DNA from: Hysterangium stoloniferum
Lineage: Eukaryota; Basidiomycota; Agaricomycetes; Hysterangiales; Hysterangiaceae
Length of the DNA: 64,000 bases
Reading direction: 5' to 3'
Assembly: GCA_015178975.1 (NCBI GenBank)
Contig: WHVD01000146.1
Coordinates: forward strand, 1-64,000
The notes under the pieces are model-generated. The model searched no databases and had not been told where the DNA came from. It saw nothing but the letters and a program-made list of their open reading frames with translations. Positions 1 through 64,000 of the stretch are shown here, one piece after another; position 1 is the first letter of the stretch; each line of letters opens with the position of its first letter. The translations under genes and the position numbers were made by a program.

Positions 1-100
1 GCATCCGCTCTTTCACATTCTGATTCATTTTCGTTAAACTTATGTCTAATATGCTTCCGAATTTCGTTTTTTCAGCTCTCATAGATTCCGGCTCGACTCA

Positions 101-3100
101 TTGTTTTTTAGATACAAAATTCACGCAAAAAAATTCTTTGTCAACTTATTCGATAAAATCCCGTCCGGTCTCCGCCTCTTCGATGGCACAAGTAATTCGG
201 TTGTTACCCAAGCTTGTGATTTACCCATCAGTTTCCCTTGTGGAACATCTCAATTGGTCACTTTCTATGTGACCCAGTTAGACTCAAGTTGCTCGGTGGT
301 TCTAGGACATAACTGGCTTACCCGCTACAATCCGTTGATTGACTGGATAGCTAACAGTATAACTTTCCGGACTCCCGCGGCGACCGAGGAAACTGCGCCT
401 GTCTCGGCCTCCACGGCACCCATGGCCTTCCCGGCACCTGCAGTCTCAAGGACTCCTGTGATCCCTACGGCACCTATAGCTTCCCCGGAACCCACGGCAC
501 CTCCGTCCATTTCTCTGATTAATGCTGCAGCTTTTATTAGGGCTTCAAAAATGGATGGTTCCCAGGCGTTCACTATCAACTTAAAAATTGATGAAGCAAC
601 TGGACGTTTCTCAACCCCAGTATCCGAATCTGAGCAAGCTGCTGACCTAGAAGGCATCCCGGAGAAATACCATGACTTCGCGGATGTTTTTAGCAAGCGA
701 AAAGCTGACCGGCTTCCGCCTCACAGAGAATACGACTTAAAAATCGATCTTGAAGATGGCGCCCAGCCACCCCTAGGACATATTTACCCGCTTTCGTCCA
801 CGGAACTATCCGCAATCCGTGATTTCCTGGATGAACATTTGTCCATAGGTTTTATTCGACCCTCAAAGTCTCCATTTGGAGCACCTGTTTTGTTTGTCGG
901 AAAAAAGGATGGATCCCTTAGACTATGTGTTGATTTTAGAGGACTCAATGCTGTCACCAAAAAGGACAAATATCCACTCCCACTTATATCTGACCTGCTC
1001 GATGCTCCGCGGAATGCCCGGATTTACACCAACATAGATCTCAAGCACGCCTATCATTTGGTCCAGATTGCCGCGGGTGACGAATGGAAAACCACTTTTA
1101 GAACCCGCTATGGGGCCTTCGAGTGGTTGGTCATCCCTTTTGGACTCACTAATGCCCCGTCTGTTTTTCAGCGTTTTATCAACGACATTTTCTCCGACAT
1201 GCTCGATGTATGCGTCATTGTGTACTTGGACGACATTCTTATCTACTCTGAGAATCCCGCGGAACACAACAAACAAGTCCGTGAGGTTCTCCGTAGGCTC
1301 AGACAACATGGTTTATTCGCAAATGGTAAAAAATGTACTTTTGACACGGACTCCGTGGAATACCTAGGTTTCATGATGGGACCCGATGGACTCCGCATGG
1401 ACGAAACTAAAGTGCAAGTCATCAAAGATTGGCCCGAACCCCGAAAAGTTAAAGATATACAATCCTTCCTCGGCTTTGCCAATTTTTATAGACGTTTTAT
1501 CCGTGGATATTCCGACATCACGGTACCCCTTACCCATCTTACGCGTAAGGGTACTCCGTGGAACTTTAACGATAAGTGTCAAAAAGCTTTCAATCTTTTA
1601 AAAAATTCTTTTTCCACAGCTCCTATTCTGTCGCATTGGAAACCGGACTTCCCGCTCATTGTTGAAACGGACGCCTCCGACTATGCACTTGGAGCCATTC
1701 TCTCTATCCAGGACTCTGACGGAGAAGTCCATCCCGTGGCTTTTCTGTCCCGGACTTTTACCGGAGCAGAGCTCAACTACGACGTTCATGATAAAGAACT
1801 TCTGGCAATTTTTTCAGCTTTCAAAGCGTGGCGACACTATTTGGAAGGTTCAGGAGCTCCTATTGACGTTGTAACAGATCACAAAAACCTGGAATACTTT
1901 TCTACCACAAAACTCTTGACCCGTCGGCAGGCCCGCTGGTCTGAATATCTCTCCGCCTTCAACATGATTATCCGTTTTCGACCCGGCCGTCTCAGCGGCA
2001 AACCCGACGCTTTAACTAGACGATGGGACGTCTATCCTAAAGAGGGGAGCAACAACTATGCAACGGTAAATCCGCACAACCTGAAACCTATTTTTACGAA
2101 TCAACAACTTACCGCATCGGTCCGTGCAACTTTCCTCGTCAATCCCATTGTCCGTGGAATTATCATTATGGATATCGAGAAGTTACATCAGGATATTCTA
2201 TCGGCAATTCCCCTAGACCCCATTACTAAAGCTCATCTAGACAATCCCGTGGACCCCGATCAACCTCGGTGGTCTCTTGATCAACATGGTTTCATTAGAC
2301 TTGACGATAGGATCTATGTACCGGACTCCGACGGCCTCCGCCTCAGGATCCTTCAATACAAACATGATCATCCACTCTCAGGACATTTCGGGTACAACAA
2401 AACTCTATCATTAATAAGAAGAGAATATACTTGGCCCGGACTCCGTGGATTCGTTAAGCACTATTGTAAATCTTGCACTACTTGTCCCCGCTCGAAATCT
2501 CAGCGACACAAGCCATACGGCCTTTTGAAACAACTCCCGGTACCGGAACACCTGTGGAATTCTATATCTATGGATTTCATTGAACACCTACCGGCTTCCG
2601 AAGGCTTTTCCGCTATTCTAGTCGTTGTTGACAGATTCTCAAAACAAGGTATATTCATCCCTACTTATGATACAATTACGTCCGTGCAGTTAGCGGAACT
2701 TTTCATCATCCACGTATTTTCCAAGCACGGAGTTCCATCCCACGTGACTTCCGATCGAGGATCAGAGTTCGTGTCTCACTTCTTTAGATCCCTCGGAAAA
2801 TCCTTGGACATGACATTACATTTCACGTCCGGACATCACCCGGAAGGTGACGGACAAACCGAACGCGTCAACCAGACATTGGAACAATACCTCCGCGTAT
2901 ATTGCAACTATCAACAGGACAATTGGAAAACCTTGTTACCACTTGCAGAGTTTGCTTACAACAATGCACCCTCGGCCACTACTCGCGTTTCCCCGTTCTT
3001 TGCAAATAAAGGATATAATCCAAACATTACAGTACATCCAGAACGAAATCTCGCCTCTGTCCGTGCTCAAGAGTTCACCACGGACCTCCACGAGCTCCAC

Positions 3101-3652
3101 GAGGAACTCCGGACTGCAATATTGTCCGCCCAAGAGCAATACCAACATTCAGTGGACAAACACTGGATCCCGCCACCAAACTTCAAGATTGGTGACCGTG
3201 TTTATGTCAAAGCTCAATTCTTCCGGACTACCCGTCCGTCAAAGAAGCTTGCTGAAAAATATTTAGGTCCCTTTGAAATTATCGCACAAGTAGGTTCAGT
3301 TTCTTGGACTCTACGGCTTCTGGATAGCATGCGCGCGGTACACCCGGTATTTCATGTCTCTATGCTAGAACCTTGTACTGCTAACACTATCCCGGATCGC
3401 GTGCAATCTCCGCCTCCTCCTGTCGTCATTGACGGAGAACCCGAGTTTGAAATCTCGCAGATTTTAGATTCAAAAATTGACAAGCGTCGACGCACTTGTA
3501 AACTGCTTTACTTGGTCAAGTGGGCGGGTTACGAGGGCACCGATGAAGAAACCTCATGGATTTTGGCCACAGAACTCGGTAATGCCACGGAAATCGTTAC
3601 TGACTTTCATACAGCTTACCCACTCAAACCTGGACCATTATCGTCTCTCTGA
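101..3652 (+). CDS. pol: Gypsy pol polyprotein: RT, RNase H, integrase, chromodomain
   Basis: This 1183-codon open frame copies element RNA and integrates the cDNA. Visible landmarks, numbered from 101: RT catalytic YLDD near residue 375; RNase H VETDASDY near 520 and DHKNLEYF near 595; an integrase zinc finger (two His, then CKSCTTC) near 755-795; integrase core Asp in SMDFIEH near 824, SDRGSEF near 885 and the Glu in GQTERVNQ near 920; chromodomain YLVKWAGYEGTDEETSWI near 1135-1160. The aspartic protease motif LIDSGSTHCFLD sits upstream at 42-120 in another frame. The switch falls at an A-run near 125-133, and a TGA lies in the protease frame at 21-23. So the element is probably inactive, or the indel is a sequencing error. 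The frame ends about 200 nt before the convergent antisense gene. Confidence 0.95.
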   Translation: MFFRYKIHAKKFFVNLFDKIPSGLRLFDGTSNSVVTQACDLPISFPCGTSQLVTFYVTQLDSSCSVVLGHNWLTRYNPLIDWIANSITFRTPAATEETAPVSASTAPMAFPAPAVSRTPVIPTAPIASPEPTAPPSISLINAAAFIRASKMDGSQAFTINLKIDEATGRFSTPVSESEQAADLEGIPEKYHDFADVFSKRKADRLPPHREYDLKIDLEDGAQPPLGHIYPLSSTELSAIRDFLDEHLSIGFIRPSKSPFGAPVLFVGKKDGSLRLCVDFRGLNAVTKKDKYPLPLISDLLDAPRNARIYTNIDLKHAYHLVQIAAGDEWKTTFRTRYGAFEWLVIPFGLTNAPSVFQRFINDIFSDMLDVCVIVYLDDILIYSENPAEHNKQVREVLRRLRQHGLFANGKKCTFDTDSVEYLGFMMGPDGLRMDETKVQVIKDWPEPRKVKDIQSFLGFANFYRRFIRGYSDITVPLTHLTRKGTPWNFNDKCQKAFNLLKNSFSTAPILSHWKPDFPLIVETDASDYALGAILSIQDSDGEVHPVAFLSRTFTGAELNYDVHDKELLAIFSAFKAWRHYLEGSGAPIDVVTDHKNLEYFSTTKLLTRRQARWSEYLSAFNMIIRFRPGRLSGKPDALTRRWDVYPKEGSNNYATVNPHNLKPIFTNQQLTASVRATFLVNPIVRGIIIMDIEKLHQDILSAIPLDPITKAHLDNPVDPDQPRWSLDQHGFIRLDDRIYVPDSDGLRLRILQYKHDHPLSGHFGYNKTLSLIRREYTWPGLRGFVKHYCKSCTTCPRSKSQRHKPYGLLKQLPVPEHLWNSISMDFIEHLPASEGFSAILVVVDRFSKQGIFIPTYDTITSVQLAELFIIHVFSKHGVPSHVTSDRGSEFVSHFFRSLGKSLDMTLHFTSGHHPEGDGQTERVNQTLEQYLRVYCNYQQDNWKTLLPLAEFAYNNAPSATTRVSPFFANKGYNPNITVHPERNLASVRAQEFTTDLHELHEELRTAILSAQEQYQHSVDKHWIPPPNFKIGDRVYVKAQFFRTTRPSKKLAEKYLGPFEIIAQVGSVSWTLRLLDSMRAVHPVFHVSMLEPCTANTIPDRVQSPPPPVVIDGEPEFEISQILDSKIDKRRRTCKLLYLVKWAGYEGTDEETSWILATELGNATEIVTDFHTAYPLKPGPLSSL

Positions 3653-3854
3653 CCGCACTCCGCAGACCCCGTGTTACGTTTGGACTCATTTTCACTATTC
3701 CCTGTCGCCCTATGTCTCTCTTTGCTTTTACAGGTTCTGACATGTCTTGTCAAGTCTTTAAGCCGACTCTCTGCGGACTTTGGCTTTGACTTTTATTTTT
3801 ATGTTTTTCATGCTTTACTTTTATGTTCAATTACTTTTATTTCTATATTACTTT

Positions 3855-4836
3855 TCAGTCTACATTTATGGGACTATGCTTTTTCCCCTCTGCCTCAGCT
3901 ACCTCCTCAGGGAGCTCCGCGACCTCCGCGGCAACCCCGTCCTCATCCGATCCGGCATCCTCGGAACTCCCGACTTGTGGCTCTTCAAAGACATAGCCGC
4001 CATACTCCGCCAGGAACTTCCAAAACTCCTCGCAGAGTCCGGACAGCTCCTTTGCCACCACAATTTGGACCTTGTTGCTCTTCCGGAGCAACTCGTTTTG
4101 GGCCTCGATGCCCTCGGCGATCCGTCCAAGGACCTCGTCCAACCCGGACAACCCGTCCGTCCCGCTTATGTCTCGCGCCCCGGATCCCGTGGCCTGCTTG
4201 TGCACAAGCGAGCACCTCACCTTGAGGTGCGCGCATTGATAACATCCCGGCCCCCGGCCGGCCTTTCGGTTGCATTCCGTGTTCCAGTCGTTGCAACTGG
4301 AACACCGCGGTTCATTCCGCGTCGGAAGACGGACTGGCGCCGCCTTCCTTGCCTTCTGTTGAATTGATCAGTCTCCGCAGGTATTCCATGGACATGAGAC
4401 CTACCTTTTGGGGGCTCTCTGGCTCCCCCTCGGACTCCGACTCCACCTCTGTCGCTTTGCGCTGAAAATCACAAGTCAGTAAAAGTCGACAAGTGAATTT
4501 GGGACTTACTTTTCCCGCAACAATGGCGGCCCTCTCCGCGGCCAACCGGGCTTTCTCCGCAGCCACCCGGGCGTTCTCCGCGGTCACTCGCGCAGCCTCC
4601 TCCGCCTCACGTTCCCTCTCCTTTGCGGCCTCTTCCTCCGCGGCCAATGCTTCCTGGTACTCTCTGTCCAGGGCCTCCTCAGCCTCCCTCGCCTCTCTCT
4701 CTGCTGCTTCACGAAGCTGGCGCTGCTCTTCTCGCCGCGCCAACAATTGGGCCGCCGTCCACGGTGCCCGATACGGAGTGCCCGTGGAGGGCCCTGCTGT
4801 CGGCATTGGCTTGCGTGGTGTTGGTTTTGGTCCCAT
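3855..4836 (-). CDS. Antisense accessory gene of Gypsy A: coiled coil plus Zn2Cys6-like protein (3 exons)
   Basis: Three exons on the minus strand: 4836-4510, 4461-4405 and 4355-3855. The introns are 48 nt (GTAAGT...TTCAG) and 49 nt (GTAGGT...AACAG). The second intron changes frame, so only the spliced product (294 aa) is continuous. The protein starts MGPKPTPRKP and has a long Ala/Glu/Arg-rich coiled coil (about residues 25-105). A six-cysteine segment follows near residues 143-175, CSSCNDWNTEC then GCYQCAHLKVRC, with spacing CX2CX6CX9CX2CX6C. That fits the fungal Zn(II)2Cys6 spacing, although the usual basic residues of the first half are missing. A second amphipathic helix (LDEVLGRIAEGIEAQ) and an acidic tail ending INVD come last. 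It is convergent with pol and lies upstream of the 3' LTR. A role in DNA or RNA binding or element regulation is inference. No named family is recognised. Confidence 0.82.
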
Positions 4837-4886
4837 AGTGACGAAGATGGGGGTAATAAAGAAGAAGAAATTTCTATTTTTTCAAT

Positions 4887-4896
4887 TTTTTATATA
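4887..4896 (-). promoter_or_regulatory. TATA box of the antisense accessory gene
   Basis: TATATAAAAA on the minus strand lies about 50 nt upstream of the ATG at 4836, inside the element and outside the LTR. The relative A2 has TATAAAAATTTG about 45 nt upstream of its ATG, both preceded by GAGCC and followed by TTGAAAA. The conserved position argues for a dedicated promoter. Confidence 0.65.
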
Positions 4897-5033
4897 GGCT
4901 CGTCGCGTTTGAACCTTACCTTCCAGATCACATGACTCTTTGACACATACGTGTAACCGACATGACTTTTGACACATGCGCGTAGCCGACAAGAACCTTA
5001 TTTAGGTCTAGAGCCTCCTTGGGACTTCGGCAT

Positions 5034-5046
5034 AAAGGGAGGATAC
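5034..5046 (+). other. Polypurine tract of Gypsy A
   Basis: AAAGGGAGGATAC directly abuts the first base of the 3' LTR. The same 13 bases border the LTR of Gypsy D at 46843-46855 on the other strand. Confidence 0.8.
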
Positions 5047-5872
5047 TGTTACGACCGGACAAATCCCGCCGGACTCCGGGCACTAACTCGTACGCCCCCA
5101 CGCGCTACAAGCACCAATCGTCTGTTTATAGGATTTCCCGCCGGACTCCGTTACGTCAAGACTCGTTACGTTCGACCTCATTGAGACACATATCAGTCAC
5201 CGGACTTCCCCCGGACCCCGTCTCTGTCTATGTCCATCTTCGTCCCACACATCAGTCACCGGAACCCGCTTAGAATCCCGTCACTGCTCTAATCGAGCCC
5301 CGTTCCCGTTTTAGTCAAATGACCTGTCACGATTTAGGACTCCGCTCCCGCTCCGTTTCCCGTTATGGGTTATGCTTTGTCACGATTCAGACTCCGCTCC
5401 GTTCCGTCCCGTTCCTAACACCAATTTGGTGTTTACTATTCCTGTTTTATGTTTTTCTCGTTTCGTCTCATTATTACTGGATTCGGTATGTCATGCATTC
5501 CACGGTCTATATAAACTGGCAGATGTTGTACATACAATCCAGTCAGAAAATTAGCTTAGATTCCCCCCAGTAATCTAAATACATTTTCCTCTCTAAACCC
5601 TACTCTTATCAGACCGCTCGCACTAGTCGGAGCCCACAGGCTCCGGCACATCTATCTCTCTCGACTATCTCGATTCACGACTCACGACCTACGACTCACG
5701 ACCCACGACTCACGACCCACGAACCCCCGCCTGGACTCCCCGGGATTCCCGTCCGCCTGTCTGAAATTGGACAATACGATCTAGCGAGGGCGCAGCCTAT
5801 AAGCTGAAGCCAAGTCCTACCGGATATCCCGCGGGTTTCTCCGGAAACCCGGCCTGAGTGTGTATCCTAACA
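5047..5872 (+). repeat. 3' LTR of Gypsy A (A-family LTR, 826 bp)
   Basis: It starts TGTTACGACC and ends CCTAACA. A TATA box (TATATAAACT) lies near 5507. A conserved core at 5784-5817 (CAGC-CTATAA-GCTG-AAGCCAAG) and a palindromic GGGTTTCTCCGGAAACCC near 5833-5850 lie close to the 3' end. The boundaries are supported by two A-family solo LTRs in the window that have target-site duplications. Confidence 0.92.
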
Positions 5873-6036
5873 ATCAGACTGAAAATATACCAGATTCAAA
5901 GTCAATATTTGAATTGAGCCATAACTACTTTATATCACAGTATTTTAACCAAGAGTAGGCATTGTTCTACAAATTGAGCAGAAAAAGGGTAGACTACAAA
6001 TGGGAACAAAGAAATGGACAGAATTGTGAGGTACAT

Positions 6037-7611
6037 TGTTAAAAACTGAAAACTGACTAATGTCAGTAGGCCAATGGCAACCAATTGGAAGGACTTGGCT
6101 TCAGCTTATATGCTGCACCCTCGCAAATATCCATTGGGTGTCCTTAAATTTTGGATGGGAGAAGACTAGTTCTAATGAGTACCTCACAGTCAGTTACCAA
6201 TCGGGACTGAAGGATAAGTCGAGTGTTGGGCCAAGGGGTTGGGGACCGAGAGTGGGCGAGTTCATGTGTAGGCAGAGAGCAGGATACTTAGTATAAGACT
6301 TCTAGAGATGAATGTGGGTGTTCTGAGTCGATATTCTGATTGCCTAGTAACTACAACTACAGTGGGTTCATATACAAGTATTCGGCATCTAGAAAATACT
6401 AACTAAGGGAAGAGTGGAAACATTACTGACAAATAAACTTGACTAGGAATGGGAAGGTTACAATGAGTTCAGAGGCTGTGATTAACCGAGAGCAGAATTA
6501 TGAGAAAAGAAAATAGTCCAAAGGTTACAAGTATATATAGGCATATGTGAAACATAGAGTAGAACAGATCATCATAATAAAAAGGGACGTATCAGAGTAT
6601 AACTGGATAGTATGAGTGTTAAGGTACGTACATGGTGGGTTTCCAGAGAAACCCGTGGAATATCTGGTAGGACTTGGCTTATAGGCTGCACCCTCGCGAG
6701 ATTGTGTTGTCCAATTTCAGACAGGCGGACGGGAATCCCAGGGAGTCCGGGTGGGGTTCGTGGGTCAAGGGGTGGTCAGAGGTTGTGGGTTGAGAGGGTG
6801 TGAGTCAAGATGTAAGTTGAGATACTGTAGGTAAGAGAGATAGATGTGCCAGAGCCTGTGGGCTCCGACTAGTGTGAGTGGTGTAATTCAAGTAGGAGTT
6901 TAGAGTGGAAAATGTATTAGATTACTGGGGGGAATCTAAGCTGATTTTCTGACTGGATTGTATGTACAACATCTGCCAGTTTAAATAGACCGTGGAGTGA
7001 ATGACATACCAAATCCAGTAATGATGAAATGAAACTAGCAAAACATGAAATGAGAATAGTAAACACCAAATTTGGTGTTAGGAATGGGACAGAATGGAGC
7101 AGAGTCCAAATCATGACAAATCATAAACCATAACGGGAAATGGAGCAGGAGCGGAGTCTGAATCGTGACAGGTTATTTGACTAAAATGGGAACAGGGCTC
7201 TGTTAGAGGGATGACAGGTTTTACGAGTGGGGTCCAGTGACTGATGCACGGGACGAGGTCGGACATAGACAGGGATGGAGTCCGGTGGGTTTTCTGGTGA
7301 CTGAAACACAATGTAATGAAGTTGAACATAGACAAGTCTGACGTATGGAGTCCGGCGGGAATTCTGGTAAACTGATAATGGGTGCATATAGGGTGTGGGT
7401 GCGTATAAGTTAGTGCCTGGAGTCCGGCGGGATTTCCAGTCGTAACAACGAGTATATTTTGATGGGGGGCGTAAATGGGGTTTGATTGCCATGAAAACAT
7501 ACATCAGCATCAGGAGACTGACGGTTTCTGATGCGATGATTTGAGTGATAACTTGAAACATTGATAGGTGGTGATAACCTTGGGACTGTCGGGTTGAACA
7601 CGGTTGTAACA
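6037..7611 (-). mobile_element. C-family solo LTR split by an A-family solo LTR
   Basis: The two halves, 6037-6616 and 7448-7611, match the intact C-family LTR at 9058-9799 in reverse orientation. The ends are TGTTAA and GTAACA. Flanks TACAT (6032-6036) and TAGAT (7612-7616) are a 5-bp target-site duplication with one mismatch. Confidence 0.88.
6617..7447 (-). mobile_element. A-family solo LTR nested in the C-family LTR
   Basis: This is the reverse complement of the A LTR (starts TGTTAAGG, ends TCGTAACA; 831 bp). Flanking ATGAG (6612-6616) and ACGAG (7448-7452) form the duplication and differ by one CpG-type transition. The conserved core near 6670-6698 has lost the CAGCTT arm of its hairpin. 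Confidence 0.92.
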
Positions 7612-7845
7612 TAGATATGTACAATATAGTTGGGTAGTTGGAGGAAAGTCCTAAACTAGAGACCAGGGGAATAATAGCCAAGGGTTCTGATAGCTTAGAG
7701 TTACAGTGGTGATAACCTTGGGACTGTCGGGTTGCAACACGGTTGTAACATAGATATGTACAATATAGTTGGGTAGTTGGAGGAAAGTCCTAAACTAGAG
7801 ACCAGGGGAATAATAGCCAAGGGTTCTGATAGCTTAGAGTTACAG
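7568..7845. repeat. Tandem duplication (2 x about 138 bp) across an LTR boundary
   Basis: The unit starting GTGGTGATAACCTTGGGACT at 7568 recurs at 7706. It contains the last 44 bp of the C-family LTR plus about 94 bp of flank. The copies are almost identical apart from one missing base, so the duplication followed the LTR insertion and is recent relative to the LTR. Confidence 0.9.
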
Positions 7846-7978
7846 TATACTAAAAGGGTAAATAATATAAAATAATAAAGTGAGCATATTTTTGGAATAT
7901 TTTAGGCTTCAGAGTAATGTGGGTGATGAGTGTATTTCCAGAGTATCCTCAGGCTTGGCTTTGGATGGCTTGGGCTGA

Positions 7979-8250
7979 TGTCACAAATGTCACAAAGCTG
8001 TCACAAAAACATACAAGACCCTCTTCAACAATACTTCAACTCAACCTTGACATTATGACTTGACTATCTTTCAATATTATTCAACTCAATATTCAACCAA
8101 ACTTTGATTTGTCTCAGTTTGGCATCATTGATGGTTTCATTCTTATATGATATCTTCATCATATGTAAATGATAAATAGCATAAAAAGGCAATGAAAGAA
8201 GTGAGGGGGAGCAGTCAGAAAATCTCCACTAAAAATCTGTATAGTAGTTC
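7979..8250 (-). repeat. Truncated D2-family LTR
   Basis: It starts TGTCACAAATGTCACAAAG and follows the same course as the intact D2 LTR at 41550-42051 (runs of TTCAAC, a TCATCATATG segment, then CAGTCAGAAAA) until about 8225-8250, where similarity is lost. No duplication was found. The right limit is approximate. Confidence 0.6.
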
Positions 8251-8319
8251 TCTGTGTTATTAATAGTGTTTGAAAATCCAGTTCAGTCAGTTTTTTTGGG
8301 TAATCTTGAGTCAACCAAA

Positions 8320-8480
8320 ACCATAACCAGTCCTGGATATTTGTATAACCACTAGACTCTACCAAAACTGGACCAAACCAACAATAACCAGTCAATATAA
8401 GTTAGGTTGAAGCCACATAACCAGTCTGCAATGGTCCAAACTGAGACCAGTCAAAGGTGCAGTTGAGACTGGTTATCATA
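8320..8480. repeat. Cluster of ACCAGTC motifs
   Basis: ACCAGT recurs at irregular spacing in both orientations (for example AACCAGTCCTGG, AACCAGTCAATA, GACCAGTCAAAGG, GACTGGTTAT). The spacing and the mixture of orientations exclude a CRISPR array. It may be old repeat DNA. Confidence 0.5.
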
Positions 8481-8518
8481 CATACAATAAATGATAGTCA
8501 GTATGTCCATTGACACAT

Positions 8519-8955
8519 TGTCACGAATTGAATATTCTTCAATAAAGTCGAATAATATTCTATTGATCAAATTTGAAAGCCTCATTCGACGAAGTATATA
8601 TTCACCCTGTCGATGAAGTAAGAGGCTATTACCAGTCATGAGAGCTCATGGAAGTGTTGTTGAAGAAGTTACAACAAGTTAGATTTTGATTATTAATATG
8701 ACACTAATTTTACAGATATTTTGACTGACTTCCCTCACTCCTTTCGTGGCCCTGTTATGCTTTTCTTTGTATCACTGTGACTATATTATGATTTAATAAT
8801 GAAATCATTTGTGACATCAAAATGAGACATGTCGAAAGAGATTCAATGTTGTAATAATGTTTGGGTTTATCGAGTCAAATTTGATGAGTTGAAGAGTTGT
8901 TGAATATTACCTTTGAATGTTTGTGACAATGTTGTGACTTGTGACAGTTGTGACA
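8519..8955 (+). mobile_element. D-family solo LTR
   Basis: The ends are TGTCACGAAT and TTGTGACA (437 bp), with a perfect 5-bp duplication CACAT at 8514-8518 and 8956-8960. It matches the LTRs of Gypsy D at 46415-46842 and 52815-53240. Confidence 0.93.
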
Positions 8956-9057
8956 CACATCATCCCCAGGGGCTAGTAGTGTTAATCTAATCAACTACTA
9001 AGGCTGCATCAAGTTCATTCTCAAATTCATCAGCTGTGAGCATGTCTTCATACAGAT

Positions 9058-9799
9058 TGTTATGACCATGTTGCAACCCGACGGTCCCTGAGGTTATTGC
9101 CACCTATCGATGTTTCAAGTTATCGTTCAAGTCATCGCATCAGAAACCGTTGGTCTCCCGATGCTGACCTATGCTTTTGCGGTGATCAAACTCTGTTTAC
9201 ACCCCCGTCAAAATATACTCGTACTATCTGGTTAAACTCTAATATGTCCCTTTTTATTATGATGATCCATTCTACTCTATGTTTCACATATGTCTATATA
9301 TACTTGTAACCCTCAGACTATTTCCTTTTCTCGTAATCCTGCTCTTGGTTATTTCACGGCCTCTGAACCAATTGTAACCTTCCTGTTCCTAGTCAAGCTT
9401 ATTTGTCAATAATGTTTTCTGCTCTTCTCCTAGTTAGTATTTTCTAGACGCTGAATACTTGTATATGAACCTGCTGTAGTTGTAGTTACTAGGCAATCAG
9501 AATATTGACTCAGAATACCCTCATACATCTCTAGAGGTCTCTTACTAAGTATTCTGCCCTCCACCTTCACATGTGCTCACCCACTCTCGGTCCCCAACCC
9601 CTTGGCCTGACACTTGACTTATCCTTCAGTCCTGATTGGTAACTCACTGAGAGGTACTTGTTAGGACTAGTCTTTGCCCGTCTGAAATTTAAGGACACCC
9701 AACGGATATTTGCGAGGGCGCAGCATATAAGCTGAAGCCAAGTCCTTCCGATCAGTCCCCATCAGCCTACTGACATTAGTCAGTTTTCAGTTCTTAACA
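9058..9799 (+). mobile_element. C-family solo LTR inserted in the hAT relic
   Basis: It starts TGTTATGACC and ends TTCTTAACA (742 bp). CAGAT flanks both sides (9053-9057 and 9800-9804). It carries the conserved core CAGC-ATATAA-GCTG-AAGCCAAG at 9721-9742 and a TATATATA box near 9293. Confidence 0.94.
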
Positions 9800-9899
9800 C
9801 AGATCTAAATCAATCTCTTCAACCAGTCCTGAGTTCCAAGCAGCAAGATCAGCAATGTTTTGACACTATGCAAACTTCATGAGTTGCAGCTCTTCAAAC

Positions 9900-10636
9900 T
9901 GTTAGGATCCTGTCATTTTGGACCCCCATGACCTGTTTTAGGCCCAAAGCCCACCATTGACTCACTGTTAGAACCCCCACCCTAAGTATTACTGTCCATG
10001 GTGCCTCTGACACTTGTTTGTTATAGTAGTTAACCTTTTGGTTCTCCATTCCATCCCCATTCCATTCGCTCTCCTGTCATCATTTTCCCCTTTACACATC
10101 ACTTGCCACCTCAGACCCCTTTTTAACATTGTTAGTATATTACATATAGTCTCCCCACCTTGTCATTGACTTCTTATGATTGACTTTGCCCTTTGTTTCC
10201 TTGATTGGCCCTCTGGTTATCTGTCTTGTTGTAGTATAAATCTTCTTCATGTATACTACAGTTCTTTAGTTCAAAAATTGACTTAGATTACCCTCTATTA
10301 GTTCCCAGTCCCTTTCCTCCCTTCTCAATACCCTCAATGATGTTCTCAGCAAGCCATGAACTCTTACTTCATGACTCTTAGTATTTCAGCCCTTCAGCTG
10401 ATTGAGCTACATAAGTGTTGAACTTCATCTCTATTGTACTATCTGCTCTGTTTGAAATACTGGAGCACCCTAACAATGAGGGCACAACACATAAGTTGAA
10501 GCCAAGCTCCACTACATCTATAGAGTCAGACCTCCCAACTAGTACAATCTCTATTGTTGGCCCCCCAATTAGCTCATTTCCAATCATTAAACCTCCAACT
10601 TAGAGCCTCTCCCCTTTTTTAGATTAGATCTTAACA
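9900..10636 (+). mobile_element. F-family solo LTR inserted in the hAT relic
   Basis: It starts TGTTAGGATCC and ends TCTTAACA (737 bp) with a perfect duplication CAAAC at 9895-9899 and 10637-10641. It is almost free of CpG, so it is old. Its core near 10477-10510 reads CAAC-ACATAA-GTTG, so both arms of the hairpin have changed together. Confidence 0.92.
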
Positions 10637-11062
10637 CAAACCACTTCACACCCAAATATGCACATTGATTGTCAGCAACCTGTTGCTGGCAGAGAACAGC
10701 CACTCACAAGGGACAGATGATGCTTGTGCAGGAAGGACATTGATTTCAATGTGAGTGAGTGTTGGATAGACCTTGCAATGATCCTATATATGAATATTAC
10801 CACATGAGAACATCATGAGAAGGCTTTACCTGCCACCACTCGATGATATTGGTATCCTTTGAGACATTGGCTGGCATGTCCTTCAGGTGCTGCCATAATT
10901 CAGAATGCCACCCTTCTTCATCCTCCTTCATTATGAGTGAGAGGCAATGGTGATTGTATTCAGACAAGGTGAATGCATCATAGGATGTGGCAGGAGTTAC
11001 AGTATACTTGGTGGGTGTAGTTGCTTCAATTGGCTCCATCCTTGGCCTACTATTCCAATAGT

Positions 11063-11705
11063 TGTTAAGCTCAGGGCTTATGGGTGGGTTTCTGGGAAAA
11101 CCCACAGATAAACTGGGTGGCAGGTAGAACTTGGCTTCAGCTTATGTGCTGCACCTTGGCATGATTGTCATGTCCAACTTCAGGCAGGGCAAATGGGAAA
11201 CCTGGGAAGTTTGGAAATATGCAAGGTTGGGGGGCAAGAGACCCAGGGGTTCTGAGAATATGCTATGTCAGGTCAAAATGCCCATGGGCTCTGGGAATGC
11301 ACTGGGACTGAGTTCTGAGAGTGAGAGGTATCAAGACAGGTAGAATACTGAGTGGATGCTAGGTTCATTTTCTGATTGGATTGTAAGTACATGCATAGCT
11401 AGACTATATAAAACTAGGGATTATTGTACTACAAATCCAGTGAGACAAAAACACAAAACAGGTGAAAAAGAAATAAGGGAGGGGTGACCATACTTAGGAC
11501 AAAGGCTGGGACAATACAGGAACATGCATAGGGACATAATAAACCAGATGTCAACCAGGTTCAGGGGTGGATTGGGACAAAGATCTTCAAGTGTCTAAGG
11601 TTCTGGAATATCTGGGCAGAGCCCAGTTAGTGATTCATACTGTAAAAGAGAGATAGGGACATATAAAGTGGGGTCCAGGTCCTGGTGGGTTTTCTGATCC
11701 TAACA
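11063..11705 (-). repeat. 3' LTR of Gypsy A2
   Basis: The reverse-oriented LTR begins TGTTAAGCTC and ends GATCCTAACA (643 bp). The conserved core lies at 11128-11160 and a TATATAAAAC box near 11405. The adjoining 11706-11718 reads AATGAGAGGGCAC on the minus strand, the polypurine tract. It interrupts the hAT relic; left flank ATAGT, with the partner lost. Confidence 0.85.
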
Positions 11706-11788
11706 GTGCCCTCTCATTAAAGCCAATTTCCCAAAGAGGCCCTAGAACTTGATAAGGTTCATTGGGTATGTTCAAAATGTGAGGAGCC

Positions 11789-11797
11789 TATAAAAAT
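11789..11797 (+). promoter_or_regulatory. TATA box of the A2 accessory gene
   Basis: TATAAAAAT lies about 45 nt upstream of ATG 11834, at the same position and in the same context (GAGCC before, TTGAAAA after) as in element A. Confidence 0.55.
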
Positions 11798-11833
11798 TTG
11801 AAAATAAAAAATATCTCTTCTCTAACCACCATC

Positions 11834-12826
11834 ATGGGACCCAAACCAATGCCCAGATGCCCCCCCACCAACACAACCACCCACAGTATACCCATGGGGC
11901 CTGGATACTGGGCCCCTTTCATTACTGCTCAAATTATTGAGCAGCATGAAGAGCAGCAGCAGCAATGCAAGGAGGCTGAGAGGAAGGTGAGGGAGGAGGA
12001 TGAGGAGCTTGAGAAGGAGTATCAGGCAGCATTGGCCACAGAGAAAGAGGGGGAGTGGAGGAAATGGGAGGAGCAGGAGGCTGTTAGGAAAGCAGCAGAA
12101 GAAAAAGCAGAGGCCCCATATGTTGTGGCAGAGTGAATGTGGATGCCCAGGCCATCTACAGGGAAGGTAAGTGTATTATTTTTATTTTTAACAAGTTCTT
12201 ATTGACAGAGTGTACTAGTGAAAGCCATGGATGCAGACAGAGTTGGAGCCCAAAGGAGAACCTGGGACTCCCCAGTACAAAGCAAGTTTTCCACAGGTGT
12301 TTCAGGCACTGACATTGTGAACAGAAGCCTAGAAAAGGGCTCCCAACTTGTCTTGAGTCAAAAAATGACCAGGGTGTGGACTGTTTCCAGACATCCACTT
12401 GGGACCTGGGTTGCTGCCCTTGCTCCCACCTTAAGGCAAAATGTTCTTTGGTGTATGAGGCCAGTGCCCACAAACTGGGAGATTTAAGGGGCCATGGAGA
12501 GGCCATGGAGAGGCCAGGTGCCTTTGAGGAGGCCTTGGGGTGGATAGTGGTGGGCATAGATGCCAAAAATGCCTTATTGGAGAAGGGAAACCAGGTACAA
12601 AATGCCATCATGGAGAATCACTGGGAGCTCTGTGGGGAGCTCTGGGAGTTGCTGGACAACTACTCATTGGTTGTCCAGGATAGATGGTACCTATGAGGCA
12701 TCAGAGAGTGGGGAATCAGAGGAGTCTGGAGAGTCTGTGGGGTCTATGGGGTCCAAGGAAGTACAGGAGTTGGTTCAGAAGCAGAAGGATGAGGATGCCA
12801 AGCATGATGTAATAGAAGTAGATTAG
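11834..12826 (+). pseudogene. A2 copy of the antisense accessory gene (decayed)
   Basis: It starts MGPKPMPRCP, like MGPKPTPRKP in A, followed by a Glu/Gln-rich coiled coil. A GTAAGT donor at about 12167 and a TTGACAG acceptor at about 12207 mark an intron at the position of the first intron in A. Downstream GCCPCSHLKAKCSLV (near 12410-12455) aligns with GCYQCAHLKVRCSLV of A; the first cysteine half is degraded. Then come FEEALGWIVVGIDAKNALLE and an acidic tail ending VIEVD-stop (A ends INVD-stop). Frames change at least twice and a TGA at 12134 ends the first block, so it is a pseudogene. It is convergent with the A2 pol, whose stop lies 160 nt away. Confidence 0.78.
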
Positions 12827-13481
12827 CTATATTAATTTTCTTGAAAAATTCAAAGTGTGAAATAAACAGGAAACCCACTTGAGCAGAATTAAAGACAAGT
12901 CAAAAATCTGTAAGGCAAAGAGAGACATAGGGTGATAGGGAAAGATATGAATCCAAAATGGGTACAGAGTCTGCAGGTATCACAGCTAGAGGGAGGATAA
13001 TGGACTGGGTTTCCCAGGGTAGTCTGTGTGGAAGTCAAATATGATCTCTGTGGCATTCCTGAGTTCCATGGCCAAAATCCAAGATGTTTCTTTATCAATG
13101 CCATCAGAACCCACCCACTTGACCAAGTAGAGCAGTTTACAAGTATGTTGATGATTGTCAATTTTTGAGTCTGAAATTTGTAATATTTCAAACTTAGGTT
13201 CTCTGTCTATGATTACTGGAGAGGGATGGAGGTTGCATACAGTCTAGGATGGTGTTAGCAGTACAAGGTTCTAACATTGAAACATGAAATACCAGGTGTA
13301 CTGCATGCTATCTGGGAGCTAGTGTTGGTTTTAGTTATATTATGTTGTAAGTTGTTGAGGAAACTCACGATTTACTAAATACACACTTTTGTAGAACATG
13401 CTCGGCTAAGATGTACTTTACAGTAGCTTAGTCATATGTAAAAAACTTTGTCTGTTTTCATTATACCATCAACATTTAACA

Positions 13482-13493
13482 GGTTATGGGCCC
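13482..13493 (+). other. Copia primer-binding site
   Basis: GGTTATGGGCCC follows the 5' LTR directly. This is the copia-type site for the cleaved 5' half of initiator tRNA-Met. The same 12 bases occupy the same place in the copia element at 58278. Confidence 0.7.
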
Positions 13494-13539
13494 TGCCTTG
13501 TTGCTTTAAAAAGTCGCATTAATACTATCTCATTATCTT

Positions 13540-14337
13540 ATGTCTAACATCAACGCCTTACTTGCAAGCATCCCAAAACTCTCAGGTGATAATTACCATG
13601 AATGGAAATTTTCACTGTCAATGGTTCTATGTCATTCTGGATCTTGGAGTGTTATGAGTAGTGGAACAAAGCCACCTAAAGATGAGAGTAGCAAAGAGTA
13701 TTTGGAATGGGAAAAGCATTCAGAGGATGGTTACACAGCAATTGGGCTTACAATCGAAACAAGTCAACAATTGTATATTCGGGATTGTACCACTGGACCT
13801 GAGGCATGGAAAGTACTTGCAAAAATTTACCAGGCAAACAATTGGGCCAACTGGATCTCACTGAAATGGCAGCTGTATACATACCATCACAATGTCGAAA
13901 AACTGGTGATGGAATATGTACATGGAATTCTGACTCTTGCTTCGCAACTTCGAGCAATTGGAGTTGAGTTACACAAAGAGGATGTTCCAGATGTCCTAAT
14001 TTATTGTTTAGCTCCCAAATTTGGTGCCATTGCGACTACTCTTATGCAGCATATGGGATCACTTACCATTGAGGATAATTCTGCAGTGCTGGTAGAAGAA
14101 GAAAGCCATCTGAAAGGGCAGAAGGACACTGAGAGTCAAATCACAATGAAAATGAAAACAGACTCACCAATTGTGAAATGGCCAAGAAACTGCTATAGAT
14201 GCAATGGTGAAGGTCATATTGCATGTGTTTGTCCCACACTGAACCCAGTTGATTCATCATCAAATGGATCACCTACTGAAAACCCAGAGGCTCTCACTAC
14301 TAGCACAGAGGAGAGCAATTTTATATTGTGTGTCTAA
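13540..14337 (+). CDS. gag: Copia gag protein (intact)
   Basis: The 265-aa structural gag of the element above. The N-terminus LLASIPKLSGDNYHEWKFSL is the usual opening of UBN2-type copia gag, followed by the helical capsid-like region to about residue 190. A zinc knuckle, CYRCNGEGHIACVC, lies near residues 221-234 (CX2CX4HX4C). The frame is open throughout, unlike nearly all surrounding TE genes. A short upstream frame begins at the ATG inside the primer-binding site and ends at a TAA before this start. The product could package its own RNA, while enzymes would have to come from a full copia. Confidence 0.88.
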   Translation: MSNINALLASIPKLSGDNYHEWKFSLSMVLCHSGSWSVMSSGTKPPKDESSKEYLEWEKHSEDGYTAIGLTIETSQQLYIRDCTTGPEAWKVLAKIYQANNWANWISLKWQLYTYHHNVEKLVMEYVHGILTLASQLRAIGVELHKEDVPDVLIYCLAPKFGAIATTLMQHMGSLTIEDNSAVLVEEESHLKGQKDTESQITMKMKTDSPIVKWPRNCYRCNGEGHIACVCPTLNPVDSSSNGSPTENPEALTTSTEESNFILCV

Positions 14338-14467
14338 TGTTGTTGTGCAGAATAGGAGTCACGAGAAGGGCTTCAAGGTCCAGCATTTTTTTTTTCTGGG
14401 AGGTTGGGGGAATGTGTACTAGGAGCAAGGGATGCTCTGAGGTTCAATTCAATGCCAAAAGTACCAG

Positions 14468-14611
14468 ATGATTTCTGTGTCTAGTGGGCACAATGTATTT
14501 TCAAGTTTTGGATGAATATTGCATCTAGTGGGTGCAGCAGATTTTTGTTTTCAATTTTCAGACAGATTTTGTGTCAAGTGGGTGCATTCTCAACAACATA
14601 CAAAGTGGGCA
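14468..14611 (+). repeat. Four polypurine-like motifs before the 3' LTR
   Basis: TCTAGTGGGCACA near 14479, TCTAGTGGGTGCA near 14524, TCAAGTGGGTGCA near 14573 and CAAAGTGGGCA at 14601 recur about every 30-50 nt. The last abuts the LTR and is the probable plus-strand primer; the others may be duplicates. Confidence 0.55.
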
Positions 14612-16821
14612 TGTTGGTTTTAGTTATGTTGTAAGTTGTTGAGGAAACTCATGATTTACTAAATATGCACTTTCATAGAATACACTTGGCTAAGGTGTAC
14701 TTTACAGTAGCTTAGTCATACATAAAAAAACTTTGTCCATTTTCGTTATACCATCAACATCTAACAGCTGGAGGGTCCAGGATACTGAACCAGCTTGTGC
14801 TATGATTTCAGAGGGTCCTAGGTACTTTTCAGCAAGTTTCTTGGAAGGTTGGGTTGTCTGGAAGAATTGAGCTTTTACAAAAACATGGTCACCAATCTTT
14901 AAGTCAGGCGGTGTGGTCCAATTTCTGTCTGCAGAACATGGTATTGTTCCTGGGTGGATTTTATTGCATTCTGGAGTTCTTGATGAAGTTCATCAAGGTC
15001 TGTGACAAAATCCTGAAGATGAGTGGAGGCAAGACTGCACTCCAGATGTACTGTGATATTGGGATTATAACCCTTATTGGCAAAGAAGAGTGATATGCCA
15101 GTAGTGGCAGAGGGTGCATTGTTGTATGTCAGAGGATTTCCAGGTGTCCTATTGGTAGTTGCAATATACATACATGGAAGTATTGTTCCAATGTCTAGTT
15201 GACATACTCAGTTTGTCTATCACCCTCTGGGGTGGAACCTGGACATAAAATGGAACTTCATGTCAAGGGATTTTCTGAGGGATATAAAGAATTGAGACAC
15301 AAGCTCAGCACCTCAATTGGAAGTTATGTGGGATGGGACACCATGCTTGGAAAATACATGGATAACAAAAAGTTCTGCTAGTTGCACAGACATAATGGTA
15401 TCATGTAGGGATGAAAATACCTTGCTTGGATAATCTGTCAACAATGACTAAAATTTCAGAAAAGCCTTTGGAGTCTGGTAGATGATCAATGAAATTCATA
15501 GAGATTGAATTCCATGGGTATTCCAATACTGGGAGCTGTTTGAGAAGGCCATATGGCTTGTAATGCTGTGCTTTAAAGTGTGAACAAGTGATGCATGATT
15601 TACATATGATAGTGTTTAGCAAAATATCAGAGTCCAGGCCAAGTGTATTCTCTGTGAATCATTGATAGAGTCTTGTTAAGCCTGAAATGTCCTGAGAGTG
15701 GATGGTCATGTTTGTACTGGGTAATTCTGAGATGGAGTCCATCAGAGTATGTGGTTGTCAAGTCTAATGAAACCTTGAGACCAACTAGGATTGGCTGGGG
15801 TCCATGGTGTGCCTTGGTTACAGGGTCTAGTGGAATTGCTGATACAATGTCTTGATATAGTTTCTCAATGACCATAATGATAATACCATACATGACTGGA
15901 TAGATGAGGTAAGTAGCATGGACTGATGTGAAAGTTGCATGTTTGTGAAAATGGGTTTCAGTTGTGCAGATTTACCATGGCATAGTTGCTACTCCTTTCT
16001 TTAGGACAGACATCCCATTGTCCAGTCAAAGCATAGGTTTTCCACCAAGGTGGACAGGTTGAGTGGGATTTCTGGTTTCCAATGTAAAAGGATAGGGGCT
16101 GAAGAAAAAGTATTTTTCAAAAGATTGAAAGCTGCATGACACTTATCAGTAAAATCCCATGGAGTTTCCTTATGAGTAAGATGAGCAAGGGGAATGGTGA
16201 TTTTTGATTAATTGTGGATAAACCACCAGTAAAAATTGGCAAATCCAAGGAAAGACTGAATGTCCTTAACCTTGTGGGGCTTGGGCCAATCCTTGATGAC
16301 TTGTACTTTACAGTAGCTTCATCCATCTGGAGTCTGTTGGGACCCATGATGAAATCTATGTAGGTACTCAATTGAGTCTGTGTCAAAAAGCACACTTTTT
16401 ACCATTTGCAAAAAGATGGTGTCAGCAAAGTCTCTGGAGGACTTTGCAGACCTGCTTGAAATGTAGAGCAGGGTCCTTGGAGTAGATAGGATGTTATCCA
16501 AATAAACAATAATGCATATGTCAAGCATGTCAGAAAAATATTGTTAACAAAGTACTGAAAAATGGAAGGGGCATTGGCAAGCCTGAAAGGCATCACCAAC
16601 TATTCAAATGCCCTGTAACAGGTACAGAATGTAGTTCTCCACTTATCTCCCACAGCAATCTGAACCAAGTGATAGGCATGTTTGAGGTCAATCTTGGTGT
16701 AGATCTGGGCATTCCATGGGGTATCGAGTAGGTCAGAGATAAGCAGGATGTTAAGATCTAAGCCTGAAAAGGAGAAGGGGGCTCTAGTCAGAGGGTTGAT
16801 AATGGTAACTAAGTCAATCAT

Positions 16822-17104
16822 TCATATAATATCTGTGATGTCACACCCCATTGCTCAGCTACAAATCCTTCAAGTTTGAGTTTTTCATGTATCTACAACC
16901 ACATATTTATGTCACTGTCTGCCAACCACCAAATGGTTCATAGCAGTGGTTTGAACCAGTCTTTCTGCTAAAGTAATGCCTCAAGATGGTAGAACTGGCA
17001 ACTAATGAACTGTCAATCCTACTATAACTGCAACCAACAGTTTGGTTGATGTCAGTTGCAGTTCAGTTCAGTTTACAGTTATTTTTCAGTCCATATGACT
17101 GAAC
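16822..17104. other. Unassigned CpG-poor repeat-like DNA
   Basis: No gene is recognised. CAGT and CAACCA words are common, for example GTTGCAGTTCAGTTCAGTTT near 17060. Confidence 0.3.
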
Positions 17105-17262
17105 CTTCAAACATTAAGTGTGCCAGTATGGGCTGACATGAAAGCATCCTTCAATGTTTGGAAAGCTTCACTACATTTGTCAGTAAAGTTCCATGGTGTC
17201 CCCTTATGAGTAAGACAAGTGAGGGTTACCATGAAATCTGATGACCAACCTTTTAAATTTTC
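17105..17262 (-). pseudogene. Second Gypsy RT/RNase H fragment
   Basis: The minus strand reads THKGTPWNFTDKCSEAFQTL, close to LTRKGTPWNFNDKCQKAFNL of element A pol. A2 already has its own copy of this segment near 16140-16200, so this is a different element or a duplicated piece. It marks the edge of the TE block before the host gene island. Confidence 0.7.
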
Positions 17263-17497
17263 TACAAATAAAGGTCCAGAGATAACGCCACATTATGGCT
17301 CGCAAAAGTCTTGAAAGAGGCCACACCATTTTGCACGTCGCACTTTGTGGCGGTAAAATACGACATCACAGTCAAGTTCCGTGTACAACTCTCTGTTTGG
17401 GAAGCTTAATATAGGCTAATACGCTAGGGCGAGACCCAACCCCTGACAGAAGAAATGGTGCAGTCCAGTCTGATTAAAACGCTCTCCGCCTGGCACA

Positions 17498-18415
17498 TTA
17501 CTTAGCTCCCCCGCTACCAATCCCCAAATCTAGAACATAACTTTCACGTCCAAGTTTCTTCATTTCTTCTACAACTCCTCCTATTTTCTCAACTTCGGTC
17601 CATTCGTGTCCGTCTGCCTCTTGTCCAGATACAAACAACGGCTCCAAAAAGCGCATTCTTAGTGCCAGCCATTGCATCCCTTTGACCCTTGTGACAAACT
17701 CCTCGACGCTTGATTGGGAGCCTGAACAATATATAAGTCCGGGATGTCCTACCTTCGCAAGGCCAGTCAACCGAAGTTCAGAAGCCCATTGTTGAAGCGA
17801 TCGCCGCTTTTGAGGTGATTTGAGGTGATGAGATGTAAATAGAGCATGGAAAAAAGGCTGTTTGCAGATTTTTAAATCTGTAACATTTTTTGTTTGAGGT
17901 ACCTCACGCTGTGTAAGGTATTCCTCTCGCAGCTGCGGTAACAGATGCAAAGAAAATAATTCATATAGCGGATATCTGGGGCAAACGTGTTTGTGATATT
18001 AGATACGCATATAATAAGTGAATACCAACGCAGTATCGCCTATCTTAGAACGCTCGTCTTGCACAATGTCTTGCCACCGTTGTTGTTCTGTCCGGGAGAT
18101 GTTATGACCGCGAACGCCAACGTTAAAATTCGAAACTTCCTGTGGGTAGTCCTCGGAGACTTCCACTTCAAACCAGACCGGGGAGCCGTGTATTCTGATG
18201 GAGAAGTGTGCTGGACACGATACATGCGATGTGGGGGAAGTGTTACCGCCAGGCTCACCAACCGCGAGTGTCCACGTCTTGAAATCTTCAGATCGAGAGA
18301 ATATAAATTCCAGGATTTCATCAGGAAGTAAAGAGCATTGTAAAAGCGTCAATTCTTCAACCTGTCTAGGAAAGAACATTACGATCATGCGAGAAGAGAT
18401 GATGTCGTAGGTCAC
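17498..18415 (-). CDS. RWD and Prp3_C (DUF1115) domain protein, RWDD2-like
   Basis: Two exons are proposed: 18415-18026 and 17932-17498, with an intron GTATTC...CGCAG of 93 nt, giving about 274 aa. The N-terminal RWD domain is seen in VEELTLLQCSLLPDEILEF and VEVSEDYPQEVSNF. The C-terminal domain shows SHHLKSPQKRRSLQQWASEL then RLTGLAKVGHPGLIYCSG and a Trp-rich RVKGMQWLALRMRF, typical of the Prp3_C/DUF1115 domain that follows RWD in RWDD2A/B proteins. RWD domains generally mediate protein contacts, and the role of this pairing is not well known. The first ATG leaves 37 bp to the divergent neighbour; an ATG at 18385 is an alternative start. The exact splice choice is provisional. Confidence 0.75.
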
Positions 18416-18452
18416 GCGTTATATGTGACGCCTAATCTACAAAACTTCCACG

Positions 18453-19671
18453 ATGTCCTCACATCGTAAACGCAAACAGCATACCCACCGAGGCTCCCCT
18501 GATTATAATATTGAGACAGGTCAAATTCCCTCGCAAAGCGCCACTACCTCAAATATCCCATTTGTTCAAGCTCACGAAGCTGCCATCGTCCGCAATCGAC
18601 CAGACCTTGTTGAGGCTCTCACGATGCATGACCATGGTAATGGCCAGGGTGGTCTTATACAATGGCATGGCGATGGCCCCGAACCAGAGGTGGAAGTATG
18701 GGTGGATAGGTACGCTCATTATACAAAGCATATTTAGTAGAAGAGTTGCCAGAAATATAAGAGTTCCTTTTCTTTCCATTTTTTTGGCTTGAACCCACTG
18801 ATGAGTATATAAATTATGTTACATGGAAAGCATATCGGCGACTAAAGCAGTCATTTTCATTGCTCCTTTGATTGCCTCATTCATATGAGCTTACATGGTC
18901 TTTGTCACAGATACGATGCTCGGTTACTGTTAACTTCCCTTCCGGGTGTCAAAGCTCACCGTGACGCTAAAGCTCTAGCAGACCCCCCTTCTCCTACGGG
19001 GTGGTCAGATCTCCCTTCCGACTCAGAAGATACATTTTTTTTCACTCCCGCAGAGATTGAAGAGTACCATAGTGCAAAACGACGGAAATTGGCAGACGCG
19101 GGACGCCAGGAAAGGCTCCGTGCTTTACGGAAAGCAGATCCAGATCCAGTCCTTGACTTCGAACAGGATCGTGAACAATGGGGCGATGATGATGAAGAGG
19201 TATTAGCGATGCTCGTAGAATTCGCTCCTACAGTACTAACTCAGGACCGAATAGCCCGACGTTGCACAAAGCACATTAATGGAGCGAACTGCGAGGCATC
19301 TGTTGACGTCTCTCAATCCCGCTCAACTTGAAATGAGGATTTTGGCCAATCATGGTGCCCATCAACGTTTTGCCTTTCTCAGGGGACGATGGCGGAACGC
19401 ATGGGAACAGATCAAATTGGCTTCCCGAGCGGAAGAAGACAATCTTGAGAAAGAGAAATCTTTGCCAGGCAAATCAGAAGGGGCCTCTGTGCTACAAGGC
19501 AACTTGGTTGCATATGGTTCTGATAGTGACGGGAGCAGCCCCGAGTTGCAACCCGAACGGCCCGAACCCTCGAAAACTGAAGGAGAAAGGGAGAAAGCCG
19601 AACGAAGGAATAGAGCGAGGGAATGGACGAAGCGAAAGAGAGCTATTGCTAGCATAAACGAAAATGCATGA
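18453..19671 (+). CDS. Conserved-looking protein of unknown function (320 aa, 3 exons)
   Basis: Exons 18453-18709, 18911-19199 and 19255-19671 join in frame. Intron 1 is 201 nt and intron 2 is 55 nt with a perfect TACTAAC branch site. The start is Arg/His-rich (MSSHRKRKQHTHRG). The middle is acidic with FFFTPAEIEEYHSAKRRKL, and the C-terminal part has NPAQLEMRILANHGAHQR then FAFLRGRWRNAW, followed by Ser/Glu-rich sequence and a basic tail (RNRAREWTKRKRA). It looks nuclear from its basic clusters. I do not recognise the family. It is divergently arranged with the RWD gene and probably shares its promoter. Confidence 0.8.
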
Positions 19672-20072
19672 AAGTTGCCTTTTATGGAAATATTAATATA
19701 TGATGTGAACATATGCAAGTAGAGATGTCATTATAAACATACTCAATATAAACTCAATATGAACTAATTATAGATGCGGGGTGAACCTGACCTATCAAGG
19801 AATACGCCTATAGTTTGCATATCAACGCCGTGTGAGCCTTGAGGCTGTGTAGCGGCTCCTCCTACCGAGAGAAGCGGCATAGTATGAAGAACGGTACATG
19901 CATAAATTAACCGACTTTTCCCCATCTCATTCTTTGCTGCACAGGAAGATGACCATCTGACGACCACGCGTTAGCCACCAGTGATATTACCCTTTACTCT
20001 ATACCTATAAATACAGGAGTTCTTTGTCCCATCGCTTCAATTGAAAGACACACAACAACTCACTCCCTCAAG

Positions 20073-20561
20073 ATGCCACGTGAACTCACCAGGTCTGACC
20101 TCGAGGAATTGAGGTCCGAAGGTGTAGACATAGACCATTTCGAAATACCACTGGAATATCGAAACGACGCACCCGGGCTATTATTGTATTTAGCCATCAA
20201 GCATAGATATGGCGCAGTGGTTTTACCGAATCAGAGACTTCCTGTAAATCAATACGGCCAACCGAACGTCGCATTTCCTGCCCCAGAGCCACTTTATCAA
20301 TCCCTCGTGGACATCGGGGTCCAGCCTCATGTCGCCCGACGGCGCTCCGAGGAATTTGTTCGAAATGGCGTTCAGCCCCGGCGAGTGTTGGAACGGGAGC
20401 TCACGGATACATGGAAAGGGATAGTCAAGCAGAGATATCATGACGATGCAGCGCAGCGCGCACTGTCGTTCGTATATCGGTGGCATCTGCAGCGATTTTC
20501 GGAGCAGAGGTCGTCAATATTGAAAGATGAATATCGGGCACGTCGGAATGGGAATAGATAG
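20073..20561 (+). CDS. Unknown protein, 162 aa, single exon
   Basis: The frame begins at MPRELTRSDLEELRSEGVDI, about 65 nt after a TATAAATA box (near 20006-20013), and runs to a stop without introns. It is rich in Arg and has no visible signal peptide or membrane segment. Two helical Arg/Glu-rich stretches lie at residues 95-162. The TATA box, spacing and host-like base composition support a real gene. No family is recognised. Confidence 0.6.
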   Translation: MPRELTRSDLEELRSEGVDIDHFEIPLEYRNDAPGLLLYLAIKHRYGAVVLPNQRLPVNQYGQPNVAFPAPEPLYQSLVDIGVQPHVARRRSEEFVRNGVQPRRVLERELTDTWKGIVKQRYHDDAAQRALSFVYRWHLQRFSEQRSSILKDEYRARRNGNR

Positions 20562-22123
20562 AGTTCAAAAAGAGGCATGGCACAGCGTGTCAGTGATCGG
20601 GATTACTGTCTGCCATAATGGGTTACCTTTTGGGCTGTGGTATTAATGTATTTCGTAGATATTAAACTAGATGTCAGGGATGGTTTTATCTCTGGGCATA
20701 GGCGGAAATTAAGATTCGTTCTAGACTTAGTTTAGTGCATGAGTGCTGGGACTGCCTTTGTAGAAGTAAAGGCATCACGATGGGGCGAGGCGTATGTCAA
20801 GGGAGGTGTCAAAACTCCTTCCTTGTGGGAAATACGAATTTGTTCTGAGTTGTGATCGCAGGCACATTAATGCTATAGGATGATAGTGGCCAACGTCTGG
20901 ACTTATCGGGATATCTATCTGATGATTGACAGTGAACGATAGCAGTGATTTTGTTGACAATAGTATTTTTTGGAGGAGTACGGGTACCTTCTTTTGGAAA
21001 ACAGTGGCGTACAATTCTACGAGGTGGGAAATCGGTTTTACAGTAATTAATGAGCAGAAGTATCGCTCACCAGCCAGATATTTTTGTACTTCTGTTAAAG
21101 GGCCGGAGATCCGCCGTAATGTCCCCAACAGCCTTTCTGCGACGGCCAGTGGACCAGGGATATGGAGCCATCACCCAACTTTGGTGAGTAGAAAGTCTGA
21201 CAGATACTAACGATCACGCCTCACGCCTCACGAAATTGGATAACGATGGAGAATGAGACAGTCGTTTGAGTTAGGGAGTTTTTGATACTAACGAACCATC
21301 CCTGCAATTTGAAATGCCCTGCCAGGAAGACCAGTCGGAGCTCGAAAACTAACACTTCGAAGTACGTACTCCACTTGCCAAAGCCAGCATATTACATACC
21401 TTGAATCGAGTCTGGTAATCTCTCCCTTTCCCCCCTTCAATATGGAGGGTACCACAATTCCCTTACCTCCAGACGCTTCCCCCCTTATCTCAAGGTTTTA
21501 ATGGAGATGCAGCAAAGCAACGAGATCACAACCAATGTCAAAGTACAACACGAAAAAAGATCAGGGATAAGTTGTACCAATATATTTTGGATGGAAGCGG
21601 ACGACTATTAACGGTGTGGCAAGAATGGTATCGATTACATTGTAGACGCACGGTCAGGGCAGCTACACCACCTTATTCTCGGCGCTTACTGGTGTGGCTG
21701 GGACTTAAGGAATCATAAGTTTGACATGTGGATCCAATATTGATTCCATGATAGACCTAAAGTATTTGTCCGCACCACATTATTGGTGGTGCCAATATTG
21801 TTTTGAACCCTTTATGCTAGTGAACCATGGTCACTGATTCACTGAGCAAAGGGGATAATTAGTCCAAACAAAGCATACCTTCATATTATTTATATTCCCA
21901 ACAGTAAAATGGACGGAACTATAGTTGTACTCGTGTTTTTACGTATACTTGCTAGTGAGCCACCGCCGACCGGTCTTATCAAAAGCCCCGAACCTCCCAT
22001 TTGACGCCTTCAACCTGTACCACGTATTACATCGCAATGTTACAATGTGTATATATTCAAATCATAAAAATCATAGATATGGTATGCATAATTATAAGAA
22101 CGCCACCACACCATTGTTCATTT
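20562..22123. other. Intergenic host DNA
   Basis: No convincing gene. Reading frames here are short and lack splice-linked partners. The first part probably holds the 3' end of the 162-aa gene and the last part that of the 4-TM gene. Confidence 0.4.
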
Positions 22124-23073
22124 TTAATACTTCCTGCCTCGAAGGGATTTGGGCGAGTACTTCCATGCAATCCAAGTAACCACACTCGCAGGGGCTGAGA
22201 ATACCAGAGTGAACCAAGGGGCTGCTGCCAAGCATCGTACTGCGAAACAAGAACAAGGATAGTGAATACTTAATTGATGCTCTCAAATGTGATGTGAGAG
22301 TTGGCTGAATGTCGAATACTCACAAAATCCGTAATCCCAATACCTGGCATCGTGTGAAAAGTCTGTAGATTCCCCTTGAATCGTTAGATGCCCCGACCCT
22401 GTACGTGCGAATATAGTGGAAGGGATCAGGACTGCGAGGGCCGAGATGCTTAGGAAGGACAGAATCAGTGTTTGAAATCCCAGGGTTCTGGTGGAGAACG
22501 GGAGACGGATGGGAGGTTGTATGGGTGCGGTCTCGTCTGGGGAGCTACTGCATTCTTTGCCTGTGGTATATGCCATAGGCGTGGGGCGGAGAAGATGCAC
22601 AATCCAGTCAAAACCAAGTGTGATGGAGAAGAAGATGGAGGTCAAGGCGATGAGGGAGGCTATGAGAGTGAGAACGATTGAGGTTGCTTTGATGTCTGGG
22701 AATTTGATTATTGTCGCTGGATGTGAGTATCACATAGGATGTAACTCGTACGTGTGGCATTCACCGTTCATATCAAACACGACATAAGTCCCCGTTTTCT
22801 GCGCCAACGCCATGAAGTTTTTCTCCAACATGGTGCTCCTGCAGTGGCAAGCGCGAACAATTGCATTTGTTAGTAAACTTTCATCCTGCCACCAAATTTT
22901 GAAAAATATAGAGTTATAGAAGCTCACTTATCCAGAGCCTGTGCACCAACAGCAATGCAAACACTGCTCAACCCAATTGTCGCAATTAACAATGGCAAGC
23001 GCAGCCATCTCAACGGCAAAAGATGGCTGGTCTCAAAGAAGGCATTTGTCAGACAGCCCAAAGTTGGTGCCAT
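22124..23073 (-). CDS. Four-transmembrane protein of unknown function (242 aa, 4 exons)
   Basis: Exons 23073-22928, 22838-22765, 22716-22324 and 22239-22124 join in frame (729 nt with stop). Predicted membrane segments are LPLLIATIGLSSVCIAVGA (about residues 29-47), SIVLTLIASLIALTSIFFSI (about 85-104), LILSFLSISALAVLIPSTIF (about 153-172) and a C-terminal one, FTLVFSAPASVVTWIAW (about 214-230), before a basic tail KSLRGRKY. The order resembles small fungal MARVEL-like or tetraspan membrane proteins, but no signature confirms this. It lies head-away from the 1319-aa gene with about 1.4 kb between. Confidence 0.78.
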
Positions 23074-24510
23074 GTTATGAGTCCTAGTAGTCCTAGTTCA
23101 ACTTGGGTTGCTGTACGGCGTAGGGTTGCCAATCAAAGCCGAGGTGAGTATGTCAAGACGTTCATGATACCAGACATAAATAGGTGTGGCGTGCGTTTTG
23201 TGAGACGAGATAGCAGTTACAAATTAGGCGGCGTGTCTGTGGGAATGCTGTGCTTTAGAAAAGGAACAAAATTAAGCTTATAGACTTTGTTTAAAGAATG
23301 GATGGTATTGACAATATAGCCCTTGGTTTGGAGAGAACGAACATAGCAAGAGCGTTGTCGAGGGGTGCTGAACTCGGAACGTCAGGCTTGCATCACCAGA
23401 GGGGCAAGTAAGAAAATGTCTGTTTTTCATTTGAAATTGGATTCAGGTACGGTTGGAGTGGGAAACGACCAAATGATAAACAGAGATGATTTACCAATGG
23501 CTAGTTTCGTCGATGGGGGAATATGCAAATGACGCTAATGCATATCAGTATGTATAGATCCCTACTGGCGGATGTTTGTCGGTTGAAGTGCGGTCGATGG
23601 CGAATCACAAAAGACCTGTTAATTTTCAATTAGTTGGGGACTACTCAGCGAGACATAACATCGAAATCAAGCAAAAACACTTTTATATTGGTACCAAGTA
23701 CTAAGTAATGACTTAAACTAACAGATGAAACATGATACAAAAAACGAATAACAGGATATCAATCTAAGGTCAATGTGTACTTATGAACTTGAAGCGCTAA
23801 AAATTGCAGATTGCAGAGTGCACGATGAGTCGGAAACGAGAAGATGGCGTTCGGGTCAATCGATGTCTGGGGGAGTTGACGGTGGCCCGATTTTGCATAT
23901 GGAGGGTGAATGTAAGTGGGAATGGGAATGTGGGGGGTCGTGGAATAATGGAAGAAATTGCATGGCGGGAACAAATGGAATCTTTTGGAGATAGAGAATC
24001 ATTTGAGAGGTGGAAGGAAATCATAATCATTAGAAAAGGCGATGAAGAATAGAGTAGGGGGAAGGCGGCAAGGCAAGTCGTTAAAAGATGTTCGTCAAGA
24101 TAACGGAGGGCATTGGGCATTGGGCATTGAGAAACTTCGTCGTAACGTGCTTGATGAATCGATAACAGTCATAAGCGTGAAAGAAAAAAAAAACACAACA
24201 CGAAACACAGGCATAGAATTGAGAATTGTACGACAAGAAAAGTCTGAACTTGATGATAAGGGAAGAATAATCGAAAGTGGTCTAAAAACCAATCCGGGTC
24301 CACAATCCATCCATAACATGAGGTAGGAGTATAATATATCAGGTGTTGGAACAGAGAACAGAGGTGAGTGGAGTGCAAGCGCGGGATTACGCATAGGGGA
24401 AGGTGAGGTGGGGTGAGGTGGGGCAAATAACCGTAAGTCGGTGGTCGTGACGAATCGATCAACACCCATGGACGTTAAATAATATCCCAGACATCACGAA
24501 AACACAGCAC
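23074..24510. other. Intergenic host DNA
   Basis: It holds the promoter side of the 4-TM gene and the 3' side of the 1319-aa gene. No coding region is supported. Confidence 0.4.
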
Positions 24511-27500
24511 TTATGCAGGTTCATGCCCATGATGACCCTCCCAATGTCCCCCGTGAACATGATGATGCCCCCTCAGCGGCGCCCAATGCGCCCCAGACGC
24601 CGTTCCGATGCTGTCCGTCGTGGTAGACCCGTCAATAGTCATGGGTGCGGTGACGAATGACTCATGCGCGGTGCTGAGGTCAGTGTAGCTCGTTTCAGTG
24701 GTGAGGGCCATGCTTCGCTCTGCGTTCAGACGGTGATGCTCGGGTTCGAGCTGATCCTGTCCAGACTCACCCACAACCCCACCAGCGCGCTCCGTCATCT
24801 CCGTCATCTCAGTGATATCCGACGGCGTATGCGACGCGGCGTGTCTTAATCCCAAACTCGACGGTGGCGGCTCTAGCCCAGACCCTGCACCAGGACTAGA
24901 CGGCACCGAACCGGAACCACGTTCCTCTATCTCCCTGAGCCTCGCCAACTCCCCCGGCCTCCCAAACGTCTCCTCGATCCCCACTGCATGGCTAGCCTCC
25001 CTCTCGCGTTCACCACCGCTGCTACTCTCCAAACCGCTACTCTCCCTCCTGCTCCCACCACTCCCGATCACGCTCTCACGTCTGCTCCCACCGCTGGGGC
25101 TGTGGTACTGCGAATTGGAGTTCGAGTTCGAGTGCGGCGAGCCAGAATACTGGCTATCAGCCCTCGATCTGACCGCCGAACTTGCTCTAGACCGTTGAAT
25201 AAAGCTCTGAGTGCGACTGCGGGTGCTCTGGATTAGACTTTGTGCGCGGCTGCGGGTTGCGGGAGAACTGGCGTTGGAGCTGGCATTGGGATTGACACTC
25301 GAGTGTTGGCTAATCGCGGGGGAGCGGCTGTGATTGCTAAGGCTATTCGCATGCGAGCGGGAATGGCTGACACTACGGGCATATCCCTGCCCCTGCGCCG
25401 GTCCTTGCCCTTGTCCTTGTGGGGACATTGGAATAACAGACAGCGATAATCGACTGCGTAGACTTCGTAGGCTTGCTCGTGGACTGGGGCCGAGGCTGTG
25501 CCGCGGGCTGCGAGTTGCGGGACTGAGGAGTCCGACGCTATCTTCGTCTTCTTCGCCAGGACCGGGACAAATACCGTTACCGTTCACGTGTGAGTGTGAA
25601 CGCGGGGACTCCAGTTCCTGTGCCCCTCCTCCATCTGGACCGCCGTCATCCGACTGAGGTCTCGTACGTCCCCTTGCTTCCTCACCATCCTCAACTTCGA
25701 AATCAAAATCATCATCATAATCCACCATACCCACTTCAGGCTCTGGCTGCGGCTCTGGTTCAACACCCGATATCGTGCGCATCCTCCCACTAAGACGCAC
25801 AGCAACATTAGAAGACATAGTCCTTGTTCTGGACCTTATCGCAAGCGCATCAATATCGGGATAAAGCGCATCGGGGTCTGCGTCTGCATCTCCAGTCTCC
25901 GTCCCAACAGACCTCGGCGTCGGTGCTGCACTTGAAGCAAGACCTGTAGGCAAGGGTCCAGTTCCCCTTCTGTGATGTCTTCTCACTCTCGCTGGAGCGG
26001 GCGGGGGAGGAGGGAGAGCCGGAGGACTGGCGCTGGAGTCAGAGCGAGGTGTTGTAGAGGGGTTGGAGGGGGGGTGGGGCGATGAAGCGAGGTTGGAAGG
26101 GGGATGGGGCGACGAAGCGGGGTTGGAGGGGGAGGAAGCAAGGTTCGAATTGGGTGGGGAGGAGGCGGGGTGCGTGGAGTGGGAGTGGGAGTGGGAATGT
26201 GAGGGCGTCGAGGCGGGGTGCGTGGAATAGGTTGAATGTGAGTTTTTGTGGGAAGCAGAGCCTGTCCCGCTTCGTGATCTTGGCCCTGTTCCATTGCTAG
26301 ACTGCGTATTACTCTTGCTGGATTGTGTGCCACTCTTACTGGACCGTGTTCCGCCCTTGCTAGATTGAGTCCCACTCTTCGACACCGTCCCGCCTCGTGA
26401 ACGTGACCCATTCCTCGAGCTCGCAGTCCTCGTCGCCAGTCCAGCCATAAAGCCCGTACCAAGTCCTATAAACGGATACTTCTCGCCTTGAACAACGGGT
26501 CTGCCAAGGCTGCTCATTGAACCGTGTTCTTGTTCCTCCTCATCCGCTTCTTCGCCATGTGCTTCGTCTTCCTCTGCTTCAATGTCAACATCAACATCAT
26601 TATCCTCATCCTCATCATCTCCCACTTCAAGATCATCGAGCCCCTCAATGCCTTCCACATCGTCCTCATCATCCTCATTTTTAGCCACCACAGGAACATC
26701 AAGAGTCTTCTCCGCCCTCGAACGCGTTGGACTCGGGAATGGAATGCTCCCCACACTCGTCGCAGTCGCGCCGCCGCCGCCAACGCCACCACTAGCACCA
26801 CCAAGGGGCCCCACACGAATAGGAAACGGCAAAACCCTCAACGGATCACTTCTCCTACTTCTCTGGCTCCCAAACGCCGTATCGGCTACCCAGCCCCCGC
26901 AAGTGAATGCAGGATCATCCCCTGGAGAAAGAGTAGGAGGGATGATATCACTCAATCCTTCGCCTTCTCGTGGGGAGTATGTAGCCTGGCGACCGCTGCG
27001 GCCCAAGACACTGCGTTTTATGACTTCTTCGAGGCCTGCGAGGTCGTCGTCGTCAGCATTCGGATTATCAGCATGTCGTGCATGGACAACAGTGGTGCTG
27101 TATTCCCTCGGATGACCATGCATACGGCTATTTTCATTCTCTTTCTCCCTTGTGCCCCAACCTCCGGATGTATTCGTAAGACAGAACTCCCATGCATCCC
27201 TTACACGTGCGCGGGTTCCTCTTTTCCAGGGCCACGTGTCAGAGAGGGGGAGGTCATCTGTGTGAGTTAGAGGGTAGTGCGTGTGCGGGTGGGTAGATTT
27301 TTCGCGCATGGTTCCGGGTGTATCGGTAGGACTTGTAGGTGGCGATCGAGAGTCCTCAAGGTCGGGTTCTTCTTCCCAGCGATAACGGGGACCACATATT
27401 CCGCCGCAGGCTGCACCGGAAAGGATCCAGAGGCCGATTCTGATGTGATGCGAGAAAGAAAAATTAGAATTTAATCAAAATTCAATATGGATTCACTTAC

Positions 27501-28635
27501 ACACTCCCCAAAACCAGCAATGCCCTCCAGATAGTCCACGCAGCATTCGCAAGTAAAATACCCTTCGCATAGCCACTTAACGCTCCACTTCCGGAGTCGA
27601 AATACGTACCGTCACGACCGAGACCGGGGCCAGCTGGCGGTTGTAAGAGGAGGGAGAGGGAGAGGGCTGCGCGAGGCAAGAGTAAGAGCACTGTTGGCGT
27701 GTTTTGTGAAAGAAAGAAGCATGTTTCGGCGATGTAAGATGATAAGGGAAATGAAAACGATGAAGAGCTGGATGACGAGGAAATTGAAGAGGCAGGAGAT
27801 GCAGCGAGTGCTCTGTCGTTGGAGTTGGGGTGGAGGAGGGAATGAAGAGAGGGGCGAGCGGAACGGCGGATGTAGGCTAAGAAACAGTAATGGGTGTAGG
27901 AAGTTAATGCAACGAGGTTCCGTGCGGGGGAGGAGAGGTAGATCGGGAGGATCAGGGGTCGTTCTGAGAAGAAAGGTGATTAATAGTGAGGGGTGGCCTT
28001 GGATTGAATGTTACTTACTGACGCGCCAGCGTCGCCAAAAGCTGTATATAAGTTCGTATATTATGAATACACCTACTATCTGGAAAACATAACAAGCTAT
28101 GTATGCGGTCGCTGCAAGAGCCCAATTCTTGGCGTTGTTATCAGGACCAGGGTGCGATGATATTCTGGATGAAAACTGTGAAGATACATACGATAGACGG
28201 CGAAACGACTCACTGAAGTATCATAAAGACTGCATTGAAATCAAAATATGTTTGAAGGACCAGATGGCCAAATATTAGTACAGGATGCAGTATGTAGCGA
28301 ATCCGCATAGAGAGTGCTGGAGAGCGAAGTAAATCCAAGTAAAGGCTGGGTGCGCGAAAACGTGGCTGAGGACGTGGAGGGGGCATAGTGATATTTGGCT
28401 TAGGATTCGGCTGAACACGGGTTTCTACAGAATCACCAGTAGGTTCCCTCCATGGGAGATGGGCATCCCTAGCCACAATCCTGATAGAACGAGATGTTGG
28501 CTTCCGTCCTGGCGTCGTGTTGAATATCTCTGCTGCAGGGGGATGAGACTGTTCTGGTGAGGACTGGTAGGTCGAGGCGGGGGCTGGGGGAGGGGGACGT
28601 TTTGGTAGCCAGGAAGGATAATCGGAAATGGACAT
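24511..28635 (-). CDS. Large polytopic membrane protein with Ser-rich tail (1319 aa, 4 exons)
   Basis: Exons 28635-28214, 28164-28019, 27963-27501 and 27439-24511 join in frame; introns are 49, 55 and 61 nt. The N-terminal third holds the conserved-looking part: SLYLDLLRSPALSMRIRYIL, NAVFMILQ, NWALAATAYIACYVFQIVGV, LIYSFWRRWRV, LPIYLSSPARNLVALTSYTH, YAKGILLANAAWTIWRALL and IGLWILSGAACGGICGPRYR, with four to six membrane segments. The remaining roughly 900 residues are cytoplasmic-looking: acidic (poly Asp/Glu near 27 kb), then long Ser/Gly/Thr/Pro repeats (SKSGTQSSKGGTRSS, HSHSHSHS, SSPHPPSNLASSPHPPSN), and a His-rich end (GHHHVHGGHWEGHHGH). It resembles unnamed basidiomycete membrane proteins. 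The function is unknown. Confidence 0.82.
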
Positions 28636-29461
28636 ATTTTGAGATTATATGGGATATTTTTAATCGTAGACTGTACACCGTAACCTGTACGTACGCGTTG
28701 GGCTGCGTTCCGAGTGTGAATGCGCCTCCGGGCTCCTGCACGACACACGCTGCAACGAGGCAAACCAGGGGGATCCCGATGCGCGTCTAAATTCAACTTT
28801 CTTTCGGGGATGATTTGCTTCCGCGCGTAAATCAAAATAACAACAAATAAGCGATTGAAGTGAAACGAGTGACTGAGTGACTGTGAATGCGAGTCGCAAG
28901 CTGTTGAATGGCATTTCGCCTTTAAGTCTCTCCTGAAGACTTCACCGTTGCAACCAATCCACAAATAACACAAGCAGAGCCAAGAATATCCTTCTAACCT
29001 AATCCGTCTAACCGATCCTTCTATTAACAATAATCACAATTCACACGTTACTGTAGCTATCTCATGTCCTCATATCACATTTGTATGTATTCACTATCAT
29101 AAGTGACCATTTAATTAAACGAGGATGATATAACATCATCCCCGTCTAGGGTCTGTAGGTCATTGTAAGAAAGATCCAAACATTCTGCATTCGTCGGGTT
29201 TTTCCGTGCCAAAAATAACGAACAACTGTCATTTACTCGACAACCCAATATCCCTGACCCTGAAAATCTGCCCTGGAGAGACCTATGTTAGATTTGTATT
29301 GCCACTAGGCCTGTCATCGCTGATTGAATCTATTGTCTCTTTATTTGATCCATGTTCATGATTAGCAGTTTCCTCCCAAACGCTGAGTCCTTTTAATGAG
29401 AAATTATACCATCAAATTTCAAGCGTGAAACGCCATTTACAAAGTCCTGATGATTGACATT
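28636..29461. other. Intergenic host DNA
   Basis: Upstream region of the 1319-aa gene, CpG-normal, with no supported gene. Confidence 0.4.
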
Positions 29462-30375
29462 TTAAACAGCCGACGCCTGTTTTGCGACGCTGACCATTGC
29501 CGGCTTAAGCAAAGGATCACGGGTATCAGGTTCGATGCTCCTTTTTGGGTAAAACTTTAACCTTCCCGTATCCAACGGATCTGTTCTTTTGCCGGTACCC
29601 TGGTAGATACAAAACTCTTTGACGGCATGGCTGATTTCTGTAGAAAGGAAACCGTATATGTCCACCTTCTGCAGGCCGGGCAATAGCGATGGTCGATCAG
29701 TGAGTACAAGGCCGAAGTCAGTCCTGATGCAAGCAAAATCCACAGAAAACGACATGATGTTGAGGAGTCTGACAATAAGCCCAAGGAGATATTTATTCCT
29801 ATTAGGAAAGAAATAAGTCTGAAGCCTTCGTTGTGTTGTAATAGCCCAGAGTCCTAGATTGAAGGTCTCGATTTCTGGACACAAACCCAATGTCTGAACG
29901 AGTTGACCTGAATTCATCTTAGCTTCTTGACAATGGTATGATAATTGCAAGTGCGATAGACCTTGAAGGGTCATTGTGTTTGTCCATAGAGTTGCACTCC
30001 GAAGCATTGAGGTATCCCAAAGTCTGTTAAATCCGTTGGGGTGGAGAAGATCCCGAATGTCATAGCTGTATAGGTCAAGACCAATAAGAGCTGGTACTGA
30101 GTTGATCTGGCTCAACTCACAGCTTCAGCCCAAGGCGCATGAACAGGTGGTATAAAGCTGTGGTTTCCAGCGACTTCCAGCTTGCACATGAGGCATAATG
30201 ATTTTAAGATCCGGAGAAACATAAGCTTGAAATGCCACATGAGCATAATCTTCTTGACGTGTTTGCTTCGTCTGGGTTTTCCCTGGTTACATGTACCATG
30301 TTGATTGCTAGAACATAAATGCGGGCGTTTAAATTTGGCGCGCGAACTAAAAACTCCTTTAAAGCACCGGGACAA
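29462..30375 (-). pseudogene. F-box/LRR-like protein, frame-shifted
   Basis: Two overlapping frames, 30375-30112 and 30115-29462, read as one protein: KLEVAGNHSFIPPVHAPWAE continues into INSVPALIGLDLYSYDIRDL with a one-base break near 30113. Repeats such as LSHLQLSYHCQEAKMNSGQ and LGLCPEIETFNLGLW, and the phrase LPGLQKVDIYGF, have the Leu spacing of the LRR region in fungal F-box proteins. An N-terminal F-box is not visible, so it is a truncated relic or a misread intron near 30113. Function would be substrate recognition for ubiquitination if intact. Confidence 0.4.
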
Positions 30376-30379
30376 CCCC

Positions 30380-30703
30380 CGTCACCTAAAAACTTTACGA
30401 TCCTTAGTAGAGCCTTATTTTATATACACTCCAATAATCATCCATTGAATCCTTATGAGTTAAAATTGATTAGGGATCTTGAGGATCGTAAAGTTCATTG
30501 GATTCTAAACCCTGCAATCACATGTTAGATCCTTAACCAATTTTAACTCGGTTATGAATCTTCTGAGGATCCAAAAGTTCGTTGGACTCTAAACCCGCCA
30601 ATCACATGTCTAATCAACTTTAAAATCGGTTAAGGATCCGATGAGTGATTGGCGGAGTTTATATAAAATAAGTCTCTACTGAGGATCCTAAAATTTTTTG
30701 GAA
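30380..30703. mobile_element. MITE-like element with long terminal inverted repeats
   Basis: The left end (CCTAAAAACTTTACGATCC near 30383) and the right end, read in reverse (CCAAAAAATTTTAGGATCC near 30702), extend as a roughly 60-bp inverted repeat sharing AGTAGAG, TTATTTTATATA and ACTCC. The interior repeats AGTTC-TTGGA-TCTAAACCC twice in direct orientation (30490-30530, 30568-30612) and contains further inverted copies of TTAAAATTG-TTA-GGATC. No coding capacity. The duplication at the ends is not clear. Confidence 0.7.
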
Positions 30704-30705
30704 CA

Positions 30706-32844
30706 AGGGCTTTTCCTGGTGTTTCGGTGATCATGAGATTGCAAATCCGAGGGTGTCAAGGTCAACTGCACAACAATAGCCTGAACGGCATGCAGTGGTA
30801 GTTAATCCCAGAAATCGATAGATCTATGTCTTGCTCATTGATTTTATTGGTCGGTATCTCATTTTCGGAAACAAAAAGTACTGTGCGATCCACAATTTCT
30901 GCAGGAAAGCAAGAAAAACTGGGTCGATATGTTTCGGACCAAGATGCACTGCGCTAATTTCTATATCCTCTAAAATTTATGGAAATATAGAGATTTCCTG
31001 AGAATGTTCAATTTTTTAAAAGATGTGTGTGGAATTTTATATGTTCTAAGAAATTCTTCTGACATTTTCCACATTAAACCTATAAAAGCTCCTCAAATGC
31101 CGGAATAAGTAGTGTGGACCCCTGTCCAGTGAAGGATCGATCCCCTTTTGTCCTCCACCAGCTGAGGACCAAAAATATTATACATATTCCGTCTTAAAAA
31201 ACATTATATTATATAGTTTGAAAATTCTCGGGGAATTCTTTAGAGTGGACCAAATTTTCGAGACGTGTTCAATCCTTGAACATTCTTGACAAACTTTATA
31301 TTTTCCACGAATTATACAGGGTATTTCGAGATCAGAAATTTGAGACTCAGCACTGTGGTGAGCCTTCAGAGAAAGTATATCCTATATCTAAATTAACAAA
31401 ACCACTTTTCGTAGATATCCTGAAACGTGATTCGGGATAACAAGCGTTTCGGCTTTTCTTGTCGTGGTCTCGGTCCTATCAGCGGTGAAAGCCGCGGACC
31501 AGTGTGCTGGCGTGATCCGTCCGTGCATCCCACTTAATCGCAAAACAAAAGCCCAGGTAAGTATGCTCTACATCTGATTGTATCATCCCCATGATGGAAT
31601 TAATTTAAAAATATGGTATTCCACCGGAGGAAGACGTTGTAACGGGTATCAATGAATGTCTGAGGTTATGAAAAAAACCAGAGCTCTGTAACGGCGAAGA
31701 CGATGGAATTCAATGTTTATTACTGGCAGATGGAGGAATAGAAATTAGCACAAGTTGAGGTTTTAAAGAATATTTCTGTCCAGTCTAATATATTGAAGTG
31801 TTACGAACTAAGGCTTAGAAGTGCTTAAAGGGAGGTATGGTGGTCTCAGAAAACGCGAGGCAACCCGCAATCATGATTTGTGCCCATTGTTCGAAGGATT
31901 TCCTTTGTTCTATTTTTTCTGTTCTATAATGAGTTGTCGCCACTTAAAGTCTTTGTCTCTATATTGTTTTCTTTTGTATAAATACTAGGCTTTCTCAATG
32001 CCATTGCACCTCAGTCAATTATTACATCGTCTCAACTGAGAGATTATATTTGTTATATGAAGGATTAAACTGGGTGGCATTCTCTTTTATACATACCTAC
32101 GGATATTCCAATGCACATAAGCCCGGGGACCTGGTCCATAACAGATAATTATTCTTGCTCTAAATATTGACGCTATGTCAACAAGCATAAGCCGAATCAG
32201 CTGGAGCTCAAAAATCTCCTCGATCAATGACCCACACATGTACCTTTCACCTGACACGGGTGCATGTAGCTGTTCATGAGCATTGGATATATCAAAGCTT
32301 TTTGATATAGGCGACTAATTTAATAATACACATCAAATGCTTTTCCAGGAATGAGAATACATCCAATAGTTCCAACTCCCGGTGAGCGATATGGAAAAAT
32401 ATAGAGCGTTCCATTCATCGTTTTGCTTACCATCTTATGTAATTCAAACATTGCAACGAAGTCCGTACTCATGAGCCATCTGACAGAGTATGTGCCGTTG
32501 TCGTTGTGTCTGTTGAACTGGGGAGGTGGTAGCACCGACAAATCAATCGGATACACAGCAATGAGCGTTGCTCTTTGCAATTGGCAACAATTAGAATAAC
32601 TGTCAATCTTGTTCAGATAAGCGACTCATATTGTAACAAAGGATCATACGGCCGCGTATGTTGTTACTGAAAATGGTATCTCTCGGGAGCAGGCTGAATG
32701 TCATCTGGTTTAAGCTATCACTCGGTTACAAGTTACCCATTGGAGTAACCCGTAGTCCAAATAAAGATTGCATACGTACCTTAAGCAGTTCATATAAAAT
32801 GGCTGCTACATACATCGCCCAGGGTTATCCTCAGCAAATAAAAA
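30706..32844. other. AT-rich intergenic DNA with dispersed fragments
   Basis: No complete gene. Motifs like TCTAAAATTYATGGA with TTCAAATTTTTGAAAA recur here (near 30970 and 31200-31340) and at 34340-34600, suggesting a low-copy dispersed repeat. A lone 86-codon frame on the minus strand (32320-32580) has no recognisable relative. Confidence 0.35.
31440..31555 (+). pseudogene. Possible secreted-protein first exon without a start codon
   Basis: The frame ITSVSAFLVVVSVLSAVKAA then DQCAGVIRPC runs into a good GTAAGT donor at 31556. It looks like a signal peptide with an Ala-rich cleavage site followed by a Cys-containing mature part. The expected ATG is ATA. The downstream exon was not found. 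Confidence 0.3.
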
Positions 32845-33211
32845 ATGCAGATCAAGCTCTCTCAAATTGTCGTCTTCAGTTTCCTATGTGTACAAGCATA
32901 TGCAGTCGGTACCGTCTGTTCTTCGAATGCAGACTGTCCGGAAGGTGATGTGTGCTGTTTTACACTTGTGAGCCTCTAAAATGGTGTTTCAGTTGCTTGC
33001 TCATATTGTTATTGATTCTTTCTTTTAAGGCGATCGCAGAGCCAAGCGGTGAACAAGTGACATCCTGTATTCCTACAAGCACATGCATCGACGTGAGTGG
33101 AATCTCAATATAATGCCATGTTGGATATCTCTTACATAGCGTGTTTGTTTCACGTAGGGAAAATGCGGAAGTCGATTCATCCTTGGGCGTACTTGCAGTT
33201 TGGATGGGTGA
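32845..33211 (+). CDS. Small secreted cysteine-rich protein (79 aa, 3 exons)
   Basis: Exons 32845-32967, 33030-33092 and 33158-33211 are joined by GTGAGC...TTTAAG and GTGAGT...CGTAG introns, all in phase 0. The product opens with a signal peptide (MQIKLSQIVVFSFLCVQAYA, predicted cut after residue 20). The short mature part has eight cysteines (VCSSNADC, VCC, SCIPTSTC, GKC, RTC). A TATAAAA box lies near 32794-32800. Size, cysteine count and export signal fit small secreted proteins of fungi, some of which act as effectors. No family is recognised, so function is unknown. No single exon is long enough to be seen by ORF size alone. Confidence 0.72.
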
Positions 33212-34848
33212 AACAAATGGCATCCTCAATCTTGGATGGTTTGATGCTTATTCTTCAATAATAAATGACATTTGACATGTGTGACCGATCCAATGAACAT
33301 GATCAACATCTGGGACAGTAGTTTTTCAGATTTGCTTCTACTGAAATATAGGATTTTATTTGTGCATCAAGGCGGAAATGTCCCGTCCAGCTTTAAAAGT
33401 CTTACCACTTGTTCACATGAGCTGCGTCTGGCAGAGTCACTCACCAACGATCATTACTTATTCCTAATGAGCTTACACTGGCAGGTTATAGGCTTCAACC
33501 ACAATTTCGGGTTCGACCAACGTTTCACTGTTATTACCCTGTTACTGTATGTTCACCACTATATCTCAGAGTAAAATGAGTATAAGTGCACACGAAGACA
33601 CAGAGTATAGTTGGATTATACAGCCATGTCCGTGCATTCCAAGAATCATTACGCCGGATCCAAAGATGTTTGCCAGTTACCTGATCATGAACCATCTCCA
33701 CAAACATTGTTGCAATGTTCGGGATATGTGCTTAGTTTAGTAGGTTCCGCTGATTAGTAGGGTAACCCTTCAGGAGGAGACTCCACGAAGAGGGACTCAA
33801 TGTGTAGCTATGGACTGTACTTCGAAAAAATCTACCTCTCTTCTCCTAGGATGCAGATATTTAAGCCGTGCTAGTAAATACAGTGTACCCTAGGTAACAA
33901 ATGGTCCGGGCTACCCTGTCCCGGATAAGCGGAATAAGACTGAGAAAGGGGTCGAAAATATACTAACATCCCTTTACGCAAAACTTTAAAGTGCTCCAAA
34001 ACACCCTAAAGTCGATTAGTGGTGTCTTATTAGGAGTAGAAACTATCTGTATGACAATCAAGTTCGACACATCAAGAACCAACCATGCCAGAGCCGTGGC
34101 AATCACACTTTCCCTGGCCGCAGACCTTCAATCCGCTGTAGCATGAAGACAGATTTGTCATTTTGGTAGAACGCTGTGCTGTAGAGTACAAATCAACCGA
34201 TTACACATTATCAGTTTCAGAATGGGGGATTAGATGGAAACACTTCCTCATTGCGGGGTCCGTCAGACTTCAGTTCTTTGCCTAGCTCTGGAGAAAGTAT
34301 AAATTGAGTGAGGCGTCTATACTGTCACAGCGTTGGATCTCAGGATTTCCTCTAAAATTCATGGAGATGGAAAATATTCTGTAGAAGGTTCAAATTTTTG
34401 AAAATTGGCAGATACGTTCAAAGTGTTCTCTGGGTACTTTCTAAATATACCAATATATATATATAGTTCGACTTGGGAAATGTTCTTATATGTCCACGGA
34501 AAATGCCTGGAGAATTCTTCAGACGACATAACGTATGCCGTGCATTTTTGAGGATTTGATTTGAACGTGCTCAAGAAAGTGTTATATCTTCCATGGATTT
34601 TAGAGTATATTCCGATTTCATTGTGTTCATTGGATTCATGAGCGATTTGAAGGATCCGAATTGTAATTGGCAGGTCTTGTACCGCATACAGCGGAAGAAG
34701 CTCGGAAATCCAGGATCCTTTGTAGGCGTTGTTTACATGATGTAGACCTAATCACAATTCGAATCTCCAAATAAGCTGATGTCGTTACTAAGGATCTGAA
34801 AGGGTTTAGGGGTTATTAATCACTGTCGGATCTAGGGCTCTTTCCCGT
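33212..34848. other. Intergenic host DNA
   Basis: No gene supported. It contains a second copy of the dispersed TCTAAAATTCATGGAGAT repeat (34340-34600). Confidence 0.35.
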
Positions 34849-35048
34849 CATCAGGAAAGTGGCAAGATCAGTAAGTCTCTCGTCTATATTGTCTAGAGCC
34901 ATCTAGGAGAGCTAGCTGGCTAGGCTAGGCTCGGCTAGACACTACTTTCGCGAGATCCCTATTTACTAGTCGGTATAAAAGCTTACTATCGATCTAGAGA
35001 GGCTAGGGAGTCTACATAATGGGTGTAGACATTCCCAAATCCCTGATG
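34849..35048. mobile_element. MITE copy 1 upstream of the P450 gene
   Basis: A 200-bp element with CATCAGG at the left end and CCTGATG at the right end. It is about 90% identical to 37469-37661. It contains GGTATAAAAGCTTACTAT, a TATA-like motif, and ends 128 bp before the P450 start codon, so it might influence that promoter. Confidence 0.75.
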
Positions 35049-35175
35049 GTGGATGGAAGTTCATGCTCACCAGTGACCATTGGTTCGTCAATCGGCTCCA
35101 AGGCTTGTACGTATCTGGCCTCTTATAAGTAATAAGACGGGGTTGTGTTCACAAACGCTGTGATCCCCTCCCAGG

Positions 35176-37205
35176 ATGTGTTACATTACGAACATATTAG
35201 GTCTGGATATACGTCGCTTGAGCCTCATTCTGCTCCTGGCTTTGGTCTTTCGCCTGGTTGTATGGAGAAAAAAGCCGATTCCAAAAGGTAATGTCGATTT
35301 GTGGAAGGTATGTCTTATCCGTCAAGCCCATAATGTATAGGATTGCGTTTGCCACCTGGGCCCCCAGCGAAATCAGTGTTTGGACATCTCGCAAATATGC
35401 CGACTGAACAGGAATGGACAACATTCTCAGACTGGGCGAAGACCTATGGTATGTTGGTGTGCTACAAAGATCTGGGTCTTTTCGTCATGCTGCACAGGTG
35501 ACCTGTGCTACTTCAATGTTCTGGGTTATAACATGATTTCCGTCAACTCTCCTGAAGTTGCTCACGACCTATTTGAGAAAGCCTCGTCAATATACTCCGA
35601 CAGATGCAAATTCCCCATGGTTGTCGATTTGTAATTTAACCCCTGATTTGTTTTTATGATGTTCTCGGCATTCTGAAACGACTTCACAGGATAGGGTTTG
35701 ATTGGCATTTTGCTTTTATGCCTTACGGAAACTGGTGGCGGCGCCATCGCAGAATCTTTCACCACAAATTTCATTTCGCCGCTGCGGCCGAATATAACTC
35801 CATTCAACTCAGACAAATACGGTGGGTAAATTAAAAAGATTGAACTCAAGATATCGATATTCATATCACTTCTTCTAGGGAGATGCTTCAGCGGCTTTAT
35901 GAAACTCCCAAGGAGTTCGCAGAGCATCTCCGTCATACAGCCGGGGCAATTATAATGGAAGTGGGTACATGATATGCGTGTCTTTCGGTGGACTTACTGT
36001 TCTCTTCAGATAATTTACGGGATAAAAGTAGCACCAAAGAACGATTATTATATAGCAACGGCAGAATTGGGCATGTCCGGGATGATCATTGCCGGCAACT
36101 TTGGAGCTTTCTTGGTTGATTTTTTGCCAATCTGTGAGTCGCACTATGATTCATTGATCTTGACTAATATTTACTACAGTAAAATATGTTCCTTCATGGT
36201 TCCCTGGCGCAAGCTTTAAGAGAAAGGCTGCTGTTTGGCGGAAAGCGAGCACCGCTATGTCTGTAGTGCCATTTGAAGCAGTGAAGAATGCAATGGTGAG
36301 GAATCATTCCCTAGTACCACTATAAATGTTAGAATTAAATTTTCAGGCAAATGGAAATGCTCTGCCGTCATTCACTTCATCGTTATTGGAGGAACTGTCT
36401 CGTATGCCTGAAAAACCCGCTAATGAGGAGGATGTTATACGAGGTGCAGGGTCGACTGCATACGCCGCAGCATCAGACACCGTGATATTCCATTTTTTGA
36501 CATCATTATATGATATGTTTTATTCACCACTACTTTTGACAGACTACGTCTGCTCTGCATACTTTCATACTCGCCATGGCATGCTATCCCGAAGTACAAC
36601 GTAAGGCACAGGAGGAACTAGATAGGGTTATTGGAGCGCATCGCCTGCCAGAGTTTGGAGATCGTGAAAATTTACCATACATCGGGTTAATTGTCAAAGA
36701 GGTTTATCGTTGGCAGCCGGTTGTACCAATGGTTCCGCACTTTGTCACACAAGATGACTCGTATGGCGGGTTTTTTATACCCAAAGGCTCTATAATGCTA
36801 GGAAATATCTGGTGAGCAACCAAATGCGTTCTTCGTGTCTTTGGCTGATATTTCCCAGGCACATACTTCATGACGAGAGAAATTATGGGCCAGACACTCA
36901 TAAGTTTATCCCTGAACGTTTCCTGCAGCCGGGTGTGAAGGACCCCACTGCGACCTTTGGGTTCGGCAGACGGTGAGTTAGTACTTGAGCCGACCGCAAC
37001 CATCGACAACTGTCCATTTAGAATCTGTCCAGGAAGACACCTGGCCGATAATACAATCTTTATCGCTATTGCTTCGATCCTGAAGGCATTCAATATTACC
37101 CCAGCAGAAGACACCAATGGAAACCCAATCCCTATTAAGGAGGCGTTCACATCAGGCTTGGCGACGTATGCCCAACAGACTTATCACTCTGGAGTATATC
37201 CCTAA
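35176..37205 (+). CDS. Cytochrome P450 monooxygenase (502 aa, 11 exons)
   Basis: The exons are 35176-35287, 35341-35448, 35498-35630, 35690-35821, 35879-35960, 36010-36133, 36180-36295, 36347-36481, 36543-36811, 36859-36972 and 37022-37205. All GT-AG introns are 46-61 nt and phases agree. An N-terminal membrane anchor (LSLILLLALVFRLVVW) is followed by the Pro-rich hinge LRLPPGPP. Helix C shows NWWRRHRRIF, helix I AASDTTTSAL, helix K KEVYRW (ExxR), and the PERF motif reads PERFLQ. The heme loop FGFGRRICPGR carries the Cys ligand. All key residues are present, so it should be an active microsomal P450 working with a P450 reductase. The many introns and helix C resemble basidiomycete clans such as CYP5150/CYP5144, but the family is not certain and the substrate is unknown. 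It is bracketed by two copies of one MITE. Confidence 0.93.
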
Positions 37206-37468
37206 TAAAATCTATGTTCTACCTTTATTATAGGCACCCTGAGACCTTCCAATGTCAAATTACGGCGCGTTCAGAAATCATGGAGCGTCTTATATATGCA
37301 AAGGTTGAAGATTGAGTGCCATGCAGTTGCCCGGGGACTTCTAGAGCTAAATACAATTCTATGTCTGTATGTACTTTCTTGGAAGAATCTGTCTACTTGT
37401 GGTACTCTCGTGGACATCGATTGTTGGAGAGTAATTTGGAAAATTGAAACCAATCCCTTCTCACACAA

Positions 37469-37661
37469 CATCAGGAAGGTGGGAAGATCAGTAAGTCTCC
37501 AGTCTATATTGTCTAGAGCCATCTAGGAGAGCTCGCTAGCTCGCCTAGACTCGGCTAGACACACTACTTTCCCGAGATCCCTATTTACTAGCCGGTATAA
37601 AAGCTTACTATAGATCTAGGGAGTCTACATAATGGGTGTAGACATTCCCAAATCCCTGATG
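37469..37661. mobile_element. MITE copy 2 downstream of the P450 gene
   Basis: A 193-bp element in the same orientation as 34849-35048, with CATCAGG/CCTGATG ends. The two copies flank the P450 as a direct repeat about 2.6 kb apart. Confidence 0.75.
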
Positions 37662-38305
37662 AAGTGTAAGCTGTATTTTCGTGATAGCAATGTTTCTCAT
37701 TATTAAAGGCATTGTCTGTATATTGAAAGTGATCACAAGCATGTTAACAGCTTGAATCTCAAAGTATTTTCTATGTGGTTTCCTGCCAGGCTGAATCCGG
37801 GGTCCTTAAGAGAATGTGATCACAAGACAAGACGAGCCTCATTCTGCATGACAGCGCGGCGAATATGAGCTCGCAGCGGTGTGTGTGTTGCTTTAAGAGG
37901 TTTTCTCGCTGTGATCGGTGATCTGTAATCGTAGGAGCTCATGCATCGCCATCCGATAATTTCAATTTCAGCGTACCAACAATAGCTAATGCACGGATAA
38001 CGATGTATTGGAGCTCCCATGTCCGAGCGTCCATTCAATTGCCCGACCGCGGTCTCTCAAAATTCCGAGAGGCGTAGAAATGAGGCACTTGGTTGACCCT
38101 GGGCCTTGAACAGGTGAACATTCCGGGAAACGCTGTCTCTCTAAGTGTAGCTCCCGAGGATCGGCAGAATAAAGACGAACGTATCGAACCCTTTCCTCAC
38201 TTTAGCAGTAAATAGCTACATAACCGTATATCTTCTATGGGGTTAACTAAATGCTATTAGCCATTATAACAAATAAAGCTTCTACTACACTTTATACATA
38301 CTTGT
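37662..38305. other. Intergenic, no gene seen
   Basis: Edge of the host gene island. CpG content is still normal to about 38200, and no coding region is supported. Confidence 0.35.
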
Positions 38306-39879
38306 TGTAAGGGAGTGACACTCCCTACACTGTGATTTGGTAATATTTGATCCCATTGTTCACCATTTCCCATTGTTCCACTTCCCTTGTTCTCACTCCT
38401 ATTGTTCTCATTCCCATTGTTCTCCACTTGTATATATTCTGTACATGTGGATTATAATACAGTAGCGGTTTATTCCTCATCACTCATTCTAGTGTCTGTC
38501 TGCACCTGCAGCAGATACTAGTCTTACATATTGGAGGCTCACTCTTCATCGAACCTTGCCTTAAGATTAAGAGTCTTCTTTTCATATCGTCTTGTCCTGT
38601 CATTGTCTCCCTTTCCATATCAGTGCCAGCATGTGTCAGTCGTGTCTGCTACATATTGTCTTGTCCCTGTCATCATCTGCCTCTCCATATCGGCGCCAGC
38701 GTCACATCAGTTCCATCTGCTACCCTTCGACATCCCTTTCAACATCTGCCTCTCCACATCTGTCCACTTCAGTGCATCACCGCATCTGTCCACTTCAGCA
38801 CATCATCGTGTCTGTCCACTTTGATGTGTCATCGCATCTGTTTGTGTCTGTCCCCCTCGGCATATTCCTCATGAATTGTGTCCATCCATCCTCGGCATAC
38901 CCATTGTGTCTGTCCCTCCCTCTGCACAATCATCACGTCTGTCCCTCCCTCGGTGCACTCATCACGTCTTCACCCCTCAGCACCATCCCTGCATCTGTCC
39001 TCCCTTGGTGCACTTGTCACAGCACCCTAATCGTCGCAGTCATCGTGTTTGCACCCCTCAGCGCACTCACCATGTCTGTCCACCTCAGTGTCCTCATCAT
39101 GAATTGCGTCTGTCCATCCCTCGATGCACTCGACGCATCTGTGCGTCCCTCAGCACACTCGCTGCACATGCACGCCACTGCGCACCCTGCACACCACATG
39201 TTCGTGTCAAGGCCCTATCACTTGTCTGTCGGCACATCACTGCATCTGTTCCTTTTTCTCAGCATGCACAATTGTGTCAGTCTCATTCCCCAGCACACAT
39301 CCACATCAACACCCCCTCATTCACATCACTCTTGTCCACCAGTGCATCCCATGTCTGTTCCTTTCTATTGGCATGCGTTCATGATCTGTCTTGTTCATCA
39401 GTGCACTTTTTGTCAGTCCTCCACCCCATCCACATTTCGTCAGCTCTGTTCCACCCTGTCCTGTCCACCTACAACCCATTGCATCTCACACAAGCCTCTC
39501 AAAATCCTCATTTCTCTTGTCACTTATCCTGGCTCCATGAGATAAAGAAGCTATAAAGCAAGAAGTCAAAATTCAGCAGTGCAGGAGGTACAAATTTAAT
39601 GATGATTAAAATGGTTTGACTGACAGCTTCTGGGATGCCCTTTCAAACTCTGATGGTAGGTTGACTGGGGACAGTCAACATTCAAGTGCCTGGGAGGTGT
39701 AAGGGAGTGACACTCCCTACACTGTGATTTGGTAATATTTGATCCCATTGTTCACCATTTCCCATTGTTCCATTTCCCTTGTATCTATTCTGTACATGTG
39801 GATTATAATACAGTAGTGGTTTATTCCTCATCACTCATTCTAGTGTCTGTCTGCACCTGCAGCAGATACTAGTCTTACA
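38306..39879 (+). mobile_element. Small non-coding LTR element (TRIM/LARD type)
   Basis: The LTRs are 38306-38528 (223 bp) and 39698-39879 (182 bp), both starting TGTAAGGGAGTGACACTCCC and ending AGTCTTACA. The right LTR lacks about 41 bp, which fits a deletion between CTTGT repeats. Flanking TTGT on both sides is a 4-bp duplication. A purine-rich GCCTGGGAGG abuts the right LTR. The 1.17-kb interior has no TE protein; it is built of diverged CATCTGTCC-CTCAG-GCA-TCATCG repeats, which leave long meaningless open frames. Confidence 0.82.
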
Positions 39880-40967
39880 TTGTGCTGTGTGATGCAAAAA
39901 GTTGGAAGTCTGTTAGTATCCCAGGCTAGTGGTGAGTGATTATCTGCTGATTACTACTATGCTGATTGCTGATCTTTCTTCCTTCTGGTATTTGGGTTTT
40001 CACTTCCACTCTCCTCCACTGGCTCCTCTCGCTGCTCTGTGCCCCCCCTCCCCAACCTAACCCCACCCTCACCTATCTTAGTAAGTGTGTGCACCCTCCT
40101 CCTTTCCCCCTCCCCCCTCAACCAAACTTCACCATGTACATAATTGATTGTTCATGTATTAAATTGTATAAATAAGTTGAGATTAAAAGGGCTTTTTTTT
40201 CAACTGGGTGTGTAAATTGAGACTGAGATTGAAACAACTTAGTGTTATAAATAGATATTGAGTCTTATAGTGTGTATGTAGTGTTATGAATGGAGATTGA
40301 AACCACAGGTGGCATCATTGCATATTGTGTCATTTTTTGATTATTCACTTTTTTTAAATTTTATTATTATTTGACCTTATGGTTTCTTTGTGACTTGATG
40401 ACCTCTTGTCCTTCAGATTGTCTGTGATTGCTTCAAGCAATTTCTTGGGACCTTTGTGGGCAGCCAGCCATTTGGTGAGAAATACAGTATTGTCTTGCTG
40501 GCATCTGCAATGGCAAATGTGAATTGAGAAAATAAAGCAAGCAAGAAGGAATGGCACTAAGTGAGATAGAGATAAACCACATGAAGGAAGGTGAGACCTG
40601 ATTCACCTTTGGATATACTCCATCACTATGAGTTTTCTTTGGTGGTACTTCATGCTGAATGTCATTCAATTTTCTCCCCTCAACCATCCCTTTATCTCCC
40701 CATTTCATCACTTAATATCCCCATTTGAAGTCCCTTCTCCATCTCCTCATTCCATGCCAATACCTCATCTCCCCATTTCAACCCTTATTCTGTTATATCT
40801 GTTTTCACCTTGTTATGAACTCCATTTCATTCCCAAATGGTATATGTATATAAATTACTATCAACTCAGTCAAACAGGACACAATACATATCCATTAGCT
40901 ATCAATCAATCAATTGATTATCCCATCTTCACTACACAATCCAATCCAATACATGATCTAAGGGTAT
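39880..40967. other. CpG-poor DNA, no gene seen
   Basis: It contains pyrimidine-rich and AT-rich stretches and no supported feature. Confidence 0.3.
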
Positions 40968-43062
40968 TCTATATCATTCATATGGTATGCTAGATACTGA
41001 CTTGGATCCCAATCCTTGAGCAGGACATTATGGCCACAGGATGGATCAGCACTTTCCCAATCATGAATGATCTACTTCCAGCACAAATGGAATGGGCCTT
41101 TCCACATGATTGAGGGGATACATAGCTTGTGATTTTCTGGCAAGGTCAGTATGGCAGGGTTTTTTGCATTTGTGTTTGCATTGATTTCCCTTGGTGCCCT
41201 TGGTATCATTTGAGATGTTTGAGAGTGTAGGCCAAGATTGTCCACCACTGCTGTGTGGCCAGTGTTCATATCATCAGAAGTGGCAAAGATGATGGGGGCA
41301 GTGGTTAAAGAGGTGAGGATCTTTTCTTCAAGTGCCTTCATCTGTGCCACCATCATCTCATGTAGCTCAAATGTTGAAGGTGACCGCATCTCAATGTGTT
41401 TGCTGAGAAATGACTTGTTGGCTTCATGAGAGATTGGCCAGAGTGCATCACTGTGAGATTCTTTGTAATGGTATAGTTCATCCAGAAGATACCAAATCAG
41501 TGTGTCCCACTGTGATTATTGTGGGGTTAGGGGTCAGTTAGGGGGTTAGTGTCACAAATGTACAAACTCAATTTTCAATAATATTCAATTTAATATTTCT
41601 TTGACTTTCCTTCGACATTCCTTCAACTTTCCTTCAACTTTCTGACTCGACTTCTGACTCGACTTCCAACTCGACTATTCTCCAACAATATCTTTGACAA
41701 TCTCAAATATCTTCAACTTGTCTCAGGTTGATGTCATTGATGATTTCACTTTGATATCATATTATCATCATAGGTAAATGATATATAGTATATAAGGGCA
41801 ATGATAGGAATGAAGGAAGTCAGTCAGAAAACCTGAATTATATTATATTATTACTGTATTATATAATCATTGAACTTTTTCCAAGCCTTTCTTCAATTTA
41901 ATTATTTGTGAGCCTCTGTGTCCTATCTTTGCCTCACACTTTATCAACAGGATGAATTAATACTTCATCGAACGAGGCATCTTTATTTGATATTGTTGAA
42001 TATTCTTCAATTGTTCATTCGACTTTATTGAGTAAAATTTGATTCATGACAGTTAGTTAGATATCTGTGGCAAAACATTAAAAAAATAAAGCCTACATAC
42101 ATGTTCTCCTTCAGCCCACCCTCCCCACCACCAAATGATCACCAGACTCCATTGCTTCCCAAAGCATGTGTACATAAAATGATACCATACTCCACCTTGG
42201 CAAAAACAGTGCATTGTCAGCTGGCCTTGACCTAAATTGATCTCACATGCCCCAATAAATTCGTTGAGCCATTTTTAAATGGTATCATGGAGAATGGGTG
42301 TCTCAATCTGGGCAATTCCATTAGAGCCTATGGCAGGGAAAATATAGTCATCTGCTTCCAGTGGACAGTGGTAGATGAATCATTCATAAAATTGGAGCCA
42401 TCAAAGAAAGTGAAAATGCATGTCAATGTTTGGATTCTCTGGCTGTTCGTATATCTGATATTCATGCCCTTTTGGTATTCATTTCAAAATTAAAATATAC
42501 ACAACAGAGTGGGTCATTCAAAGAGAGAGAACTAACCATGTATGATTTCATCCCTGGTTTGATGGTGAGCCCAGTTCTTCCTATAGAGTAAAGAGACCTT
42601 GAAGTAGGTGTATTTGTAATCATCATTTGTCTTGAGGTCCAGGGTGATATGTTTATACTGCAGCTTGGCAAGTTTGAAATTTCTAAAATAAATTAAATAG
42701 TTCAAATTCTGGCACTTCACTTCTATTAATATGTAGCTGCAAAGATGCACCAGATCCATAGGGTGAATCTGCTCATAGCAAATGTGTGCATCATAAAGTG
42801 CTTCACCACAAATGGAAGTTGTTTCCAGTATTCTCCCTAGGATAACTTCCCCAGTTCTTCTAGCCTCGAATCCAGACAGAGTTTATTTAACCATTGAATC
42901 ATTCTGTCCATATCCTGTTTTGTCATTGCTGTGGAGTGTGAATGGCTCCCCTCATTTCCATCATGGTGTTTGATGGCATCAATGATGTATTTAACATCTC
43001 AATAATTGGCTGGATTGCCACAACCAGTCCCTTTCTCATGATCCCATCACCAGAGGCCAGAC
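40968..43062 (-). pseudogene. Tyrosine-recombinase-like relic (Crypton-type candidate)
   Basis: Read on the minus strand in several frames: LASGDGIMRKGLVVAIQPII (43060-42990), ICYEQIHPMDLVHLCSYI (near 42780), KHITLDLKTNDDYKYTYFKV (near 42620), DDYIFPAIGSNGIAQIETP (near 42330), LTMHCFCQGG then WWWGGWAEGEH (42180-42090), DTLIWYLLDELYHYKESHSD (41510-41450), HDWESADP and LLKDWDPS (near 41040). The order matches an Agaricomycete repeated gene family whose HCFRRGG and RWWGGWAEGE motifs I recall and which suggests a tyrosine recombinase H-x-x-R box. Here the two Arg are Cys and Gln, each one CpG transition away. In-frame stops (TAG near 41070, TGA and TAA near 42270-42420) confirm decay. A D2 solo LTR sits in one of its introns. 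The family name is from memory and tentative. Confidence 0.58.
41550..42051 (-). mobile_element. D2-family solo LTR
   Basis: It begins TGTCACAAATG and ends TTCATGACA (502 bp), with a perfect duplication GTTAG at 41545-41549 and 42052-42056. It lies in an intron of the recombinase-like relic. Confidence 0.93.
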
Positions 43063-43278
43063 TGTCATGTAGTTTTAAGGTTTTTTCTATTTTTTCACAA
43101 TTTCCCAAAAATGAAATTCTTAAAAAAGGCTCTTAAATGTATTTATATTGTGACAATAAAAATTGTACAATATTATTCTCTTGATTTATATTGAAATTAT
43201 GCAATTCATTTTGTATTTTTATCTTATAAATTGAGTGAGCTACAGAATTTCTACCTTTTATTCTTTTTTAACTAATAT
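43063..43278 (+). repeat. X-family LTR 5' fragment
   Basis: TGTCATGTAG and following A/T-rich sequence (ATTGTACAATATT, TTTTGTATTTTTATCT, ATTTCTAC-TTTTATTC) track the first 210 bp of the X LTR at 44446. Similarity then ends. Confidence 0.65.
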
Positions 43279-43906
43279 ATCTTCAAACTGGCCACCTGGC
43301 GTGATGTGGAGGTATCGTATGATGAAATATGGGAGGTATTGAGACTCTGAATGTGGGTGTATGGTACCTCCCAAATGGAATACACAGTGACAGCCTGTTA
43401 CCATCTTCCCTCAATATTCCCACATTGAAAAAAATGAGCTGCAGGCTAAAACACAGGTATCAAATGGTGAAAAACCTGTGAAGAAAGCAGGACAAATGCT
43501 ATCCTTTGATATATCTGTTGTAGGCCAGAGATTCACCATTCATACACAACTCTTCCCTACCCTCAATCACACCCAATATGGACCCAACCTATCTCTACTG
43601 ACAGTGGGGCATTATCCCCTGGTTCTAGAGGTTTCTATAGAAGGGATGATCTAGATATATACATTGGCATTGGTGTTTCTCCACCCTTCATGTCTTTTCG
43701 CCCCATCACTATCCTCTCCCTCCTTACCTGCTTGATGTCCCATATCGAGGACTGCAAATATGACTCTGATTACACTGTGCCTGTGCAGTGACATTCAACA
43801 AAAATCTTCATAGTGAAGGGATCTCTGGGGATACTGTAAGGAGATACAAGGTGATGAAGATGGTTATTGGTCATGTATTTGGGGAGAGATTTGGTGAGTG
43901 TCGACG
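43279..43906. other. CpG-poor DNA, no gene seen
   Basis: Repeat-like sequence, unassigned, directly left of the B LTR. Confidence 0.3.
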
Positions 43907-44445
43907 GATGTTGTTAAGTTCCCGAACAAAGCTCCACAGATAATCCCGCAGAGGTTTCTCCAGTAACTATATTCCGAACACACTTTCCGGGTAATAGTCT
44001 CATGGACTCCCCAGGTAATAGGTCTGGGGAGTTTCCGGGAATATTAGTAGTACAAGGGAGTGTTGTATTAGAATAGTTACCAGAGAATGGGTACGACTGA
44101 GATGGACTTGGCTTCAGCTTATAGGCTGCGCCCTCGTACACTCATTCGGGCATCCATATTTCAAACTGACAGAATGCATGCAAGGAGATATAGATTCTGG
44201 AGTTCCCGTGGGAGTTCTGGGAATCGAGCATGCAGACAGACAAGAGGACTAGAGACTGGGATCGAAGGGAAACTTGTTCAGGGGAAAACTAGTTCAAGAT
44301 TGAAACTGGATTCTAAGTACATGAATATAGCAGACTTATATAGACTGTGAAATGTAATAATACCAAATCCTGTATTAATAAGAGGCAGAACTATTAAACA
44401 TAAAACAAAACAAGTAAATACTAAACTGGGAATTAGGGATGGATG

Positions 44446-46411
44446 TGTTATGTATTTCTAAGTTTTTTCCAATTTTTAAACAATTTCCCCTAACAAATTG
44501 CGAAAACAAATATTCAAATGTAATTATATTGCGACGATTAAATTGTACAATATTTGTTTGATTTATCCTGAATTTATACAATTTATTTTGTATTTTTATC
44601 TAATAAATTGAGCAAGTAATTGAATTTCTACTTTTTATTCTTTTTTGATTAATATGTCAGCGACTCAGCGCTTATTCACAACGCGCGAGTAATCATGTGA
44701 CATTCACATGATATTTCAAACTCCGACGCCGACAAAACGCGATTTGAAATACTCGCGCATTATCAAGGCGAAATATATATATTTTTATATTATTATAATA
44801 AAATATTATATTTATAACTAACTAAAAGTAAATAATATAATTATATAATAATATAAAACCGGCCTGGCGTTTATTACACAGCGGGCGGGAAAATCGTCAC
44901 AACAAGTGACAACCGTCATAACAGGTGACAGTTGTCACAAGGGCGCGCGACGGTCACAGAGGCGCGCGACGGTCACAAAGGCGCGCGACGGTCACACAGG
45001 CGCGCGACTGTCACAACGCGTGACAGTCACAAGATGCGAAGGGTGTCATGCGCGCACACAGGCGCAAGAGCATTATATCATCATATATGCTACTGCAACA
45101 AAAACAGGAAACTCTCTGGAACATTCCAGTGGCTTCCAATGGAACATTAGTTAATAGGTACTAATATTAGATAGAATATTGTAGAATATTCTATAAAATT
45201 CTACAATGTTCCATTATGCCAAGAATATTCTATAGTGTCTTAGAAGTAGTTAGAACCTTCCACAATGCTCTAGAAAATTCTAGAAAATTCTAAATGACAT
45301 CACTCCTCCCAGAATGACATCATTAAATCTTCTAGAATCTTCTAAATGTCTCAGACTAAAATGTATATAAGGAGCTCAGCTCCAGCCTTGAATAAAGAAC
45401 CAATCAATCATATCATCTCATCAACCCACCACATCTGTGTGTGTCACTGCAGCAAGCAGGCTACTCCACCCCTATCTGGGCAGTTGGACATCTAATTCCA
45501 CCTCTATCTGAGCTGTTGGAAACCCTTGCCACCTCTATCAGAGTTGTTGGCCCAATCAGATCCCTTGTCACCTCAATCTGAGCTGTTGACTGATCTGCTG
45601 TTCCCCTGTCACCTCAATCTGAGTTGTTGACTTTTGTTCCCCCTTGCCACTTCTTAATTGAATAGTTGGCTATCTTTTATATATTATTTCCACTTCAGTT
45701 AGATCTGTTGGTTATCAACTAATAATATATAAATAATCTTATACTATAGTCATCTCTTAATTGAGTATTTGATTATTAGTTTTCTCTACATTGTTATTTG
45801 TAGTTTAAGACTTCAGTCACCTCTAGTTGAGTAATTTGACTGTTTATTACATTGCAAATAATCCCATTCCTTTGTTCATTTATTGTGAATCAGTAAAGCA
45901 AATTCACATAAACAAATACTGAGAATATCCTTGCAGAATCCTTAAGACTACATTAAGATCCTGATAAGTTAATATCACAGTAGACCTTGTAGGTTAGTGT
46001 AAATAAAGCATATATTAGCCAAATAGTGTTTTATTCTATATCTAATCTTTTGACCCGTTTATAAATATTTTTACTGTTTGACAAATAGTATAAAATATAT
46101 ATAAACTAGCTAGCATTGAAGTTAAATCTAGCTTCGGAATCAGTAAATTGTTATTCTTATTTTAGTGGTTGTTTTTACAGAAAAAGAACAAGCTTGCACA
46201 AGCAGCTCTCAAAACCTTCTTTGCGAAGTAGGGTGCATATATTCAAGTAAACTCTTGACTTCAGAGGTTCTAAGTCTATTTAGGCTGCCACTGATTAATA
46301 TCAAATACTTAAATTATTTTACCTTGCAGTGAATTGAGTATTTGCACATTTTGATAGAGCATTGGACTCCTTTTTCGGAAAATAGTATTAAAATAAGGCT
46401 AATACATTACA
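44446..46411 (+). mobile_element. X-family solo LTR (1.97 kb) inserted at the tip of the D LTR
   Basis: It starts TGTTATGTAT and ends ACATTACA, with a perfect duplication GGATG at 44441-44445 and 46412-46416. Removing it restores ATGGA-TGTCAC, the D element end. Inside are a GTCAC/GTGAC tandem array (44893-45040), a TATA box with AATAAA-like signal (TGTATATAAGG near 45362, GAATAAAG near 45393), and nine diverged copies of CACCTCAATCTGAGCTGTTG (45465-45835). No gene is seen. The orientation is inferred from the TATA box. Confidence 0.85.
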
Positions 46412-46414
46412 GGA

Positions 46415-46842
46415 TGTCACAAATCGATTATTCTTCGATAGAGTCAAATAATATTCTACTAATCGAACTCAAAAGCCTCATTCGACGAAGTATATATTCA
46501 CCCTGTCGATGAAGTAAGAGGCTATTACCAGTCACGAGAACTCACGGAAGTATTTGTCGAAGAAGTTACGACAAGTTAGATTACTAATATCACTAATATA
46601 CAGATATTTCAACTGACTTCCCTCGCTCCTTTCATACCCCTTTTATGCTTTTCATCATATCGTTATGACTATGTTATGAACTAATTATGAAATCATATAT
46701 GACGTCGAAATGAGACATGTCGAAAGAGATTCAATGGTGTTGAATAATGTTCAGTTTTGTTGAGTTGAATTCGATAGGTCGAAGAGTTGTCGAAAGTTAC
46801 CTTTGAATGTTTGTGACAATGTGACATGTGATGGTTGTGACA
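46415..46842 (-). repeat. 3' LTR of Gypsy D
   Basis: 428 bp, TGTCACAAATC to TTGTGACA. The first five bases overlap the GGATG duplication of the X insertion. The polypurine tract AAAGGGAGGATAC (minus strand, 46855-46843) abuts it. Confidence 0.9.
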
Positions 46843-46922
46843 GTATCCTCCCTTTGTGACCGAGCCCACGAGGTTGGAGTTTGAAAAGTTTTTTCATCAT
46901 CTATTTTCGTGTTCCTCAATCA

Positions 46923-47752
46923 ATGTCTGATATAGAAGTCGATCAACTCGAATCAGGATCCGAGTTTTTGGATTTTGAGGATAGGAATGTGGTTGTTGAT
47001 GTGGTTGGTAAGTTGATTTCTGGGATTTCTTTAAAATTAGTTAATTAGTTATTTTTTAGAAGAAATTCCCAAAAAGTGGATAGAAGATTGCGAAGAACCG
47101 TTCAATAAGGCGACTCGTAAGGGAATTGGGATGCAATGGGAATTTGAGGCAAAATCAGAAAATTCATAATTTTTTGTTTTTGTCAAATTTTTGTCAAATT
47201 TTGCTAATTTGTTTTTTCCAGTTGCACTATGTGTTTTAACACGAATTTCGTGTGCAAGAAAACTAACACGTCGTTGAATTGCGATCGGTGCAATCGGTTG
47301 CATCAGGCCTGTTACTGGACCATAAATAGGCCAGCCAGAAAACCGCATCAAAACCGAAAAAAGAGTTGAAATGTGATCGAAGAATCGGAAGACGAAAACG
47401 AAAATGGTAGTCCAGAGATTCGAAAGCTTGGACAAAGGAAAAATAGTCGTCGCAACGTCATGTCGAGAATTTTTCTAGACGGTCGAGAAGGTCGGAACAT
47501 CGGTCAGATAAGGACTTGGAGAAAGAGATAAAATCGATTGGCGAAAGGATGTCGAAATTAGAGGAAACCATGGAAGATTTCATCGGTGAGGTGAAAGCGT
47601 TCAGAAAGGATTTTTCGGTTTTGTCAAAGAAATTGGTCGAAAGTGGTGATTTTAATGAAGAGACTGACCTTAGCGTTAATAGTGGGAGATTTAGGGGGGC
47701 ATGGTTGGATAAGGTGGTGGAATTGAGAGAGAAAGGGATTGAAGATTTGTAG
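46923..47752 (+). pseudogene. Antisense accessory gene of Gypsy D with Zn2Cys6-like motif
   Basis: It is convergent to D pol and next to the 3' LTR, as in element A. Exon 1 (46923-47007) starts MSDIEVDQLESGSEF and ends at a GTAAGT donor; the acceptor TTTTTTAG is at 47059. Exon 2 reads EEIPKKWIEDCEEPFN. After a second acceptor (TTTTCCAG, 47221) comes CTMCFNTNFVCKKTNTSLNC then DRCNRLHQAC: CX2CX6CX8CX2CX6C. The C-terminal part (47516-47752) is a coiled coil, EKEIKSIGERMSKLEETMED, ending GIEDL-stop. A TGA just after the cysteine motif, a frame change near 47470 and an unresolved junction before exon 3 show that this copy is broken. The shared position, introns, six cysteines and C-terminal helix make homology with the A gene likely. 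Confidence 0.75.
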
Positions 47753-47867
47753 ATACTTAAATTTTGATATAATTGATGTTTTTGCGTTTTGATATATTTT
47801 TTTTTTCGATTTTGTCAAATAGATGTCGAAATAAGTGTTGAAAGATAGTTGAATGAAATTTTTAATG

Positions 47868-50800
47868 TCATAGAAGATTTGGATATTTTTGATGAAATTC
47901 TTCGATAAGGTCGAAAGCATGTTCGAGATCTTGAAATCCTAACCATGAAGTTTCTTCATCTGTTCCTTCGTAACCTAACCAAGCAACTAAATATCGTAAT
48001 GAACCTTTATATCTTTTATCGAATTTTGAATCCAAAATTTCTCGAATTTCATATTCTGGTTCTTCTTCAACATAAATTGGTGGAGGAGGAGGTTGTTTTC
48101 GATTTTGGAAAGTATTTGGATAAAATGGTTCTAACATTGAAACGTGAAAGACGGGATGAATTCCTTTGAGATGATTGGGAAGTTTTAATGTATAAGAATG
48201 AGATCCTGGTTGAGCAATGATTTTGAATGGGCCTAATAATTTTTCCGATAATTTTTTCGATGGTCGAGTCGTTCAAATGAAGTCGGATCATATGAAGACT
48301 TGAGAATGGATCGGAAAGTCGAAAGACTCTTTTCGATGTATGTCGGAATATTTTTGATAACGTATTTGCACTTTCTGGATATTTGATTTGAGATGTTTAT
48401 GTAGAGCTTTGAGATCTGTCGTATAATCGCGAGCTAGAGCGGAAGCTAGATCTTTTTCAGGGTGAATTTCTAACAATGGATGATAACCTTTATTAGCAAA
48501 AAATGGTGTTTCACCAGTTGTTTTGGAAGGTGCATTGTTGTAAGTGAATTTGGCTAAAGGAAGTAATTCAGCCCAATTGTCTTGTTGATAATTGGAATAT
48601 ATTCGTAAATATTGTTCGAGGGTTTGATTAACTCATTTGGTTTGTCCATCGCCTTCAGGATGATAACTGGAAGTGAAATGTAATTTCATGTCAAGTGCTG
48701 TTCTGAGAGATCAAAAGAAATGCGACACGAATTCAGATCCTCGATCAGAAGTTACATGACTGGGGACTCCATGTTTTGAAAAGACATGTAATACGAAAAG
48801 TCGAGTGAGTTCGGGAGTGTTGATCGTAGTATAAGTTGGAATGAATATTGCTTGTTTTGAAAGTCGATCGACAATTACGAGTATTGAGTCAGAACCATTC
48901 GAGGTTGGTAATTGTTCGATAAAATCCATCAAAATTGAATGCCATGGTCGAAGAGGGATTGGAAGTTGCTTAAGTAATCCAATGGGTCGATGTCGTGGAG
49001 TTTTTGATTTTGTACACATTACGCATGATCAAATAAAATTTTGAATATCTTGTTGGAGTCGTGGCCAAAAGAAATCTTGATATATTGTTCAATACATTTT
49101 CGTTTGACTGAAATAGCCTGCAGTAATATGATCGTGTCGTGATTGAAGAACTCGAAGTCAGAGAGTTTGATAATTGGGGACTTAAATTCTGTTTCTGAAA
49201 CATAAAAAGTCTTGGTTGTTCTTTTGCCAATCTTCTTCGGTACTGTTGGAAATCTGTCGAATCTTGTCGAGAGTAAATTGATCTTCTTTTTGAGCTTTGA
49301 ATATACCTTTCAATAGTTGATCCGTATCCATAATAAGAGTAGCTTTTCTCGCTATTGGAAGATAATATGTTGCACGTAAGGAAGCTTGAATTTGCTCATT
49401 TGTAAATACCGGTCGAAGATTAGTCGGATTCTTTTTCGAATAGTCAGGTTCATTTGGATAAACGTCATTTCTTCTGGAAAGAACATCTGTTTTCAAATTT
49501 AGTTTTCCCGGTCGAAATCGAATAATCAAATTAAAGGTTGATAAATACTCTGCCCATCGAGCTTGTCGTCGAGACAAAATTTAAGTTGTCACAAAATATT
49601 CGAGATTCTTGTGATCTGTTAAAACTTGAATTGGTTCTTTTGTTCCTTTGAAATAATGTCGCCAAATTTTGAAAGATTCGAATATTGCCAATAATTCTTT
49701 ATTGTAAGTGTCATAGTTAATTTCGGAGGTTGAAAGAGTTCTTGAATGATAAGCAACTGGATGAATCTCGTTATCGGGAGTCTGCATAGAAAATATTGAA
49801 GCTATAGTATGATCAGAAGCATCAGTTTCGAGTATAGGTTTATAGTCTGGATTCCAATGAATTAAAATTGGAGCTGTAGTAAATTCTTTTTTCAAATAGT
49901 TAAATGCATGTCAACATTTTTCGAGTAAGTCGAGTCAATGGTAAAACAATTTCAGAATAACTTGGAATAAATCTTCGATAGAAATTCGCGAATCCTAAAA
50001 ATGATTGAATGTCATGGACTTTTTGTGGTTCGGGCCAGTCTTGAATAACTTTGATTTTTTCTTCATCCATATATACACCTTGAGGAGAAATAACATATCC
50101 TAGAAACTCGATACTGGTTTTGTGAAATTCACATTTTTCGGGTTTTGCAAATAATCGATTTTGTTGAAGCCGTCGAAGAACTTCTCGAATTTGTCATAAA
50201 TGTTCTTCAAGATTGTTGGAAAATATTAGTATGTCGTCGAGATAGATAATTACCCAAATATCAAGTAAATCTGAAAATATTTCATTCATTAATTGTTGAA
50301 AGGTTGCCGGAGTGTTGCACAGTCCAAAAGGCATAACCAAATATTCGAAAGATCCATATTGAGTCCAAAAGGCTGTTTTCCACTCATCTCCTGGAGCAAT
50401 CCTAACTAAATTATAGGCACCTCGGAGATCGATTTTCGTAAAATATTTTGCTGTTCGAAGTCGATCCAAAAGATCAGGAATTAAAGGAAGTGGATATCGG
50501 TTTTTCCGTGTAATTTTATTAAGTCCTCGATAGTCGACGCAAAGTCGTAGGCTTCCATCTTTCTTCTTAATGAATAAAATTGGTGCGCCAGCGGGAGATT
50601 GCGACGATTGAATCAACTTCTTCGAAAGGTTCTCTTGGAGATATTCTCGTAGCACTTGAAGTTCTGTCTCAGATAACGAATAGATCGGACCCATAGGTGG
50701 AATAGTTCCTTCTTCTAATGGGATAGCGTGATCATAACTTCGGTGTTGAGGTAAAGCTTCAGCTTCCTTTTTGTCGAAAACATCCGAGAAGTTGGAATAT

Positions 50801-51561
50801 TCGGTCAGAATGTTCGGTATGTCAAATGAAGTCGAAGTCGTAGTTTTTGCACCAGAGGCCTTACAAGTCTTGAAAGATTCGTTGCGAATAAAGACCACAA
50901 AGGTTTGAGAGTCTTTTGCTTTCGCAGCTCATAAGAAAGTCTTTTGATTGACTATGTTGATATTCGGATTAACAGTCTCGGATTTCGATTTTTCACAGAT
51001 TTTCTCAGATGTCGATGAATGACTCGCTGAGGTCAAAGCATGCTTCTCTTCCAATAACATTTCAATTGACGGTTGAATCGGATTCGGATTTGTCGAAGGT
51101 GTTGAAGTAGGTTCAAATGATATACGGCCAGATCGCCAGTCAATCACAGGATTGTATTGCTTCAGCCAGTTGAGTCCTAATACCACTTGACAAGACAAGT
51201 CGAGATTGGTTAGAAAGAATTGTAATTCTTGAATTTGCCCAGATGGAAAGTAAACTTGTAATGTAGTCATATATGTGATTTGTCCTGATGTCAGAGTTGA
51301 TCCGTCGATTAATTTTAATGATAACGGATTTTTCAATTGGTCAAAAGATAGATTATTTTGTCGTGTAAACGTTTTGTCTATAAAAAGATGACTAGATCCT
51401 GAATCAATTAATGCTTTCATTTTCGGAATTTTTTTCGATTTAAGTTCAATAATTAAAGAATCAGAAATTGTTACCACTCGTAATATTACACAGGAATCTT
51501 TTTCAGCGTGATCGAGTCTTCTTCGATACTCTTCACACACCTGAAGAGTATCCCTTTTCAA
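47868..51561 (-). pseudogene. pol: Gypsy D pol, broken by stops and frameshifts
   Basis: Pieces in order on the minus strand: protease MKALIDSGSSHLFIDKTF (51430-51370); [14 protein letters not shown] (near 50230) and [14 protein letters not shown]; RNase H LETDASDHTIASIF (near 49830) and TDHKNLEYF; integrase core SILMDFIEQLP, VIVDRLSKQAIFIPT and TSDRGSEF (49000-48730); chromodomain RYLVAWLGYEGTDEETSWL (near 47950). The catalytic motifs survive but at least six frame breaks separate them, so it cannot make a polyprotein. It ends 115 nt before the convergent accessory gene. Confidence 0.92.
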
Positions 51562-51649
51562 TTTTCCGATTTAACATTCGATGTTTGATTTGACTGGTCG
51601 GATTGAGTTGTCGAATCTTGGACCTCAACGATTCGTCCTTTTGCAATTT

Positions 51650-52790
51650 GATGAGTTTTTCTTTTCGGACAATCCCTCGCCGAATGACATAACCCTTCTT
51701 TAAATCTTCTGTCTCACTCAGCAGGAAGTAATTGTCCATCAGGTCCTAAAATTGTCGAAGATGGTTTCGCTTGAGTTGAAGGCCTAAATGTTCTTAAAGT
51801 TGAAGTTGTCGGTTTAGAAGTCAAAGGTGTTCGTGATGTCGAAGGATAAGTTGTAGGCATCATCGATTGTCTTCTTTCAAATCTTCGTGGAGTTGAACTT
51901 GATTCTGTTTCGCATTGTCGTTCATTCTCTCGCATCCAATAGTAAGAATCAAGTCAAAGGGCAGCCATTCGCAGTTCGGCAAAACTTTCGGGCTGAACTT
52001 GAAGCTTCACTATTTCGTCCTTGATTCGATTCGGAAGTCCTTTATAAAATCGTCATCGTAAAACGAATTTGTCATATCGAATTTGGGCAGCGAGACTTGT
52101 AAATTGAATTGAATACTTCGCAACATGATGATGAGCTTTCATTCGAAGATTATCGAGTTTTTCTTCGGCTTCTCCTTCTGCATCAATTTCTCCAAACTGA
52201 GCATATAATTCATCTAGAAAGTCGAGATAATCCACAAGGAAAGATGGCGGAGGAATTGGGGGATTTAATAGAAAAGGTTGCCACCACTCTTGAGCCGTTT
52301 TCCGGAAATATGAAGTTACCATCATAATTTTTGATTGATCAGATTCGAACGATTTTGGTCGAGATCGAAAGACCATTTCACATTGAGCGATAAAATTCTT
52401 CAACATTGAAGGTTCTTCTCCTGTAAACTCTTCGGGCTTATTCACTGTGATTTCGGGCTCCTTCGAAGATATCTGGTCCTTCAATACTTTTCCGAGCGCA
52501 TCTCCAAAATGTCAAAACATTGTTTCATCCTCAGACGTAATAGGTTTGGGATGTGGAGATTTGGGCAAAGGCGTTAAAGGGGCTTCAGATTCTTGAATTG
52601 GCAAGATCGGCTCTTCTCGAACTTCTTTGGGTTCTCGGGTTGAAGACATCACAGTTCTTCTAGTTTTGGTTAAAGGAGAAACTGGAATTCACGATGGCCG
52701 AATAACTCTCGGTGAAGGAGTGGGAGCCACGGATTGAAGTGCTGTGGAACTTGATGCTTTGGTAGTCTCGGATCGCATCCTGGGCTTCAT
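51650..52790 (-). pseudogene. gag: Gypsy D gag relic
   Basis: It starts MKPRMRSETT at 52790, just after the primer site. The capsid-like part is seen at 52484-52053 (FTGEEPSMLKNFIAQCEMVF, TAQEWWQPFL, LDELYAQFGEIDAEGEAEEK), then a Ser/Thr-rich linker and a degraded zinc knuckle (GLCHSARDCPKRK near 51675). Stops break the frame near 52500 and 52050. Confidence 0.82.
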
Positions 52791-52801
52791 CAACAGTTGA
52801 T

Positions 52802-52812
52802 AGTCGAAATAT
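52802..52812 (-). other. Primer-binding site of Gypsy D, self-priming type
   Basis: On the minus strand, two bases after the 5' LTR, it reads ATATTTCGACT. This is the exact complement of AGTCGAAATAT at 53014-53004, the predicted first 11 nt of the element RNA. Confidence 0.7.
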
Positions 52813-52814
52813 AC

Positions 52815-53240
52815 TGTCACGAATCAATTATTCTTCGATAGAGTCAAATAATATTCTACTAATCGAACTCGAAAGCCTCGTTTGACGAAGTATATATTCG
52901 CCCTGTCGATGAAGTAAGAGGCTATTACCAGTCGCGAGAACTCACAGAAGTATTTGTCGAAGAAGTTACGACAAGTTAGATTACTAATATCACTAATATA
53001 CAGATATTTCGACTGACTTCCCTTGCTCCTTTCGTAGCCCTTTTATGCTTTTCGTATTGTTATGACTAGGTTATGAACTAATTATGAAATCATATATAAT
53101 GTCGAAATGAGACATGTCGAAAGAGATTCGATGTGTTGAATAATGTTTGGTTTTGTTGAGTTGAATTCAATAGGTCGAAGAGTTGTCGAAAGTTACCTTT
53201 GAATGTTTGTGACAATATGTGACATGTGACGGTTGTGAAA
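52815..53240 (-). repeat. 5' LTR of Gypsy D
   Basis: 426 bp. A TATA box CATAAAA lies at 53047-53041 (minus strand), and the predicted start of transcription is at about 53014. The LTR is almost identical to 46415-46842 apart from CpG-type transitions. Confidence 0.9.
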
Positions 53241-53774
53241 ATGGAACGGAATGGGAGCAGAGAACGAATCATAACAGGTCATTTAACCATAACTGGAGTG
53301 GGGCTCAGTTAGAGGGGTTCTGGAAGTCCGGTCGGAGTCTGGTGACTTGGTGCACAAGATAGTGTCGGGTATAGACAGGTTTGATGTGCAGGAGGTCCGG
53401 TGGAGTCCGGTGGGTTTTCTGATGACTGGTGTGTGAGACGCAGAGACAGGTCATAACAGGAGCGGGGTTCTATGCTCTGTTAGAGGGGTTCCAGGAGTCC
53501 GGTTGGAGTCCGGTGACTGGTACATAAGACACAGAGTGTCGGGTATATATAGAGTGGAGTCCGGAGTCCAGTGGAGTCTGAGGACTGGTTTATGAGACAT
53601 AGAGGGTTAGGTGCAGACATGTGGGGTGCGTACAGAGAGTCAGGTATAAACAAGTTGAAGTGCAGGCTCCGGCGGGAACTCTGGTTGTAACTATACAATA
53701 TAGAGGGTCAGGAGCATGTAGGATGGGGTCCGGGGGCCCGGAGGCTGGCGGGTTTTCTGGTTCCTGACAGATGT

Positions 53775-55398
53775 TCTGTCATGATATGTGGAAATGCTGA
53801 CTATCATCATCACAGCTCTTACATATGCTTTGGGATGTAGAGTGATGGAGAGGAGTTGGCAAACCAGGTTGTACTATCTGGTTTTTATGTGAGATTTAAA
53901 AGAACCATGCTTATTTTTATTTTCCATAAAACCTGATCCTACAACCAGTGATGATCCTCAAGCCTACAGCTGCAACCTCCAAACAGATGCAGCAGAAATT
54001 CTCAAAATACAACAGCTTCACACCACAAAAGTGAAAACCTGTCCCTCCACTCAATCCTACCATGCCATATCAGCCCTCATCACATGATATACCCTTGCCA
54101 CCTTTGCCATCCACATCCACCATCACTGATTCCAAATCCATCCCAGCCCTGGATCCTTTGAGCTGAGGACTCAGTATAGATGAAAGAGACAGTGTGTCAC
54201 TGCCAGAAACTGTCAAACAGGAGTTGGATGAGATTCCCATGCAAGAAGGCAATTGTGGATCCCGTTGTCAGACTTGATACCGACATGAACACACTACAAC
54301 CTCAAACCAGACTGTGACATCCCCGATAACAAACCAGACCATCATACATAGCACCCTTCTACACTCCAATCTGAGCCTCAGAGCATACATGATCATATTT
54401 GCATTCTTATGTAGTCATAGCTCTGGCTCTGGATCCACAAATCCTACTTTTGTTCAATCTTTCCTTCCATCTCCCACTGTCTCATAATAGATACTACCAT
54501 CCAATACCACTCATCACCAAACAATATACATAACTTAATTATTGGCACCTTGTCATTGTGCCATATGGTTGCTATTTTAATGATAATAATATTCAAGTAC
54601 TTAATGTGTGATATGGACAAGGGCTCATACATAGATAGATTGTAAAGTAATAACAAGCTGCCCAGCAGTGGCATGTTGCCACCCCAATGAATTGAAGGAC
54701 TACTCTCTACAAACATGCATCTAGCAACAGATCTGAATGGCCAAAATGTGTGTTTTGGGATTGCACTCTTGCATCAATTGAAAAGGTAGAATATTGGCAG
54801 ACTTAGCTGCAGAGAACTTTGTGTATTTTGAGTCTACTAATAGTAGAGTACTTGGGGATCTTGCCAGCAAATTTCAAGTGTGTATCTTCTCTGGCTCTGG
54901 TTATGGATTTTTCTTGGGCTGGTTGGGGCAGAACTAGGGCATCACAAATGATAGAAGCTTGTTCATGGATTGGTGGTACATGTACTAGTGACACAATGCC
55001 TCCAATTGACATGCAAAATCATTGTAAGACTAATATGTGCTGCAGGTGCAGACAGACACTAGAATGGGAAATAAACCACTACTGTATTGAAATCTACATG
55101 TACATAGTATATACTATTGGAGAACAATGGGATGTGAGCAACAATAGGATGTGGACAACAGTAGAACTAACTATTACCAAATTGCAATGTAGGGAGTCTC
55201 ACTCCTTTATATCATATACTCACTGGCCAGTTGCTCCTAATATGATTTTGCATGTCAATTGGCGCCATATTGTGCTTGTTCATGAACCTGGTTATTTTGG
55301 GCAAACCTGCTTTGTGGTTGATGAATTTCATGCTTCTGATCACAACACCAAGTGCAGTAGAACATCCCATGCCAGCTTCATCATGCAACAATTACAAG
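53775..55398. other. CpG-poor DNA with possible decayed coding pieces
   Basis: A plus-strand stretch near 54061-54250 reads HDIPLPPLPSTSTITDSKSI and, after a TGA, DERDSVSLPETVKQELDEIP, so it looks like an old coding region. A 203-codon frame at 54819-55430 runs into the D2 LTR and has no recognisable motif. Neither can be named. Confidence 0.35.
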
Positions 55399-55403
55399 CT
55401 ATG

Positions 55404-55874
55404 TGTCACAAATCGAATTTTACTCAATAAAGTTGAATAAACAATTGAAGAATATTCAACAATATCAAATAAAGATGCCTCGTTCGACAAAGTATTAATT
55501 TGTCCTGTTGATAAAGCATGAGGCAAAGATAGGACACAGAGACTCACAAATAAATAAGTCGAAGAAAGGCTCAGAAAAAGTTCAACGATTATATAATACA
55601 GTAATAATATAATATAGTACAGGTTTTCTCCTTCATTTCTATCATTGCCCTTATATACTATATATCATTTACCTATGATGATAATATGATATCAAAGTGA
55701 AATCATCAATGACATCAACCTGAGACAAGTCGAAGATATTTGAGATTGTTGAAGATATTGTCGAAGAATAGTTGAGTTGGAAGTTGAGTTGGAAGTTGAG
55801 TTGGAAAGTCGAAGGAATGTTGAAGAAATATTAAATTGAATATTATTGAAATTTGAGCTTGTACATTCATGACA
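55404..55874 (+). mobile_element. D2-family solo LTR
   Basis: It begins TGTCACAAATCG and ends TTCATGACA (471 bp). CTATG at 55399-55403 and 55875-55879 is a perfect duplication. Confidence 0.93.
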
Positions 55875-55879
55875 CTATG

Positions 55880-56234
55880 TATCAATACCAGTGTTGCCAA
55901 AGTTGGGAATTCTGGAGCTTCAAATTTTTGAAAAAGTGTCAGCTACATATGTATATGTATGACTCAACACCATGTTATCCAGTATATCAAAGTATGTATA
56001 TATAGATATTATGAGTCATTCTCAAACAAATTCCTTAAAGAAAAAAAAATAGTATTTTAGAATATGTACATATATCAATATATCTTATTTAGAGCAGAGA
56101 AGTTCTATTTTCTGTTCCAACTCTTTGTGAAGGGCCCGCTCTCACATCAGGGAAACCTCTACCTCTTGTTTCTCTTTTCTAGCTATCTCTCTTTCTCTTT
56201 CTGATCAACTCTCTCCCACTGTTCAGTAATCTGC
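55880..56234. other. AT-rich DNA, no gene seen
   Basis: Contains ATATGTATATGTATG repeats. Nothing is supported. Confidence 0.3.
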
Positions 56235-56239
56235 CAAAG

Positions 56240-57053
56240 TGTTAGGATACATACAGGGCGGGTCTCCGGAGAAACCTGTGGGATATCTGGTAGGACTTGG
56301 CTTCAGCTTATAGGCTGCACCCTCGCTAGATCGTGTCATCCAATTTCAGACAGGTGGACAGGAATCCCAGGGAGTCTGGGTGGGGGTCGTGGGTTGTAAG
56401 TTGTAAGTCAGAGGTCATGGGTCGTGAGTTGAGACTGGTGAGAGAGATAGATATGCCGGAGCCCGTGGGCTCCGACTAGTGTGAGCGGTGTGAATCAAGT
56501 AGGGTTTTTAGAGCGGAAAATGTATTAGATTACTGGGGGAATCTAAGCCGATTTTCTGACTGGATTGTATGTACAACATCTGCCAGTTTAAATAGACTGT
56601 GGAGTAAATGTCATACCGAATCCAGTAATAATGAAACAAAGCGAGCAAAACATAAAACAGGAATAGTAAACACCAAATTGGTGTTAGTAATGGGACAGAA
56701 TGGAGCAGAGTCCGAATCGTGACAAAGCATAACCCATAATGGGAAACGGAGCAGGAGTGGAGTACAAATCGTGACAGGTCATTTGACTAAAATGGGAATG
56801 GGGCTCAATTAGAGTGGTGACAGGATTCTGAGCGGGGTCCAGTGACTGATGTGTGGGACAATGACAGACATAGACAGAGATGGAGTCTGGGGGAAGTCCG
56901 GTGACTGATATGTGTTGTAATGAGGTTGAATGTAACAAGTCTTGACGTACGGAGTCCAGGCAGGAAATCCTATAAACAGACAATTGGTGCATGTAGGGCA
57001 TGGTGGCATACAGGTTAGTGCCTGGAGTCCGGCAGGATTGTCCGGTCGTAACA
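56240..57053 (-). mobile_element. A-family solo LTR
   Basis: It begins TGTTAGGATAC and ends CGGTCGTAACA (814 bp) with a perfect duplication CAAAG at 56235-56239 and 57054-57058. The conserved core is at 56293-56326. Confidence 0.95.
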
Positions 57054-57058
57054 CAAAG

Positions 57059-57948
57059 TGAGCCTGACCAACCAGCATCCCAGACCCATAAAAATATTTC
57101 TCCTTATGTCTTCAACTGTATCCTGATCAATTTTGAGTTTATCAGATACTAAGAACTTTGAATTCCCGTGTCCCAGTGTCTCTGGACTAAGTTGATGTTA
57201 GAAGAATTGAAAATAGGAATTTAAGATCACTCACTGGGGAATATAATTGTCACTAAATACAGTATGCTCCTGTGACTTCTGTAAGCTCTCAGCACTTTCA
57301 AACCATGTTAGAATGACTAAAGAAAGGATAATGGTTTAGTACCTTGATATGATTGTTCCAGCTCTTTTGTAGTAAGCATTTGTCCAATCTCAGTCATTTA
57401 ATATGAAATTGACTACAAAAGGTAATCAGAAAGAGCTAGAAAGAGTACAATTGATTCATACCTTTCTTATCAATAAAACTCTTCCTCTTTTTCAGTGCAA
57501 GCCCCACATCTGTTGCCTCTATTTCCCCATCTTTGTTTACTGTGTGTTTTTGCTTTTCATCATTTGCAGAGGGTGTTGCGGATGCTGTGGGTGGTTGGGT
57601 CATTCTGGAATGGAGCTGAGGACTGCTTGCATTGGCTGAAAAATGTAAACATCATTTCATGGCTGGAGAGGATAAACACACCAGTTGGAGGGGCTGGTGT
57701 GCATTGAGGTAGCACAGAAGAATGTCTGGAGCCCGTAGCAACTGCTGTAAAGGGAATATAAGTATTATTAGTGAATAATTGGGATATGAACATACCTGGT
57801 GATCCAATGATTTCAGAGGTCACAGAAAACTCCCTGCTGATATGCATTGGTCTGGTTCTGCTTAGATCAGGGGCAATAAATATCAAAAAGATGGAAAGAA
57901 GTTAGAATTAACTGCACATACCTTTGATCTAGTCGCTGTGTATGAGTA
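57059..57948 (-). pseudogene. Unassigned region with a possible two-exon gene piece
   Basis: On the minus strand around 57886-57563 the frame EFSVTSEIIGSP reaches a GTATGT donor; a TTTACAG acceptor about 50 nt later leads to AVATGSRHSSVLPQCTPAPP. This resembles a spliced gene fragment, but no family is recognised, and the rest of the interval holds nothing else. Confidence 0.28.
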
Positions 57949-57953
57949 GGTTG

Positions 57954-58277
57954 TGTTAGTAATCAAGTCTTCGCATAAACCGAAATCGGAATCAAACCTA
58001 CAATGACGAGTATATGCGCATATATGTGCATATATTGAGGTGCCATTAGGAGGGGAGGAACTCCTAATTGCAAATTTCTCCTTAATGATGCAATCGACTA
58101 GAAACTTTGAGTATCTAAATTTCCCCTATTTACTCTCCTAATATCTCCCCTAAAATAATTAGAAATTAGATAAAAAGTCGCGATATTTCGCCATATACCT
58201 CAGTGGAGTTTACTCATTCACTCACTGAGCTTCATAAACAGACTCTACCCTTTCGAAATCTTGTCTACTACTTAACA
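57954..58277 (+). repeat. 5' LTR of the copia element
   Basis: 324 bp, TGTTAGTAATC to CTTAACA. Ten of its 12 differences from the 3' LTR fall at CpG sites. Confidence 0.95.
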
Positions 58278-58289
58278 GGTTATGGGCCC
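58278..58289 (+). other. Copia primer-binding site
   Basis: GGTTATGGGCCC, the half-tRNA initiator-Met type, identical to 13482-13493. The gag ATG (58282) lies inside it. Confidence 0.72.
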
Positions 58290-61200
58290 CGCTATAGTCA
58301 CACTCGAGAAACTCGCCAATAATGGCGAAAATTGGATTGCTTAGAAAAGCTGAATATTATCCATATTGGAATCAGGTGCACTGTTGAAACACATTGACGG
58401 AAGTGCACAGCGCCCCCCAGATCCTACAGTATATGTTGCAGGAACTGTATTAACAAATGATCAGTTAGACCTTAGGGACAAGCAAGAGGAATGTTTGGAT
58501 CGTTACCTTGCATGTGAAGGACAAGTCAAAGCTCAGATCTTTCTATCTGTTGGTCCTTCTCTTATGCTCAGTCTTCAAAGACTCGGCACAGCAAGAGAAG
58601 TATGGCAGGCCATTTGCCAGGAATTCGAGTCGAAGCCAAAAATGGCTCCAGTTGATTTGCAGCACAGAATGCGCGCTCTAAAGTGCAAAGAAGGGGAAGA
58701 TGTGCATTCCCACCTTGACACCCTGCTCGAAATGCATCAGCAATTAGCAGGCATGGGAATGAAGGTAGAAGATACCGATTTCTTCAATATCATGTTGAGT
58801 TCACTCCCAGACTCTTACGACGTCATGATGAACGCAGTAACAACTTCTGCAACAGCCACTGGAACTGTTTTAACTCCAAAAAGTCTAATAACAATGATCA
58901 AAGCCGAATATGAGTGTAGAAAATCAAAGAAAGCCCCAAACTCAACTAATAACAACAATCAAGCCCTCCTAGTCAATACTAAGGGCCAGTGATGAAGTAC
59001 AGGTCCTAGCAATAACCCCTGGAACTCGAGAAACACCTCCACAACTCAAAATCGAAATCTGACATGCTTCAATCTGAATTGCAGATGGATCGGGCACGTC
59101 ATAGCCGATTGTTGGGCTAAAAGTGGTGGTAAGGAGGGGCAAGGACCAAGATATATGCGCGGAAATTCAAGGCGCAATAGCACAAATCAAAGGGGGTACA
59201 ATACAGGCAATAACAGAAATGCAAACATTGCAAACGAAGAGTCATATGCATTCACTAGCTCATTAAACATGGGGATCTTAACAAATAACGAAACTAACAA
59301 TAATGGCACAAAAATCGTTGAAGTATGGGACTCTGGGGCCAATTCTCATATGTCCCCATATCTAAGCCTATTCTCAAGCTTCGAAACAATAGACCCCTCG
59401 GAAAATTCGCACCGCCGATAAGACAGAGTTTCTAGCCACGGGAATTGGTAATATGCGTATACAAGTGCAAAATGACAGCAAGCCCACTAACATCACATTA
59501 TAAAATGTGTTGTACTCACCCGAATTAGCATTTACTTTAGTGTCCATTGCATGTTGCAATAAAAAGGGGTTCTCATGCACATTCGGCGATGGAAAATGCA
59601 CCCTTCGAAATCTGGAGGGAGGTATATGCGGGCAAATCGATCAAATCAATGGTCTATATCAAAGAAGCTATATTATCCACAAGACCAATAATCTACAAAA
59701 TGATGCCTACACTACAATGACAATAAACGAGCTGCATACACGTATGGGACACATAGCACCAGCTGCCGCAAAGCAAATGGTCGAAAATGGGACAATTGAA
59801 GGAATTACATTAGATCACTCGAAGCCTATCGAGTTTTGCGAAGCCTGCATCAAAGGGAAAATCAGTCAGGAGCCAATCCCAAAAGTCCGGAAATCAGAAC
59901 GAGCCAAACTTCAAGGCCAGAAGATACACACCGATGTGTGGGGGCCATCCAAAGTTCAAACCATTGGAGGTTGTAGATGGTATATATCATTTACTGATGA
60001 TTTCACAAGGGAAACAAGAACCTACCTGATGAAAACAAAGGGCGAAGCATTCCAAAAGTACAAGGCATACGAGGCATTCTTAAATCAACAAAGAGACACT
60101 ACAATTAAGAAGTTACAATCAGACAATGGGGGCAAATATACATCCAATGAGTTTAAAGACTATCTATCTTCACGAGGAACTCTCCAGCAATTAACTGTTC
60201 ACGATACTCCCCAACAGAATGGTGTCGCAGAAAGACTAAATCGAACATTAGTTGAACACACTCGATTGATGCTCATCGCTGCGAATCTGCCCAAGTTCCT
60301 ATGGGGCGAGTGCATACAACATGCAGTATATCTAAAGAATAGAACAGCAACATCAGCTCTCAATGGAAAAACACCATACGAGCTAGTCCATAACAAGAAG
60401 CCGAATCTAAGTGACTTACCGGAATGGGGAGAGATTGTATATGTGAGGATGGAACCAGGAGGTAAACTAGGACCCAAGGCAAAAGAGGGCCACTGGGTTG
60501 GGTACAGTTTTAACAGTGAAGGACACCACATATATTGGCCAGAAAAATGAACTGTGACTGTAGAACGAAATGTGGCATCCCCCAAGCAAGCTGGGGCTCC
60601 TATACTCGTATCAGGAAGGGATCTAGAGCCCAAAACATACAAAATACTTCCTCAAATGCCCACAGACGTACCATTGCCCGAATCGCCTCAAGTTAGCATT
60701 CCAGAGCTACCAGAAACTACGGAATCCTTACCTCAAGAGCAATTGAGACGAAGTTCAAGAACCAGATTTCCATCTGATTATATGTGCCATCTTAGACAAG
60801 GGGAAGGTACCACAGGTTCTAGTCAGATCGAATTTTCTCCAAGACTACAAGTACCAGAAGAATTTGGAAAAGCTACATGCATTATATTAGAAGACGAAAA
60901 CGGCTTTGATGAAGACTCAATTTTATGGGAAGACAGTCCAAGTGAGCCGCCAATTATGGTCGATAAAAACATTTTGTATACAGACGCATATAGCCCATTG
61001 GAATGGATGGAGTTTACAGACAAGATGGACAGCGAGAGATTGGAAACAATAGGAATGGTTGCAAATATTCAAGAAGGTGTACCAGCTACAGTGGAAGAGG
61101 CTATGAGAGGAAACAATTGGCCATTGTGGAAGCCGGCATTTTTAAAGGAGTTGAAGGCCTTGCACGATTTAGGCACCTGGTAACTCGTCGATAAACCTGA

Positions 61201-62644
61201 AGAAGTCAATATAGTCGGTTCTAAATGGACGTTAAGAATAAAACGCGATGCGAATGGAAACATTACCACATACAAGGCACGACTTGTAGCTCAAGGCTTT
61301 ACACAAGTATTCGGGATGGACTATGAAGAGACGTTTTCTCCAATTGTTCGTTTGGTTTCACTGAGGCTTATCACAGGCACAGCAGCCCAGAACGGCTGGC
61401 CTATAGAGCAAATGGATGTCAACAATGCATACTTAAATGCAAAGCTTACGGAAACGGTGTATATGCACCAACCACCCGGATTTCCTCAAGGTCCACCATC
61501 AAAAGTACTCAAATTGAAAAAGGCTCTATATGGTTTAAAGCAATCAGGCAGAGAATGGTACAAACTACTCAGCAAGGTGATGAATCAAATGGGATTTACT
61601 TGCTCACTATCCAATCCAGCTGTATTCTACAAATGAGTGGAACACAGTATTATCATCATTGCAGTAGCCGTGGACGATCTCACCATCACTGCAAATATGA
61701 ATGAAAGAATAGTTCAAACAAAGGAGCAATTCAAATCACATTTCAAAATGAAGGATATGGGTGAATTACATTGGTTACTAAATATAGAGGTCAAATACAA
61801 TATAAAAGTGCATACAATCTCATTTGGACAAACTGCATATATCGACTTGATCATCAAACGTTTCAATTTACAAGACACAGTTCCAATCACACTGCCTATG
61901 GACCCCAAATCATTATTATCAAAAGAACAATGTCCGACCACACCAAAAGAACGCGAAAATATGAAGAACATTCCTTATCGCGAAGCCATTGGTTCATTAA
62001 TGTGGGCCGCAATGGGTACAAGACCAGATATTGCTTTCACAGTGTCTATCTTATCTCAATTTATGGAGAATCCGGGACGAGTACATTGGGAAGCAACAAA
62101 GAGAGTACTGAAATATTTGAAGGGAACACGAGATTTCAAATTAACATTAGGAAGGAATAAGAGTGGAATAATGGGATATACAGATGTGGATTGGGGACAA
62201 CAACCGGATCGACATTCAATGTCAGGTTACTGTTTTCTATTAAATGGTGGAGCATTCTCTTGGAGTTCAAACAAACAAAGACTCGTGACTTTATCTAGCA
62301 CCGAGGCCGAATTTGTCGCAGCCACATATGCTATCAAAGAGGCATGCTGGATTCACAAATTCATGAACGAAGTCTTTCATCCATTCACAAAATCAATCAC
62401 ACTCCATTGCGACAATCAAGCCACTATTATCATATTGAAGAATAACAGATTTCAAGGACGAACAAAGCACATCGATATACGATACAAATACGAAATTGTG
62501 GAGAACGGCACAGTTACACTCGCATATTGTCCTACCGAAGATATAACAGCAGACATATTCACCAAAGCTTTACCTCGCCCAAAACTCATCTATTTTACAT
62601 CAAAACTCGGTCTTATCAATACTCGACTTGAGGGGAAGTGTTAG
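58282..62644 (+). pseudogene. gag-pol: Copia gag-pol relic
   Basis: Gag starts MGPAIVTLEKLANNGENWIA inside the primer site and meets stops TAG 58342 and TGA 58351. The capsid-like part runs to 58992 (TGA), followed by a zinc-knuckle region (CRWIGHVIADCW). Protease VWDSGANSHMSPY is near 59330. A frameshift near 59400 and a TAA near 59501 precede integrase: LHTRMGHIAPAAA with CEACIKGK, HTDVWGP, QSDNGGKY and NGVAERLNRTLVE (59720-60260). RT shows QMDVNNAYLNAK, LYGLKQSGREWYKLL and AVDDLTIT (Tyr of YVDD changed to Ala) near 61400-61700. RNase H reads SSTEAEFVAATYAIKEACW and KHIDIRYKYE. Further stops occur at 60548, 61181 and 61634. Several stops are one C-to-T or G-to-A step from Arg, Gln or Trp codons. 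Confidence 0.94.
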
Positions 62645-62962
62645 TAATCAAGTCTTCGCATAAACCGAAATCGGAATCAAACCTACAATGATGAGTATAT
62701 GTGCATATATGCGCATATATTGAGGTGCCGTTAGGAGGGGAGGAACTCCTAATTGCGAATTTCTCCTTAATGATGCAATCGACTAGAAACTTCGAGTATC
62801 TAAATTTCCCCTATTTACTCTCCTAATATCTCTCCTAAAATAATTAGAAATTAGATAAAAAGTCACGATATTTTGCCATATACCTCAGTGGAGTTTACTC
62901 ATTCACTCACTGAGCTTCGTAAACAGACTCTACCCTTTTGAAATCTTGTCCACTACTTAACA
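62639..62962 (+). repeat. 3' LTR of the copia element
   Basis: 324 bp partner of 57954-58277. Confidence 0.95.
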
Positions 62963-62967
62963 GGTTG

Positions 62968-63342
62968 ATTGTTGTAAAATTCAATGTGATTCAACATGAC
63001 ATGAAGCATTGTAGTTAGCCCAAAGGGAACCACTTATTAAGGGTGTCATGCCACAGCCCATTTGGGAGGTACACCAGATATGGGAAACTGCAGGTTTTTC
63101 ACTGTTTGATACTTGGTGATGCACAGGAATATTTGTCACAATAGGTAACATTTGTCACAGTAGATGACAATTTGTCATAGTAGGTGACATTTGTCACAGT
63201 AGGTAACATTTGTCACAATAAGTGACTGTCATCACAACAAGTGACAATCACAAAATGTGACAACTTGTCACAAACATGAAGAGTCGCACAGTGATTCATA
63301 ATGCATGGAAACATTATGTCATCAATTATGTCATTATATATG
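62968..63342 (+). repeat. X-family LTR fragment with a GTCAC/GTGAC array
   Basis: At 63131-63240 about five units of TTGTCACARTAGGTRACAT follow each other with a 19-nt period. They match the array inside the X LTR (44893-45040) after loss of CpG, and the downstream sequence (cacaaaatg, gaag-gtc, cattatgtcatca) also aligns. Confidence 0.6.
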
Positions 63343-63428
63343 TGTTAGGATACACACACAGGCCGGGTTTCCGGAGAAACCCGCAGGATATCCGGTAGGA
63401 CTTGGCTTCAGCTTATAGGCTGCGCCCT
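63343..63428 (-). repeat. A-family LTR fragment broken by a B-family LTR
   Basis: It begins TGTTAGGATACACAC, includes the palindromic GGGTTTCCGGAGAAACCC and the conserved core (63398-63428), then stops where the B LTR begins. The last five bases, GCCCT, are the expected left half of the target duplication. Confidence 0.85.
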
Positions 63429-64000
63429 TGTCAGGAACCAGAAAACCCGCCAGCCTCCGGGCCCCCAGACCCCGTCCTACATGCTCCCGACCCTCTATAT
63501 TGTATAGTAACAACCGGAGTTCCCACGGGAGCCCGCATGTCAACTTGTTTATGCCTGACTCTCTGTACGCACCCCACCTGTCTGCACCTAACCCTCTGTG
63601 TCTCATACACCAGTCCTCGGACTCCACCGGACTCCGGACTCCACTCTATGTACACCCGACACTCTGTGTCTTATGTACCAGTCACCGGACTCCAACCGGA
63701 CTCCTGGAACCCCTCTAACAGAGCATAGAACCCCGCTCCTGTTATCTGTCTCTGCGTCTCACATACCAGTCATTGGAAAACCCACCGGACTCCACCAGAC
63801 CTCCTGCACATCAAGCCTGTCTATACCCGACACTATCCTGTGCACCAAGTCACCGGACTCCGACCGGACTTCCGGAACCCCTCTAACTGAGCCCCGCTCC
63901 AGTTATGGTTAAATGATCTGTCATAATTCGTTTCTCCGCTCCCGTTCCGTTCCGTCCCTAATTCCCAGTTTAGTATTTACTTGTTTCATTTTATGTTTAA
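63429..64000 (+). repeat. B-family LTR, cut by the window end
   Basis: It begins TGTCAGGAACC and matches the reverse complement of 53769-53246 over its length (CCGGACTCC-rich). Whether it is solo or part of an element cannot be seen. Confidence 0.88.

Follow-up and report, generated by a model that had tools for sequence, protein, structure and literature searches.

Antisense open reading frames between pol and the 3' LTR (aORF-3R) are described for plant Gypsy elements, i.e. gene23 of maize Grande, RIRE2 of rice and ORF4/TRP28 of Retand from Silene; an own promoter is reported for gene23, and a nuclear or DNA-binding role has been suggested for genes of this type (PMC7264820; PMC11963269). 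The first-pass annotation of the locus described here had mentioned antisense reading frames in some plant Gypsy elements, which is borne out by Grande, RIRE2 and Retand (PMC7264820). The locus belongs to Hysterangium stoloniferum, an ectomycorrhizal fungus of the Hysterangiales (PMC7550596), and its antisense gene shares with the plant frames the place, the orientation and the presence in most copies of the element (PMC7264820; PMC11963269). It differs from them in its basidiomycete host, in two small introns that have been kept in the copies compared, and in a six-cysteine cluster, which by description sets it apart from the TRP28 or SMC-like domains of the plant proteins.

For fungi, the antisense gene brtn of the Boty-like elements of Botrytis cinerea was reportedly described by Zhao et al. 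in 2011. These are Gypsy elements in which brtn lies antisense (PMC7264820, PMC8365987, PMC4227169, PMC5987419), and the likeness, known here by description only, consists in an accessory gene placed antisense in a Gypsy element of a fungus, with a chromodomain in gag-pol (PMC4227169, PMC8365987). The annotation knew of no fungal case with this domain; for antisense genes of fungal Gypsy elements in general, however, there is prior art, brtn being one. A figure legend in a 2010 survey of Gypsy elements with a chromodomain in fungi mentions a further ORF, of unknown function (PMC2864245). In the open-licence literature, as judged from titles and beginnings of abstracts among the matches listed, no spliced antisense gene with a cysteine cluster was found in a fungal element. 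A further parallel is HBZ of HTLV-1, which is spliced, lies antisense at the 3' end of an LTR element and encodes a nuclear regulator of the bZIP type. The H. stoloniferum gene is likewise antisense, at the 3' end of an LTR element and, by prediction, spliced, whereas it encodes a cysteine cluster instead of a bZIP and has its TATA-like box outside the LTR. Retroviral antisense genes are also mentioned in two of the sources on plant elements (PMC11963269, PMC7264820). Antisense accessory genes are already known from plants and from Boty, and the H. stoloniferum gene is a variant with introns and a cysteine cluster.

The window, i.e. the whole stretch of 64,000 nt that was analysed, lacks gag and the 5' LTR of its first element (element 1), because the contig begins at window base 1. 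Element 1 is a chromodomain Ty3/Gypsy element (chromovirus) with all required pol domains; the Pfam matches above cut-off are RVT_1 (9.8e-36), RT_RNaseH, Integrase_H2C2 (3.4e-19), rve and Chromo (2.3e-06). The features of the window are summarized in Table 1.

Table 1. Features of elements 1, 2 and 3 in the window, in order of position
Feature	Position	Strand	Remarks
pol of element 1	101..3652	+	RT, RNase H, integrase, chromodomain; Pfam matches
AATAAA signals 3' of the antisense stop	3792..3841	-	3841-3836 and 3797-3792
Antisense gene, exon 3	3855..4355	-	holds the six-cysteine cluster; C-terminal part probably helical; stop codon at 3857-3855
Antisense gene, intron 2	4356..4404	-	49 nt, GTAGGT..AACAG; restores the frame
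Antisense gene, exon 2	4405..4461	-	acidic
Antisense gene, intron 1	4462..4509	-	48 nt, GTAAGT..TTTTCAG; branch-like CTGAC at 4479-4475
Antisense gene, exon 1	4510..4836	-	ATG; Ala/Glu/Arg-rich, probably helical
Conserved region upstream of the antisense gene	4837..5046	-	210 nt from ATG to LTR; polypurine tract at the LTR end
TATA-like box	4896-4887	-	TATATAAAAA
Adjacent repeats	4991-4963 and 4962-4933	-	29/30 bp; 27 of 32 aligned columns alike
3' LTR of element 1	5047..5871	+	TGTTACGACC..CCTAACA
Decayed antisense relative, element 2	11834..12663	+	opposite pol remnants 16743-12989 (-)
3' LTR of element 3	46415..46840	-	5' LTR partner 52815-53238, 93.7% identical
Antisense gene of element 3	46923..47752	+	exons 46923-47007, 47060-47165, 47222-47752; window copy decayed
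pol of element 3	47880..51333	-	50-55% identical to pol of element 1

The genome of H. stoloniferum (111 Mb, 554 contigs) was searched for further copies, and the antisense gene gave 735 first-look candidates, of which the best 40 were scored. Thirteen copies have both LTRs; these are mostly about 8.1 kb long with LTRs of about 820 bp (7.1 kb in L009 and 9.0 kb in L011), and a 5-bp target duplication was recognized by eye in nine of them. In the two copies for which ORFs were listed (L010 and L017), gag and pol have sense orientation, and the polypurine tract comes after the antisense gene. As had been proposed for the window, the gene adjoins a Gypsy pol also in other copies, and pol is on the opposite strand at all 20 large loci and at 17 of the 20 diverged loci. 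Three diverged loci (L034, L029 and L030) carry an antisense gene with no pol match in the stretch fetched, and are perhaps truncated or nested; at L034, LTR sequence follows immediately behind the antisense gene.

Two introns of 48 and 49 nt, of which the second corrects the frame, and an own TATA box had been proposed for this gene. Splicing as predicted from the sequence indeed joins three exons to a reading frame of 294 aa, and a TATA-like box was located upstream (Table 1). The frame depends on removal of intron 2. The length of intron 1 is divisible by three, and the window copy has no stop in it; in L010 and L017 the first ORF, if unspliced, ends at 122 aa. The gene was compared in 27 copies, i.e. 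the window copy (also L001) and 26 further loci, with L008 excluded as the same copy as in L015. The GT..AG borders of both introns are kept in all 27 copies (intron 1, 48-58 nt; intron 2, always 49 nt), and the antisense frame is intact in 22, one of them with 297 aa, and broken in L003, L009, L014, L016 and L022. In the six full elements with 0-10 mismatches between their LTRs (gaps uncounted; L015, L017, L018, L020, L021 and L023) the frame is intact throughout, and in the seven with 13-22 mismatches it is broken in L009 and L014.

Relatives were searched by shared short words in the protein database, in viral contigs and in one fungal genome. The protein database yielded only three relatives, all from H. 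stoloniferum (in one search the best 8000 candidates were scored). As judged from their sequences, P0003 appears to have been spliced at the same points as here at both introns, P0002 at intron 1 only, and P0001 was cut differently. No relative was found in the viral contigs, where one pattern scan gave 0 matches and another 87, none of them confirmed.

Sense-strand ORFs over the same stretch were rejected as alternatives: a 195-aa frame is stop-free in 7 of 27 copies and a 184-aa frame in 2 of 27, while a 134-aa frame, stop-free in 25 of 27, was taken as a probable shadow of the codon usage of exon 1.

Over all pairs of the 27 copies, dN/dS of the antisense gene is about 0.28 (0.26 for shared and 0.36 for single changes), and the variable sites at codon positions 1, 2 and 3 number 35, 43 and 75, of 294 each. 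In a common set of 15 copies, dN/dS for shared and single changes is 0.12 and 0.33 for pol, and 0.28 and 0.33 for the antisense gene; the latter is under constraint, but for shared changes this is weaker than in pol. The gene is accordingly real, as had been claimed, on the evidence of this selection pattern, the intron borders in 27 of 27 and the frame in 22 of 27 copies, and a chance ORF is ruled out by selection and splice-site conservation. Relatives do stand beside other Gypsy copies and dN/dS is not near 1; these were the two points at which the first-pass annotation could have failed on sequence.

The 20 diverged loci were hand-picked among the best matches to P0001 and are no random sample; 17 of these were aligned over the gene (L029, L030 and L032 were left out). 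Most of the aligned copies carry stops, frame shifts or lost intron borders; for example, the acceptor of intron 1 is lost in L038 and that of intron 2 in L040, the donor of intron 2 is poor in L048, and L035 gave no alignment upstream of exon 2. A branch-like CTGAC or CTAAC is found in both introns of most diverged copies. Between subfamilies (nine diverged copies compared with the window), dN/dS is 0.28 for transversions (288 non-synonymous, 241 synonymous) and 0.41 for transitions (522 non-synonymous, 643 synonymous), and the transversions are distributed over the codon positions as 95, 128 and 306.

A tblastn search with pol of element 1 revealed three pol regions in the window, each with such an antisense gene, and the gene is thereby present in three families. 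The genes of elements 2 and 3 had been overlooked in the first reading of the window. The relative in element 2 is 46% identical to the gene of element 1 over 91 columns in the exon 1 part and 32% over 154 columns in the exon 2-3 part, with intron-1-like borders at 12167-12208 and a TATA-like CCTATAAAAATTTGAA upstream.

In element 3, the C-terminus of pol is alignable with the chromodomain end of pol of element 1, and the antisense gene has three exons and two introns, with CX2CX6CX8CX2CX6C opening exon 3. The exons were assigned by a systematic search for splice models on two copies, which gave 55 and 99 models, and the model chosen for L052 has GTAAGT and GTAATT donors and keeps the conserved frame; an earlier reading, with no in-frame join of exons 2 and 3, was superseded by this search. 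In 11 copies of this family (window and 10 loci), variable sites in exon 3 number 44, 33 and 105 of 179 by codon position, and dN/dS of exon 3 is 0.17 (shared changes) and 0.26 (single changes). Exon 3 is open over 178 aa in only 2 of the 11 copies, and the intron 2 donor is present in 7, having been lost in the window copy and three others. Homology of the proteins of families 1 and 3 is proposed from position, orientation, exon plan and cysteine spacing; the comparison of their profiles (E 8.4e-4 at a probability of 24% over 41 columns) is no more than suggestive.

Between the LTR and the antisense ATG of element 3 lie 82 nt (46841-46922) with no TATA-like box recognizable by eye, and its promoter may therefore lie within the LTR. 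Related LTRs are present in the window at 7447-6637 (82% identical) and 57053-56241 (87% identical). Neither has a match to pol or to the antisense gene next to it, and they are perhaps solo LTRs of sister families; a genome search with the LTR at 7447-6637 gave 5083 first-look candidates, of which the best 40 were scored.

The protein of element 1 contains a region of 74% Ala, Glu and Arg (residues 27-106), six cysteines (146, 149, 156, 166, 169 and 176; CX2CX6CX9CX2CX6C), and, C-terminal to these, a stretch that looks helical. Splicing of intron 2 would join PQK to KARK and thus form KR..KKARK, by eye a nuclear-localisation-like stretch. The pattern of the Zn(2)-Cys(6) cluster is CX2CX6CX5-12CX2CX6-8C, and the spacing in elements 1 (X9) and 3 (X8) fits it. 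As in the Gal4 type (PF00172), six cysteines at permitted spacing are thus followed by a probably helical segment, whereas the cluster of element 1 is below the cut-off in its natural order, its modules are possibly swapped, and its first module is not basic between the second and third cysteines, where classic Zn2Cys6 clusters are.

Against PF00172 (cut-off 21 bits), the whole protein scored 10.4 bits and the cluster alone, in natural order, 12.6-17.2 bits, in two stretches in three of four scans and in one stretch in the fourth; the best stretch placed the first triad on profile positions 16-31, i.e. on the second half. With the modules swapped over a short linker, the window copy reached 23.6 bits and three other variants of family 1 reached 19.8, 16.1 and 11.8, all in single stretches; over a longer linker the window copy scored 19.7 bits in two stretches. 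Gal4 as control scored 48.5 bits in natural order and 35.8 when swapped, the latter in two stretches, and the element 3 cluster gave no Zn_clus match in either order. The cluster of family 1 may thus be permuted, which is a fair hypothesis and no finding. Of the Zn2Cys6-like protein that had been proposed, the spacing stands; formal membership in the family does not, as natural-order scores fall below the PF00172 cut-off, and the order of the modules is perhaps reversed. No Pfam family above cut-off was found for the antisense protein, and a sequence search of the PDB gave nothing below E 0.3.

Upstream of the gene, the repeat pair stands 36 nt further up than the TATA-like box. Regional identities to the window were obtained from 11 of the 20 diverged loci, i.e. 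those in which the region is retained, near-copies of the window being excluded. By median identity the upstream region (91.9%) is conserved as well as the pol end (90.7%) and better than the first 120 nt of the LTR (79.3%), with 86.3% behind the gene; within the gene the median is 74.3% for exon 1, 87.5% for intron 1, 87.7% for exon 2, 69.4% for intron 2 and 78.7% for exon 3. In transversions per site (nine loci, nine regions), the upstream region is lowest by a narrow margin (0.0235; exon 2, 0.0253; pol, 0.0256). Intron 1 exceeds exons 1 and 3 in identity, which speaks against a simple reading; decay of CpG in the GC-rich exons may explain it, because intron 1 and exon 1 have similar transversion rates (0.086 and 0.092), the rate of exon 1 being second only to that of intron 2.

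Part of the constraint on the upstream region must be due to the polypurine tract; yet the middle of the region, at 92.6% identity, is conserved as well as the polypurine end (92.5%). Elsewhere in the full element L020, LTRs included, nothing matches the region at better than E 0.3, and direct action on LTR promoters, which had been suggested in the first-pass annotation, thus gains no support from the one element tested. The transcript probably starts within this conserved region, at a predicted promoter of its own.

We propose that the gene encodes a nuclear regulator of the element itself, made from a spliced antisense gene under its own promoter and probably binding DNA; as a whole, this explanation seems to us evenly poised between right and wrong. 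A third gene would be expressed beside the 3' LTR, on the strand opposite gag-pol, and its transcript would be spliced twice to yield a protein of about 294 aa that enters the nucleus. In it, a long charged helix would be combined with a basic stretch of nuclear-localisation-like type, completed by splicing of intron 2, with a six-cysteine cluster that would bind zinc and resembles Zn2Cys6 (the order of its halves is perhaps reversed), and with a helical C-terminal part through which dimers could form. Its most likely role would be to bind DNA and regulate the element, and its likeliest target the repeats that precede the gene's TATA-like box. The simplest reading is autoregulation, because among candidate targets the repeat pair next to the gene's own promoter is the best conserved; this regulation would set the level of antisense RNA against the 3' end of the element, and its likely purpose would be regulation of the element's transcription or silencing. 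Introns in a retrotransposon gene are normally lost at the RNA stage; here they would survive reverse transcription because the gene is antisense to the genomic RNA, in which they stay unspliced. The genomic RNA carries the gene's complement, and the protein could therefore come only from a separate antisense transcript.

The main alternative to a classical promoter regulator is an anti-silencing factor, i.e. a nuclear protein that relieves host DNA methylation or silencing by small RNAs, which we consider unlikely. In old copies, C-to-T change at CpG seems to have produced many of the stops (by eye, uncounted), as expected with host methylation, and exon 1 is among the fastest-changing parts (74% identity), as the interaction surface of an arms race might be; however, the transversion dN/dS of 0.28 gives no sign of positive selection, decay of CpG inflates the divergence of the GC-rich exons, and Pfam offers no family above its cut-off for the protein. 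An arms race in exon 1 is not claimed, since CpG decay in GC-rich exons suffices for its divergence and dN/dS is low.

Somewhat less likely again is a helper in the particle or after reverse transcription, which would bind nucleic acid for packaging, DNA synthesis or nuclear import rather than for transcription. The basic stretch, the cysteine cluster and the helices would suit this role too, and nuclear import and accessory roles are discussed in a review of plant antisense ORFs (PMC7264820), but a separate antisense transcript would uncouple the level of the protein from that of Gag-Pol, and the spacing of the cysteines differs from that of the nucleocapsid CCHC.

Copy-number control, in which further insertions of the family would be held back by the antisense RNA or by the protein, appears improbable: control by RNA only, for which the transcript would indeed be antisense to the 3' part of the element and for which double-stranded RNA has been raised as an idea in plant elements (PMC7264820), leaves the selection at protein level unexplained, and the family is abundant, with the 735 gene candidates and 5083 related-LTR candidates noted above (best 40 scored in each case). 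A functionless piece of a host gene that was captured, or an ORF due to chance, might be suggested by the restriction of database relatives to three H. stoloniferum proteins, but can hardly be entertained, being already contradicted by purifying selection within and between subfamilies, by the kept splice sites and by a matching gene in a distant Gypsy family.

Returning to the element-encoded regulator, the full proposition is that Gypsy elements of this mushroom lineage have long carried a spliced antisense regulator gene with a circularly permuted Zn2Cys6-type cluster, that it acts in a manner like HBZ, that its introns are safe only as antisense, and that none of the other regions compared around it is as conserved as its promoter, which contains tandem binding sites; with all parts taken jointly, we put this forward as tentative and consider it more apt to fail than to hold. 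The function of the antisense accessory genes of LTR retrotransposons is described as not determined in the review (PMC7264820). H. stoloniferum provides a case with introns, with selection measured in two families, with young copies that are nearly identical, and with a candidate target under sharp conservation. An intron placed antisense in a reporter gene is used for detecting retrotransposition, and the antisense gene would be a natural version of this reporter, in which the protein comes solely from the gene's own transcript and the introns persist through the RNA stage.
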